From Tilletia caries (taxonomy: Eukaryota; Basidiomycota; Exobasidiomycetes; Tilletiales; Tilletiaceae), in assembly GCA_032718865.1 (NCBI GenBank), contig JALUTQ010000046.1, positions 248,001-312,000 of the forward strand: a stretch of 64,000 nucleotides of DNA. The letters are read 5' to 3'. Positions 1 to 64,000 of the stretch are shown piece after piece; position 1 is the stretch's first letter; each line of letters begins with the position of its first letter. The position numbers and the translations under genes are program-made. Below the pieces are notes generated by a model, which saw only the letters and a list, made by a program, of their open reading frames with translations, was not told the origin of the DNA and searched no databases.

Positions 1-38
1 TTCTCCCTCTCCCTTCTGCACACTCGCCACGAAAACAG

Positions 39-2000
39 AGATCAGGGAAAAAAGACCCGCGCCCACGGCACCGAGGCCATCAAGAACCACATCGCGGCCG
101 CCCGCACCGTGGCCAACATCGTCAAGACCAGTCTCGGTCCCCGCGGCTTGGACAAGATCCTCATCAGCCCCGATGGAGAGATTCAGGTGACCAACGACGG
201 AGCGACCATCATGCGTGGTATGGAGCTGGAGCATCAGATTGCTAAGCTTCTCGTACAGCTCAGCAAGAGTCAGGACGATGAGATTGGTGATGGTACTACT
301 GGTGTTGTAGGTGAGTCACTTCGGGGCTTGTTCGTGCTCTGTGCGCGGGGGTTGTACTGACCTACTGCATGTATTCTCGCAGTGCTTGCTGGGGCCCTCT
401 TGGAGCAGTCGGAATCGCTGATTGACCGCGGCATTCACCCCATGCGAATTGCTGACGGCTTTGATCGTGCATGCGCCATCGCCGTCGCCGAACTGGAGAA
501 GGTCGCAGACCGCATCGAATTCTCAAAGACCGATGTTGACGAGCTCATGAAGGTGGCCAAGACGTGCCTTGGATCCAAGATGTGAGTGGAGCTCAAACTG
601 CTCCTCGCCGGCGCTTCATGAAAGAATGCATTTTCTGACACTTCTTCGTACAGTGTCTCAAAAGCATCGGACAAGTTTGCGCGCATTGCTGTCGATGCAG
701 TATTGTCCGTCGCAGATCTGACGCGAAGAGACGTCGACTTTGAGCTTATCAAGATGGACGGCAAAGTCGGTGGCTCCCTCGAGGACACCGCTCTCGTACA
801 AGGTGTTGTCATCGACAAGGACATGTCCCACCCTCAAATGCCGCGTGAAGTCAAGGATGCACGGATTGCCATTCTCACATGTCCCTTTGAGCCTCCGCGA
901 CCAAAGACCAAGCACAAGCTCGACATTGAATCGGTGGAGGAGTACCGCAAGTTGGAGGAGTACGAGCGATTCAAATTCGAGGAGATGATTCAACGAGTTA
1001 AGGACTGCGGAGCGAACTTGGTCGTGTGCCAGTGGGGCTTTGACGACGAGGCGAACCATCTGTTGCTACAGCACGAGTTGCCTGCCGTGCGATGGGTGGG
1101 TGGGCCTGAGCTCGAGCTCATTGCCATTGCGACCAATGGCCGAATCGTTCCCCGCTTCGAGGATCTGAGCGCCGACAAGCTCGGACGCGCGGGCATTGTG
1201 CGTGAGGTCTCCTTCGGCACGACACGCGACAAGATGCTAATCGTCGAGGAGTGCGCCAACACACGTGCGGTCACCGTCTTTGTGCGTGGATCGAACAAGA
1301 TGATCATTGACGAGGCACAGCGGGCGTTACACGATGCGATCTGTGTGGTCAGGAACCTGGTGGTGGACAATCGCGTCGTGTACGGTGGTGGCGCTGCCGA
1401 GATCTGTGCATCGATAGCTGTGGCCGAGGCGGCTGACAAGGTGAGCATTGTATATGCGAGCAATGCGGCGTAGAAGCCTGGCCATGCTGACATGCCTGTT
1501 ACCATCCCAGATTGCGTCCATCGAGCAATATGCTATGAGGGCATTTGCGTCGGCGCTCGACGCTATTCCACTTGCACTTGCCGAGAACAGCGGTTACTCT
1601 CCCATCGAGACCCTGACCGACGTCAAGAGCCGGCAAGTAACGGAGAAGGACCCCAAGCTCGGAGTGGACTGCATGGGCGCCGGGGTGAGTTTTACGACGG
1701 AATCCTTGTGGCAGGCGCAATTTCGAGCTGCTGACTTTTGTTTGTTCGATGAACGTTCAGGACAACGACATGAAGCGATGCCGCGTCTTTGACCCACTGG
1801 TGTCGAAGCGTCAACAACTGCTCCTTGCGACCCAGCTCGTCCGTGCGGTGCTCAAGATCGACGATGTTGTGAGTGAACCCTGTCTGCCTGCCATTTCCTC
1901 GTCACAAACGGTTGAGGGCGGAACTTAATGATGCTGACCATACGCCCCGTCTGGCCTGCTTGCGGCTTTGCAGATCGAGCAGCATGAGTTCGAGGGGTGA
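39..2000 (+). CDS. CCT5: T-complex protein 1 subunit epsilon (CCT5), 5' end missing
   Basis: Epsilon subunit of the cytosolic TRiC/CCT chaperonin, the ATP-driven double ring that folds actin, tubulin and WD40 proteins. The group II chaperonin signatures are visible: [43 protein letters not shown], and the C-terminal [16 protein letters not shown]. The order and spacing match human and yeast CCT5. Reading phase supports exons about 39-310, 383-581, 654-1440, 1511-1684, 1761-1868 and 1974-2000, ending in a short basic/acidic tail (IEQHEFEG). The first exon(s), coding the N-terminal 40-50 residues, lie before the window. All joins keep frame and no disruption is seen. Identity is sure; the exact start of the first visible exon is not. 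Confidence 0.95.
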
Positions 2001-2470
2001 TGCGGTGATGGTGAACCAATTGTCCTTCCGGAAGCGGAAAATGTTTCGTATGCTCTCGCAACTCAGGTCTTCTTCTGCTTTCATCATGCTTCCAGCAGGG
2101 CGAAGGAGTGAGCCTGCAGACTGTAGGTGCCGATACATACAAAGCTGGATTATGGCATTATTGGAGAGAGAGACACGGGACAGTTTCAACGCCGCTGTGC
2201 GAGCTGAGACAAAGTTCGACCCTGATTTCCTCCACAGACTCACGGCATCCGCGGCGGTTCGGCCTGCTTGTTTGCTTCCAAGTTATGTATCTCCTGCGTT
2301 CGGCTTCTGTGCATCCACTCTGCCCATCCTCGCCGACAACGTCCGTCCCCACGTCGCAGGCGGCAGGCCGCAGAGGGGAGACGGTCTCAAATTTTTTGTT
2401 CACCCAGCAAGGATCGGATCATCATCGCATCATCGGGGCAAAGTTAACCCACCTGACGATCTTCGCCCTG
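2001..2470. other. CCT5 3' flank
   Basis: No gene is supported here. The open frames are short and lack recognisable domains. The stretch holds the CCT5 3' UTR and flank and ends at the target-site duplication of the transposon that follows. Confidence 0.6.
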
Positions 2471-2479
2471 GTTTTGCCC
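2471..2479 (+). repeat. 9 bp target-site duplication, left copy
   Basis: GTTTTGCCC lies directly before the left terminal repeat and is identical to 4702-4710 directly after the right terminal repeat. Confidence 0.85.
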
Positions 2480-2509
2480 TCAGGAAAGCTGGGGGCGCTG
2501 TGTGAAGCT

Positions 2510-2780
2510 GCCCACCGGCTGTAGACCCGCTGTAGACTCGCTGCAGACTCACTGCCCATACCGCTGCTAAGCAGCGTCTCAAAAGCAGGTCTACAGCGGG
2601 CGCTGTCAGATATAGTCTCCAGCAGCCGAGCGTCTACCCGCTGTGGACACACGTTCAGCTGTCCATCCGCGGTTCACCTGCCATTCACCCGCTGTACACC
2701 CACTGACAACCAGTAATTCAATTGGATCATATCAGGCAGCTACCCGCTGTTCACCCGCTGTCATCCGGCTGAAGTGCAGC
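2510..2780 (+). repeat. left subterminal repeat cluster of the MULE-like element
   Basis: Many degenerate copies of CCCGCTGT(A)GAC, such as ACCCGCTGTAGAC and TTCACCCGCTGT, are crowded into about 270 bp. The inverse motif (CAGCGGGT) is crowded into 4440-4680 at the other end. Arrays like this are typical transposase-binding subterminal repeats. Confidence 0.7.
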
Positions 2781-2796
2781 TACAATCCAGCTGGCA

Positions 2797-3670
2797 TTAT
2801 GTTCTCGACCACTGGCCACTGGTAGTAAATACAGCGTGGGGATCATCACGCATGATCTCATACGCGCTGGCGACGTGTGCAGGCCTGCCGAAACCCTCTG
2901 CCTCCCATGCATTCTTGGACTTGCCATCCTGGGTGTACAAGTCGAGGTTGGAGGTCATGAATCCGACAAGACCGGCCTTGGGCTTGGAACCCCGTCCGAC
3001 GGCCCCTTCGTCGCGGATCTCACCACCTGATCCCGTGGCTGCGTCCGGGTACGGCGACACGGCCGTCGGGTGATTGTGAGTCTCTACCTTGATGAAGATC
3101 GGCATAGGTTCCTCGTTGGGTGTGTATGTCTGATCATGCTGGGCGGACGGTGCGAAGCGGTTGGCGGAGTAGCCCTCGAGGACGGCCGCGTTGTCGGAGT
3201 AGGCGGAGATGGTATGCTGCGGGGTGATCTTGTGAGTGTTGCGGATCATGCCGAAGAGGGTGTTCGGTTTTGATTCGCCGTCGATGGTCCAGTCGGCGTT
3301 GAAGATCTTGTGTCGGCAGTGCTCGGAGTTGACCTGGGCGAACATGAAGAGCTCGACGTCGGTCGGGTTCCGGTTGAGAGCTTGACCATCTGATTCGTTC
3401 TTGGTGCTCGACTCTTGAGTCACGTAGGCCTTGACGAGGTAGGTGATCTTGTCGTTTGCGAGAGCGAGGCCCAGCTTGCCGTTGGTGTCTACGAGACGGG
3501 CGGGTGCCTGCTCTCGTGATGCTGCGGAGCCATCGCCGATAAGGTTGACGTGTCGGAGCGGTGCAGGATCGGAACGTGAGAGGAAGGAGTCTTTTGAGGG
3601 CAAGGTTTGGACTTTGGATGGAGAAAGGAGGTCATAAGAGAAGAGATGATGTGAGGGGTGAATGGAGAAG
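2797..3670 (-). pseudogene. captured fragment of phosphoribosylformylglycinamidine synthase (ADE6/PFAS)
   Basis: An uninterrupted minus-strand frame of about 290 codons. It contains signature FGAM synthase blocks: [84 protein letters not shown]. These belong to the first catalytic half of the roughly 1,340-residue purine enzyme, so both the N-terminal part and about two thirds of the C-terminal part are absent. Homology stops near HVASAYEIM, after which about 20 unrelated codons lead to a stop. A CAG acceptor at 3671-3673 defines the upstream edge, and an intron appears to precede it. One normally conserved Gly in the PGAATG block reads Asp. The fragment lies wholly inside the 2480-4701 transposon, so it cannot be a functional enzyme. 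The parental gene is elsewhere. Confidence 0.9.
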
Positions 3671-3834
3671 CTGTGGGGAGTAAGGGTCAGAGAAGACACA
3701 CGCGCAGGATGAGAACAAGCAGCGCCTTATATCCACTGGGAGTAACGAGCAGATGTATGCGAGCAAAAGAAAAAGCAAGTAAAGTGAGCAGGGCGATGCG
3801 CGATGCAGAGAGATGGAGCGTGCCTTGCGACTCA

Positions 3835-4415
3835 CCCAGGGGATGGAAGTGAATATGCGCTGCTGGATGGCGGGCGCGGGTACTTCGCCTCTCGCACCTG
3901 GAGCTGCGCCGCCGTTCCGCACCTTGATGGTTAAAGGCATATGATATCTGCTTGAGCGAGAGCTCGAGAGGGAGGCTGTTGAAGACACAGAAAGCTTGTG
4001 AGTAGTGAGGCTGAGTCTGACGAAGAAGGATAACACCTACCAGAAAGGTTTGTTGACGGACTCATCAAAAAGAAGGACAGAGCTGAGCATTGACTTCACA
4101 CCTGCTGCCGACAATCACTGAGACTCACTTCGGCAATGTCTTGCACCACCTTGGAGAAGAGGGAAAGAGGGCAAGTGATATCAGCAGCGAGGAGAGGGTA
4201 GCATCAGCGGGTGCTCACTGGTCGTAGGGAGGACAAGCGTTGTCCTTGCCGACACCTTCACCTCCGTGACTACCCATGGCAGCAGCAGAGGTCGAGGTCG
4301 CGCGGAGAGAGTAAGGGAGGCGTGCTGCGGCGGTGGTCTGAGTAGTGAGTCCAGCTTGTCGGCAACGCGACGATGAAGAATCCTCAGACGTAGGAGACTC
4401 ACCATGGCTGAGCAA
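3835..4415 (-). other. further exon-like sequence inside the MULE-like element
   Basis: Upstream of the FGAM synthase piece the minus strand shows open stretches bounded by good splice signals. One contains MPLTIKVRNGGAAPG and is followed by a GTGAGT donor near 3835. Another near 4415-4181 contains ARLPYSLRATSTSAAAMG and ends in YDQ before GTGAGC. They look like captured exons from one or more other genes, as Pack-MULEs often carry several. I do not recognise the sources. A short 2-methylcitrate-dehydratase-like YDQ/VVQDIAE match crossed my mind but is too short to call. Confidence 0.35.
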
Positions 4416-4439
4416 CAGCGTCTTCAGCGCGCGTAGCGA

Positions 4440-4680
4440 GCCGAGATCTTGGGTGGATGACTGCCGCGGGTGAACATCCTGATGGCAGCGGATCAGGAGC
4501 GGGATGGCCCAAGCTGCGCAGACGCTGTAGCTTTCGGAGCGTTTTTGGGATTGACGAGTTTCAAGTCTAAAAGTTACATCGGGACGGCGGCGTCTGAGCA
4601 GCGGGTACAGACGCTGCTGAGACGCTGAAGCAGATCCACAGCGGGTCAGCAGCGGGTGGGCAGCCTCAGCCGCGGGACCA
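4440..4680 (-). repeat. right subterminal repeat cluster of the MULE-like element
   Basis: Repeated CAGCGGGT / GCTGCTGAGACGCTG motifs, in inverse orientation to the left cluster at 2510-2780. Confidence 0.65.
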
Positions 4681-4701
4681 CAGCGCCCCCACTTTTCCTG
4701 A

Positions 4702-4710
4702 GTTTTGCCC
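4702..4710 (+). repeat. 9 bp target-site duplication, right copy
   Basis: GTTTTGCCC, identical to 2471-2479. It directly follows the right terminal inverted repeat of the captured-gene element. Confidence 0.85.
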
Positions 4711-5239
4711 TGAGAAGAATTTGTGTCATTTTAACGGAGCTACGGCGCCGGGTGCTCGGCGCTCGCTGGTCGCTGCTCTCCCTTGTGCGAAGGGGGACGG
4801 AGCTCTCACCCGCCTGGGAAAGTGGGAAAGCTTTTGCCAAGGGCAGGAGGGGGTGGGAGCGCGGCACTGGAGGAGAGAAACGCGTTCGATTTCTCATTCT
4901 GTAGACTGAGCCCAAGGTTTCCTTCTCGCACCACACTTCCTTCGTGTCCTCGTCCACTCCTTCCTCCTGCGGGCCGTGTTCGCACCCGTCACCTTCTTCT
5001 CGTTGCTGTCCTCCGCGTGTGCTCCCTACTACCATATCGCCCTATCCCGTCCTGCACTCAGCGCGTCGTCTTCTTCCATATCTCTCCCTTTATCGATATC
5101 TTCTCCGGCGCTCGTTCTCAGCGCATACAAGGCACAAGCGCGACCTGACGCGACCGCAACGCGACGGACTCTGCGCTTCCCCATCATTGGCGCCCCTGCT
5201 GTCGAACAAAGGCGACACGTTTCCCACCCTGGACGCGCG
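4711..5239. other. upstream region of the F-box-like gene
   Basis: A pyrimidine-rich leader with long TCTCCC/CTTC tracts runs from about 4900 to the start codon. No independent gene is supported. Confidence 0.5.
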
Positions 5240-8200
5240 ATGAAGTCTCTCCTCAAGCGACGCAAGTCCAACTTCAACGAGCAGGACCCGGCCGATCGAC
5301 CCCGGGAACACATCCCTGCTCTGCCTCAAGCTCGCCAGAAGCCCAACGACAACGCGCCGCCCGTTCCCGCCCCCCCGCGCTTCTCGGGTGCTGGTTGGGA
5401 GGAATTCCTCACCAACGTCAGCGTTCCCCAGCCGCCTCTGACTCCCCTCACCCAGTCACCCGGCACCCCAAACTCACGCCTCCAGGCATCCGGCGGTAAT
5501 GGCACCAATCCCATGGACGATGCCTTCCGCGCCCAACTCGCACCTCCATTTCCCGGTGCGAACGGCAACGCTGGAAGAAGAGCGGCATCGCCACCAGCAC
5601 CGAGTCGCGCTCCGGCAAACTTCACAAATGCTCACATGATGCCGCCTTCTTCCCCTGCTCTCACAAACGGTCTCGGGTCCCCCATCGCCTCTCCCAAACA
5701 TTCCAATCAGCCGCTCTACACAGGCGAGTCTCGCTTTCCCCTCGGCATGTCAGCCGCATCGCAAGGTGCTGTCAATGCCGCTATGGGATTCGCCAGCGGC
5801 TCAGGAGACACGTTTCTGCCTCCGCCACGCCTACCCTCAGCTCCGTCCTCGCCTGGTTTCCAGCGCTCACCTCTCTCTGGGTCTCCGTCTCAGCAACAAT
5901 TGATTGACGCGCAGAGTAGAGTTATTAACCAGTCAACACCGGGCTCAGCTTCGAGCCACAGTATCCGGGCCTCCGGCCGCTCGCGCACTAAACAGGATAC
6001 CGATCGCAGCGACGCAACCAGCATCAAGTCAAATGTGAGCGGCACCAGCATCAGCAGCAAGGGCCGTTCCATTAGCAAGTTCTTTCGGCGCAAAAAGGGA
6101 AATTCGGACGACTCGCCAAAGAACGAGGTTCCAGCCATACCGAAGCTACCCAGTGCGGACGTAATTCACAGCTACGATTCTCTGACGCGTACGAAAGGGA
6201 ATCGCGCGAAGGGAGCAATGTCAGATGACCTTCTCTCCCCGCCAGCATCCCTTTCGTCTCATCCCAATGGCGGTGCAGGTCATGGCTCTGTGCGTGATGC
6301 ATCCCGCACTATTTCCAGTCCAACTGGCGCCAGCGGGGTTCCAGACAACGAGAGGGAACACATGTGGGACGGAAGGATGGCAGGGACCCCCCAAGACAGC
6401 GCCGGTGGGCTCAACGGCGTCACTGCGATGGGAAATACGCAATCCAAGGGCACGGGCCGCGGGATGGAAGCCACAGGCATGGTTTCAAGTGGTACGTCAG
6501 TGGGCAGCGAACTTGCTGGTCCGCGGGTGCGCAACATCCATACCCCACCAGACACCACAGCGGGGTCCGCCAAGGCCAGCAACGAGCAGTCCAACAGATC
6601 GCCTTCGTCGATCTCTTCCATCACACCAAACGCAACCTCTCCTGCGCCACCACGCGCCCTGTTACCGCCTTTGTTCTCGAGCACGGAAGGACAGGAAGCG
6701 CCAACCTCCCCCAGCTTTCTTCTCCCCGCACCTAGTCCCGCGCTGCGATCAAGCTCTTCGCAAAGCTCACTTCGCAGGGTTCTGGAAGACATGAACTTGC
6801 CGTTCGGTGAGTTGTTGTGACTTTTATTTGTCCTGTCGTCGTAACAACAGGCACTGAAGGACTTGGTGCCGCTTCACAGAAGATGATCTTCTGCCTGCAG
6901 AGGCAGCCAGTGCCGGGAAGATGTACGAAGCGCCGCGGGTAGTAAAAGCGGAGAAGGACGCAACAAAACCAGCACCCGTGACAACCGCAGCCTCCGAACA
7001 GGTGGATCCGACGGCCCAGGTCACCGAGTTCATGGCGACGGTCGAGGATACTGAATTATCAAGATCAGAATCAGCGGAGGAGGACGGGACCGATTCAATC
7101 TCTGCACTGCACAACATGCTTGGCAGTTTCGACATGGTCAACCCCCCAGACTTCCAGGCTGGCTTTGAGCTCCACCTGACGCAATATGAGAGCGCCAGCA
7201 AGCATGTCCTTGAATCTGGTGCTCCGCCAAGGCCTCTTCGTCCGGCAGACGCGCCTGCTTTGTTCGGCAAAGGCACCGATTCGTCCCTGCTCAGCGCCGG
7301 TCCACAGCAGATGGGAAGGGCTAGAGCGACGAGTGAGGCGAGTTTGGCGTCAGATGCCTACAAAACTCCGCCTGAAGAACCACGAACTCCGATCATGCAG
7401 TCTTTCGACAGCATGCCAAAACCGAGCCCCATCGCAAATGGGACGACCACACCCGTCTTGTCTGGACAGTCCACACCGGCAGCCACGCCTAGCACTCCGA
7501 ACTATTCTCGCGCAGGAGGGAGCGCTTCGTTGCGTCGGCCTATGCATGCGCCTCCTGTTGTTGCAAATGGAACGACAGCTGCTGCAGCGAGGCGGCCACA
7601 AGGTACGATTTCGATCGACACCGGGGACGCGCCATCGACAGTCACTTCACCTACCCTCGCCCAGAGCCGTGATGCTTTCAGTTCGCTCACATCACCCGTG
7701 CGGCAGGGTTCTTTGGGCGCCCCAGCAATACAGGCAGCCAGTCCGAAACGCATGCGCATCATCCTTCCGTTGCCCAAGCCTCGACCACAAGATGCGGCCC
7801 TGGCCGATCTGATCTGGACACATACGAGCATCTCGTTCGTGCAGCAGCTGATCGGGCTCCTGGACTTCAACGACGTCAAGAATTTGCGCCAGACCTCGCG
7901 AGCGTTCCGGACGGCGTTGACGAGTTATCCGTGCAAGGAACTGATCTTGCGGCGCTTTTTGGGGCAGGTTGGGTATCGGAGCTGGCCGCGGGCGAAGGGC
8001 AATCCTGCGCCTGGTGCAACTCCGCAACCTGGACTGGTGGACCCGATACCTTTGAGCTTCTCGGATGCAGAGGGCTTCCTGCTCAGTCACCATCTGTTGA
8101 CAGAGTACTCACTGGTTGCTCAGGCGTACGCTCGTGATGCTCAGGGCATCGATCCGCGGATGTTGACGTTGGCGAAGGCTACTACGCGCGCGTACAACCG

Positions 8201-9122
8201 TGTGTTGGCGCGACTTCGGGCTCAGCCCGTGTTTGCGATTCCACCACAGCGGAAGGGGACCATGGACTCGCTGACATCGTCTCAACAAGGTACGGCCAGT
8301 GGGGAAGGAGCGAATCCTGATCTGCTTCCGTCGCCTTGGAAGCCCGGTCGCGCGGCTCTGTTCCAGGTGTGGGTGCCCTGCAGCAATGGTGCCTGGCTCA
8401 CCGACGAGGAGTTGACGCGGTGTGAAGCCGAGCTCTTCAAGGCGGGTATTTGGAACCAGTTGAAGCGTGGTGATGTGGTGTGGGACTGTGCTCTGCCGGA
8501 TGAGTGCAACTTGGGTCGGCTTATCTTCGATGGACAGTTCCTGCGGGACTTGTCCTTTACTTTCGACCCCGTCGGGCATCTGCCGTCATGGTTGAACATG
8601 TTCTCCTTCAGTCCGGCCCACTTCCACGGTCGGATCCGGTCGAGCACGAACAGTCCTGTTGTCTTTATTGACATGACGCCGTTCCGCGAGCAGGTTGCTG
8701 CGACGCTGCATTTGGCTCAGGAAAATGCGGAGACGGTCAGTCCGAATGGGACGCGGTATCGGATCCAGCGGTGGGTGTACCATGCCCGGGTGAAAGTCAC
8801 GCCGGGGACCATCATCAGCACGTATGGCCTGGACTGCGTGCACAGCGACTGGTCCGGCACCCTCTTGCTCGAGACGGAAGGTACGATTGAGCATGCTCGG
8901 GACCTGATAACGCGCTGCTTCGGTCCGAATTCGACACCGCAGGCTCGACTGCAGTTGCTGCAGACGGTGAATAAGGGCCCGCTGCCTCCGATGTCGGGGG
9001 AGGACAAGTGGTCGTATAGCGACAAGAGCGAGGCTACGTCTCCGTTTGAGATTGTGCGGGCTAAGTCGAAGCCGGGCCAGTTATTCCTTCGTCCGGTCGT
9101 CAAGGCGCCGAAGATGATATAG
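5240..9122 (+). CDS. large F-box-like fungal protein of unknown function
   Basis: Two exons, 5240-6806 and 6880-9122, joined in phase (LPF-EDDLLP), give about 1,269 residues. The ATG at 5240 begins a basic stretch (MKSLLKRRKSNF); the frame is open further upstream but without conserved features. The first 800 residues are Ser/Pro/Thr-rich and probably disordered, with short basic patches (SKFFRRKK). At about residues 835-870, SFVQQLIGLLDFNDVKNLRQTSRAFRTAL has the leucine/helix pattern of an F-box or fungal F-box-like domain. A compact conserved-looking C-terminal region follows, rich in Trp, Gly and hydrophobics (FQVWVPC, GDVVWDCALPDECNLGRLIFDG, VYHARVKVTPGTIISTYGLDCVHSDWSG). An SCF substrate adaptor or a signalling scaffold is possible, but the function is not established. 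I would call it a conserved hypothetical with an F-box-like segment. Confidence 0.8.
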
Positions 9123-10256
9123 TGGACGGGCACCAGAGCTCGAACGTCCCCGCCCCGCCTTGGGCCCATCTACGCGCGATTTCTCCTACGCTAATCCAAC
9201 TCGAAGTCGACCAGGTCTGACGGTACTGCAAGTCAGCTATTCTACGCGCACGTCAAGTCGGAACTGCCCTCCCCAAAAATCTCACATACATGTTACACAA
9301 GAGCGTCAACATGTGCATACACGACCGACCCCCAAGAAAACCTTTCTGTATTCCTTCCTCCCGGTCGAGCCCTCGTCAAGATCTCTTCTTCTCCTTTTAC
9401 CCGACCTTTCTTCCCTTTCATATCGAAGGGGATCGTCCGGCCTCCCAGTCCTTGCTGCGCGAGGAACTTTACGACGGCCGGGCCGGACGCCCCCCTTCCC
9501 CTCACCCTTCCCTAATGGTCAATCAAGGACGCCCTCGTGTATAGACAGTCCCTTCCTCGGCTCTTGTTTTCTCTCGTCGACCTGCCTGCCTCGCCCTTCG
9601 ACTGGGCCATGATATGCATCGGCATTCGGCCATGGCCTTTCTTTTTGCTTTCCCCCTTTTGCTTTGCTGTGTAGTTACTTGTCTGTATCGTGCAATCCAT
9701 GGTCTCCTCACCTTCTTCCTGCCTTGCCCTTGCCCTTGCCCAGCTTGCTGCTTGTGCCTGCCTTGGCCAGCGAGTCCAGCAGCGAGCGAAACCTGGATTA
9801 CAAATTGGCATTACAAAGAGGGGCGTGGTGGCAGTTGTAATGCACCCGAACCGGCAGCATGAAATCTCGTTTCCGCATCCCAATTCCCAAATCGGTCTGG
9901 CAAGAGAGAACGAAACAGCCGCCTTTCACTTGGTGTTCTCCTGATTCACGCTGAGAACGAAGCGCTTCTCGCCCCACGGCCACGTCTGCACTCGCGAGCC
10001 AACCCCAGCGCGCGACTCTGTCCGCGGATTCGACCTCAGGCGCGCTCGCTGTCCGGCATTTAATCGGGTCCAGCTCCTGTGGGGGGCAAGTCAATCGGTC
10101 TGCACTCCAACGCGCAAGTGCAGGCAGGAACGCAACGCGACCTTCCAACGAGCACGCACGCACAGCACAATTTCTTCCTGCCTCTAGATCCAGGTTGCTG
10201 CTGCAGCACGACGACCTGCTCTTCTCCCGTGAAGGATCTCCGATTCCAGCACGAGA
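9123..10256. other. intergenic region and long leader of the SH3 scaffold gene
   Basis: Contains the 3' flank of the F-box-like gene and a long CT-rich leader (about 9300-9780). There are short open frames but none with domains or credible splice partners. Nothing else seen. Confidence 0.5.
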
Positions 10257-10663
10257 ATGGCCCAACGTCCCTCCCTCACAGTCGACATCGGTGCTGCCCG
10301 CCAACAGGGCAGTCGGAATCAAGCAGCCAAGTCGGCGCAGCAGGCACAGGCATCGGTCGGCACACACGTAGGGAACGTGCACATGAATGCCCAGCGTATC
10401 GTCGAGGCTCCTCCGGAACTCCAGGGACAGGACGGCTTCAGCTCCGACGAGGAGGACGGACAGGGCGAGGACGTGTATGCGGCTGCCCAGGCGAGACTTC
10501 GGGCTGGAAGTTCAAGCGCTAGTGCGAGGGCAACGCAGTCCTCTGGTTCGGACCAGTATCAGCAACAATCTCAGCAGTATCAGCAGCAGCAAGGACAACA
10601 ACAGCAACAGCAGCAGCAGCAGCTACAACAGCAGCAATACCAACAGCAGCAACAACAGCAACA

Positions 10664-10701
<38 letters not shown>

Positions 10702-13700
10702 CAGGCGTGTACACCGACCATCCCGTACGTTTCATCTCACGAATCGCCGCTGGATGCCGCACACTGACATCCTTGTTAAATCTCGGCTCGAAAGCAGGAA
10801 GAGCTCGAAGAATCCGACTCAGAGGATCAAATGCAGGGCCAGACCGTCGAACAGGAGCAGTATTCCGACGACGGCGGGGAGTATGAGGAGGATATGGAGG
10901 AGGACGAGTTCTCATCGTCGCCAAGTATTCCGGATGAGAATATCGACTTTGACCTCGTGTATGCGTTGCACAACTTTATTGCAACGGTCGAAGGTCAGGC
11001 CACGGTCCACAAGGGGAATAGCCTGACGCTGCTCGACGACTCAAATTCGTACTGGTAAGTCACACAGTCCGGACTCGTCAAAAAAGCTACGCATTTCGAC
11101 GGATCCTGTGTGCTGAAAGCGTTTTCTTGGATGGCAATAGGTGGCTTGTCCGCGTCTTGAGAACACAAGAAGTCGGCTACATCCCTGCGGAGAACATCGA
11201 AACTCCAGTCGAAAGGTTGGCGCGCCTCAATAAGCACCGCAATGTCGATGTACGTGCGCCGCCGAAATTGTGAACCGCAGCTGCCCAACAAACTGACCTT
11301 GCGCGCTCGCCTTTGCTTTTCTTCAGCTCTCGTCGGCCACCGAAGATGATCACATGCAGGTGCCTGCCAAGATCCATCGAAGTTTCCTAGTCAAACGGCG
11401 GAACGCGCCCGGTCAGAGTGGCTTCTCAGCCCACTCTGGCAAACTCTCGGCCTTGTCGCAGCGAAAAACGGGCGCGCCGTCGAAAGAACTTCTCAAGGAG
11501 GCGAAGAAGTCGAAACGCGGAGTACAGTTCGGTCCACCTATGTACCTCGAGCACTCCGGCAACGAGATGAGGTCGGACGAAGAGTATGAGGATGAATATG
11601 GACCCGAGGACGGGTACGAGGAAGACTATGCGGAGGAGGACGCGGTCGAAGGAGAGTTGGACGGAAGCGGAGACACGGATTTGAGCGCAGCTGGCAGGCA
11701 GCAGGGGGCTGAACCACAAAAGCCCGCGTTCTCACATCTGGAGCCGGACGATGGGATGGCATGGGACGCCAACGAGACAGAGCGCATTCAGCGCGAGCAG
11801 GAAGCTCAAAAGGATGCCGACGCAGAGCAGCGCAGAGCAGAAATGGAGGCTCAAGCTCAGGTTCAAGCCCAGGCGCAGGCACAGGCTCGTGCTCAAGCAG
11901 AGGTGCGACAAAGGCAGCAGGCTCAAATGCAGGCCCAGCAGGCGGCACAGGCAGCCGTGCAAGCCGCGCAGGAACAGCGACCCAATGGGATACGTCCGTT
12001 ACAAACCGTTCAACAGCAGCAGGATTTGCGCCGCGTCACCAGCGAGCGGTCCAACAGCAGCATGTCCACGAGATCAGGGTCGCCTCACGACCAGCAACCT
12101 GGCGCGTTCTTACCTTCGCAGGTGCAGGCGAGCCGGCGGCGCGGCGATTCCGAGTCGAGCTTGGCTTCGGGCACGGGTAGCTCGATCATGGCCTCGTCTC
12201 CGTCACCTGACAAGTCGAAGAAGAGCGACAAGCGCAAGTCGAAGGTGGAGGACGACTTCAACGACGAGAAGTCTCAGAAGAAGCGCTCGGGCGTCTTCAG
12301 TGGGCTCTTCTCCCGCAAGAAGGACCGGAAGAGCGGCCAGTTCGGCAGCACCGGAAGCGATCCGGAGTTGGCGAGCTTCAGCAGAGAGTCGGAGGAGTAC
12401 GGCCAGGCCATCGATCAGCATGGCCGAATGGCAGCCTCATCACCGCTAGGAAAACCTTCCGGAATGGGACGTTCCGTGCAGGAACGCGACCGACTAACGC
12501 AAGAAGCGTATCACAGACAATTCCTCGTGCCTTCGAACGAGAACAGTCCGGAAATCGCCCAACGGCCAGCGCGACCGGGCAGTTTGATAGCCACACCTGG
12601 CTCTGTGCCCATGCTCAACGTGCTTCGAATCTTCGCAGGCGATGATATTGACAGTGATGCCACTTTCAAGACGGTGCTCCTGAACCAAACGACGGCGGCA
12701 TCGGATCTGCTCAAGCAAGCCTTGCAACGGTTCCATCTCGGATCTGCGAATGATCAGTCTGGCTATGTGATCACGGTCAAGGTCATCGGGGGCGAGGAGA
12801 GGGCGTTGGAAGGTCAGGAACACCCCCTTCAAGTCTTCGACGCGCTCGCAGCGGCCAATCCGGACAACGACGTCGTGATACCCAGCGTCAAGCGGTCCAG
12901 TGTTGGTTCGATTTCGTCGATCTCCTCCAACCTGAGTCTGAACCCGGCCATTGCCCGACTCGGCGGTGACTTCAGCGACGACCACGCCGTTCGATTCTTC
13001 CTGAAACGGACGAGTGCGATACAAGCGCTGCACCATGAACAGCTCATGCAGACGCTCCTGTCGCCCGGTCTGATGGGCGGTAACGGTGTCTCCCTCGATC
13101 CGGACTCGCAGAACAACAATCGCTCCTCGCTGCTGTCTGCTGAAAATGGGGACTTGTCTGGTGGAGCGACAATGCGTTTTGCGCTCCGCCTCGTCATCTA
13201 TGCATCCGACCTTCCGGAAGGGATCGTGTTTGATCCACAAACGACGGCCTTGGTGCCCGAAGACATCTTGCAGAACCGTGGCCCAGGTGGGACGGAGCCG
13301 GCTGAGGGGATCCCCCAGGACGTGAGAGAACGAGTGTTGGCGTTCCCTCGGAATACCACTGTTGCCGAGGTTATCGAAACGGGATTGGATCGCTTTGGTA
13401 TCGGGGACGGCGTCGTTGAGGGTGGTGACGATGTCGAGGATCGACCGACGCGGAACAACCGTGGCAGGGGTCGCACGAAGTACAGACTGACTGCGCTAAT
13501 CGAAGGCGTGGAGCGTTCGCTTCTGCCTTCCAATTCGGTCGTGGAGGCATACCCGGAGCAACCCGCGCTGCGAGCGGTGAATCGACGATCGACGGATGCG
13601 AAGCGACGGAGTGCGGATTCAGCCATGTTACTGGGCATGATGGACGACATCAAACTTGCGGACCCGATCTTCGTGCTTCGGAAAGTACCCACGCCTAAAC

Positions 13701-14564
13701 CTCCAAGACTGGGTCGTGCGCTGAGCGCCGCTGAGGAGGCCTACCTGGCATCACGCAGCAGTCCGCGGAACAGCTCGCAAAATCACGGCTCGTCGTCTCG
13801 TCATGCCAATAACTCGGCAGACAAGATGAGCGTACATAGCGGGCTGCCGTACGACCAGGGAGGGGACACGTTCGACACGTCGCAAACAGCAGACTCGGCG
13901 GCGAATCCGGCTATTGCGGCTGTGGCAGCTGACACGCACAAAAAGCAGAATTCGACAGCTTCCGAAACGTCAGGCCGAACGACGACAATCAGTCCGCAGA
14001 ACAGCTCGACGATGACGCACCCGACGGCACCGACACCGCTCTCTTCGTTCCCGCCGATGACGAACACGCCCTCGGTCTCTGGCTCGGCGGCCTCGTCGAC
14101 GGCGTCGACTCAGCGGGTCGAACCGGCGACGCGCGGTCTGATGCCGCTCTCGTCGTTGAGTTCCCGTCCGAGCGTGCCGGTCTCGTACGGATGGGGACTG
14201 GATCACCTGTACAGCGTGATGGACGCCGCGGCGCGTCGACGACCTGGTGCCGGTGCGGGCGTGAGTGGCGGTACGACGGCGTTGTTCGCATCGGGTGAAT
14301 TGCCCAGTCGGGATGAGGACTTCTATCACCCGACGGTCACGGGTCTGTTCGCGCCTGCTCTGCCGCAGACGGCCCATCCGAAGACGATTGAGGCGTACGC
14401 GCCTATGCGGGATGAGCTGGCGTCTATGGACAATGTGAGTTGTTTCTGAATGGGTCTCTTGCTTCTCCAAACTTCTTTTTCTGAACTGATCGATTCCTTT
14501 GTGTTGTTTGGTGCTTGTGTAGGAGCTGGACAGGCTTTTGCGCGAAGCCTTCCGAGTATTCTGA
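10257..14564 (+). CDS. SH3-domain cell-polarity scaffold, Tea4/Bud14-like
   Basis: Five exons, 10257-10724, 10798-11054, 11141-11249, 11327-14434 and 14523-14564, join in phase to about 1,327 residues. The last exon replaces a read-through VSCF end with ELDRLLREAFRVF. Order of features: a polyQ tract (about residues 100-150), an acidic stretch, then an SH3 domain (about 207-265) with ALHNF, LLDDSNSYWWLVR and GYIPAENIET, followed by ERLARLNKHRNVDL. That extended motif is typical of the fungal Tea4/TeaC/Bud14 group. KRGVQF (about 342-346) fits the RVxF-type PP1-docking motif that those proteins use to bring type 1 phosphatase to cell tips. An acidic block, a Gln/Ala-rich coiled region, a basic SKKSDKRKSK patch and a long C-terminal half follow. 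A domain resembling Ras association or ubiquitin-like folds may lie at MLNVLRIFAGDDIDSD. The role in polarised growth is inferred from family membership. Confidence 0.8.
10559..10702 (+). repeat. CAG/CAA microsatellite coding polyglutamine
   Basis: Interrupted (CAR)n coding about 40 Gln broken by Tyr and Leu, ending in a pure run of CAG triplets near 10670-10700. It lies in exon 1 of the SH3 scaffold gene and is likely length-polymorphic. Confidence 0.9.
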
Positions 14565-15046
14565 GCGCTGTCGTTCCCTTCCCTCCCTCCTTTCTTTTCT
14601 CTCTCTCAGACACACTTCTTGCAGTTCCCTCGCTTTTACCTCTGCGCCACCTTGCTTCCGCAACACATTCTTTTATACGGCCTCCTCATATCTTTTGCGG
14701 CTTCCCATTCATTCCACCATCGCTGTGTCTCTGTTTCCCCTCCGCTAGCGTACATATATCATGCTCCTTAGCAGAACCGTTCCTCCCCGGGCCCGCGCTG
14801 TAGCACCATCCTCTCTCTTTCCTACGCTCCCCGTGTTCCGCGCCTCCGGGGCTTAACATCCAGTATGTGCACTACCTTGTTTTCTTGCATGTGCTCAGGC
14901 GTGTTTGGGTATGCGTTTGTTTCGATTTCGAAGTGCAGATCAACGGACGAGTGAGTTACGCGTTACATACGGTGCGCAAGGCAAAGCGCGTAATAAAGGG
15001 ACGCGAGCCTGCAGGCAGAAATGTGCGTCACGAACGCGATGTTTGC
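14565..15046. other. convergent 3' flanks
   Basis: Tail-to-tail region between the SH3 scaffold gene and the minus-strand mitochondrial gene. CT-rich; no gene seen. Confidence 0.5.
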
Positions 15047-15623
15047 CTACTTTTGCGCGTTGACGGTCTCCTTCTGCAGCTGCTCGGGTGTCTTTCCCGC
15101 GGCGTGCTTCTCGGCATGGACAGTGTCCTCGGACTGAGAAAACAACATGAGGATCAGCGGGGGTTTCATCAGATCAGGAGCGGGTGGGTAGGGTCGATGC
15201 CAGGAAGTTTTACTCACCAGTGTTGGCTGTTTGTTGGGGCTGGCCGTGACCTTGGAGTCCCCGCTTCCGCTGCTGCTGCCGCTGCTGGATGGGACGGTCT
15301 CCTTTTGGAGCTGTTCAGGGCTCTTGTTGTGCTTCTCTCCCTTGGCAGCCTCCTCCGATGGCGTCTGTATGAAAGGGAAGGGGAAATGAGTGGCGCAACG
15401 GCGGGTCAGACACCAGAGCTCAGGAACAGAAGGACAGGACAGGACAGGACAGGACAGGACAGGACAGGACAGGACAGGACAGGACAGGACAGGACGCGTC
15501 CGAGAGGACAGCTGCACTCACGGTGTATGAGCGCGCGGAGATGGCGATGTTGTTGGAGACGGCGACGTTGGCGCGGGTGCGGAGGAGAGCGCGAGCGAAG
15601 TTGGTGTTGCGAAGGAGGGACAT
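15047..15623 (-). CDS. small mitochondrial protein with duplicated PEQLQKETV motif
   Basis: Three minus-strand exons, 15623-15522, 15364-15218 and 15133-15047, give 111 residues. The first 34 (MSLLRNTNFARALLRTRANV...ISARSYT) form an amphipathic, Arg-rich, acid-free presequence ending in an RSY(T) context like a mitochondrial processing site. The mature part is small, hydrophilic and contains two related blocks, KHNKSPEQLQKETV and KHAAGKTPEQLQKETV, separated by a Ser/Gly linker. No catalytic motif is present. It resembles short fungal stress-associated mitochondrial proteins of unknown function, but I cannot name the family with confidence. Intron 1 contains 13 tandem AGGAC units. Exon phases are clean, so I think the gene is real. 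Confidence 0.75.
15431..15495 (+). repeat. (AGGAC)13 pentanucleotide minisatellite
   Basis: Thirteen perfect AGGAC units (65 bp). On the minus strand they form a GTCCT array inside intron 1 of the small mitochondrial protein gene. Confidence 0.97.
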
Positions 15624-15829
15624 GCTGCTGAGAACGTGAGTGAGGGATGAATGAATGAATGCGAAGATGGGGAAAGGCAGGGAGCAGGGAGTGGAACTGG
15701 AATGGGATCAGCTTTTGAGGACGTCCGCGCGTGCTTGGCACTTCACCGCTTCACCGCTCCACACTACTCTTCACCGTACCATCTTCCACGCGCCCCACTG
15801 CCCGCTTTGGGCGAAGATCGACACTGGTC

Positions 15830-15912
15830 ACTGAATACTGAATGACGATCCAAGCTGGCTGAAAGGGTCAACCGAAGGATTGGTCAGAAGGTAGAAGGGT
15901 TCAGTATTCAGT
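15830..15912. repeat. 13 bp inverted repeat, 57 nt apart
   Basis: ACTGAATACTGAA at 15830-15842 and its perfect reverse complement at 15900-15912. It lies upstream of the minus-strand mitochondrial gene. Function unknown. Confidence 0.7.
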
Positions 15913-17858
15913 CACAGCACGAGGAGAGAAAGTCAGGGCGGGGCCAAGGATTTGGGAAAGTCACCAACGTCATGTTGGAATCGGGCACCCTGGACGTCGG
16001 TCGTCGAGGCGCGAGCTCAACCAACATCTCTCCAGCATGCCAACATGAACGCATGGTCGCTCCCCAGCGCGCACGACGCTGGAGGCTGGAGGCTGGAGGC
16101 GCGCGCAAGGCATGAGCAACATCGTCCCTGTGTAGAAGCTGAACGAACGTTTTTTCTGCAGTTGCAGTTGCGAGATGAGGTTCGCGCCGGTCTACATGCC
16201 ATCGCACCGGACAGCACTGGCCGCTGACTGACCACCATGCATTCCTTGACGGATGTGTTCTTTGCTTTGTACTTCCAATTGCTGACACTTTTCATCCTTT
16301 GCTTATGTATAGGGTACTGTCCTTCCTTTTACTTGCCTTCCTCTTCCTCCTTCCCTTCTCCCTTCCGCACAATTCTGACAGAACTCCAAATCCGGACAAG
16401 GCCTCGCGCAAGCCCCGTTCTCACCCCTTCCTTAAACGCTCTCCGAACGCCCCGCAGTGCTCGTCACGAGGTCCAGATCTGAGGGACGAGATGCCGTCAC
16501 TCACTCCACACGCGTTGGTCTGGACGGGAGATTACGACGATAAAGTGAAGGCATTCAAACACGGAAACGGATATATGCGGTCCGAACAAGCTGCGCTCGC
16601 CACGCCCATGCCCCTTCGGCCGTCAGTGGGGGCTATCATCGACCAGCGACTCGTCACGCTCGAAGCGGGCGCAGAAGGAGAAACACCTTAGAAAGTGGGC
16701 CGGGGCCACTACATACACATGTTCCTGGAGCAACCAAGATCGAACCAGGGCTTGTGTACCGGGTGAGTGTCTCCAATCTGAACATGGTCTGCGGGCCTCT
16801 ATCACGCAGGAGCAGGACACGAAGGTCGTCAGTGCGAAAGGAGCACTACACATGATTGTGGCCTGCGAGGCTGGTCCACCCTTTCAGTTGGCGGGAGGTC
16901 GGGCCCAAAAAGACCAACAGGTACAGCATGATGCTCTTTTTGCACGTTGTTTCTCCGCCAAAAACATCCTTTACATCCGGTGGGTTGATTGCGATGCTAA
17001 AATCAAAGGGTGTGTTCGTTGTGAATCGGCTGTGTGATCGTCGGGAAGCGTCCAAGCTCCAAGACCAGGCCGGAGCTGAGAAACATTGCGCTTCTATCCA
17101 GCATGGACCCCAGTCGCAGCTTGGGCCCTGAAGGCTGGCGATACTTGCCATCTTGACGCTCACGGTCTCCATCTTCACACTCACGTCTCACACGAACACG
17201 AAGCAGGGTGAAGACTTTTCTGGGTGAGTATTTTGGATGGGGCGGGTGCCAGCTGCCGGGCGCCGCGCATCCGGCAGCTGGTTATTGCTGGCACACACCC
17301 ATCACACAGCAGTCCAGCGACGCCCTGATCTGCGGTTCTAAAGTTCTATCTGACCATCTCAGGTTATAATCACCTTCCTCAACCTTGCAGGTGGTCGAGG
17401 GCAAGACTGCGCGTCTGCCCGCTGCCGTGGTGCGGAAGGCAGACAGCTTTTGGATTCCTTACAACGCCGAGGGGCAAAAACGGCTGGCCGCTGTATGTGC
17501 CCCGACGTGGCAGTGTTACGGGCGATTTCGAGATGTCTTACAACGCGTCGTTATAGTGGCTTCGATTACTTCCAGGTCTCAGCCGTTGTTGACTGCTCCA
17601 GTGCTGCTTTTGCTGCTGATCGTTCTCTCTGATGCTTCCTTGCCCAGAACAGATAGAGCGACGCTCCGCTCGCAGCGCCCCTCTGCCGCAGTGCCGCACC
17701 TGTCCTTTCTCTCTCTCTGCCTGACGGTTCTTAACCTGACCACCACCATCCATCCACTCCCTCGACCCTCCCATCGATCTCTCCCTCTCCCACTGTCACC
17801 TCGTCCTCTAATAACCTATTCTCCTCTCTCCCCACCTTTAATCATCCTCTCCATCAAA
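15913..17858. other. gene-poor stretch with weak coding signals
   Basis: Plus-strand open pieces at about 16491-16691 (starts MPSLTPHALVWTGDYDD) and 17385-17550 (VVEGKTARLPAAVV...) are bordered by plausible splice sites. I cannot assemble a convincing protein or recognise a family. They could be a lineage-specific gene or a decayed one. A GGAGGCT triplicate lies near 16080, and the stretch also holds the GPI-protein promoter. Confidence 0.35.
17249..17281. repeat. 11 bp perfect hairpin
   Basis: CCAGCTGCCGG (17249-17259) and its exact complement (17271-17281) flank an 11 nt GC-rich loop. GTGCCA/TGGCAC pairing lies just outside. It could form a strong hairpin in DNA or RNA. Confidence 0.7.
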
Positions 17859-18769
17859 ATGCAGTTCTCCCACTTCGTCTTCCTCGGCGCCACCGTCCTC
17901 TCCGCCGGCATGGTCGCCGCCCAGGCTTCCAACGGCCTCACCGTCCAGACCCTCGCTGCCCTCACCACCTGCATCCCTAACCGTCTCATCTGGAGCGGTG
18001 GTGTCGCACCCTTCGCGGTCTCCCTCATTGTCCCCGGCACACCCACCTCGGTGCTCGCCCGTCTCGGCACCGGCATCACCGACCAGTTCTACGTCTACAC
18101 CCCCGACGGAAGTGAGTTGTCCATTCCCCCGTCTCCTTCCACATCTCTCCTTTCCTCTTGATTTGAATCGTGCTCATTGTCTTCCGCATTCCCAATCATT
18201 AGAGACCTCCGGTATCCTCTCCGGTGACAGCGTCGCCGTTTACGTCCAGGACGCCGGTGGATTCTTCAGCGCTTCCGCTGGCTTCCCCGTTGTCTCTGGT
18301 GGCGGGTGGTGAGTACCCGTCAAATCGCTGGCGACAGTCCTCTTTCTTATCTCGATGTGCTCACAAACAAACCTGCATTCACCTTTTTCTCATTTTCCAG
18401 CGCTAACAACCCCTCCTCCAGCGCTGCTGCTGGTTCCAGCTCCGCAGCTGCCTCCACCGCTTCGTCTTCGTAAGTTATATGACTCCCCTATCTTTTCGTC
18501 GGACGATCACATCGATCTGACGACTTTCCCTCGTTTTTGAATTGTGCAGCGCGGTGGCCTCGACTACCGCCGCTTCCACCACCACTACCGCCGCCGCCGT
18601 CACCAGCAGCACCTCCACCTCCACCGCCTCCAGGTCGACCAGCACTTCTACCTCCTCCACCGCTGCCCCCACCACTTCTGCTCCCGCCAACGCCGCCGCC
18701 CCCCGCTTCAACGGTCTTACCGCCGTTGTTGCCGGTGCCGTTGGTGTCGCTGCCGCCGCTCTCCTCTAA
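17859..18769 (+). CDS. GPI-anchored Ser/Thr-rich cell-surface protein (Kre9/KNH-like)
   Basis: Four exons, 17859-18111, 18203-18308, 18401-18469 and 18550-18769, join to 215 residues. The N-terminus is a signal peptide (MQFSHFVFLGATVLSAG, cleavage near AQA). A compact domain of about 100 residues follows (LIWSGGVAPFAVSLIVPG, ARLGTGITDQFYVYTPDG, SGDSVAVYVQDAGG), with the Trp/Gly pattern of fungal Ser/Thr-rich GPI-anchored proteins of the Kre9/KNH1 type. A low-complexity Ser/Thr/Ala stalk and a C-terminal hydrophobic tail (LTAVVAGAVGVAAAALL) preceded by small residues fit a GPI-attachment signal. It probably sits in the plasma membrane or wall. The exact ligand or enzyme role is unknown. Confidence 0.88.
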
Positions 18770-19331
18770 GTAGAAAAGCTCCCTGTTGAGCACGGTCGCG
18801 CTGACGGGCGAAGACAGTCGGCAATAGTGAAGGGACGCCAGTCCGAGTCATTATCGGGCCATCTTCAATGAGGCCCAGCACTGAAATTTCGCCTCATCAC
18901 CTGCCGCGTCCGGACAAGTCGAAAACGGCGTGCGAAGACGACGTCCTCTCCCTTCTCGTCCCAATCAGACAATTATACCGGTCTCTTTTCCGCCCCTACC
19001 CTTTCTTTCCCTCGATCGGGGTCTCCCATACAATCTCTCGTCTACCATTTTTGCCCCATTGTTGTTTCACGGCCTCCAATGCCTTCTCTACCCTTTCTAC
19101 ATTGCCCTCAACCAGCCAGTTCTTCATTCTTTTGCACTTGAGCGTTGTCAGAGCGTCGAGGACGAAGGAGGGCGTACCGGAGTCATCGCAGCTTGAGACT
19201 CGAGATGAGACTAGCCTGGAAGGTTACAGTCTTACCGAGTGACCGATATCGCCGATCCACCTCGGACAAAAAAATTGAGAAGCTTCGACCATCACCTTGC
19301 TCGAATATTGGAGCTCGCACTCGTCCTGAAG
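18770..19331. other. intergenic region between wall protein and GMP synthase
   Basis: A CT-rich leader precedes the GMP synthase start. No gene is recognised. Confidence 0.5.
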
Positions 19332-21393
19332 ATGGCAGAGAAGAAGAACAACAGCAATAGCGCAGCGTCGGCGTCGGCGTCGGCGTCGGAGCCGGCGATC
19401 CACTCACAGTACGACTCGATTCTTATTCTCGACTTCGGCTCGCAGTATTCGCACCTGATCACGCGCCGGTGTCGCGAACTGAACGTGTACTGCGAGATGC
19501 TGCCATGCACACAGAAGATCAAGGACCTCGACTGGAAGCCCAAGGGCATCATCCTCTCCGGCTCGCCCTACAGCGTCTACGACGACGGCGCACCCCGCGT
19601 CGACCCGGACGTCTTCACGGCCGGCGTCCCCGTCCTCGGCATATGCTACGGTCTCCAGGAGATCGCATGGAACCACGGCGGGAAGGTCGACCCCCATGAC
19701 CGGAGGGAGTACGGCAGCGCGAGTGTTGACATCGTCAAGACCGGCGACGACCATCTTGATAAGCTCTTCTCGAACATCAAGGAGGCCCAGCTGCCCGTAC
19801 GTACTTTTGATTTTGCACCCAATTCACCTTTGTTCCTTACTAGGGGGTTGACACTTCTTTCTTCTTCTTTCGCCGTCAGGTCTGGATGTCGCACGGCGAT
19901 CAGCTGTCCAAGCTGCCTGCTGACTTTGAGGTCATCGGCCGCACCGCCTCCGCGCCCTTTGCTGCCATCGCCCACCGCACAAAACCAATTTACGGTATCC
20001 AGTTCCACCCGGAGGTCACACACAGCCCGCGCGGGAAGGAGCTCTTTGAATCTTTCGTCGACACGATCTGCGGCTGCCGGAGGGATTGGACTATGGTGAG
20101 TCTCGGCTCCGAGAGGCGCGCGCGCGCGCGGTATCGTAACCTGGGAGCGGGAGGAGCTGACGTGGTCTGAACGCAATCCTTCTTCAAACGGCGCGCTTCG
20201 ATAGGAAACGTTCATTGATAAGGAGATCCGACGCATTCGCGACATTGTAGGCGAAAAGGGACGCGTGATCGGTGCCGTCTCCGGCGGAGTCGACAGCAGT
20301 GTTGCCGCTAAGCTTATGCATGAAGCCATCGGCGACCGATTCCACGCCATCATGGTCGACAACGGTGTCCTGCGCGCCAACGAGGCCCAGCAGGTCGACG
20401 TCATGCTGAACCAGGATCTGGGCGTGAACCTGACCGTCGTCGACGCGTCAGACCTGTTCCTCTCCCGCCTCGAGGGTGTCGAGGATCCGGAGAAGAAGCG
20501 CAAGATTATCGGGAACACCTTCATCAATGTCTTCGAGGAGGAGGCGGCCAAGCTGGAAGCGCTTGCTGAGAAGGAGGAGGAGGAGGCCAAGGCCCAGGGC
20601 CGGGCGAGCGAGAGTAAAGGCAAGATTGAGTTCTTGCTCCAGGGCACGCTCTACCCGGACGTCATTGAGAGCATCAGCTTCAAGGGACCGAGTGCGACGA
20701 TCAAGACGCACCACAATGTCGGTGGTCTTTTGGAAAATATGAAGCTTAAGCTCATTGAGCCTTTGCGAGAACTGTTCAAAGGTGCGTGTGTGCCCTACGT
20801 TCCTTCCTTCGAGCCAGTGAGGGCTCAATCACAAGAAGATGTGAGTGTGCTGATTGTGGTTTCTTTTCCAATTTTCAGACGAAGTCCGCGCCCTGGGCAG
20901 GCTCCTCGGCATACCCGCCCACCTCGTCGGGAGACATCCCTTCCCCGGCCCCGGCCTCGCCATCCGCATCCTCGGGCCCGTGGACCGCTCCCAGGTGGCC
21001 ATCCTCCAGCACGCGGACTCGATCTACATCGAGGAGATCCGCGCGGCGGGGTTGTATGATGAGATCAGTCAGGCGTTTGCGGTGCTTTTGCCTGTGAGGG
21101 CGGTGGGTGTGCAGGGTGATAAGCGGACGTATGATCAGGTTATTGCGCTCAGGGCTGCGCAGACGACGGACTTTATGACGGCTACTTGGTACGTTCTTGC
21201 TTTCTCACCCTCACCTTGACGGCTCGCTCAGTAACTTGGTTCTCTGACTGCTTTTGTTACCCCCATCAGGTATCCGTTCCCACACGACATTCTCGCCAAG
21301 ATTTCGAACCGGATCACGAACGAGGTCAACGGCGTCAACCGGGTGACTTACGATTTGACGTCCAAGCCTCCTGGAACTATCGAGTGGCTATAG
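19332..21393 (+). CDS. GUA1: GMP synthase (glutamine-hydrolysing)
   Basis: Converts XMP to GMP using ATP and glutamine, the last step of guanine nucleotide synthesis in the cytosol. Five exons, 19332-19796, 19880-20095, 20205-20781, 20879-21188 and 21270-21393, give 563 residues. The N-terminal class I amidotransferase has the Cys nucleophile in GICYGLQ (about residue 105) and His/Glu in QFHPEV. The ATP pyrophosphatase P-loop is [14 protein letters not shown]. The C-terminal dimerisation domain carries [18 protein letters not shown] and ends KPPGTIEWL, the family hallmark. A charged insertion ([19 protein letters not shown]) lies where many orthologues have a shorter loop. The start gives an Ala/Ser-rich leader before the conserved [19 protein letters not shown]. 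Intact. Confidence 0.97.
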
Positions 21394-21916
21394 ACGACTC
21401 CTCCGTCTGTCGGACGTCCACACACGCCTTCCTGCGCGCTCTTTGAGAGGATTAATCGAGCTTGCTTTCTATTCCCTACGAACACAGCCTGGAAGTCCCT
21501 GGACCGTCTCGTGTCAGAGGAAAAGCTATATGCATGAGAGTTATTGGTAACAGCTACATACACGATACAGCAAAGACGGCAGAAGAAGGCCAGAAACACG
21601 AATGGGGGCGAGTGGGCGACGTAAGGCAGAGAGATAGCGTGTGTATATACCCGGGTGTGGTACTCGTTCGTTGCGCCTGGTTATCCGAATCAGAAGAACA
21701 AAAGGGTATTGGCGAGTTGCAGGAGGGAGAAAGTAGAAGGGTACGTTCATGAACGGGAAAGTTGGGGAGCAAAAACTTGCGCGAGAGAGAGAAGGGTTCG
21801 CTTCGAAGACGAGGGGTGGGAAATGTCGTTGCTCGCAGTCCCTCCGGCCCAAAAAAAAGCGAGCGAAGAGAAGGTCCATAAGTAGATCCGTTGGGGGTAA
21901 ACCAGTGTCGCTCCTT
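21394..21916. other. convergent 3' flanks of GUA1 and the Pil1-family gene
   Basis: Tail-to-tail intergenic region. No gene seen. Confidence 0.5.
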
Positions 21917-24355
21917 TTACCAGCCACCTGGCGGGAACTGCGCACGGCCAGTCGGTTGTTGTGGTGGCGGCGCACTCGAAGTCGGGTATTCCGTCGAAGA
22001 CTGGTGTGACATCGGCGTCGCCCACGGTGTGCCCTGCTGATACCCATACTCCGGCATTCCATAACCCCCACCCCCACCGCCGCCAGGAGCGCCGCCGCCA
22101 CCATACCCATCCACGCCCCCATATACGCTACTAGTCGACCGCGCCGCCGAGCTGGACGCGACGGGACTCCCACCCAGACTCTCATGATGCTGATGCTGGT
22201 GCTGCTGCTGGTGCTGCTGCTGGTGCTGCTGCTGGTGCTGCTGCTGTTGCATGTACTGCGGCGGCACATACGGCGGTGCCGCATCGTCCATCCCGTCCTC
22301 GGCTGCGATGCGGGCATTGCTGTTGTTCATCAACATATGGCCCGAGGCTACGCTCAGTCGTTTACGGATGTGCAGCGGTTCGATATCTTTGCTCGCTCCA
22401 TACCCGCCTGCTCCCGCGCCGGCGCTCGCGGTAGGTGTCATCGCCGTCGGACTGTTCAGTTCCTCCATGTACTGTGCCGGAGCGGTGGATGCTGGTTGTT
22501 GTTGTTGTTGTTGGCCAACGACGCTCTGGGCACTCGGCGCGCGAGCAAAGCCGCGCTTGAAAGCAGCGGCCGACATCTTCCGTCCACCCTCCGGAGGTTC
22601 GTACGCCGATCCCGGCTGGGGCGAGGCAGGTGGGTAGTTACCCATGCCGCCCCCCGACGGTCCTGCAAAGCTGTACCGCTGGGCGGAGAGGGAGGGCGAA
22701 CTGGTGGACGTGGGTGGGGACGTCGGTCGACGAACCGACTCCTGCAAGGCGCGCGTCGATCCGATCTCGGTGAAGTAACTCCGGTCGAACTCGCTATTGC
22801 TGCTATACTGTTTCTTCATCTCGCCCGTCGTCATCTGCGTTCGCGACGCGCGCTCGTCGTCCGGCGAGGGCGTCACGTTGACCACTTGCAATCGGGGCAT
22901 CCTTGATTCGGGAGGGACGCTGTCGACGGAACCACTGTTCACATCAGGCATGCCGCCGCCGGAAGTAGAAAGCCCTGAGACTGAGGCCGCCGAGGATGTG
23001 GTTAGCGGGACCTTGTTCGCTGTGTTGATGCTGGCGTCCTGGGGAGCATCGGCGTCGCGCCAGAAGGACTGCGTGCCGGCTGCGTCTCCGGGAGGGGGCG
23101 TGTTGACTTGACCGGCGCCGGAGAGAGCGAGACCGGCTGCCTTGCCCCACTCGTCGGCTGCGACGTCCTTGAAGCCGTCTGTGCTGAGACTGCTGGTGTG
23201 ACCACCACCACCACTGCCATTGGCTGAACCGGCTGCATTGGAAGTGGAGGCGAATCGAGCTGCTATGGGAGTGACAGCGCTATTGATCGGGGTTGTGCTG
23301 ATAGACGAGAGAGGCTCGGTCTGTGCCTGCGGAGAAGTTGTGCTCGATGCGTGCTGGGCATATATGGGGTGAGCTTGGGAATTGGTCTCATCGGCATCGT
23401 AGAGACTGAGGGCGCCGCTAGCGTAGGGGTATGTCAATGCACCAGTCTGATCAGTGGCCACGGTAGAGCCAAGGCGGAAGGAGACATTGCTGAGGGACTG
23501 AGTGGCGTCCTGCAAGATCTGGTCGGTACGAGAGAAGGCGTTGTACTCTGCCCGGGGACCGCCGGCGGGGGTGGGTCTGGTCGGGATTTGTTCGACGAGG
23601 AGCCGACCTGAGGAAGCAATGATGAGCATTTTCTCTGCGAGCTCTTGGAGACCGCCACATTTGAGGCTGAGGGCATCGCGTGCTGTCCTCCGTTTGAAAT
23701 CACCGAGGGCGGATTCCTCTGTGCGTACCTCGGACTCCATCGAGACCATTTCGTTTCTGGCGTCCTTGAGTTGTCCGGTGGTCTGCATGAGCTGCTTGTT
23801 CTCGGGTCCCATCTTGGACAGCTTCTTTTCGAGAGCATCGATCCTGGCTGCGAGGGCTCTTTTACGTGCTTTGAGGTCTGAGAGACCTTCCTCGCGTGTT
23901 CGGATGGACTTGAAGTGGAGTCGAAAGTTGCTGAGGTGCGCGTTGAAACGTTCAATGCCTGCGTCGTACTGGTGGTACAGCGAGCACATCTTGCCGCATA
24001 CATCCTTTGTGATATATAATTTAGGGGGATGTTCAGCCAGCGTATATGTATAGTCGTTCAAACCGCCTTATGAGAATTAATTACTCACGCTTAGATCTTC
24101 GCCCTCGGACTCTCCCCATGCCTTGAGCGCATCTGCGGTGTCCTTGAAGTCGGATCCTGTGCGAGTGTGACTCTTCACAAAGTCTTTCTCCGTGTTGATG
24201 ACGCTGAGTTAGGGACAGAGAGAGTCAGTCAGCTTTGGTTCCTGATTGAAGCTCTGGCACCACACTCACCTCTGGAGCTGTTTGAGGTCGCGATTTCCAA
24301 GCAGCGAGGGCGCGACGGTGTTGTGAGCGAGACCCTGCTTTGCTTTGGCAAACAT
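21917..24355 (-). CDS. eisosome core protein, Pil1/Lsp1 family, with long C-terminal extension
   Basis: BAR-domain protein that shapes plasma-membrane furrows (eisosomes) and binds PI(4,5)P2. Minus-strand exons 24355-24270, 24203-24089 and 24004-21917 join in phase to about 762 residues. The N-terminus contains LAHNTVAPSLLGNRDLKQLQ, then DALKAWGESEGEDLS. The BAR helices include RLHFKSIRTREEGLSDLKARK, RIDALEKKLSK and SESEVRTEES-type heptads, followed by LQELAEKMLIIASSGRLLVEQI and AEYNAFSRTDQILQDA. These match Pil1/Lsp1. Yeast Pil1 is about 340 residues; here about 450 extra residues follow, rich in Ser, Pro, Gly and Gln/His and probably disordered. The His/Gln run comes from a CTGCTGGTG-type repeat at 22184-22256. 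The gene is divergent from glutamate decarboxylase, with 474 bp between the start codons. Confidence 0.88.
22184..22256 (-). repeat. coding repeat for Gln/His run
   Basis: Tandem 9 nt CTGCTGGTG-like units, coding QQH repeats in the disordered tail of the Pil1-family protein. Confidence 0.85.
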
Positions 24356-24829
24356 CTTTCTCTGAATATTTCGATCGCAGCCGCTGACTTCGTGGTCCTG
24401 CTCGTCAAGCGGTCAAGCAAAGGCCAAGCCAAGAGGCGATGCAGCGAGTATAATAGCGACGGAACTCCACATCCAGCTCACGTGACACAGATCCTCCGTC
24501 CCAGATGCGCAATGACGCAGAGCCAGATCGGGGTCGACCGCAACTTCCCGCACCAGCCGCCGGCAACCTGGACCATCCTTCCCCTGCCTGCTTGACTCTC
24601 CCCTCCACCGCTGCACTCCTGCACGGCCTGGCGGCGGACGGGCGGACCTGCAGGGTGCAAGCAGTCTTTGCGATTGCTTCAGCCTGGGACTGCGAGAGTG
24701 CAAGGGGTATAAAACACCCGTTCTGTTTGCCTCGCCCTGTCCGCGTTCTGATTCCCCCCCCTGCCATCGCCTTCTCCGTTCTCCTTCTCCTGCTGTTTTA
24801 CCCGAATTCACTCATAAGACAGCTTCATC
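24356..24829. promoter_or_regulatory. divergent promoter of PIL1-like and GAD genes
   Basis: 474 bp between two outward-facing start codons. A good TATA box (TATAAAA) at 24708-24714 lies about 115 bp before the GAD start and orients toward GAD. A CACGTG E-box lies near 24479-24484. Element functions are inferred from consensus only. Confidence 0.55.
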
Positions 24830-27289
24830 ATGGTTCTCAGCAAGCACGTCGACGTCGACGAGCTCATCCAGTCCTGCCAGGACCACCCGCACCTCAAGCT
24901 CACCAACAACTCCAAGGCACGCACTCACCAGGTCGTTGCATACTCCGGCCGCTACCAGACCGAGTCCCTTCCCAAGTATGAGTTTCCCCACAAGGGCGTC
25001 TCCGAGGCCGCCGCCTACCACACCATCACCGGCGAGCTTGCTCTCGATGGCTCCCCCACCCTCAACCTTGCCTCCTTTGTGCACACCTCCATGCCTGACT
25101 ATGCTGTATGCATCACTCTCCCGCTTCGTATTCTGGCGTTTCATCACGCCTTGCTCACACTCCTTCCCCTCCCCTTCCATCCTCCCTGACACAGACCCGG
25201 CTCGTCACAGAGCACCTCAACATAAACCTCGTCGACCAGGACGAGTACCCGGCCACGCTCGACATTCAGGAGCGATGCGTCTCCATGCTGGCCGACCTCT
25301 GGAAGGCTCCTAAGAAGAAGGCAGACGGCTCCAAGTCACAGGCCGTCGGCACAGCCACCACCGGCTCGTCCGAGGCCATCATGCTCGGAGGTCTCGCCAT
25401 GAAGCGTCGCTGGCAGGACAAGATGAAGGCCGCCGGCAAGAGCTTCAAGGAGCCCGGCCCGAACATCATCTTCGGTGCCAATGCACAAGTCTGCATAGAG
25501 AAGTTTGCTCGCTACTTCGACGTCGAGGCCAGGACCACGCCCATCTCGGTAGAGTCCAACTACTGCCTCGACCCAAAGCTCATCGAGGGCCTCGTCGACG
25601 AGAACACCATCGGTGTCATAGTCATCCTCGGGTCCACCTACACTGGCCACTACGAGCCCGTGGAGGAGGTCGCCAAGATCCTCGATGGCATCCAAGAGCG
25701 CACCGGTCTCGACATCCCCATTCACGTCGATGGCGCGTCTGGCGGCTTCGTCGCGCCCTTTACCAACCCACACTTGAAGTGGAACTTCGAGATCCCGCGT
25801 GTGGTGTCCATCAACGCGTCCGGGTAAGTCTGATTTTTTCTCTTCATAGATTTTGAAGCTGGGCTCACCCTCCTTGGTTTTCTCAGACACAAGTTCGGCA
25901 TGGTCTACGCTGGTCTCGGCTGGATCATCTGGAGGGACCAGGAGCACCTCCACAAGGATCTCAGTGAGTCTACGACGCGACATTCTGTGCGAGACCGCTT
26001 CGCCTCGCTCATGCTTTTACGCGTCTCAATCAACAGTATTCGAGCTCCATTACTTGGGCAGCGTTGAGTACTGTGAGTTTCTTGTCGATATCGATTCACC
26101 CGAACCCGACTCTCCTGCCTAGCTTGCTCAAACGCGTCCGCCTTCTCCCTTCAGCATTCAACCTGAACTTCAGCCGACCTGCTGCTCCTGTGCTGGCCCA
26201 GTACTTCAAGTGAGTTACATTTACACATCAATCGCGCTTGGTTTTCCGGCTGACCTTTCCCTCGCGACGCGTCTTTTCTCCTCTTCCACAGCTTCATCAA
26301 CCTCGGCTACCAGTGAGTTCGACCTTCGAACACCCTGACCTAGGCTGAGCATAGAATTGGCGATGCTGACAGGATCTTCGTCGAAATTACAGGGGCTACC
26401 GCAATGTGATGGTCGCGGACCTGGCCAACGCGCGTCTGCTCTCGCGCGCTCTCGAGAACTCTGGCTACTTCCTCGTATGTCCTCACTCAAGTGCCGATTT
26501 CCTCCGGGACAAACGTACTGACACGCGTCTTTGCTTGTTAACAAATAGGTGCTTTCCGACATTCACCGTCCTCGTAACACCATCGCCGGTGCGGCTGTCA
26601 AGACCGGTCTTACAGACGATGACCCGGAATACTACGTGCCTGGCTTGCCAGTAGTCTCTTTCCGTCTCACTGACGAGGTACGTTCTACGTTTCCGAAGGC
26701 GGATCAGCCCAATAGTGCTATCAGACTGATACTATCTCTTTACGCGAACTGCAGTACAAGAAGAACAACCCGCACGTCGACCAGAAGTGGTTCCAGACTC
26801 TTCTGCGCGCGCGTCACGGATTCATCGTCCCCAGTGCGTATGCCCCTTCATTCTGAGGTTCTGATGACACTTCGTGAACTGGCACTGAGTTCTTCGTCGA
26901 CGATTCCAGACTACGGCCTCGCCCCCAACATGGAGGAAATCGACATTCTCCGCGTTGTCTGCCGTGAGAAGTGAGTTGCCATCTTCCAGTTTTGAGTCTT
27001 CCAAGTGGCAGAATCGCTGACGTTCCTGGGTGAACCCCATTTCAGCCTGTCCGAGAGCATGATCGACCAGCTTGTGCACGACATCCTCTCCATCGCAGAG
27101 GACCTCGCCGACGCGTCCTCAGCGACGGCATCCCTGGCCGCGCTGATGCACAAGGACGCGGAGTCGTCGAAGGGCCAGAGCAAGCACGGCCACAAGCACT
27201 CGACGCACAGCAACAAGTTGAACAAGGAGCTCAACCACATCGGCGAGAACAGGGGCACGAAGCCGATTGGGTACGCGAAGCAGTGCTGA
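24830..27289 (+). CDS. GAD1: glutamate decarboxylase (PLP-dependent)
   Basis: Decarboxylates L-glutamate to GABA and feeds the GABA shunt; in fungi it is linked to oxidative and acid stress. Eleven exons (24830-25105, 25195-25823, 25887-25963, 26037-26072, 26155-26209, 26292-26312, 26393-26474, 26549-26677, 26755-26833, 26910-26970, 27046-27289) sum to 1,689 nt, 562 residues. Group II decarboxylase landmarks are present: TTGSSEAIMLGGLAMKRRW, PIHVDGASGGFVAPF, and the PLP lysine in SINASGHKFGMVYAGLGW (about residue 304). Further landmarks are NFSRPAAPVLAQYF and YGLAPNMEEIDILRVVCRE. The C-terminus has a His/Lys-rich tail (KHGHKHSTHSNKLNKEL). Exon 6 is a 21 nt micro-exon. Intron density is far higher than in neighbouring genes. 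Intact. Confidence 0.96.
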
Positions 27290-28115
27290 GCGCTGAGCGC
27301 TGAGCACTTCGAACTGCATCGCTCCTCTCTCTCTCAAAAACTTCATACAAGTTCGGTCAAGCAAAAAGAAAAGGGTTGCCCTCACGAGTTTACTTCCAAT
27401 CTCAGTCTCATCGGCGCTGTACCTGTAGATACATTAAATCTTCCCTCCATCAAATTCAAGCCGCCTCGTCCTCTTCGACCCCTCACACGCGCTCCCGCGG
27501 TCTTAGGTCTGTGGAGGCATTCCCCAATAGAGACGGTCTCAGGAGCTGAGCGTTGCTGCAGCTGCCTCCGCTTACCGCTGACCATAGCTCACTGCTGCAT
27601 GAGAAACTTGGTGACGGGGGCTGCATATGGCTGCATGCGTGCATGGGCCATAGAGAGACTTGTCCGCTTCTACTCCATCTCCATCTCATCCCTATCCACT
27701 CGCGGCTCTATCTGGTGGGGAGCCAGCAAGCGGGCGGGCTCCCAGTGCTGCAGCCGCCTGCGGGACGCACGAACGACGGAGAGTCTTTCGGTGACTGGAC
27801 TACATACTCTCGCATGTAATATGTCCCAGCAGATAGACGCGTCGCGTATAACACACTCCGACGAAGCTCCCACGCACCCTTCGCGCGCGCAAGAACCTTT
27901 GGAGCCATTTTGCAGAGAAGCCAGCACTATCTAAGCACCCCAATCAATAAGCAGGTTAGGGTAAGCTCAAGCTTTTATCTTCCGATGTTATAGCTCGGAC
28001 CTTCCTCACGACTACCTTCTGGACATTATCCTTTGAGAAGCCGTTAGATGGACATACCGACAATAAGAGATTGACGTGAGCCGCGCAAAGGGTGCAGTAG
28101 TGAAGAAGGGCGCAC
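27290..28115. other. GAD 3' flank, edge of transposon island
   Basis: No gene is recognised. GCGCTGAGC is repeated just after the GAD stop codon. The host gene-rich arm ends here. Confidence 0.5.
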
Positions 28116-28598
28116 GTACGAGGTGGAGGACGAAAGTCTTCGAACGCACCTCAATTTTACTTAGTGTTTACACTCAAATCGCTCCTTCGGAGCTCTCAAA
28201 GGAAGTCCACAACCAATACAACAACTTGCGAGCGGAAAGCTGGAAATCATACAGCGTGTACTTGAGCAACTTTTGTTCTTAAGTTGTCGGACCGGTTTCT
28301 GTCTGGGAAAAAGACGACTCTCAATAGGGTTAGGAGCAAAATGAAATCACTAAATAATTTACTAATTGGATAAATCTCGGATTTTCACACTTTGCTCACG
28401 TACCCATTCGCAGACAAAAAGCAGTCAGCTCTGAAGAGCAAAAAGGTGCCTATTCGTGTGTTCTATGCTTACCACCTTTCAGCTCACAAGTTGTTTGACT
28501 GGTTGTGGACTTCAATTGAGAGCCAAGTTTGAAGATTCTGAGTGTAAACACTAAGTATTTCAGAAATCATTCGAAGACTTTCGTCCTCCACCTCGTAC
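28116..28598. mobile_element. MITE-like non-autonomous element, 0.48 kb
   Basis: The left end GTACGAGGTGGAGGACGAAA... and the right end are perfect inverted repeats for 29 bp (28116-28144 and 28570-28598). After a short divergent patch they pair again through TACTTAGTGTTTACACTC (left about 28158-28176). The interior is AT-rich with no coding capacity. AGGGCG occurs just outside both ends (28107-28112 and 28600-28605) and may be a target-site duplication, but a few bases separate it from the repeat, so the superfamily is unclear. Confidence 0.75.
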
Positions 28599-28605
28599 CA
28601 GGGCG

Positions 28606-29732
28606 AAGAGCGTGCCCTCAATATGGAAGCAGGGAGGAAGGAAGATGCTGCATGGTTTTGTGTTCCGTATAAGCAATTGCAGGCCCGATTCGGACCTCGG
28701 CAGAAACGCGTCGCGTATGGACGCGTCCCAAACTCGACGCGCGCCTTTTTTGACCCCGGTCAATCGATTTTCTGTATGTCTGTCTCCATCTGTCTGTCTG
28801 CCTGCCAATTTGCGCCGCCCCGGACCAAATCGATTCCACTGTCTGTCTTTCGCTCTGTCTCTCGCGTCTCCACTCTTCTATCTCCACTACGGTCCGCGCC
28901 GCCACGGTCCGCGCGGTAGCAACCTTTGGCCTTTCGTTTAACTTCAGCGAACGGGGTTGGCTCAAGCTTTTCACTGGAGGGTTGCCGGCTCAGCGCTCAG
29001 CGCTTGGGCCTTCCAAGGTCAGACATTACCGCATTACCTTTGGTGGTGCAAGGACCGCTTCTGGGTGCCAGGTTAACCACCGAGGTCAGGCGGGTTCGTA
29101 GTCCCGAGCGTTGAGCGTTGCGCGAGTGCGGTGAATGGCGCTGCTATATGCAAGCCGAGACATCAGGTGTTCGTTGACAACTGACATCCCCGTTCTCTGA
29201 GACTTGCTTCTATTTGCTCCGCGAGCATTATATTAATTAGTTCCCTCTCCGCAACCTGTCTCCCGTCCGCCTCACAAGTCACAACGTCGATGCGGCGTTG
29301 GTTGTTGAAGGCCAACGATGTGAGATATACAAAGGGGGCTTCCTATCGTCCATCACGCATCGCTCATCGATTGCTCACCCACATCACGGAAGGAGTCAGT
29401 CGCTCCTGGTCATTATTGTGCCAGTTGGTAGCTGTCATGTCGTATGTCATGTTTGCTGCGCTAGAAAGGTTGCCTGAGAAGAAAGTAAATTGGAACAAGT
29501 CATCTATCTTACTTCCGCACAAGCCCACCATACATATATGATATAAGGTCTCGGTTCTCGGTGGTGGGGAACGGGGACCCGACTTTTGCAAGCATTATTT
29601 CATCTCGGAGGTCGCGATCCTGGAAGGGGAGCGAGGGCCGACCGCCGTCCCGTTGCCTCGGTCAAATAATACACCGCCGGACCATCCCTAGTCTATTATA
29701 GACTTGGCCGAACTCTTGTACAAGACTCTCCT
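28606..29732. other. gene-free stretch in transposon island
   Basis: Short frames only. No domains, tRNA boxes or clear repeat ends are seen. Confidence 0.5.
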
Positions 29733-30431
29733 ATTCCCCTAACTTTAGTTAAGGGGTTATAGGGCGGCTCCCGCCTTACGGCCGTAAGCTTTTTGCCATT
29801 CAGGCTCGTAGTTTGGGACTTTTCTTCGCAACTACCAACACAACACACCATTCTGAATCAGTAGACCCTTGACCAAATCTAGTCCTGCAACTTCTGGCAC
29901 AGGTTTCGTGGTTGTAGCATCAGAATTGACTGATCTGTCCTTGAGCCAAAGTTTGGTTTTTCCTTACATAAGCACAGAGTGCAGAAATCTTGCATACGTA
30001 ATCAGTTCATTTCGACACTCGACAGACGACAACCAACACCGCCAGCCTTTCTTCACGCTTCCATCGAAGCCCGACAAGCATCATGCGAATTGAACAATCC
30101 CCCCTCGATTTCTTTTTTTAACCGCTCTCTGCTCACCAAGGTTCAAGTTAATGATGCTCACCGCTGTTTTTGCTTTTTCTTGCTTAACCTGATGGCTGAT
30201 ACCACTTACCCATACCAGTCTCTGCTTTGTTCCCATTCTGAGTCCGGCCCAGGCCCCAGCAGTCAGCACTCCCGAATTGTCATCCAAGGTGAGCCTCGTG
30301 TTTATACGCGCATCTGCATCAGGTGCTCCGGGTTAGGTCCTTACTCACCCATTCGTTTTTCAGCTCTCTGCTCTTATGAATCCAGTCGACGTCGTCAAGA
30401 TGAGTAGACTGACTTTCCTCACTCACCATGC

Positions 30432-30840
30432 CCCATCGGACAGCTCTCTCCCTCGACAAAGCCGCTGCCAAGGTTGCTCCCAAAGCACACCACCTCGTCA
30501 TCTCCAACCCCGTCAACTCCACCGTGCCCATCGTCGCCGAGGTTTTCAAGTCTTTACGACCCCAAGCGGTGGGTTTTTCCCCGACCCCCTCTCCTTCTTC
30601 TAACGGCTCTGACGCTTCATGAGTTAAAATGGTGCTCATCACTGCATATCTTCGTACAGTCTGTTCTGTGTCACGGGTCACCACCTTTGACATCACACGC
30701 GCCTCCACCTTCCACTTCGACATTGCCAACGTCAAGCCCGCCGAGGTCAATGTGTCCGTCGTCGGTGGCCACCTTCGGCGTCACCATTGTGCTTCTCCTC
30801 TCTCAAGTCGCCCAGGGTTCCATACTCCAATAGTATGTTC
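30432..30840 (+). pseudogene. captured malate dehydrogenase fragment, left copy
   Basis: Plus-strand pieces read AAAKVAPKAHHLVISNP then VNSTVPIVAEVFK. After a frame change come YDPKR, an intron-like GTGGGT...TACAG, then TTFDITRASTFHFDIANVKP, AEVNVSVVGGH and, in another frame, VTIVLLLSQ. These are consecutive blocks of NAD-dependent malate dehydrogenase, including the ISNPVNS substrate/cofactor loop and the VVGGHSG active-site His region. At least two frame breaks and small insertions show it is a decayed fragment. Both enzyme ends are missing. Confidence 0.85.
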
Positions 30841-30841
30841 A

Positions 30842-30893
30842 ACACTGGACCTGACCTGACGGCTGACCTGACCTGACCTGACCTGATCTGACT
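30842..30893 (+). repeat. CTGAC pentamer array, left copy
   Basis: Tandem (A)CCTGA units with one GGCTGAC interruption. The matching array in the right unit (about 46450-46500) has one more unit. Confidence 0.85.
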
Positions 30894-31714
30894 TTCTTTC
30901 TGCTGTGCTCTTGCCTCTTCTATATTCCCTTACCTTCGCATCAAGCTCTGTTGGCATTCCTTTGCCCATTCGTCTCCGGTCTCAGCCTTCACCCGTCTTC
31001 TACGTCCCTTCCGTCTGCTTCCCCGGCCGCTTATGTTTCCTATCCCCTGACCTCTCCTTCTGCATTAACCTCACGCTTTTTTCTCCTCAGTCTTTTTAAT
31101 CTTATCTTCATTGCGCTCGCAGCTATTCTCCGTCTTGTTTGTCAATTGTCTCTCTCTGCGCGAAGCCATCATATGACATATCATTCTTTGCTTTCTGCTT
31201 CCTTGGTAGATACAGCCGTGCGGGATGATTACGTGTGTGAAGTTCCTCAATCCCTTTTTCACGCAAGTTTGATCAACATTCAAAATGTTACATGGACAAT
31301 GATATAGATGCTCGTAGCTACGATCGCAAGTCGCAGCCGCATGGCGAAGCAGACGAAGGGTAGCGAAGCTACCTTGAGCTTCTGCGTAGCCGTGCTGGGC
31401 TGAGATTTGGTGACCTTTCTGATACAAAAGATTCGCGAAAAGGGGAGGGGGAGAGGACGCCCCCAGTCACGTCTTCGCACATCTCTACCAGGTCATAAGG
31501 GTCTGAGGTCCACATCGAGTCTGAGGGACACCCTGGCCTTTGGGCTTCAGCCGACAGCCAGGTCACTATGGTTCCAAGGCGTAAGTTGCTGCTACTTAAC
31601 TTTGTTGACTAATTCTGTATTTAAATCCCACTCCCAGCCCCCAGCGACCTGTTGTTCAACAAGGCGAAAAAGTTAGGGGAACACTCTGGTAAGGTACGCA
31701 CCCAGGTCAGGAAT

Positions 31715-33557
31715 AGAGTCTTGTCAAATTCTATCGCCAATTGGATCAAGTCTTGTGAAAGAGCGGCCGCCCAATACTTGTGCGATAGCAGCTGTAAGAC
31801 TTGTGGGATAGTGAACTCAAGTCTTGAGCCGTTCTTACTTCTTACCATAGGTAGCCCCACTTTCCAGGATCCCCGGCTCCAGGCGGCCTCCAGCCTCGAG
31901 CAGTGCACATACAGCGCATTAATGATGAAAGCAGAAGCACATATCGTTCGAATCTAGTATTGGGAGCTGGGTACAATTCTGACTGGATGGTGGTATAATA
32001 ATATGCACTGGTGCATATACTGTGAGAACTGAAACGAATCTGTGGGAGCTGTGAAAGGACAAAGAGTGGGTGGAGAATGCTGCAGGGAGAACTTGCACTT
32101 CAGGCGCAGTTCCAGAGGATCAAATGCGTGGGAGCGGGCGACTCACTGGTGCGATCGACTGTTCTGAGGAACGAGGCGAGGGCGTGAATCGAAAATGCAT
32201 ATCAAGTCAGCGAAGGGAAGGATCAGAGAAGGGAGGCAAGGGGGCAGACTCACTGATTGCTGGTAGCCTTTCGCAGTCGACTGGTGTGGAAGAGTATTGC
32301 GTGAGGGTGAGCAGACTCACAAGAAGACGTCCATGGTCAGTACTCAGGTAACGCGTTGTCAAAACCTTGACGGAGAAGAAAGGTATATCAGTGCATGTAT
32401 CACTTGTATGCGCCCCGAAAGAGCAATGCAAGCGCGTAGCAGCATCAGATACTACTCACAAGGCCAGGATGCCGCCGCAAGGTGACGAGATCGAGCAGCG
32501 TGAGTGTCACGCATGCGCAGCATCGAAATAGTGGATGTATGCTGGACATCTGCAAAGAAGAAAAGAAGAAGCATATGCGCGTGTCACGACTCACAGCTGA
32601 CCGGGGAGCGAGGACAGGAGAAGGGAGGCAGATGGGGAAGGAAGAAGAGGAGGGAGGAGACGATGCAGAGACGAAGGATAATAGAGAAGGTCAGTGGCAG
32701 AGAGGCGTGGTCAGCGGGGCATAGCATGCGCCATGCAGTGCGAAGGAAAGCCTGCAAGAAGGAAGAAACCGAGGCAAGGAAAGAGGGGTGTAGAACTCAG
32801 AAAGTATGGTGAGTCCGGTCATAAGTTGCTCGTCAAGGGGAAGAGACTCTGAGCAAGTGGTGATGCTGTATACTCCCGCTGGTGCTGTGGGTGAGAAAGA
32901 GGATCAGGGAAGGGGTCAGTGACACCGGTGTACTCACCAGCGCGCAGCCGCGCGTGCCAATGGCCTTGACAAGAGGTTGTCGACAACTGGTTTGTTGTGT
33001 TGTTGTGTGGATGTGATCGTGGTCGTGGTCGTCAGCTAGATAGATGCCTTCCCGAAATTTCGCTAAGTCTTTTTCTACACTCAGCCAGCTCACATCTTCC
33101 CACCACGACACCGTGCACACCACACATACACATGTGTGTGCATAATGAAGCCTGCTCTACGTTTGGGGCCCTCACAAGGCTGATGTTCCTGTAGGTGGTA
33201 GATGATTTCTATAAGAAGTTGAGAGCGCTCTGCTGCTGAAGGTTGTGTGTGTGAGGGCAGCCTTGCCCAACCATTTGGCCACTTAGCCTTCCTCAACTCT
33301 TGCACAACAAGGATGTAGAAAGTCTCTTATGCTTCCAGACTTGGGCAATACTTTACGGGCCCAGGGTTGCACGGGTCTTCATTTCCGAGAGATTCCCAGG
33401 TCTTCTGCCAGGCTGTCACAACCCTAGAAGCGCACAACTCTAGGACAAGGGTAGGGCTTAGCCGGCGGTGTAGTTAACCGATTCAGGGTCGACCCATTCA
33501 CGCGCCCTTGGGACAGAACTATATTATACACACACTCCGTGTGCGTATAAGTCGTAC
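31715..33557. other. inter-element stretch with spliced-looking minus-strand sequence
   Basis: From about 32060 to 32960 the minus strand shows a run of GTGAGT-type donors and pyrimidine-rich CAG acceptors at intron-like distances. The segments between them do not join into a protein I recognise. They may be remnants of a captured or degraded gene. At 31715-31830 there are four AAGTCTTG/CAAGACTT motifs in both orientations. Confidence 0.35.
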
Positions 33558-33892
33558 TTAAGGGGTATTCAGTTTCTCTGAGTTCGCGAGTTTCCGGAGA
33601 TTATTTGCGACGAACTCAGACAAAATCAGACGCCTCCATATGAAAGCTCCCTGAGTTCACAACCAGCCGAAATCGGTCGAACTTTTCTTCCGTAAATCCT
33701 GAGTTCGCTCAGAGCGGCAAGCATCTTGAGTAGCAGCGACCAGCCCCATCCACATCACTTCTTCGTCTTCTTGACTTAGCCATCGATCAGAGTATCAGAC
33801 CTACCTACATCAGTCAAGACTGCACTCGTGAGTGTCTCGCGCTCCTGTGATTATCCTACGCACGCTGACGATGCTTTCTCCCTGTCGTACAG

Positions 33893-35645
33893 ATGCCCGG
33901 ACCGGCAAAGCGCAAGGCTTCAAGCAGCCTGCCTGCCAATCCTGCCCCTTCCCCAGCCAAGAAGGGCACGACAGGCAAGAAGGGGCGCAAGGTGAGTCGC
34001 AACCGGGTTCTACAACGCTCCTGCTTAACATCACTGACAACTGGCTCTTTCATTCCATTACAGGGCAATACATCAGCAGTCAACGACGATAGCAGCGCGC
34101 TTGCTTCCGCTGCTGCTCTGGACAAATCCCCTGCTGCTATCGACAACACTGGCGAGGGATCTGTCGAGAGTGGCAGTGGAGTCGAGCACGCTGGTGTCGT
34201 CGTTGGAAGTGCTGAGGAGAACGTGGTTGCTGCAAGCGAGTCGTCCGCGGCGGCAGGCTCTGTCTCGGTCAGTACAGCGCATACATGAATCATGATACGC
34301 GTTGAGATATAGCAGCAGGAGCGTTAACATGATTTATTACCCTTATCCAATTCAGACCCTCTCTGTACCCATCACACCCGCGAAATCAAAGAACAAGACC
34401 GAGGTCACGCCGCAATGGAAGAATGACGCGTTTGGTCCAGGTCATCCCTCGTCCTATACTATACTGCTCAACTGGTTACAGGAGGACAACAACTACGACA
34501 AATGGAACGGTTCTGAAGGGAACACGCAGGAGGAACTGGCACAGGACATCGTTCAACGAATGAAAAAATTTAAGATCAAGCAGATACGTAAACCAGGGGC
34601 AGTCGTGGACAAGGTCAGTACCAGTATCAAGAGAGACATTCTCCACAGCGCTGAACGCTCTCTCTTTCACCTTTTCGTAGATCAAAGCAATGGAAAAATC
34701 ATTCCGGGACGCAAACGACTGGCGTAAGCAGACCGGACAGGGTGTCTTGGATGACGCGGCGGATCTCGGAGGAGACGGCGACGAAAATGAAGAGGAAGAG
34801 GGACAACTGCGACTTGCCCTTGCGCTGTCGTCCGTCGAGGGTATGTAGAGCTGCTTTCTTGCCTATCATAGGGCATCATAGGCATTGAATCAAAGCTAAT
34901 TACATCTATTCTTGAACGCGCTGCAGATACGGTCCGTAAGATGTGTCCATTCTATTACGAGCTTGCGGAGGTCATGGGCGACCGTATCGCCGCCAATCCC
35001 AAAGGGTCTTACAGCACTTCCGCTATCGATGACCCCGCTGGGGAATCGTTGCGTGGTCATCTTCTGGCGTCTGATCAGGAGGAAGATGACGAAGAAGACG
35101 GCGGAGAGGACGACGGAGAGGACGAGCAAGGGGGGAAGGAAGTTGAAATTGGCGCGGAAAAGAACGTGGAAGAAGGCCGGAAGGACAAAGGAAAGCAAAA
35201 GGCTACGGAGAAGAGGGAGAAGGAGGAAGTGAAGAAGGAGGGCAAAGGTCGACCGTCGGACTCGGGCCGCAAGTTTGGCAAGAAGGACACCTCAAACAGT
35301 GAGTCCATGATGGATCTGCAGGCCATGTTGTTCCTTCTCGCTTCGTGCTCGCTGACAGCTCTCTCTCTATCTACATTCTACTCTTCGTCAGCTCCCAAGC
35401 GCAAAATAAATGCAATCGAGTTGGTTATGGAAGAAAGGGCCAAGGCACGCGGACAGATGGAGGCCGAGCTCAACGCAGCTAAAGTCGAAGCTGCCAAGAT
35501 GGACGTCGAGGTTAGCGCTACGAAGATCAAAGCGGAGAGGCTCGGCGCCATCATGGCATTGGCACGGGAGCTTCGTAACCAAGACGAGAACCTCTCGTTT
35601 TCCGAAGCCATGAAAGAAGCTCAAACTATGTATGAGGCCATGTAG
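33893..35645 (+). CDS. Harbinger accessory Myb/SANT-like DNA-binding protein
   Basis: Six exons, 33893-33991, 34064-34267, 34356-34613, 34681-34840, 34927-35298 and 35392-35645, join in phase to 448 residues. The N-terminus is basic and Pro/Ser-rich (AKRKASSS, AKKGTTGKKGRK). The middle block WKNDAFGPGHPSSYTILLNW, then NNYDKWNG, LAQDIVQRMKKFKI, and KAMEKSFRDANDWRKQTGQG has the Trp/Leu spacing of the Myb/SANT-like domain seen in fungal transposon proteins. A strongly acidic then basic region follows, and the C-terminus is a coiled coil (AKARGQMEAELNAAKVEAAK...). In PIF/Harbinger elements this partner binds the ends and brings the nuclease to DNA and the nucleus. No disruption is seen. Confidence 0.85.
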
Positions 35646-35680
35646 TGTTCATTACAATCAACCGTACTAGACAATGCACC

Positions 35681-37205
35681 CTAGCGTTGCTGTCTCCACA
35701 CTCGCGCAAATTCCTGAACCTTTTGACGCAGTATCTGTCCCTCTGTGCGCCCCACTTGCTCCTCTTGCGGTGCAGACTGTCCTACGTCTGCACCCACAGC
35801 ATGCAACGCCGCATCGCCGTCGTGCTCCCAGCGAGTGAAGTCTGGGCCGTGCTCTCGCTGAGCGAGTTCGCGCTCCTCGGCCGTGAGCCATTGACCAGGT
35901 TCCGCCGCGTCGTCGACGAGAAGGTTGTGGAGAACCACGCACGCTCGAATCCAGCACGCTGCCCTCGACTCCTCGAGCTCGTCTCTGAGCGAGATTGGAA
36001 GGGCTCTCAGAGACTGCCAACGGAGTTTCAAGATGCCAAAGGCATGCTCGACCGTGACTCGGCGTGGTGATGCGTGTTGGTTGAAGGCAACCTGACGGTC
36101 AAATGAGGCACGCATCGGCGCAATGTGGGAATAATATAAATGAAATGAGATGAGCAAAGAGACGGCCACGGGCCAGCTAGGAACTGCAGGCTGCTCACCT
36201 GCGACGGCGCCAGTGTTTCCTGTCCACGGTACCGACGGAACAAAGACACCAAATGAGCATCGCTCGTGTATCCTGAGTCGCCCAAAATGAACTCGTTTGC
36301 AGAAAAATGCTGATCAGGCGCCTGAAAGAGGGCGCACGCTCTGTAAACACGCTGGTCATGAGCGGATCCCGGAAAGCCCAGATGGAGAAATCGGAAGCGC
36401 CTGTCGATGTCGACCACAGCCAGAACGTTGAACGAGTAGCGATGGTGTCGGGTGAAGAAATCAGCCGCATTTTTTTGCGGGCGGGCGCGCCCGCGAAATT
36501 GATGTGTGTTCCATCTATGAAGCCGATACAGCCAGCGAGTCCGTGGTGATCGCTGAGCTGCTGCCTCAACTGCTGACGCTCGCCGAGAGATGGCCACCAC
36601 ACATATCTGTCTTCGATACCGATCAACGCACAGAGAACGCGATCCGTCCAAGAGATGACCGTGCCCTCTGCGATGGAACATGACAAAGAGGGGTGTGTGG
36701 GGAGGACACCCGTCAGCAGCTGTATCATCGACGAGAGATATGAAATTAACACCGTTGCACTCTCACCAGAGACCCCAAAGCGCTCCGCGATTTGGAAGGC
36801 TGTGGCACCAGTGCCGGAATGAGCCAATCTCCATAGGACCAGAAGAACTTGATATTGCACTGGATGCTGAGGCCGACCGCGCGCCTTTCGTGCAAAGACT
36901 TCGTCCGTCTCCAGCAGACTGACTACGTACTCGAACTGGGCTTTTGTGACTCGGAATCCACGTTTAAAGTCGTCTTCATTCCAGGACAAGTGTTGCACGC
37001 AGCGCGCGCGAGTTCTGCGTGCGCGCATGTCGTTTGGCAGACGGTCTCGAGACAGGTATCGGTTGCTATCGACGAGTCCAAGAGCTCCTTCAGCTTCCTC
37101 GACGTCGGCCTGGAACTCCTCGTCGAGTGCGGCGGCAGATAGCGAGAGACGGAGGCACCTGGAAAGACTTTGAATCGAGCGCGCTCGTTCTGATAGGCGT
37201 GGCAT
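35681..37205 (-). pseudogene. Harbinger DDE nuclease with A7 frameshift
   Basis: Minus-strand HARBI1-like nuclease. Start MPRLSERARSIQSLSRCLRL; then FRVTKAQFEYVVSLLE and a helix-turn-helix-like FQIAERFGVSG. The catalytic domain shows GFIDGTHINFAGAP (first Asp), VLAVVDIDRRFRFLHLGFPG, ILGDSGYT (second Asp) and VEHAFGILKLRW (Glu). The frame changes within a run of seven A (plus-strand T7 at 36470-36476); one more A would continue the family sequence. An intron lies at 36198-36092, and one or two short introns probably lie near GVSG (about 36700). Inactive if the frameshift is real; homopolymer sequencing error is the alternative. Confidence 0.85.
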
Positions 37206-37405
37206 GAAGGGGACATAAATGAATGAAAAAAAAAACGAGGATTACAGGTGAGAGGTGACAGCAACGCGTGGAAAGCGCGACGCGTCAGCACGACATGCGC
37301 TCCGCGGCGAAGTCAGGAAACCGGAAGAGAACGGGGGGTTTCAATTTGGGTAACCGAAATGATGAAGTCAGGGGCCGGCTCAAAACAAAACTGAACACCC
37401 CTTTA

Positions 37406-37972
37406 CATCCAAGTTTCCAGGCTCCCACTGTCCAGTCTCCACCGCAGTAGTCCATTTGGACACGTACGCTGCAGCCCGCGGGCCATACACTGCCAATGGT
37501 CGGCCGCTCTGGGTCAAGCCTGTGGGGCCCAAATGGTCAGGACCTTATTAGTGAAAAGGCTTTGACAATACATGGAGAAGGGAGGTCCGCGAGACTTTTG
37601 AAAAATGGCCTTGAACAAGCCTTTGACAAATTTTCCTGGCACAGTCCCTCACTCCCTCAGGCAGATGCTTGTCGCAGGCTCACAGAAATCCTTGGAGGAG
37701 CCTCCGCCATAAGCCTGTTGAAAGACTTACCGGGCTACTAGAAAGGCTTGACCAAGCATTCCTCGACGGGTCGCCCTGCTTCTGGATCCCGCACCAGTAT
37801 GGCCCAAGCTCAAGTCGACGCGTGTGCGCGCATGGGCCTCTCCGCCTCGTACCTTTGCCCCTTTCGCCCCTCCACGGACCACTCCAACTCTCTTCTTCAC
37901 CACCACAGCATCCCACACATGACACACGGCTAACCACATCCTCAACTTCACAGCCCACAGTCCGCGTTATGT
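37406..37972. other. spacer between Harbinger and hAT elements
   Basis: 567 bp with no recognised gene. Several AAGGCTT/AAGCCTT motifs occur at 37555-37760. Confidence 0.5.
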
Positions 37973-37980
37973 CTTCCTTA
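37973..37980 (+). repeat. 8 bp target-site duplication of hAT element, left
   Basis: CTTCCTTA, identical to 44369-44376, directly before the left TIR. Confidence 0.93.
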
Positions 37981-37999
37981 CAGTGCTCGGCAAAAAAAG

Positions 38000-38245
38000 T
38001 CATATTTAAGAGTCATGTTTATGACATGACAGAATATGATCCTATTTATTCATATGACATGACCGGGTTTTGGCCGAAAAAAATGGCGGTCATATTTATA
38101 TGACATATGACTTAACATGACCGGAATATGACTAAATATGACCAAATATGACCAGTCTAATTTCACTCATATCCGACATGACCATATATGATCCTATATG
38201 ATCCTATATGATCATATATGACCTTTCAAATATGACCGGCACTAG
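38000..38245 (+). repeat. left subterminal TATGAC repeats of hAT
   Basis: More than ten copies of (CA)TATGAC, TATGATC or GACATGAC in both orientations, mirrored at 44160-44350. Probable transposase-binding array. Confidence 0.85.
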
Positions 38246-38324
38246 TTTTTAGGTTTAAAGTTGGCGGAGATGGACGGCAGCCGGGCTGCGGCCTGGGTTT
38301 AAAATCCCGGAATTGCTGAGGCTG

Positions 38325-40074
38325 ATGAGTGATGACCGCACCCCCTTTGAAACTGCTCATTGCCCGATCCCCAGCTCCTCCGCGCTGTCGAGATGGCCCC
38401 CCAACACGAGCAGCTGCAAACGACCAGCAACCATCACATCAGAGGATCACGTCAACATCAAGCGCGTTCGCAACGACAATACTGCAGGTCTCAATGGTGA
38501 GTTGGAACCCTCACTCCCCTGTTATCAATGCTGCCAACGTCGGTTTCAGCGTCGTTGACATCGTTCCTCACTCTATCCGCTTTGCTGTTCAGAAGCATCC
38601 ATCGATACTCAGGATGCAGCCTTCTCCCTGGCCGACACCGCACACTCGCAGCCATCTCCCACTTCCAGCTCAAGCTCCGCATCCACTGGATTGTCATGCT
38701 CAGGTCAGTTCACTCATCTGCATGTCATCTGTTACGGCATCTGTGCGAAGCGGTCCCTGACGACTTTCTTTCGTCCGTTCTTGACTCTTACAGACGGACG
38801 CCTGGAATCCAACGCTCCTCGCGGCAAATCAAGCATCGATACAGTCCACACAGAAGCCCCAGTGAACGACGGCTCGCTCCGCTCTTCCATTGTGGGTGAG
38901 TTTGAGCATTCCTTAGGTTACGATGGCGTTTCGGCGCGTTGAGCTAATCACGCCCACTGTCTCTTCCACAGATAACGCTCAGTCCCCAGAACAAGGACAG
39001 ATTGCTCGCCTCTCACTCTCACCATTTCGCCCGAGTGAGGCGCCGTCTCCTTCCGCCGCGCCGCACACACCTCAGTCTACCATCAAAGTCGAGCCGGTGG
39101 CAGCAGCGCGGCCTGAATGGATTGCTCCCGTTACTTGGCGTCCCGTTGGACGGTACATTCGCGTTCGGAACGTCCCGTTGCTCGGTCAAGGCTCGAACGG
39201 AGAAGTTGCTCGCGTCCTGGACGCTCTCGGGGGGTCGATGCGCGCGCGCAAACGCGTCAGCTTCCTCAACAGCCCGCCTCGTTCCCTGCTATTCGAGATC
39301 AAAGCACTCACGCGCTTGCAAGGCCACAAGGGGATCACGGAGCTGATCGACATCTGCTACACGACGCACAAGGTCGATCTCATCATGCCGATCTACTGGG
39401 GATGCCTCCAAGATCTGTTCGATCAGGCGGAGGGTCGCGGACTCGTCACTTCGCTGGCCAAGAATCTTACGCTCCAGCTCCTCGTCGCCGTCTCGTACAT
39501 CCATCGTCAGGGGCTCATCCACCTCGACATCACGCCGGGCAACCTGATGCTCACCAGGGATTGTGTCCTCAAAGTGGGCGACTTCGGTATCGCTGCCCTG
39601 GCTGGACACGATGAAGACACGCGAACCTTCGGCACGTTTGGTTATACCGCCCCTGAGTGCCTGCTCGGTTCGACAAAGCCCACCTGCCAGGCGGATGTTT
39701 GGTGGACTGGATGCGTGATTGCGCACCTCTTCCTGGATCGTCCCCTTTTCGCCGAGTCACACGACGCCGCCAGCTCAATCCAGGATATTCTCCACTTCAC
39801 TGGCCATCCGGGTGGGCCTGTCTTTCCTCGGGCCCGGTTCTCGCCGTCTGCCTTCGACTTGCCAATGGACTGGCCTCCGGTAGAATCACAAGCAACGAAC
39901 ATCCTCCAAGACGCGGACGGGGATGCAGCGGACGTTGTGGAGAAGATGCTCTGTCTTCAGCCAAACCGCCGGCCTCACCTGGCGACCTTCTTCACCCATT
40001 GTCTCTTCAGCAACAGCCCGCCCCCAAACAGGGTCAACCCCATGCTACCTCGCATCAATGCCTCCATCCAATGA
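38325..40074 (+). CDS. CDK-like protein kinase carried within the hAT element
   Basis: Exons 38325-38496, 38593-38703, 38794-38895 and 38972-40074 join in phase to 495 residues. The N-terminal 170 residues are Ser/Pro-rich with possible SP/TP phosphosites. The kinase domain (about 205-460) has a Gly loop GQGSNGEV, a candidate ATP lysine in RARKRVSF, and FEIKAL as helix C Glu. The catalytic loop reads IHLDITPGNLML, so HRD is HLD and the usual Lys two residues after the Asp is Thr. DFG is present (KVGDFGIAAL), then TFGYTAPECLLG and DVWWTGCVIAHLFLDRPLF, a layout closest to CDK/CMGC kinases. There are no stops or frameshifts, in contrast to the neighbouring transposase. It may be an acquired host kinase or a passenger that affects the transposase or host. 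Catalytic competence is uncertain. Confidence 0.85.
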
Positions 40075-40280
40075 GCGCGTCGGCGAGGAGCAGTATCAAA
40101 ATCTATGCGTCTTCCATCAATCTTGATCATTCAATCCATTTCTTTCACGAGTCCATCTGTCATCATAGACGCGCTCGCATCCAGTCTCAAAGCAATTCCA
40201 TCCAGGCTCAAAGCAATTCGATCTCGGCATTTCTTCTGAAAGTTAGCTGACTGCGTTTGAGGCTTCGTCTTGGTCCGGCC

Positions 40281-43200
40281 TTAGGAGCGGTTGCGGATGC
40301 GGTCGATGCGCTTGGGGGCATTCTTGTTTGGCTGGCTCTTCTTCCTCTTGGTGTCATCAGGGTTGGGAAGTCGCTCGTGGCTGTAAGCTACCTTCAAGGC
40401 CTGCTCCGATAGCCCAGCAAGCTCGTCGGCCCCAGTCAGCAGCCAGTGTCTGGTGGTCACGAGTCTGGAGATGCTGGCCGCCGACAGGCTGGCCCTTCGA
40501 TTGGTGCTGACGAGTGCCGCCTGGGAGAAGACGCGCTCGACGGCGGAAGAAGAGCCAGGGATCGCGAGGACGATGCGCGCAAGCTTTGCTATCGTTGGGA
40601 AGACAGCCTCATTGTCCCGCCACCACTTGTACGGCGTGCCGTCCGTTTCTCTCCACGGGCAGGTCTTCGGATCGAGGTATCGAGCGACTTCGTCTTCCTG
40701 AGAGCCATCGTCCTGTGATATGGCTGATTCCTCTGCCGCCTGCTCTCTGCGGGCGCGTGCTGCTGAACAGGGTGAGGGTTGGTCCGCGTTGGTAGCGGGA
40801 AGCTGGGACATTTGCAAGGCCGGAGACGAATCAGGGGACTTGATATCGATCAGCTCGTCCAAAAGCTCGCGCAATGCAGTCTCCGCCCTCAACCGGTAGG
40901 CTGGGTACGATATCTTGAAGAGCTTGCGGTTGTTTGGGTGTAACAGAGTGGCGGCAAGGACGACACGATTACGAAGGGCCATCTCCCTGTACTTGCGCAG
41001 CTTGACCTCCATCGCGTTCAAGAACTTGGCGATCTCCTTTTTGGTATCGTCGTCCAACTCCTTGTCCGACTCAGTCAAGCGGAGGTGCCGAGCGATGTCG
41101 TCCCGAAGGCTAGCATGGTGATCGAGAACCGCATAGAGCGTTCCTTCTGTCTTCTCCATCTTCTTCGTGACGGCCGCTGCTAGCTTGAGGATGGGCTCCA
41201 GAAGCACCAGTTGGCGCCACTGTGTTTCCGTGAGCAGATAGTCGCCCAGCACCTCGCCTCGACGACCAATATGCGCTCGACAATGAGCGTCGATGGCGGC
41301 CCGTATCTTGAGAGCGCTTTGGATCATGGCGAAGTGCGAGTTCCAGCGCGTCTGGTTGGGTTTGGACGGGAAAGGCGCGCTGGCGAGGTCGGGGTCTCGG
41401 TGATACTCTTTGGCCATCTGACGCCTGAAAGCCGCTCGCCGCTGACTGCTGCGATGAATCCAGGTCGTAAACGCCGCCAGCTTGCCTACACCATTGACTG
41501 GCTTGGAGATAGATGTTATAGCGCTCGAAGCTTCTCCGTTGGCATCCGGTCCCCCCCCCATCGTCGTCCGAGCCGATGTCCTCATCGTTGGGAGCCATGC
41601 CTGGCTCGTCGTCCTCGTCGTCCACATCTTCATCCAAAGGCGGAGCATCTTCGTCACCATCGTCACCCTCTTCCTCCGCATCGTCGCCAACCAGCTCTTT
41701 ATCATCGTCCTCATCGTCCGTCTCGTCCGAGTCCGACGCTGGCACCTCCTCGCCGTTCTCGTCCGTGATGGTAATGGCTGGCTTGGGCCGGATGTCCAAC
41801 ACCTTCTTCTGTGTCTTGGTCTTGGTCTTGATGCCGAACTTCGCAAAGCCGTCTCGTACCGCAAGATTGATGTGGTGACAGAGACAGAGAATCTTGTAGT
41901 CCGCGGGCGTCCATGAGCCTGAGTTGCGAAGGCTGGCCTTGGGGAAGGCGGAGTGGGAGTTCTTCATCATCTGGTGCACCGAGGGATCATTTTGATGAGC
42001 CTGAGGATCACGCCGCTGCATCTTCTCCTGCGCCAAGTCGTTCTCCATGAGTGTGAGCATGCGTGTGTTCGTCCCCGCCGAGTCACTAGTCACCGCACCG
42101 TACCACTTGTCGTCCAAGTTGAGCTTCTTGATAGTGCGCACAAGGTGTCCTGCAAATGTGGCGCCACTGTGCTGCTGCTGAACGACGTCGAACGAAAGGA
42201 GGCGTTCGTGGTATTGCCACTTGGCATCGACGTAGGAACCGATGATCCCCATGAAGGAATGCTGGAAGCCTTTGTTGGTCCATCCGTCGTGCTGAAGCGC
42301 CATGAGGGTGTCGATGCCTCGGACCTCCTTCAACAGGTTGGACGCCAGGTGGGCGTGGAGCTTCTTGAGGTCGCGTTGCACCGTTCGAGCACTTTTGAAT
42401 GATATTGTCGCTCGGTGGTCGAGAGAACGAATCATCTGCTTCATGGACGTGGAGCTCAGAAGGGTGAAGGGCAAAGCATTCCGGACAACGCATACCAGAG
42501 CAAGTCGTCGTGTAAGGTCTATGTCGACACCTTGATGCGCATTCAGCCACCCGCGAACACTTGCCCCACGGTACGACCCTCCAGGGAGCGTAGACGACGC
42601 TGCCATCCCCGACCGTTTCTCGGCTCCTTCTCCAGCTTCTTTGAGACGTGCGACGGCGTGCTCGTTCTTCGGACCCGAGCAGCTGCCGAGATGCGTCTTC
42701 AGGTTGGTCGGTTTGCCTTGCATCGAAGCAGTCTTGGGATCGCCGCACTTGAGGCACAGCCAGCTCTCCTTGATCTTGTTGCCCTTCTTGAATGTGCTCA
42801 AGTACTTGAAGCCCTCGTATCCTTCTGAGAGCGTCCAGCCGAACAAACTTGCCTTCGCCGCGCGCGAAAGAGGAAGGCCGTCCTCGAACATCGGAGCGCC
42901 CAGCTTGGCCTCCCGTGCTGCTTGAGATTCAGAGCCCTCGCCTTTGGAGAGCGTGAGAGCATTGGTTGTGGTTGTCGGTACCTGTGGGACGTCGCGGCTG
43001 GAGCTGAGGGCCTTGAGGCGTTGCGCTTTCATGATTGCGAGGATCGAAGGGCCTTCCTCTTCGTCCTCGTCCTCGAAGTTGGGGGAGGGGGATAACTCCA
43101 GGCGAGCCGAGGATGCTACTGACCGTTGCAGGGCCGGCGAGGCAAGTAGCGGGGGCTCCTGGGACTGGTCACGCACAGTAGAGCGTGTCACCATCGAGTC

Positions 43201-44100
43201 ATTGGGTCTGGGAGGGTTGGAGAGAGGCCTTCGCTTCTCGGCTGGAGACGTAGGCAGCACCTTTGCCTGAGCGAGGAGTTTCCGCTCCTCTGCTGTGCCA
43301 GCGGCGCCGCGCGCGACGATCGGATTCGCTCTGCCCTTCCCCTTCTTCTTGGGGGGAGCATCGGCAGGAGAAGGCGAAGTCGACCGCGGACGAACCCCGG
43401 AGGTCGAGCTGGATGAATTGTCGAAGCCGGCCGGACATGGCCGCAGCCGAGGGAAGATCCTGGTCGCCGTCTCCCATGACGTAACCCGACATTATCTTGG
43501 GCGCTGCCGGGCGGGATGACTTGCGCACCGGACTGGCTTCGCGTGAGGTCGACCGCGCGCGTTGGGGAACCTGGAGTTTCTGAGAAGGAACGACGACCGG
43601 CTTGAGGAGCTGTTGTTGGTTGGCTTGCTGGTTCGGCGCGGGAGGCAGCGGCGAAGACTGAGAGCCGCCGGTGGACTGGCTCTGCGAGAATTGCAGGTAT
43701 TCCTCGAACTGTGTAGACCTGCGAAGCTCGGCCAGTCGCTCTTGTGATGCGGGAAAGTTGAGAGAGAGCTGAGAAGGGAGAAAGTGACTGGGTAAGTGCG
43801 CTGCTGGCAAAGAGCGGAGGACAAAACACAACATACCGGCTTATCGAGCGCCTGACTCTCCGTGTCGGGTTCATTGAGAAGGTTGGCAATCCTCCGAAAA
43901 GCTGCGGTGTCCTCAGGAGAGAGATTGGGAATGTTGTCGATTGTTTCGCCAAAGTGGTGGATCTGGAAGCCGTCATCGAATTTGAAGCGAGCGATGGCGT
44001 CGACGGCCAGAAGCTCGGCCTCCATCGCCGCCCTGACGGCGCTGGGCTCTTGCGTGACGACGGACTCAGTCATTTGGACCGACGGTGATGGTGTGGTCAT
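40281..44100 (-). pseudogene. hAT transposase with two apparent frameshifts
   Basis: Minus-strand gene. Exon 1 is 44100-43837 (start MTTPSPSVQMTESV); exon 2 begins at 43768. A BED-like zinc finger is seen at WLCLKCGDP...LKTHLGSC. The RNase H-like core has QHDGWTNKGFQHSFMGI (first Asp) and VTSDSAGTNTRM (second Asp). After an acidic insertion come RWNSHFAMIQSALKIRAA and the C-terminal hAT dimerisation region (WWRDNEAVFPTIAKLARIVL, GSSSAVERVFSQAALV). The reading frame moves by one base near 43427-43434, and again in a nine-G run (plus-strand C9 at 41551-41559); eight G would restore frame there. Otherwise all domains are complete, so the copy is recently inactivated or carries homopolymer errors. 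An undetected intron could explain the first shift. Confidence 0.85.
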
Positions 44101-44159
44101 CGAGGAGGAACAGCGTGGACGAGACACAAAGGAGACCTATTAGATTTGGCCACGCAAGT

Positions 44160-44350
44160 TATTTTCAAAATGAAATATGACCAATATGACACAAAAAACT
44201 AATATTTTTAGGAGTCGAAAATTTGTGGTCATATAAGATCATATAGGATCATATATGACCAAGTCATAATATGAAACATGACTTTACGATTTTGGCGCGT
44301 AGTCATATATGACATGACATATGACTTGAGGTCCAAATATGACAGAATAT
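44160..44350 (-). repeat. right subterminal TATGAC repeats of hAT
   Basis: Dense GTCATA/TATGAC motifs mirroring 38000-38245 and ending beside the right TIR. Confidence 0.85.
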
Positions 44351-44368
44351 GACATGTGCCGAGCACTG

Positions 44369-44376
44369 CTTCCTTA
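44369..44376 (+). repeat. 8 bp target-site duplication of hAT element, right
   Basis: CTTCCTTA, identical to 37973-37980, directly after the right TIR. Confidence 0.93.
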
Positions 44377-45624
44377 CCCACCCCCTCTTATCCTCCTCAC
44401 TCCCTCACTGACCTCCAATCCACCGCACTATCAGCTCAAGGCTCACCGCTCACCAGCACGCGCCGTTCACTGTGAGTTGCGAGTCTCAGATCCTCATCTT
44501 TCCTCTCCAGCTTCCCAGTTTCTGTCGCCATCGCCCACCAGCATCAGCTTCACCCTCTCCGACGCGATGTGCTGTGCTGTGACATACGGTGAGCTTATTC
44601 CCTTTCCCTCCCTCAGTCTCCACAGCTCGCGTTTGCGACCTGGCGCATGACAGAGTTACTGACCTCACTCGATCTCACTCAATCTCACTCAATCTTATGG
44701 CCATCGCATCACAGCTCACTCTTCGTTCCTATCGTCTCCGCCCTCTGTGAGTACTTCGCCGACATCGTCATTCTCTCTCCCTTCTCATTCCCGTCCCATG
44801 CCCTTCCCACCCATGTCATCGGTACTGACAAGATAATATTTTTCCCTCTTGTCTGCCACTTACAGCGGATAGCCCACTACCAATGAGATGGACCTCGTAC
44901 GTGCTTGCTGCGATCCGAACCCAAATCTCTGCGGGTGACGACTGACATGCGACATCTCTAATCTTCCACAGGAGTCTGCGCGCAATAAAAAAAACTCCCG
45001 TTGTCGATCTCGCCGCCCGCGCCAGGCGGCGCGCATCAACGGTAGCAGTCGCCTTTGCTTGGTCTGCTTTCCCCCCTCGTCCACAGGTTTCCAGTTCTTA
45101 AGAGAAAGGCGCGAAAACCAAGCACTGAAGCCTCAAGCCTCAAACGTCTGTCGCCTTCAGGTTGCGTTACTGCTCGTTGTTGTCTTTTTCTTATACCAAC
45201 CAGAATCATACATCATTATGCCTTTTATCAACCCTTTGGCGAGTGATGTGCGTGACCTCATAGTAGGCATTGTCTGAGGCTTGGCGGGCAGCCTTCAGTG
45301 AGGCACATCGGTAACTCATGATGTATCCTGTCGGTGATCCTTGCCCAAGGCTTTGTGGCCATCCTTGTCCAAGGCTGGCAACCAACCCTTTGAAAAGCGT
45401 TTGAATATTCTCAGGAAGGCATTTTGTTGCATGTTTCTAGTATGGGATAAGGCTCAGCTAGCTTAGGTGGGGTGAGCCTTCTGTGAGCCTTAGCCCGGAT
45501 CCCTTCAAAGCATTTCGATTCATTGGCAGTGTACCTCCGCTAGGGCGATGGGTCGCCCTCATTAGTCATTGATCGACGTTTCACGCAGGCAGCGCCGTCA
45601 CTATACTGCTCGGGACAAATAATA
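44377..45624. other. gene-free stretch in transposon island
   Basis: Pyrimidine-rich open pieces without domains, and CAAGGCT repeats near 45340-45390. Nothing identifiable. Confidence 0.5.
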
Positions 45625-47608
45625 ATTCCTGACCTGGGTGCGTACCTTACCAGAGTGTTCCCCTAACTTTTTCGCCTTGTTGAATAACAGGTCGCTGGGG
45701 GCTGGGAGTGGGATTTAAATACAGACTTAGTCAACAAAGTTAAGTAGCAGCAACTTACGCCTTGGAACCATAGTGACCTGGCTGTCGGCTGAAGCCCAGA
45801 GGCCAGGGTGTCCCTCAGACTCGATGTGGACCTCAGACCCTTATGACCTGGTAGAGATGTGCGAAGACGTGACTGGGGGCGTCCTCTCCCCCTCCCCTTT
45901 TTCGCGAATCTTTTGTATCAGAAAGGTCACCAAATCTCAGCCCAGCACGGCTACGCAGAAGCTCAAGGTAGCTTCGCTACCCTTCGTCTGCTTCGCCATG
46001 CGGCTGCGACTTGCGATCGTAGCTACGAGCATCTATATCATTGTCCATGTAACATTTTTGAATGTTGATCAAACTTGCGTGAAAAAGGGATTGAGGAACT
46101 TCACACACGTAATCATCCCGCACGGCTGTATCTACCAAGGAAGCAGAAAGCAAAGAATGATATGTCATATGATGGCTTCGCGCAGAGAGAGACAATTGAC
46201 AAACAAGACGGAGAATAGCTGCGAGCGCAATGAAGATAAGATTAAAAAGACTGAGGAGAAAAAAGCGTGAGGTTAATGCAGAAGGAGAGGTCAGGGGATA
46301 GGAAACATAAGCGGCCGGGGAAGCAGACGGAAGGGACGTAGAAGACGGGTGAAGGCTGAGACCGGAGACGAATGGGCAAAGGAATGCCAACAGAGCTTGA
46401 TGCGAAGGTAAGGGAATATAGAAGAGGCAAGAGCACAGCAGAAAGAAAGTCAGATCAGGTCAGGTCAGGTCAGGTCAGCCGTCAGGTCAGGTCAGGTCCA
46501 GTGTTGAACATACTATTGGAGTATGGAACCCTGGGCGACTTGAGAGAGGAGAAGCACAATGGTGACGCCGAAGGTGGCCACCGACGACGGACACATTGAC
46601 CTCGGCGGGCTTGACGTTGGCAATGTCGAAGTGGAAGGTGGAGGCGCGTGTGATGTCAAAGGTGGTGACCCGTGACACAGAACAGACTGTACGAAGATAT
46701 GCAGTGATGAGCACCATTTTTAACTCATGAAGCGTCAGAGCCGTTAGAAGAAGGAGAGGGGGGGTCGGGGGGAAAACCCACCGCTTGGGGTCGTAAAGAC
46801 TTGAAAACCTCGGCGACGATGGGCACGGTGGAGTTGACGGGGTTGGAGATGACGAGGTGGTGTGCTTTGGGAGCAACCTTGGCAGCGGCTTTGTCGAGGG
46901 AGAGAGCTGTCCGATGGGGCATGGTGAGTGAGGAAAGTCAGTCTACTCATCTTGACGACGTCGACTGGATTCATAAGAGCAGAGAGCTGAAAAACGAATG
47001 GGTGAGTAAGGACCTAACCCGGAGCACCTGATGCAGATGCGCGTATAAACACGAGGCTCACCTTGGATGACAATTCGGGAGTGCTGACTGCTGGGCCGGA
47101 CTCAGAATGGGAACAAAGCAGAGACTTGTATGGGTAAGTGGTATCAGCCATCAGGTTAAGCAAGAAAAAGCAAAACAGCGGTGAGCATCATTAACTTGAA
47201 CCTTGGTGAGCAGAGAGCGGTTAAAAAGAAATCGAGGGGGGGATTGTTCAATTCGCATGATGCTTGTCGGGCTTCGATGGAAGCGTGAAGAAAGGCTGGC
47301 GGTGTTGGTTGTCGTCTGTCGAGTGTCGAAATGAACTGATTACGTATGCAAGATTTCTGCACTCTGTGCTTATGTAAGGAAAAACCAAACTTTGGCTCAA
47401 GGACAGATCAGTCAATTCTGATGCTACAACCACGAAACCTGTGCCAGAAGTTGCAGGACTAGATTTGGTCAAGGGTCTACTGATTCAGAATGGTGTGTTG
47501 TGTTGGTAGTTGCGAAGAAAAGTCCCAAACTACGAGCCTGAATGGCAAAAAGCTTACGGCCGTAAGGCGGGAGCCGCCCTATAACCCCTTAACTAAAGTT
47601 AGGGGAAT
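45625..47608 (-). repeat. 1.98 kb repeat unit, right copy (inverted)
   Basis: Reverse-complement twin of 29733-31714, of nearly equal length (1,984 versus 1,982 bp). GGGACAA occurs just outside both ends (about 45612-45618 and 47612-47618) and may be an insertion duplication, although 3-6 extra bases separate it from the shared sequence. With its twin it brackets 13.9 kb holding the Harbinger and hAT elements. Confidence 0.85.
46500..46910 (-). pseudogene. captured malate dehydrogenase fragment, right copy
   Basis: Same fragment as at 30432-30840, on the minus strand, with the same ISNPVNSTVPIVAEVFK and TTFDITRAST blocks and the same frame breaks. Both copies therefore descend from one already-decayed capture. 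Confidence 0.85.
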
Positions 47609-49885
47609 GCTGGGACAAGGGATACATTTTCGGTATCTGCGATCTAAATATCTCATAACTTACGCTTGTACATATGTAGTTCTCATCGTCTCATATCTCA
47701 TCACCGCATCACCACGGATAATATATAATAACGAGTTCATTTGTTGGCACGCGCAAATGACGGGACCATGCTCTCCAAAATCAGGACCACGAAGGAGGGG
47801 AAGAGGATGAGTGACTTGTAGCAGGGAGACGTCTGCTGGCTTCCAGGTATGTGAATTCATGACTGTGAAGAATTGGAAGTGGTGGTGACTGGTGGCTGCC
47901 AACCTCGCGCACAGCAAGCACACGTGGCATGACTTTATCCGCTTCCGACGTCTGATACGAGAGTACGCTGTCCAGATCAATCTTGCTCTGATTCGTTCAA
48001 CGTTCAACTTGTGTGTGTGGCGACTGGCGGAGCCGAGTGTCGCCTGGTGGTGAAAAGGTGGATTGATGTTGGTGGTTATGAAGAAGTACAAACGGAAGAC
48101 AAGAAGGGGGGACGAAAGGCTCAAATGAGGGACCTAGCATAGACGGAGCGCAAATGTCTCTGCTCTGGACCTAAGGAGAGAAATAGAAATAGCGTTGAAC
48201 ATGTAAGAGAAAGAGTGCATAACCCCGCGCCAGTACTTGAGCATCTCCGTTGCCTCGATATGGGCGGCGCCCTCCAGGGTAAATGCCAGGGGTGTGAATG
48301 CCGGGGCGGGGCAGGCCCTGCGCACAGCCGGCATACCGGGTGACGAAGGGCTCGAGACTTGCTTAGGGGAGCTTCCTCTTTTTCTTGTTTTTTCTTTGCT
48401 ATGCAAGATCGTGGTTGCTGGGGATTGGGGAAGTGGCATCGCGGCCGGCAGCATAAGCCGGACGAGCGGCGACGACCCTTTCCCTCTTCTCGTTCTCACA
48501 CCTACACACACATCTGACATATGTATAGGTACATCTCACCGGTCACAGCAGCCTCACGCCTCGCATCCTCACGCCTCACAAGTCACAACCAGCATGTATC
48601 TGAGCGCTGGGCGGACGCCGCTTTTGGCTTAGGATTTTTTGTTCCCCGTCTCGGCCATCGATTTTGCATTTTGTTCTGCCTTCCATTCATTGTGATGCTA
48701 AGGCTCAATAAAAGCCAAGCAGCAGGCAGTATGTAGGCCATCTGTAAGAGTGCTGGGTTTATTCTGAAGTCCGCAGTCACATTGGATTTAATGTTTACCT
48801 TTCTCTCAGAGCTCAGTAGCGCAGTACACGCACCCAGCCTTCAGCGCTTCAGCTTCCCACAAGGTTCACGCTTCACGGAGGTCGTAGCCGTAGGCAAGAT
48901 AGAATATATATTAAGTGTGGAAAAGACTCGGCAGGGTCAGCAGTGCACAACAAGGGAACAAGAGAAACACGACGCGTGAAAGTGATGAGATGTGGGATTT
49001 GGGACGCGACGAACTTGTTCCGGACGCGGCTCGGGGCATCTTCCCGTGCCTCACACTGTCATAGTGCCGTTGTTTTGGCTCGTTTCACTTTTCCATAGTG
49101 GTGCATCCGCGCATCCGACCGGTGTGGTAAACTGAGAGGAGCTGGCCTGTGCCACGACCATTGACTCCCTTTTTGCCCTCTATCACCATCCTCTTTTCCC
49201 TTCCCTTTTCCTTACCTTGCTACGCGTTTCCCTTCCATCAATGAGCAGACACCGCTCTGATCCCGCTCTATGTCCTTCTACGACCTTCCACTGTCTCGAG
49301 GCTCGGCCATTGCGCCTTCTCATTTCCACGTCTTCCTGTCTTCGCCCCTCTTCCAGACGACGTTTTGTATCTAACAACCATCATCTACCCGCCGCTCTGC
49401 CCAATACACTCTATCCACCTCGTTTTGCCTTGCCTGCTACGTTCTCTCGTTCACTCTCACACACTTCTCTAGCAACCACTCAATTTCCTCGGTGAGAATC
49501 CTACCCTGGAGCGGGTTCTCGACTACACCGGGTCGTGATTCGTGCGCGCGTGCGCCTCAGGTCGGTGAGCCGAAGGATACCTTGTCGTTTTATTATTGTC
49601 TGATCGTCCGAATTGACCCCAATTGGCGGGGTCCTTCTACTGCGCTGGGTGCATCCGTTTCCCTCATCCCTCATCCCTGTCTCCCTCGGCCCTCCATTCA
49701 TCTTTAGCCAGCGTTCTGTTGCGGCCTTCGTCCATTCGAGTGCTGTCCGTTTCCCACCTTCAGCCTCACTTTCATCTTCAAATTGCCGGGTGACGAGTCG
49801 AGCGCAAGTCCATCCGCTCTCGAGTTGTCGACCCTCAGCTGGATCAGGTTTCGACCAGCAGAACGCTTCGATCGCATCTGAGCAA
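47609..49885. other. right edge of island and upstream region of the Zn2Cys6 gene
   Basis: No gene is recognised. A minus-strand piece near 48360-48230 reading PAFTPLAFTLEGAAHIEATEM looks protein-like but is isolated. From about 49160 the plus strand becomes a long CT-rich leader. The frame upstream of the chosen ATG at 49886 is open but lacks any in-frame ATG. Confidence 0.45.
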
Positions 49886-52800
49886 ATGTCGTCCTCTGCT
49901 GCCGCATCGATGGACGCAGCAAGGCGCGAACGAGGTGCGTCCCCGGTACCAGGCGCGGCGGCATCGCCACCGTCCACTGCCTTCGCTCCTGGCCCGCCGC
50001 CTCTGCCCAAGCATTCGTCCTTCTTCACTCCGAACGAGCCTTCGTCTCGCGCATCCCCCTATGTTGCACCCACACCACCACAGACATCCTCCTCCTTCGC
50101 TCAAGGTGGAGTCCCGTCCTTTCTCGAGCGCGGAAACTCGGATGCCTTCAAATACAACGTCCTCCCCGCCCTCGGGTCTTCAGGTCCATCCACCTCTCGC
50201 ACAGGGCCCAACTCCCCGCGACTGAAACGGATGTCTTCCTCAGCATCTAGTCTCATGCCGGACGCCACCGGCTCATTCCCGGGTTGGTCCGGGGCGCCCT
50301 CAACTGCGAGCAGCGGCAGTAGTATCTCTGGCGCTCTGCATGGCCCAACAGGTCCTCGCAGAGGTTCAAGCCCATCTTATGGCGGTGGTAGTTCCAAGCC
50401 ACTTGGTTCTCTTTCCCATTCAGCATCCACCGGGCATCTCCAAATAGGTGCCTCTTCAGCGAGCTTCAACACACCTCCGATGCACGGTCCAGGCGGAGGA
50501 GGAGGAGGACCTTCTTCCTCACCAGCATTCGCACACACATACCGTAATGGTGCCTCTTCTGTGCGCCAAGGTCATCATGACCTGTCCATGTATGCGCCGA
50601 GCCGTCATCCCGAATCCCACCACGATCAGCAGCCATCCAGCTCACACTTGCCCCGAGTCGCCAGCTTCTCCGGAAAGCCAGACAGCGGTGCACAGCCCTC
50701 TCGGCGTTCTCGAGACGGTGCACCAATTTCCTCGACCCCTCAAACTTGGCATTCGAAAGGCAGTAACAACCCAGATGAGCCGTCGCTGGTCAATCACAGC
50801 CATGAGAATGACTCAGCTAATCACTCTCAAGCACCGCAAGAACCCGACCTTCCCAACGAACCATCTAATGGCGACGACGGCAACGACGCATCACAACACA
50901 GCGTCAACTCATCTGATCGCAAAGTGAGCTGCCTGGAATGCCGTACTAGTAAAGTGAGTAAAGCGATGTCTTTTCGCTACCAGCCACAATCCGCCGGCAA
51001 GCTGAATCTTCACGATTTCTCTTGTTTCCTTTCTCAAGGTCAAATGCACCGGCAAAACAGCCGACAACAAAGCCTGTGCGCGTTGTCAAAGAATCTGCCG
51101 TCAATGCATCTTCGCAGAACACCGTCGAGGCCGCCGTCCAGACGTCCAGTGAGTAAATTTGGGCCATCCGCAGGGCTACCGGTGTTTCCGCTTTCTCTTT
51201 AACAAACTTCTGATCGCACTCCATTACGCATATGCAGAAAGTTCCAAAAGTTGGAGAAGTCCCTCGAAAGTGTCACGAAGGCATTTGACGACTTCAGAAA
51301 GACACAAGACCCGGAGTCAAAGGGTGAACCAGACTCCAAGCAAGGCAAGGCTCCAGAGCGTGAGGAACCCGCGAAGAAAAAGCAGAGGAAAGGCAACAAT
51401 GCTCCTCCACGTGAAACGTCACCTGCTCTGGCACCTCACGAGATCACCTATGTCAATCCGGAGATGGCCGTGGCGGGTAGCAGCCGACGGGTATCTCTGC
51501 AAATGCCTGGCGCCCCTGTCCATCCCGCCGCGTCCGTGTTGGAGCACAGCAACGGGTTCGAGTCAGACCCAAGGCACGGGGAGTCCGTGGGCCAAATCCC
51601 CGTTGGAGAGCCTGGCTCTCACCGAGAACCAGTTTGGTATGGAGGCAATGGTAGTGTAGGGCACCCAATGCCTCCCGGCCCCTTACTCATCAGACCGCCC
51701 CTTGCGGCTGACAGCCGCAGTCGAGCGATCACCATCGGGTGCCATGTGTCGCTTCCGGACTGCGACATGGGCTGCGATCCAATCGCACGGAACGTGATCA
51801 CGATGCGTGAAGCGTGCGAGCTCTTCGAGACGTTTATGAAACTTCAAAACCAGTACCTGTCAACTCTGGACTTTGAGCTTCACACCTTTGAGTTCGTGCG
51901 GGATCGGTCGCCTTTCCTGCTGACCGTCATCTGCATCGGCGCTGCGCGACTGACCGAAGTCGGCAACAATGCGGCACCACGGCTGCAGCACTTCCTGGAC
52001 ACTGTTCTCTTACCGGCAATCTGGCAAGGCGGTCTGCGCTCGGTCGAGATTGTGCAAGGCTTGACTATGCTGTCGGCTTTCCACGATGTGCCAAACACGT
52101 CGGCGAACGATTTAACGTGGCAGTACATCACTCTGGCATATGGTCAGGCTATCCAGTTGGGGTTGAATCTGCGGCCAAAACTTTCACAGCAGGCGCCCGT
52201 CATAGAACAGCGGCTGGCCAGGAATGGAGAACGGTGAGTCTGCGTGGGCGTATGTATATGCGGTGTTCGAAAAAGGGACCCTTGTCTGATCAGCTTCTGA
52301 TCATCTACTTTGCAGAGCCTGGCTTATGCTGTTCTTACTGGAGAGCTTGTCCGCCCAGCACCTGGGTCGCCGGTCCATGTTCAACGTCGATCGATTCATC
52401 GGATCTTCAGACTCGTGGCATCATAACGTGGTTGCATTGCCGGCGGATCGGAACATTGTTGCGTTGGTCCAGCTCCGACGCACTCAGATTCGTCTTCACG
52501 ATCTGTTTGAGAGTACGATCGCCGACCCGGCCACCGGGGAGCCAGCCCTGACTGCATACCGATTTGATATTTTCATTGTGAGTGCTCAAAAGTCATGGAA
52601 TAAAGCTAACGCTTGGTTCTGTTCTGATGCAATCTACCCTTCACCTTTGTGAACTCCTAGCGCACGTGTATGGGTGAATTGGACACGTGGAAGTCCCTTT
52701 GGTATGATTCTGTGACCTGGGCACCCCACGAGCAAGGCCTGTCGCGCGAGATCTTGTTCGCCTACCTCGCGGCCAACCTCAATCAATGCGTGCTCGCCCT

Positions 52801-53500
52801 CCGCGCCTGTCCCGGCGGCGACACAGCTGCGTCCATTCTTCGGCAAGCATCGCGTACGGCCGTGGATGCCCTCAACGTCCTGATCGTCTTCGAATGGCCG
52901 GACCTTGTCTTCACGGTCAACCAAAATGTGGTCATTGCCAGCTACTGTGCCATCTTGGCCCTGCGCATGACCACGCATGAGAAGCGGTGGATGGGCGCGG
53001 GAGCGATTGATCCACTCTACATTTTCGACTTGGTCGACAAGTTGGTTGTCTCCCTGTCCCAGGCCGGGACTCTCTTGCGACGATCGGGAACGGCGCTGAC
53101 GTACGCCTCGTATCTGGGCGCCATTCTGGATCATTACGAGAGTCAGCACGAGGCGGCTCAGTATGAGGCGGGAAGAAGCGGCGGCAATGGGACTGCAACC
53201 TTCGTGCACAAGCGTCGGCGTGCGCCCGAGATGAATGTGCACGAGTTTGAAGCCAGCCCGGTTGGAGTCATCATGATCGTGAGTTCGAGTCGTGTTCTGG
53301 GATGGATTCACACTGCGAGCGGGCAAGCGGGTAGCCTCGTCGCAGCTCTCCTCTGGTTCGCAATACTGACAGCCTTCCCATTTTCCAACAATTCTCAGCC
53401 CAAGCATCCACACAGTGGAATGCCAGCGCTCGTCAATCCTCCGCGTGCGAGTCTGTTCTCCGACATGACCTTCTTCGACACCTTTTTCGAAGAGCTCTAA
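49886..53500 (+). CDS. Zn2Cys6 binuclear-cluster transcription factor
   Basis: Exons 49886-50953, 51039-51148, 51238-52233, 52316-52577, 52661-53278 and 53399-53500 join to 1,051 residues. A disordered Ser/Pro/Gly-rich N-terminus of about 345 residues precedes the DNA-binding cluster. The cluster spans the first intron: CLECRTSK joined to VKCTGKTADNKACARCQRIC and then RQC, spacing C-x2-C-x6-C-x9-C-x2-C, with a basic RRGRRP tail. A short coiled coil (FQKLEKSLESVTKAF) and an NLS-like AKKKQRK follow. The C-terminal half (CDMGCDPIARNVITMREACELFETFMKLQN..., TVICIGAARLTEVG, TWQYITLAYGQAIQLGLNL) resembles the fungal-specific transcription factor middle homology region. Target genes are unknown. The first ATG of the frame is used. 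Confidence 0.92.
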
Positions 53501-54099
53501 GAATCACTGGGCCGCCCCGCGCCTCACTACTCGCCCGGCCCGGTTTTTCTGACTGTCTCCAGAACTTCAAACGGTATCATCGACCGTCCGCTAAAGTTGC
53601 AGCAAAGCACCCATCTTTCAACACATGTACACGCCAGCGCTGTGGTCATCGTCAGCCTGCCGAAAAAATTATCTAACAAATGGTACCCATAATCCAACCT
53701 CCGCCCCCCCTTCACTCAGTTCTCGGCTCTCGACTTTGATTTCTTCCTGTCCTCAATCCTCATTCACATTCCTGCCCAGGTTTGTTCCGTCAATAATGTC
53801 GCCCCCTGGCTTCGACGGAATGCAGGAATGCCATCTGGCCTCCCAAGCCCTGCATCGCTTGTTTATCTGCCTTCACTCGCACCGTTCACAGTGTCGTTTG
53901 TTCATACATAGCCACTCCTAAATCTCAAATCTAGAGGAGGGCTCCTCCGAATGCCACTTTGCACCCTTCCAAAGTTCCAACGCGCGCCGTGAAAGAAGTC
54001 GGGAACCCGTGGAAGTGTAATTATTCACGCCCAGAAGACGCAGAAATGCTGACAGCCTCGTCAAGGTCCATTTCCCCCGCATGTCCTTGGCAAGACTGA
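53501..54099. other. convergent 3' flanks
   Basis: Tail-to-tail region between the Zn2Cys6 gene and the WD40 gene. No gene seen. Confidence 0.5.
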
Positions 54100-56020
<1,921 letters not shown>

Positions 56021-56400
56021 GATGGCTGAGTCCTTCGCTGTTGTTGTTGTTGTTGTTGTTGTTGTTGCTGAATGAATGCTGCTCTTCCTGACCTTCACAG
56101 CGTGGTGGAAGGCAGCCCGGCGCACAAACCCGAAGCCAAAATCGGAACACGACGCGTGATTTGCGAGACGCGCTTCGACGCGTCGGGCGGAGTTTAAATC
56201 TGAGCGCGCTCGCGTCGCGTCGAGAGCAACACTTCACTTCCGAACGAGACCAACACCATTTTGTTGCGAAGTCCATTGCCACCATCACCACCACCATCAC
56301 ATCAGCCGACACCGAGACCTTCGCCTTACTATCACACGTAAAAGCTTAGCAGTATTCCTTTACCCGTACACAGTCCACGCTTTATTCTGTTCCACTGAAC
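56021..56400. promoter_or_regulatory. bidirectional HAT2-like/RAD51 promoter with MCB boxes
   Basis: 380 bp between divergent start codons. Two ACGCGT elements (56152-56157 and 56178-56183) match the MluI cell-cycle box bound by MBF in fungi, which drives G1/S expression of DNA replication and repair genes. A (GTT)n microsatellite of about nine units at 56039-56067 lies in the leader of the WD40 gene. Confidence 0.6.
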
Positions 56401-57861
56401 ATGTCGCAGCAGGGACAACATGAGGGGGAGGAGGAGACGAACGAGATCATGGGCCCTATGCCGGTCACCAAGCTAGAGGTACGTCCCGATTGATACCCTT
56501 ACGTGGCCTTGTAGAGCTGTATCGACTAACATACCTGCCATACTTCCTTGCTTCCAAAAGGAGTTCGGCATCTCCGCTGCGGACTGCAAGAAGCTCATGG
56601 AGGCAGGCTTCCACACCGTCGAACACGTCGCATTCACGCCCAAGAAGCAGCTGATCACTGTCAAGGGAATATCGGAAGCCAAGGCGGACAAGATTCTCTG
56701 CGAAGGTGAGATTTGATTTGGTCGCATGCAATCAACTGCGCTCCGCTGACAACTCTTCGGCAACTGTGCAGCGGGCAAGCTTGTGCCCATGGGCTTCACA
56801 ACTGCCACCGAGTTCCACCAACGCAGATCCGAATTGGTGACGATCAGCACGGGCAGCAAGAACCTCGACACCATTCTCAACGGCGGTATGGAGACTGGTA
56901 GCATTACGGAGCTGTTCGGCGAGTATAGAACGGGAAAGAGTCAAATCTGCCACACGCTTGCAGTGACGTGCCAGGTGAGTAGTTTCAATTATCCAAAGCA
57001 CGGAAGCAAAAGCGCCAGTTGAGGCTGACATCCTGACGTTGTTGGTTTGTAGCTTCCCATTGACATGGGGGGAGGAGAAGGCAAGTGCCTCTATATAGAT
57101 ACTGAGGGCACATTCGTGAGCATCATGAATGCAAGATGTGGGAAGCAGTTTCCAAGTACTGACAACGCATACATTCACCTTAATAGCGACCTGTCCGATT
57201 GTTGGCGGTGGCACAGCGATACGGTCTCGACGGAGAGGAAGTCCTCGACAATGTGGCTTACGCCCGCGCATACAATGCCGACCACCAACTCCAACTGCTC
57301 ACCCAAGCCAGCGCCATGATGGCTGAGTCCCGCTTCAGTCTGCTCATCGTCGACTCGCTCACCTCCCTGTACCGCACCGACTTCTCCGGCCGAGGCGAGC
57401 TCGCGGCCCGTCAAGTCCATCTGGCGCGCTTCCTACGCAACCTGATGCGACTCGCCGACGAGTATGGCGTGGCTGTGGTTGTGACGAACCAGGTCGTCGC
57501 TCAAGTCGACGGTGCGAGTGCGTTCTCGGCAGATGCTAAGAAGCCGATTGGAGGCAATATAGTCGCTCACGCCAGTACGACGCGGTGCGTTTCTCATGTC
57601 CCTCGGTCCGCACATGTAGTGACCTCAAGCGCTGACATCTGATTCGAAAGACATGCAGGCTGGCATTGCGCAAGGGACGAGGAACGCAGCGAATCTGCAA
57701 GATTGTAGACTCCCCTTGCTTGCCTGAGGCAGATGCCGTCTTCAGCATTGGAGCCGAAGGCATATGTGATCCAGTGAGTTTTCCTTCTTCTTCCCGACGT
57801 GCTGTCATCGCTGTCTGTGAATGGGAACTGATCTCCTCCTTCGACGTTGCAGGTGGATTGA
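56401..57861 (+). CDS. RAD51: DNA recombinase Rad51
   Basis: Forms nucleoprotein filaments on ssDNA and catalyses strand exchange in homologous recombination. Exons 56401-56478, 56561-56705, 56772-56974, 57053-57115, 57187-57584, 57659-57773 and 57853-57861 join to 336 residues (human 339). The N-terminal helix-hairpin-helix domain reads [20 protein letters not shown] and [13 protein letters not shown]. Walker A is GEYRTGKSQ and Walker [13 protein letters not shown]. The sequences [28 protein letters not shown] and [15 protein letters not shown], then [21 protein letters not shown], are characteristic. The final 9 nt exon supplies only Val-Asp-stop after GICDP. Its promoter shares MCB boxes with the divergent histone chaperone gene. 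Confidence 0.96.
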
Positions 57862-58414
57862 ATGTGTCCCGTCCATCGACACTCATCGCCTCTTCCAAGC
57901 CCAAGCTCTCGGCCCGCATCATGCACCCTTCGACCCTTCTACTTTGTTCAATTCTCTCGATTCCTGTCCTATTGTGTTCCTCTCTTTTGCTCGTATCCCT
58001 TCGTGACCCCATCCTGTACACCATCCTCACTCCAATCAATGCACATCGCCCCGCATCGCACTCTCAAACTCAGCTTGGCCGAGAAGCCGAACGCTGTATC
58101 GACATTTGGTTTGGGCCTCGACTGCCCTCGCGCTACTGTGTTCATCTTGTACAAGAGAGCGGGTGACGCAATGAATGCTGGAGTGCTGATGCTTCGGTGC
58201 GAAGCAGAGAGAGGACATGAACATTGCAAAGAGTGGAAAAAAGGGTACATGGAAAGGGTGTCATGTCGTGGTAAGTCCTTTACAAAGCGTCGGCGTCCTG
58301 TGGAAGTGAGAGTAGAATGCGGGATGTCAGCACATATTGCCGATGCTTGAAAGACCGCGGGCGAGCCTGGGCTGTATGGGCGACGGAATGATGTATGCAT
58401 CCTCCTGTGTGCGT
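57862..58414. other. convergent 3' flanks of RAD51 and eS7
   Basis: No separate gene is supported. It may contain a last short exon of eS7 (see that entry). Confidence 0.45.
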
Positions 58415-59432
58415 CTAAAGCATCCCATCCAGCCTGCCCAATGCCCAGTCGCGCACACCAAGATGAGAACTCACCCGGAAGACGAATGAGACGTCCTTGC
58501 CGGTCAGCTTCCTGTAGACAGAGGAGAAGCTGTCGAGCTTGTACTCGAGAGAAGTAGCATCCTTAGCGTCAAGGAAGCACTTGATGAGCTTGGAGCCGTC
58601 GGTAGCCACACGCGTCCGCTTGCCGGTGATCTCGGTGGGGTACACGACGTCGGCGAGGATGGCCTCGTGCACGGCGGTGAGGGTGCGAGAGCGGGGGCGG
58701 GGCTGCTGGACACGGGAGTGACGGCCGGGCTTGCCGAGGATTCGGCGCTGGGCGACAAAGATGACGTGGCGGTCGGAGAACTTCTTCTCGAGCTCACGGG
58801 TCAGTCTGCGGGTTGAAGAAAGGATCAGCTCGGGTGTCCGATGATGGTAATTCTTGTATGTTGGACATGCGACGGGAACAATGCCTCCAAACCCACACCC
58901 CCACCAAACCGCATGAAAGGAGCGGAACAGGCCGCGCCCAGATGCGGCCCGCTTCATCATCCTCCCAAACGGTTGGGAGGCCTCCAAGCCTGGTTCCGAC
59001 AGCCCTGACCGCTCGAGAAGGCGTATCCTTCGAGGCCTGCCTGTCCCAGCCCTCTCCTTGCAGTTCTCCAGCCAGTCGAAATCAAGTTTCCACCCATGCG
59101 CAACCGCGCACCCGCAACCCAATGCTTCCGCTATGCCAGCGTCCCATCGCATGTCCCTCTCGTGTTGCGTTTCGGATGGATGCTCACCGCTGCTGGACCT
59201 TGCGGTATGCCTTCTGCTGGGGGATGGGAACAAAGATGGCAATAGCCTTCTTGCCGCCACGAACGTCGATCTCGGAGGCAGCGCTGATCTGGAGGGGACG
59301 CAGCTCGGCGCGGAGCTCGGGCACGTTGTTCTCGAGATCGACGAGAGCCTGGCAGACGAGAGTCTCGGTCTCGGTGGGTGCGCCGCCGGGGGCGTTTGCC
59401 GTTCGGAGCAGCTTGTTTTGTACGGAGGCCAT
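58415..59432 (-). CDS. RPS7: 40S ribosomal protein eS7
   Basis: Structural protein of the small ribosomal subunit. Exon 1 59432-59188 and exon 2 from 58805 join at [12 protein letters not shown]. Landmarks: [118 protein letters not shown]. The conserved protein ends at VSFVFR (about residue 192). A GTGAGT donor follows at 58474; if unspliced, 19 odd residues lead to the stop at 58415. The usual few-residue acidic/hydrophobic tail is therefore probably in a small downstream exon I could not place. A 5' UTR intron (59512-59439) just before the ATG is typical of ribosomal protein genes. Confidence 0.92.
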
Positions 59433-59839
59433 GGTGATCTGCAAGGGAGGGAAAAAAGAGGGCGAGGATGAGCGCTGCTGCTGGCGAGGGCGATGGCGAG
59501 GGCGATGCTCACCTTGTGTCTTGACGAGCGACGGATGCTTGGGCTGGTGGAGACGCGAGTGAGGAGAGCAGCGAGGTGGACGCGAAGGAAGCCTGAGAAA
59601 GAAAACCGCACTTCCCACCCGGCCGAAACGAGCGGACAGCTGCTCGGGCGGAGTTTCAATTTGGGAAAGAGTCGCACGTGACTTAGTTACACGTGGCGCG
59701 AGACTCCAACTCAGATGACCACCGCAAAGACTCCGTTCCAGACTCCGACGGTCTTGGAAGGTTGTCCGGATGACTCGCACGTTCATTTCCAGCTCGCAAC
59801 ACACGTCCAACACTTGCACCCAAGTTCAGCGATTCCAGA
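59433..59839. promoter_or_regulatory. divergent eS7 / threonine synthase promoter
   Basis: Two CACGTG E-boxes (59675-59680 and 59690-59695) lie mid-region. A TGACTC half-palindrome at 59771-59776, about 65 bp before the threonine synthase start, fits a Gcn4/Cpc1 general-amino-acid-control site. The eS7 leader with its intron occupies the left part. Functional assignments are consensus-based. Confidence 0.5.
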
Positions 59840-61920
59840 ATGAAGTATCTCAGCACACGCGGCGGCGACGAGCGGCTGTCCTTCGAGGCGGCGGTCCTCC
59901 GCGGTCTCGCCCCCAACGGCGGTCTCTACATTCCCGAGCACATCCCCACTCTCCCGGACAACTGGGCCGCCGACTGGGCCAAGCTCAGCTTTCCCGAGCT
60001 CTCCTACCGCATCACCTCCCTCTTCATCCCCTCCGACCCGGGCCAGGGCGGGATCCCGACCGAAGACCTCAAGGCGCTCATCGAACGCTCCTACTCGACC
60101 TTCCGCTCCGACCTCGTCTCCCCGCTCAAACAGCTCGGTGACGACGTCTGGTGTCTCGAGCTTTGGCATGGCCCCACCTTCGCATTCAAGGATGTCGCCC
60201 TGCAGTTCCTCGGCAATTTGTTCGAATACTTCCTGCAGCGACGGAATGCTGCCAAGTCGCCTAACGAGCCGCGCGAGCGCTTGACCGTTCTTGGAGCTAC
60301 CAGTGGTGACACGGGCAGGTGAGCTACAGCGCCAGCCTACCTCGATTTTGAGGAACGCGGCAGTGCGCGAGCGCGCTATCCAGAGCTCACCCGACTTCGG
60401 CTTATGCTCTCCAATCCGCAGCGCTGCTATTGCCGGTCTGCGCTCAAAAGCAGACATCGACATCTTCATTCTCTTCCCGCATGGACGCGTTTCCCCCATC
60501 CAGGAAGCTCAAATGACTACCGTTCTTGATGAGAACGTACACAACCTGACCGTGGAGGGAACTTTCGACGACTGCCAAGTGAGCGCAGCAGTCACATCTC
60601 CAATATATGCGCTGGTGCTCATCGCTGACGCGCGTATTTGATAACAGGATATCGTCAAGACCCTCTTCTCTGACGCTGAATTCAACGCAAAGCACCGCCT
60701 CGGTGCGATCAACTCGATCAACTTTGCCCGAATCCTCGCCCAGATCGTCTACTACTTCTCCGCATACTTCCAGCTCGCCGCCAAGCTGGGCCAGAACCCC
60801 GCCGAGCAAGGGCCCGAGATCCAGTTCGTCGTGCCCACCGGTAACTTTGGTGACATCCTCGCCGGCTACTACGCCAAGCGCATGGGGCTGCCCATCAAGC
60901 AGCTCGTCGTGGCCACCAACGAGAACGACATCCTGCAGCGCTTCTGGGCCACGGGGCGCTACGAGAAGCAGGCGTCGGGCGGCGCAGCAGACTCGAACCC
61001 GCAGACAGCTCCTGTGCAGGGCTCCTCAGACGGCTCGCAGGTCTCCGCGGCGGGAGGTGTGAAGGCCACGCTGAGTCCGGCCATGGACATTCTCGTCTCT
61101 AGCAACTTTGAGCGTCTTCTTTGGGACTTTGCCTTCTCCACCTCTGACGCACTCTCCCAGGGCGGCGAGGAAAGCAGGAAGGCCGCGCAGACGGAGGCGG
61201 GCGCTACGTTGGCGCGATGGATGGACGAGCTGAAGAAGTCGGGTCGGATGGAGGTGACCCCGGCGCAGCTTGAGCTTGCGCGTAAGGACTTTACTGCTGA
61301 GCGCGTCTCGGATGAGGAGGTCAGTTCTCTGAAATTTCCCCCGTCACTTTTTGGGTTCGCAAGAGGTCACTCATCACATTTTCTTATGACTTTACAGATC
61401 AAGCAAACGATTCTGCGTCTGTACAGCAAATCAGACCCCACAGCGTCGTCGCGGAAGCACGCGCCGAGCTACCTTGTCGACCCTCACACAGCCGTCGGAT
61501 TTGAGGCTGCAGACCGATTGAAGGCACAGGGCAAGGTGTGAGTATTCCCGTCCTTGCGAAGAGAGCTAGTGCGTTCCCCCGACTTCTGACGCGTAATTCG
61601 TTCCCTACAGTACCGCACCAACACACCAAGTCATCCTCGCCACCGCCCACCCGGCCAAGTTCTCCGCAGCGGTTGTGGCCTCGCTGGAATCAGCAGGAGC
61701 CGACTTTAACTTTGAGCGGGACGTGCTTCCGCGGGAGATGCACGGTCTGCTCGAGAAGGAGCGGCGGGTGCGGGATGTGCGATTGGCGGATGGGGAAGGT
61801 GGGGAGGACTTTGCCAAGTTGGTGGATGCGACGCGGAAGGTGCTTGATGAGGAGTTTGAGAAGAGGGGTGGTGGGAAGGGTGAGAAGATCGTCCCTGGCC
61901 AGCAGACGGAGAGTGTGTAA
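59840..61920 (+). CDS. THR4: threonine synthase
   Basis: PLP enzyme converting O-phospho-L-homoserine to threonine, the last step of the pathway. Exons 59840-60318, 60422-60578, 60648-61319, 61398-61537 and 61611-61920 give 585 residues. The start MKYLSTRGGDERLSFEAAVLRGLAPNGGLY-type leader is diagnostic. The PLP lysine is in GPTFAFKDVALQFLGN; phosphate/PLP contacts are GATSGDTGSAAIAG and VPTGNFGDILAGYYAK. Also seen are FDDCQ and DILVSSNFERLLW. A Gln/Ser-rich insertion (about 375-400) separates YEK from VKATLSPAMDIL, making it somewhat longer than the yeast enzyme. Intact, with a candidate Gcn4 site upstream. Confidence 0.96.
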
Positions 61921-62136
61921 GCGACGTGGGAGAATAGGAAGGATTCATACTTGCTGTCAAGGTCGACGCGTTAATTTGAGACGAACATTTGTTGCACTGC
62001 TGCCTTGCCTGAATGCTGAACCTGCCCCTCGTATGCCGCCGTCTTACACCTCGTCACGAGGGCCAAGTATCAAGCCCGGCCCATCAGACTCACACAAGGC
62101 AAGAACACAAAATGTACACTGCGTCGATTCGGAACA
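61921..62136. other. convergent 3' flanks
   Basis: Short tail-to-tail spacer between threonine synthase and the AP-3 sigma gene. Nothing further seen. Confidence 0.5.
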
Positions 62137-62995
62137 TCATCTCCCCCCTAATCTGCTACCGATCCCCCTTGCTAGCCCACTGACACCGTTTGAGAAGGCA
62201 GTCAAAGCGATGTTCCCTTGCGGCCATGGCAGACCTGCTCCGCCCGTAAGAGAGGAAGCTGAGGCGGCCAGACCGCTGATTGGTGAGGACGAGGACGCGG
62301 CCACGGACGCTTTGCGGGCGACGTCCTTCGCTTTCGCTGTAGGTAAACGGAATCGTCAGCTCCAGTGGTAACGGGTACAGCCAAATTCTTCCACACTCAC
62401 CCTGAGCGACGATCTCCCTAATGTTCGTCTCCAGAACAAGCCCACCCTGCACCACCTCCGCCAGCAACGCATGTACCTCGTCAAAGTGGAAGATCAGGTC
62501 CAGCTCGCACACGTTCTCGAACATCTGGTCGAGAGACTCGACGAAGACTTGGATGAGGTCGAGAATGCCGAGTTCGGACTCGGAGGCGTCGACGACGAAG
62601 ACGAAGTAGAGGGTGGCGTAGTGTCGGTAGATTACCCGGAGACGGTCGTTTCCTATGGGAGGACGGGTGAGGAGGGAGGAGGAGGAGGAGGACGATGCTG
62701 TGGCCGATCCTCCTGCCTTGTTATTCGCGCCTGTTCTCCCTCCTCCACCTCCATTCGTCGACCCGGACCCGGACCCAGGCTCTACCGCGCTACCCCTACC
62801 CGCCGCATGAGGCAAGAGCGCATCGAGCTCCGGCGCGTCGAGGAAATTGCAGGCAGCGTCTGGGCGCCGGGAGACGAGCTGGTAGATGCGGTTGACGAGG
62901 GCCTGTTGGCGCGCGGGTGGGAGGATGAGCGGGGTGTAGAACTTGGAGAGCCGGACCTTGGCGTGGTTGTTGAAGACGAGGACGGAGATAATCAT
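62137..62995 (-). CDS. APS3: AP-3 adaptor complex sigma subunit
   Basis: Small subunit of the AP-3 coat that sorts cargo from Golgi/endosome to vacuole. Minus-strand exons 62995-62401 and 62336-62137 join in phase (IVAQ-AKAKDVARK) to 264 residues. The clathrin-adaptor small-chain fold is clear: MIISVLVFNNHAKVRLSKFY at the start, then YRHYATLYFVFVVDASESELGILDLIQVFVESLDQMFENVCELDLIF. EVHALLAEVVQGGLVLETNIREIV follows. FVFVVDASESEL and the FDEVH loop point to sigma-3. A Gly/Ser-rich insertion of about 50 residues (about 70-115) interrupts the normally compact chain, and a Ser/Ala/Gly-rich tail follows. Yeast Aps3 is about 194 residues, so both additions are unusual. Confidence 0.9.
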
Positions 62996-63501
62996 TGCTT
63001 CTCTGTTTCTTCTTCCTTTCCCGCCGCTCAGCTGGCGTCTGTCCCTTTCAGATTCCCTTTCCCAAGTGCCAACTTCCGAGTGCCAACTTCCAAGAAGTCC
63101 TTGCTCGAGATGTCCAAGCGCTCGGTCTGGTTGTGTCAGTGAGTGGGCACTGCTCGGAGCCTTTCTGCCACGTGCTGTGGACCCTTGGGACTGTAACAGT
63201 TGACGTCTGCAGGCGCAGCGGAACAAGCTGCCACGCGAGAAGTGTGGATTGATTCTGTTTTTGTCACGTGCTCTCGTCGCGTCGCGCGTCCGTAGTACTC
63301 ACGACGCGCGACTCCAACACTTCCTCTTCCTCTCTTCACGATCTTCGCTCTCTCATTTGCCCTCGCTCGCTCAGATCATTCTGACCGCAGCAGTTCTTTT
63401 GTTCCGACGCCCCATAGATCGTCCCCGCGCTTTGTCCCTCATTTCACCTTATTCCCCCAGCCGTTTCTCTTCCACAGACTTTCTCATTTCATCGTCTCAA
63501 G
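62996..63501. promoter_or_regulatory. divergent promoter of APS3 and the last gene
   Basis: About 500 bp with CACGTG near 63170 and 63265 and a CT-rich leader from about 63310 toward the plus-strand start. No other gene seen. Confidence 0.4.
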
Positions 63502-64000
63502 ATGGCCGAGGGCGGTGATGGCGCGGCTTCTTCCGGCCCTTCCACTTCCACTGGTGGAGGTGGGGTTCTCGCTCCCCCCAATCTCCCTCCCACTTCTTCT
63601 TCTTCCTCCTCCACCCTCTCTTCTACCCAGCAGATCGTGTTCAGTTCTGAACAGTTCCAGCAGCTTTTCTCGTCCGCGCTCTGCGCATACAACAAGGACG
63701 CCGACAAGTACGAAGGCCTCTCCTTCCCTTCCTTCAAGATCGACCACTCCTCATCGATCGGTGCATACAAGCTCTGGTTCGGCTGCCCGCTCACGATCCC
63801 CGACGACCTCGTCCGTCTCTTCAACGCTGGCTCGAATCTTCCTCTCTCACTCCTCACAGTCGCCGCAATTCGCGACTTCGGTATCAACCAACGTCGCTCC
63901 TCCTTCCACTCCAAGATGTCCGGCAAGCTCCTGGACGAGTACAACTCCTGGCATCTCCGCGACGAGTTTCTTCCCTTCCCCGAGTGGTCGCAGGCGATCC
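63502..64000 (+). CDS. hypothetical protein, 3' end beyond window
   Basis: Open from ATG 63502 (context CAAGATGGCC) to the window edge, 166 codons with no stop. A Gly/Ser/Pro-rich leader of about 50 residues is followed by a folded-looking region: QIVFSSEQFQQLFSSALCAY, KLWFGCPLTIPDDLVRLF and LLDEYNSWHLRDEFLPFPEW. The antisense strand of this stretch also has a long open frame, but codon third positions and the leader favour the plus strand. I do not recognise the family. The aromatic, evenly spaced pattern recalls multi-copy basidiomycete proteins found near retroelements, which is speculation. Confidence 0.55.
   Translation, partial: MAEGGDGAASSGPSTSTGGGGVLAPPNLPPTSSSSSSTLSSTQQIVFSSEQFQQLFSSALCAYNKDADKYEGLSFPSFKIDHSSSIGAYKLWFGCPLTIPDDLVRLFNAGSNLPLSLLTVAAIRDFGINQRRSSFHSKMSGKLLDEYNSWHLRDEFLPFPEWSQAI

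Follow-up and report, generated by a model that had tools for sequence, protein, structure and literature searches.

The question raised by this locus is whether a protein kinase gene lying between the ends of a hAT transposon of the wheat-bunt fungus Tilletia caries is an accidental passenger or belongs to the element. hAT elements usually encode a transposase alone. The window, i.e. the whole stretch of 64,000 nucleotides analysed here, had been described in a sequence-only reading as holding a hAT element with a complete kinase gene as cargo, either a passenger or a regulator. We consider it probable that the window element belongs to a diverse two-gene hAT lineage of Tilletia, in which a CDK-like kinase encoded tail-to-tail with the transposase would act as a nuclear helper.

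Ends, insertion site and genes of the element

The element comprises 6388 bp (window positions 37981-44368) and is made up of the following features, with its target-site duplications (TSDs) and terminal inverted repeats (TIRs):

37973..37980, no strand: left TSD CTTCCTTA, 8/8 identical to the right copy
37981..37992, plus strand: left TIR CAGTGCTCGGCA, kinase side, 12/12 match to the right TIR
37981..38240, plus strand: left AT-rich subterminal region, 15 ATATGAC/T repeats in 260 bp (repeat count)
38393..38496, plus strand: kinase exon 1, start approximate, containing an NLS-like stretch; comparison with sister copies shows a changed start
38593..38703, plus strand: kinase exon 2 (matched to P0002)
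38794..38895, plus strand: kinase exon 3 (matched to P0002)
38972..40074, plus strand: kinase exon 4, entire kinase domain (open frame, Pfam and P0002 match)
40075..40280, no strand: gap between the kinase and transposase stop codons; the C35 chimera described below has its breakpoint between 40202 and 40345
40281..44101, minus strand: hAT transposase gene with an approximate 5' end; broken frame here, C-terminal part open in sister copies
44139..44368, minus strand: right AT-rich subterminal region, 11 ATATGAC/T repeats in 230 bp (repeat count)
44357..44368, minus strand: right TIR, transposase side, 12/12 match to the left TIR
44369..44376, no strand: right TSD CTTCCTTA, 8/8 identical to the left copy

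The two TIRs are the sole exact matches of their 12-mer in the window and, as first proposed, delimit the element together with the exact 8-bp TSD. Searches of the genome's contigs with the left (37681-37980) and right (44369-44668) flanks showed that both are part of a near-identical multi-copy repeat and that they match side by side without the element at 10 other places (on contigs C30, C28, C22, C23, C35 and C32, and twice each on C39 and C3), as read from match coordinates rather than letters. The flank matches overlap by exactly 8 bp at nine of these ten places; at the tenth (C3:1520879) the overlap is 6, because the left match ends 2 bases early. At one C3 place the left query is represented by its final 100 bases alone, and at C39:442906 the right query by its first 133. 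The ten places are the unoccupied (paralogous) form of the insertion site, which rules out a coincidental TIR/TSD arrangement.

Since its flanks recur at these ten places, the hAT element is nested in another multi-copy repeat. The nesting repeat contains a 348-aa open frame (36195-37241, minus strand) with no Pfam match above the cut-off and a weak helix-turn-helix match only. Two inverted copies of a repeat of ~2 kb (29733-31714 and 45625-47608) lie on either side of the hAT element and its flanks, consisting of eight matching pieces that are 87-100% complementary, six of them at 98-100%.

The ATATGAC/T motif is absent from the 5898 bp of the element interior, occurs eight times in the remaining 57.6 kb of the window, and also adjoins the TIR in sister copies; these subterminal repeats are candidate sites for what is probably transposase binding. 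The minus-strand gene ends in a hAT dimerisation domain (PF05699, E 2.3e-15), and its frame is interrupted, the breaks noted earlier being real. No Pfam match to a BED-type zinc finger was obtained in the three ORFs scanned, and a CxxC...H...C stretch is visible by eye. The short TIRs, the 8-bp TSD, the C-terminal dimerisation domain and the repeated subterminal motifs are those of the hAT superfamily, from which the lineage of the window element differs by its second conserved gene.

This second gene, on the plus strand and hence tail-to-tail with the transposase, has three introns (38497-38592, 38704-38793 and 38896-38971), all of GT-AG type and phased consistently with P0002, an annotated T. 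laevis protein, and its fourth exon encodes a Pfam Pkinase domain (PF00069, E 8.7e-38). The orientation and the four-exon structure in perfect phase were therefore read correctly. The same reading had taken the kinase to be undamaged, which is not true of its 5' end. In the copies on contigs C34 and C35, the frame of exon 1 is open from the usual start, whereas that of the window copy is altered; an in-frame ATG persists upstream.

Sister elements and kinase-hAT pairs in the genome

The genome searched comprised 40 contigs and 38.10 Mb, the published assembly being given as 46 contigs and 38.18 Mb (PMC10684912). Kinase relatives were found at four loci with 97-100% identity and at 16 further listed loci with 45-74%. 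hAT transposases adjoin all four of the former, and a transposase match lies beside 19 of these 20 loci, the exception being E_C33 on contig C33, which is read in two frames. Two sister elements have both ends and their own TSD at 8/8, i.e. those on C21 (6537 bp) and C27 (6463 bp); the C34 element (~6.4 kb) has both ends and a TSD of 7/8 adjoining a right TIR shorter by 1 base, and the C15 element (13.3 kb) both ends and a TSD of 7/8. Complete elements flanked by TSDs of their own thus occur elsewhere in the genome, meaning that kinase and transposase move together.

An intact kinase beside a broken transposase had been taken as a hint of separate selection or age. The C21 and C15 elements show the reverse, with stops in the kinase and an open transposase frame, while both frames are open in the C34 and C27 elements (the C34 transposase as an open frame of 1234 aa), and the kinase start of the window copy is itself altered; the hint is not supported. 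Stops are found in the kinases A_C21, B_C15 and C_C21a. Such stops argue against true cargo, in the sense of a kinase of use to the fungus that the transposon spreads, as does the fact that, among the 20 closest kinase relatives, E_C33 alone lacks a nearby transposase match. The CDK-like fold would suit such a benefit, but we regard it as very unlikely.

For the genome-wide comparison, 74 loci with a hAT dimerisation domain were obtained, all candidates being scored. The kinase listing comprised 150 of 154 matches, with 117 of 272 candidates scored; fragments were merged into 116 loci, and six relatives from the kinase homology search were added by hand. Seven of the 150 listed fragments are outside the 116-locus set, each lying at most 100 bp from a listed same-strand fragment with which it would merge. 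Near-identical copies were counted separately in all tallies, so the 74 hAT loci are not independent.

A kinase lies within 4.5 kb at 37 of the 74 hAT loci, and the nearest one is tail-to-tail at 34 of these (36 and 33, respectively, before the six relatives were added, C33:752396 adding one pair). Uniform random placement gave a mean of 2.83 paired hAT loci and a maximum of 10 in 1000 trials. The paired loci span about ten families, with identities to the window element down to ~27-30% for the transposase and ~25-28% for the kinase. At the other 37 hAT loci there is no kinase within this distance. The group of hAT loci scoring best against Dimer_Tnp_hAT is nearly kinase-free (1/20), whereas the remaining loci are rich in kinases (36/54), which makes the kinase a property of particular hAT branches. 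Element-linked kinases account for 38 of the 116 kinase loci detected, i.e. about a third, with 117 of the 272 candidates scored.

That a host kinase was captured once or by accident, and is now carried as a passenger, would be in keeping with hAT elements usually encoding only a transposase. Such an event would have been indicated by other copies lacking the kinase and by a window kinase matching a nearby host gene; instead, the four closest loci adjoin hAT transposases and the diverged relatives share the layout. Given a layout shared by 34 loci across a deep divergence, the distinct TSDs and the purifying selection described below, the chance of such a capture is negligible, and the genome-wide pairing led us to reject it. 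Of the two roles first suggested, that of accidental passenger falls, while a hAT element with a kinase inside its ends, probably serving the element, stands. Even the term cargo is too weak for a kinase that, in certain hAT branches, behaves like a second core gene.

Several further observations concern related copies. Two kinase genes are present at three hAT loci (L036 at C4:1627945-1631892, C22:1176631-1179321 and C40:618525-621338); they represent a hAT family with tandem kinases, and in the C4 copy, the one included in the tree, the second kinase sits in the other element-kinase clade. Kinases of family E are adjoined by a TIR variant, CAGTGCTCACCACAAAATGTCAT (C4:1042654, C5:2032743, C32:795842, C32:797586 and others), and the C32 pair, inverted and 1.8 kb apart, may be a short non-autonomous derivative. 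Exact TIR matches number 21 in the whole genome. Nine of them (L002, L007, L010, L011, L014, L015 and L017-L019) were taken as chance matches, having no ATATGAC/T in the next 250 bp. Isolated exact TIRs at C4:2229483, C28:805904 and C33:736995 are followed by sequence like the kinase-side end of the family and are likely remnants, those on C4 and C28 having an identical 8-bp flank. The TIR pair C34:1828826/1838211 was rejected as a 9.4-kb element with a weak kinase match, since the sequence on both sides of its two ends is the same in mirror image, as far as the comparison extended, and it looks like an inverted duplication.

In the published repeat table of the T. caries assembly, two hobo-Activator copies totalling 108 bp are given (PMC10684912), against the 74 hAT dimerisation-domain matches found here.

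Kinase class, constraint and exchange between lineages

The close protein relatives of the kinase come from Tilletia alone: among the best 120 of 148 matches, 17 Tilletia kinases are followed by a fall from E 6e-57 to 2e-12, and an alignment-based search placed 13 Tilletia kinases before 7e-33. Likewise, all six matches to the transposase protein are from Tilletia. The search for protein relatives depends on shared 5-residue words, and a wider spread is possible.

Judged by sequence and predicted fold, the element kinase is a CDK-like (CMGC-type) serine/threonine kinase. CDK2 and MAP kinases were among the best 60 matches in a sequence search of solved kinases, and the closest fold matches of the best AlphaFold model (mean pLDDT 77; 45-65 for the other four) were CDK5, CDK2 and Pho85, with which it shares the catalytic core. 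It differs from these three in being transposon-encoded, in having HLD for HRD, in lacking a PSTAIRE match (PPRSLLFE stands at this position in the alignment with solved kinases) and in its N-terminal tail, which is modelled at low confidence and contains the NLS-like stretch. A bipartite NLS-like pattern was found in 8 of 12 N-terminal tails, as against 0-7% of shuffles, and is missing in the other four.

Could the protein be a pseudokinase or scaffold, retained because it binds and not because it catalyses? All 22 element kinases (near-copies included) have another residue in place of the arginine of HRD (HLD, HCD, HFD or HGD), which is kept in six of six hand-picked other kinases. In the catalytic loop of family A (HLDITPGN), Thr takes the position of the usual Lys of HRDLKPxN, so the activity of this family may be reduced. 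Against this, K110, E125, D202, N207 and DFG220-222 are invariant in 13 aligned proteins, of which 12 are annotated in T. laevis, T. walkeri, T. indica, T. horrida, T. controversa and T. maclaganii (five shorter or partial proteins of the 17 Tilletia ones were left out), and kinases without the HRD arginine are often active. A purely non-catalytic role is therefore quite unlikely.

Of the 22 kinase and 21 transposase loci, 14 and 10, respectively, entered the codon comparisons. Between families, kinase dN/dS was 0.07-0.29 where computable, with dS near saturation, i.e. 0.07-0.09 for A-C (12 pairs), 0.09-0.10 for B-E (2 pairs) and 0.14-0.29 for more distant pairs, in many of which dS was too saturated to compute. 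Copies within family C gave 0.22-0.28 (3 pairs), and six family A pairs gave 0.20-0.99, with too few changes to judge. For the transposase, dN/dS was 0.08-0.09 for A-B (9 pairs), 0.08-0.10 in comparisons with E and up to 0.28 in distant pairs. In this one genome, the kinase is under purifying selection.

The phylogenies of the two genes are in conflict (group names were assigned after identities were known, and outgroup kinases were hand-picked). In the kinase tree, A groups with C (support 100/100) and B with E (95/99), while in the transposase tree A groups with B (94/97), E joins next (94/99) and C stands apart; the bootstrap of 94 for both transposase groupings is slightly below the starred level. 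AU tests rejected A+B (p 5e-66) and A+B+E (p 2e-5) for the kinase and A+C (p 1.2e-4) for the transposase.

A direct example is given by the copy on C35, in which the kinase-side end is truncated. Its kinase half is of family A (98% DNA identity) and its transposase half of family B (74% to the window element; five codon changes in 397 codons compared with the C27 copy), with the switch between window positions 40202 and 40345. Placing its kinase with B (4e-71) or its transposase with A (9e-6) was rejected by AU tests. The C35 copy is a recent recombinant, from which, together with the conflict between the trees, it follows that the kinase half has been exchanged between lineages; the convergent layout allows this half to be swapped as a block. 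In family F, the kinase is ~46% and the transposase ~27% identical to that of the window element, a pairing which suggests exchange across deep hAT branches. For all element kinases (tree without loci L028, L029 and L041), a single origin was not rejected (AU p 0.33), though not demonstrated either, in a tree with long branches and only two kinases labelled host, i.e. having no hAT C-terminus listed within 6 kb.

Role of the kinase and comparison with known systems

Mobility of the two genes as a unit, a shared layout in many diverged families, selection on the kinase, its conserved catalytic residues and exchange of the kinase half have been demonstrated in one genome, and the kinase-transposase linkage is likewise that of T. 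caries. Together these results suggest that such hAT elements use a signalling enzyme of their own. Under our proposal, the kinase would be active, its N-terminal bipartite signal would take it into the nucleus, and there it would phosphorylate a target, which in turn would raise transposition or set its timing.

A serious rival, if a somewhat doubtful one, is that the target is the element's own transposase, the kinase acting as a switch for its activity or its entry into the nucleus, or as a limit on its dose. The genes are neighbours at half of the hAT loci (37/74), sister families show similar constraint on both, and the NLS-like pattern in 8 of 12 kinase tails also speaks for it. However, the two trees conflict, and the unequal divergence in family F is hard to reconcile with two co-adapted proteins, unless the phosphosite is a generic one. 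Since related kinases adjoin transposases sharing only ~27% identity, a host protein, such as a cell-cycle, repair or silencing factor, would be a likelier target than a lineage-specific transposase site. It is tempting to speculate, and we propose it tentatively, that a mobile kinase module, possibly captured once or twice, serves as an exchangeable helper for many hAT lineages and favours transposition by resetting a nuclear pathway of the host, be it the timing of replication, the choice of repair route or silencing.

The closest precedents are the fungal transposons with TET/JBP genes and the IS3EU elements with an alpha-kinase (PMC12730594). In fungi, TET/JBP genes are described on DNA transposons belonging to 11 lineages, including hAT7; they are passed from one lineage to another, and their proposed role is to help the elements evade silencing (PMC12730594). 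By analogy, the element kinase, which has likewise been passed between lineages, might counter host silencing of the element, a reading we regard as rather unlikely. No TET/JBP domain was found in the window ORFs scanned with Pfam. The likeness lies in fungal DNA transposons carrying an accessory enzyme gene that is passed between lineages; unlike TET+ hAT7, the element described here has a kinase as its enzyme, a TSD of 8 rather than 7 bp, and a convergent arrangement, TET/JBP being upstream and in the same orientation in three hAT7 families (PMC12730594). TET+ IS3EU elements of rust fungi, also DNA transposons, have an alpha-kinase gene opposite to the transposase, an orientation stated for the TET+ IS3EU families (PMC12730594). 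They differ in superfamily, in their 6-bp TSD, in having the TET/JBP gene between kinase and transposase, and in kinase class, which is alpha-kinase by name there and ordinary eukaryotic protein kinase (PF00069) here (PMC12730594).

In the titles and abstract openings of the open-licence PMC literature, we found no report of an ordinary protein kinase on a hAT element. Accessory enzyme genes on fungal DNA transposons are thus already known, and what is added here is a hAT branch with an 8-bp TSD, a CMGC-type kinase, and the evidence for selection and exchange.

For the T. caries genome, and perhaps for related smuts, these elements mean that kinase counts are inflated by transposons missed in standard annotation. 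Cut-and-paste transposons are usually viewed as one-enzyme parasites, with the host supplying everything else. An active-looking and probably nuclear kinase of their own, selected and traded between lineages, would make signalling part of the transposition machinery or of host evasion, and offers a testable system for transposon control of host state.
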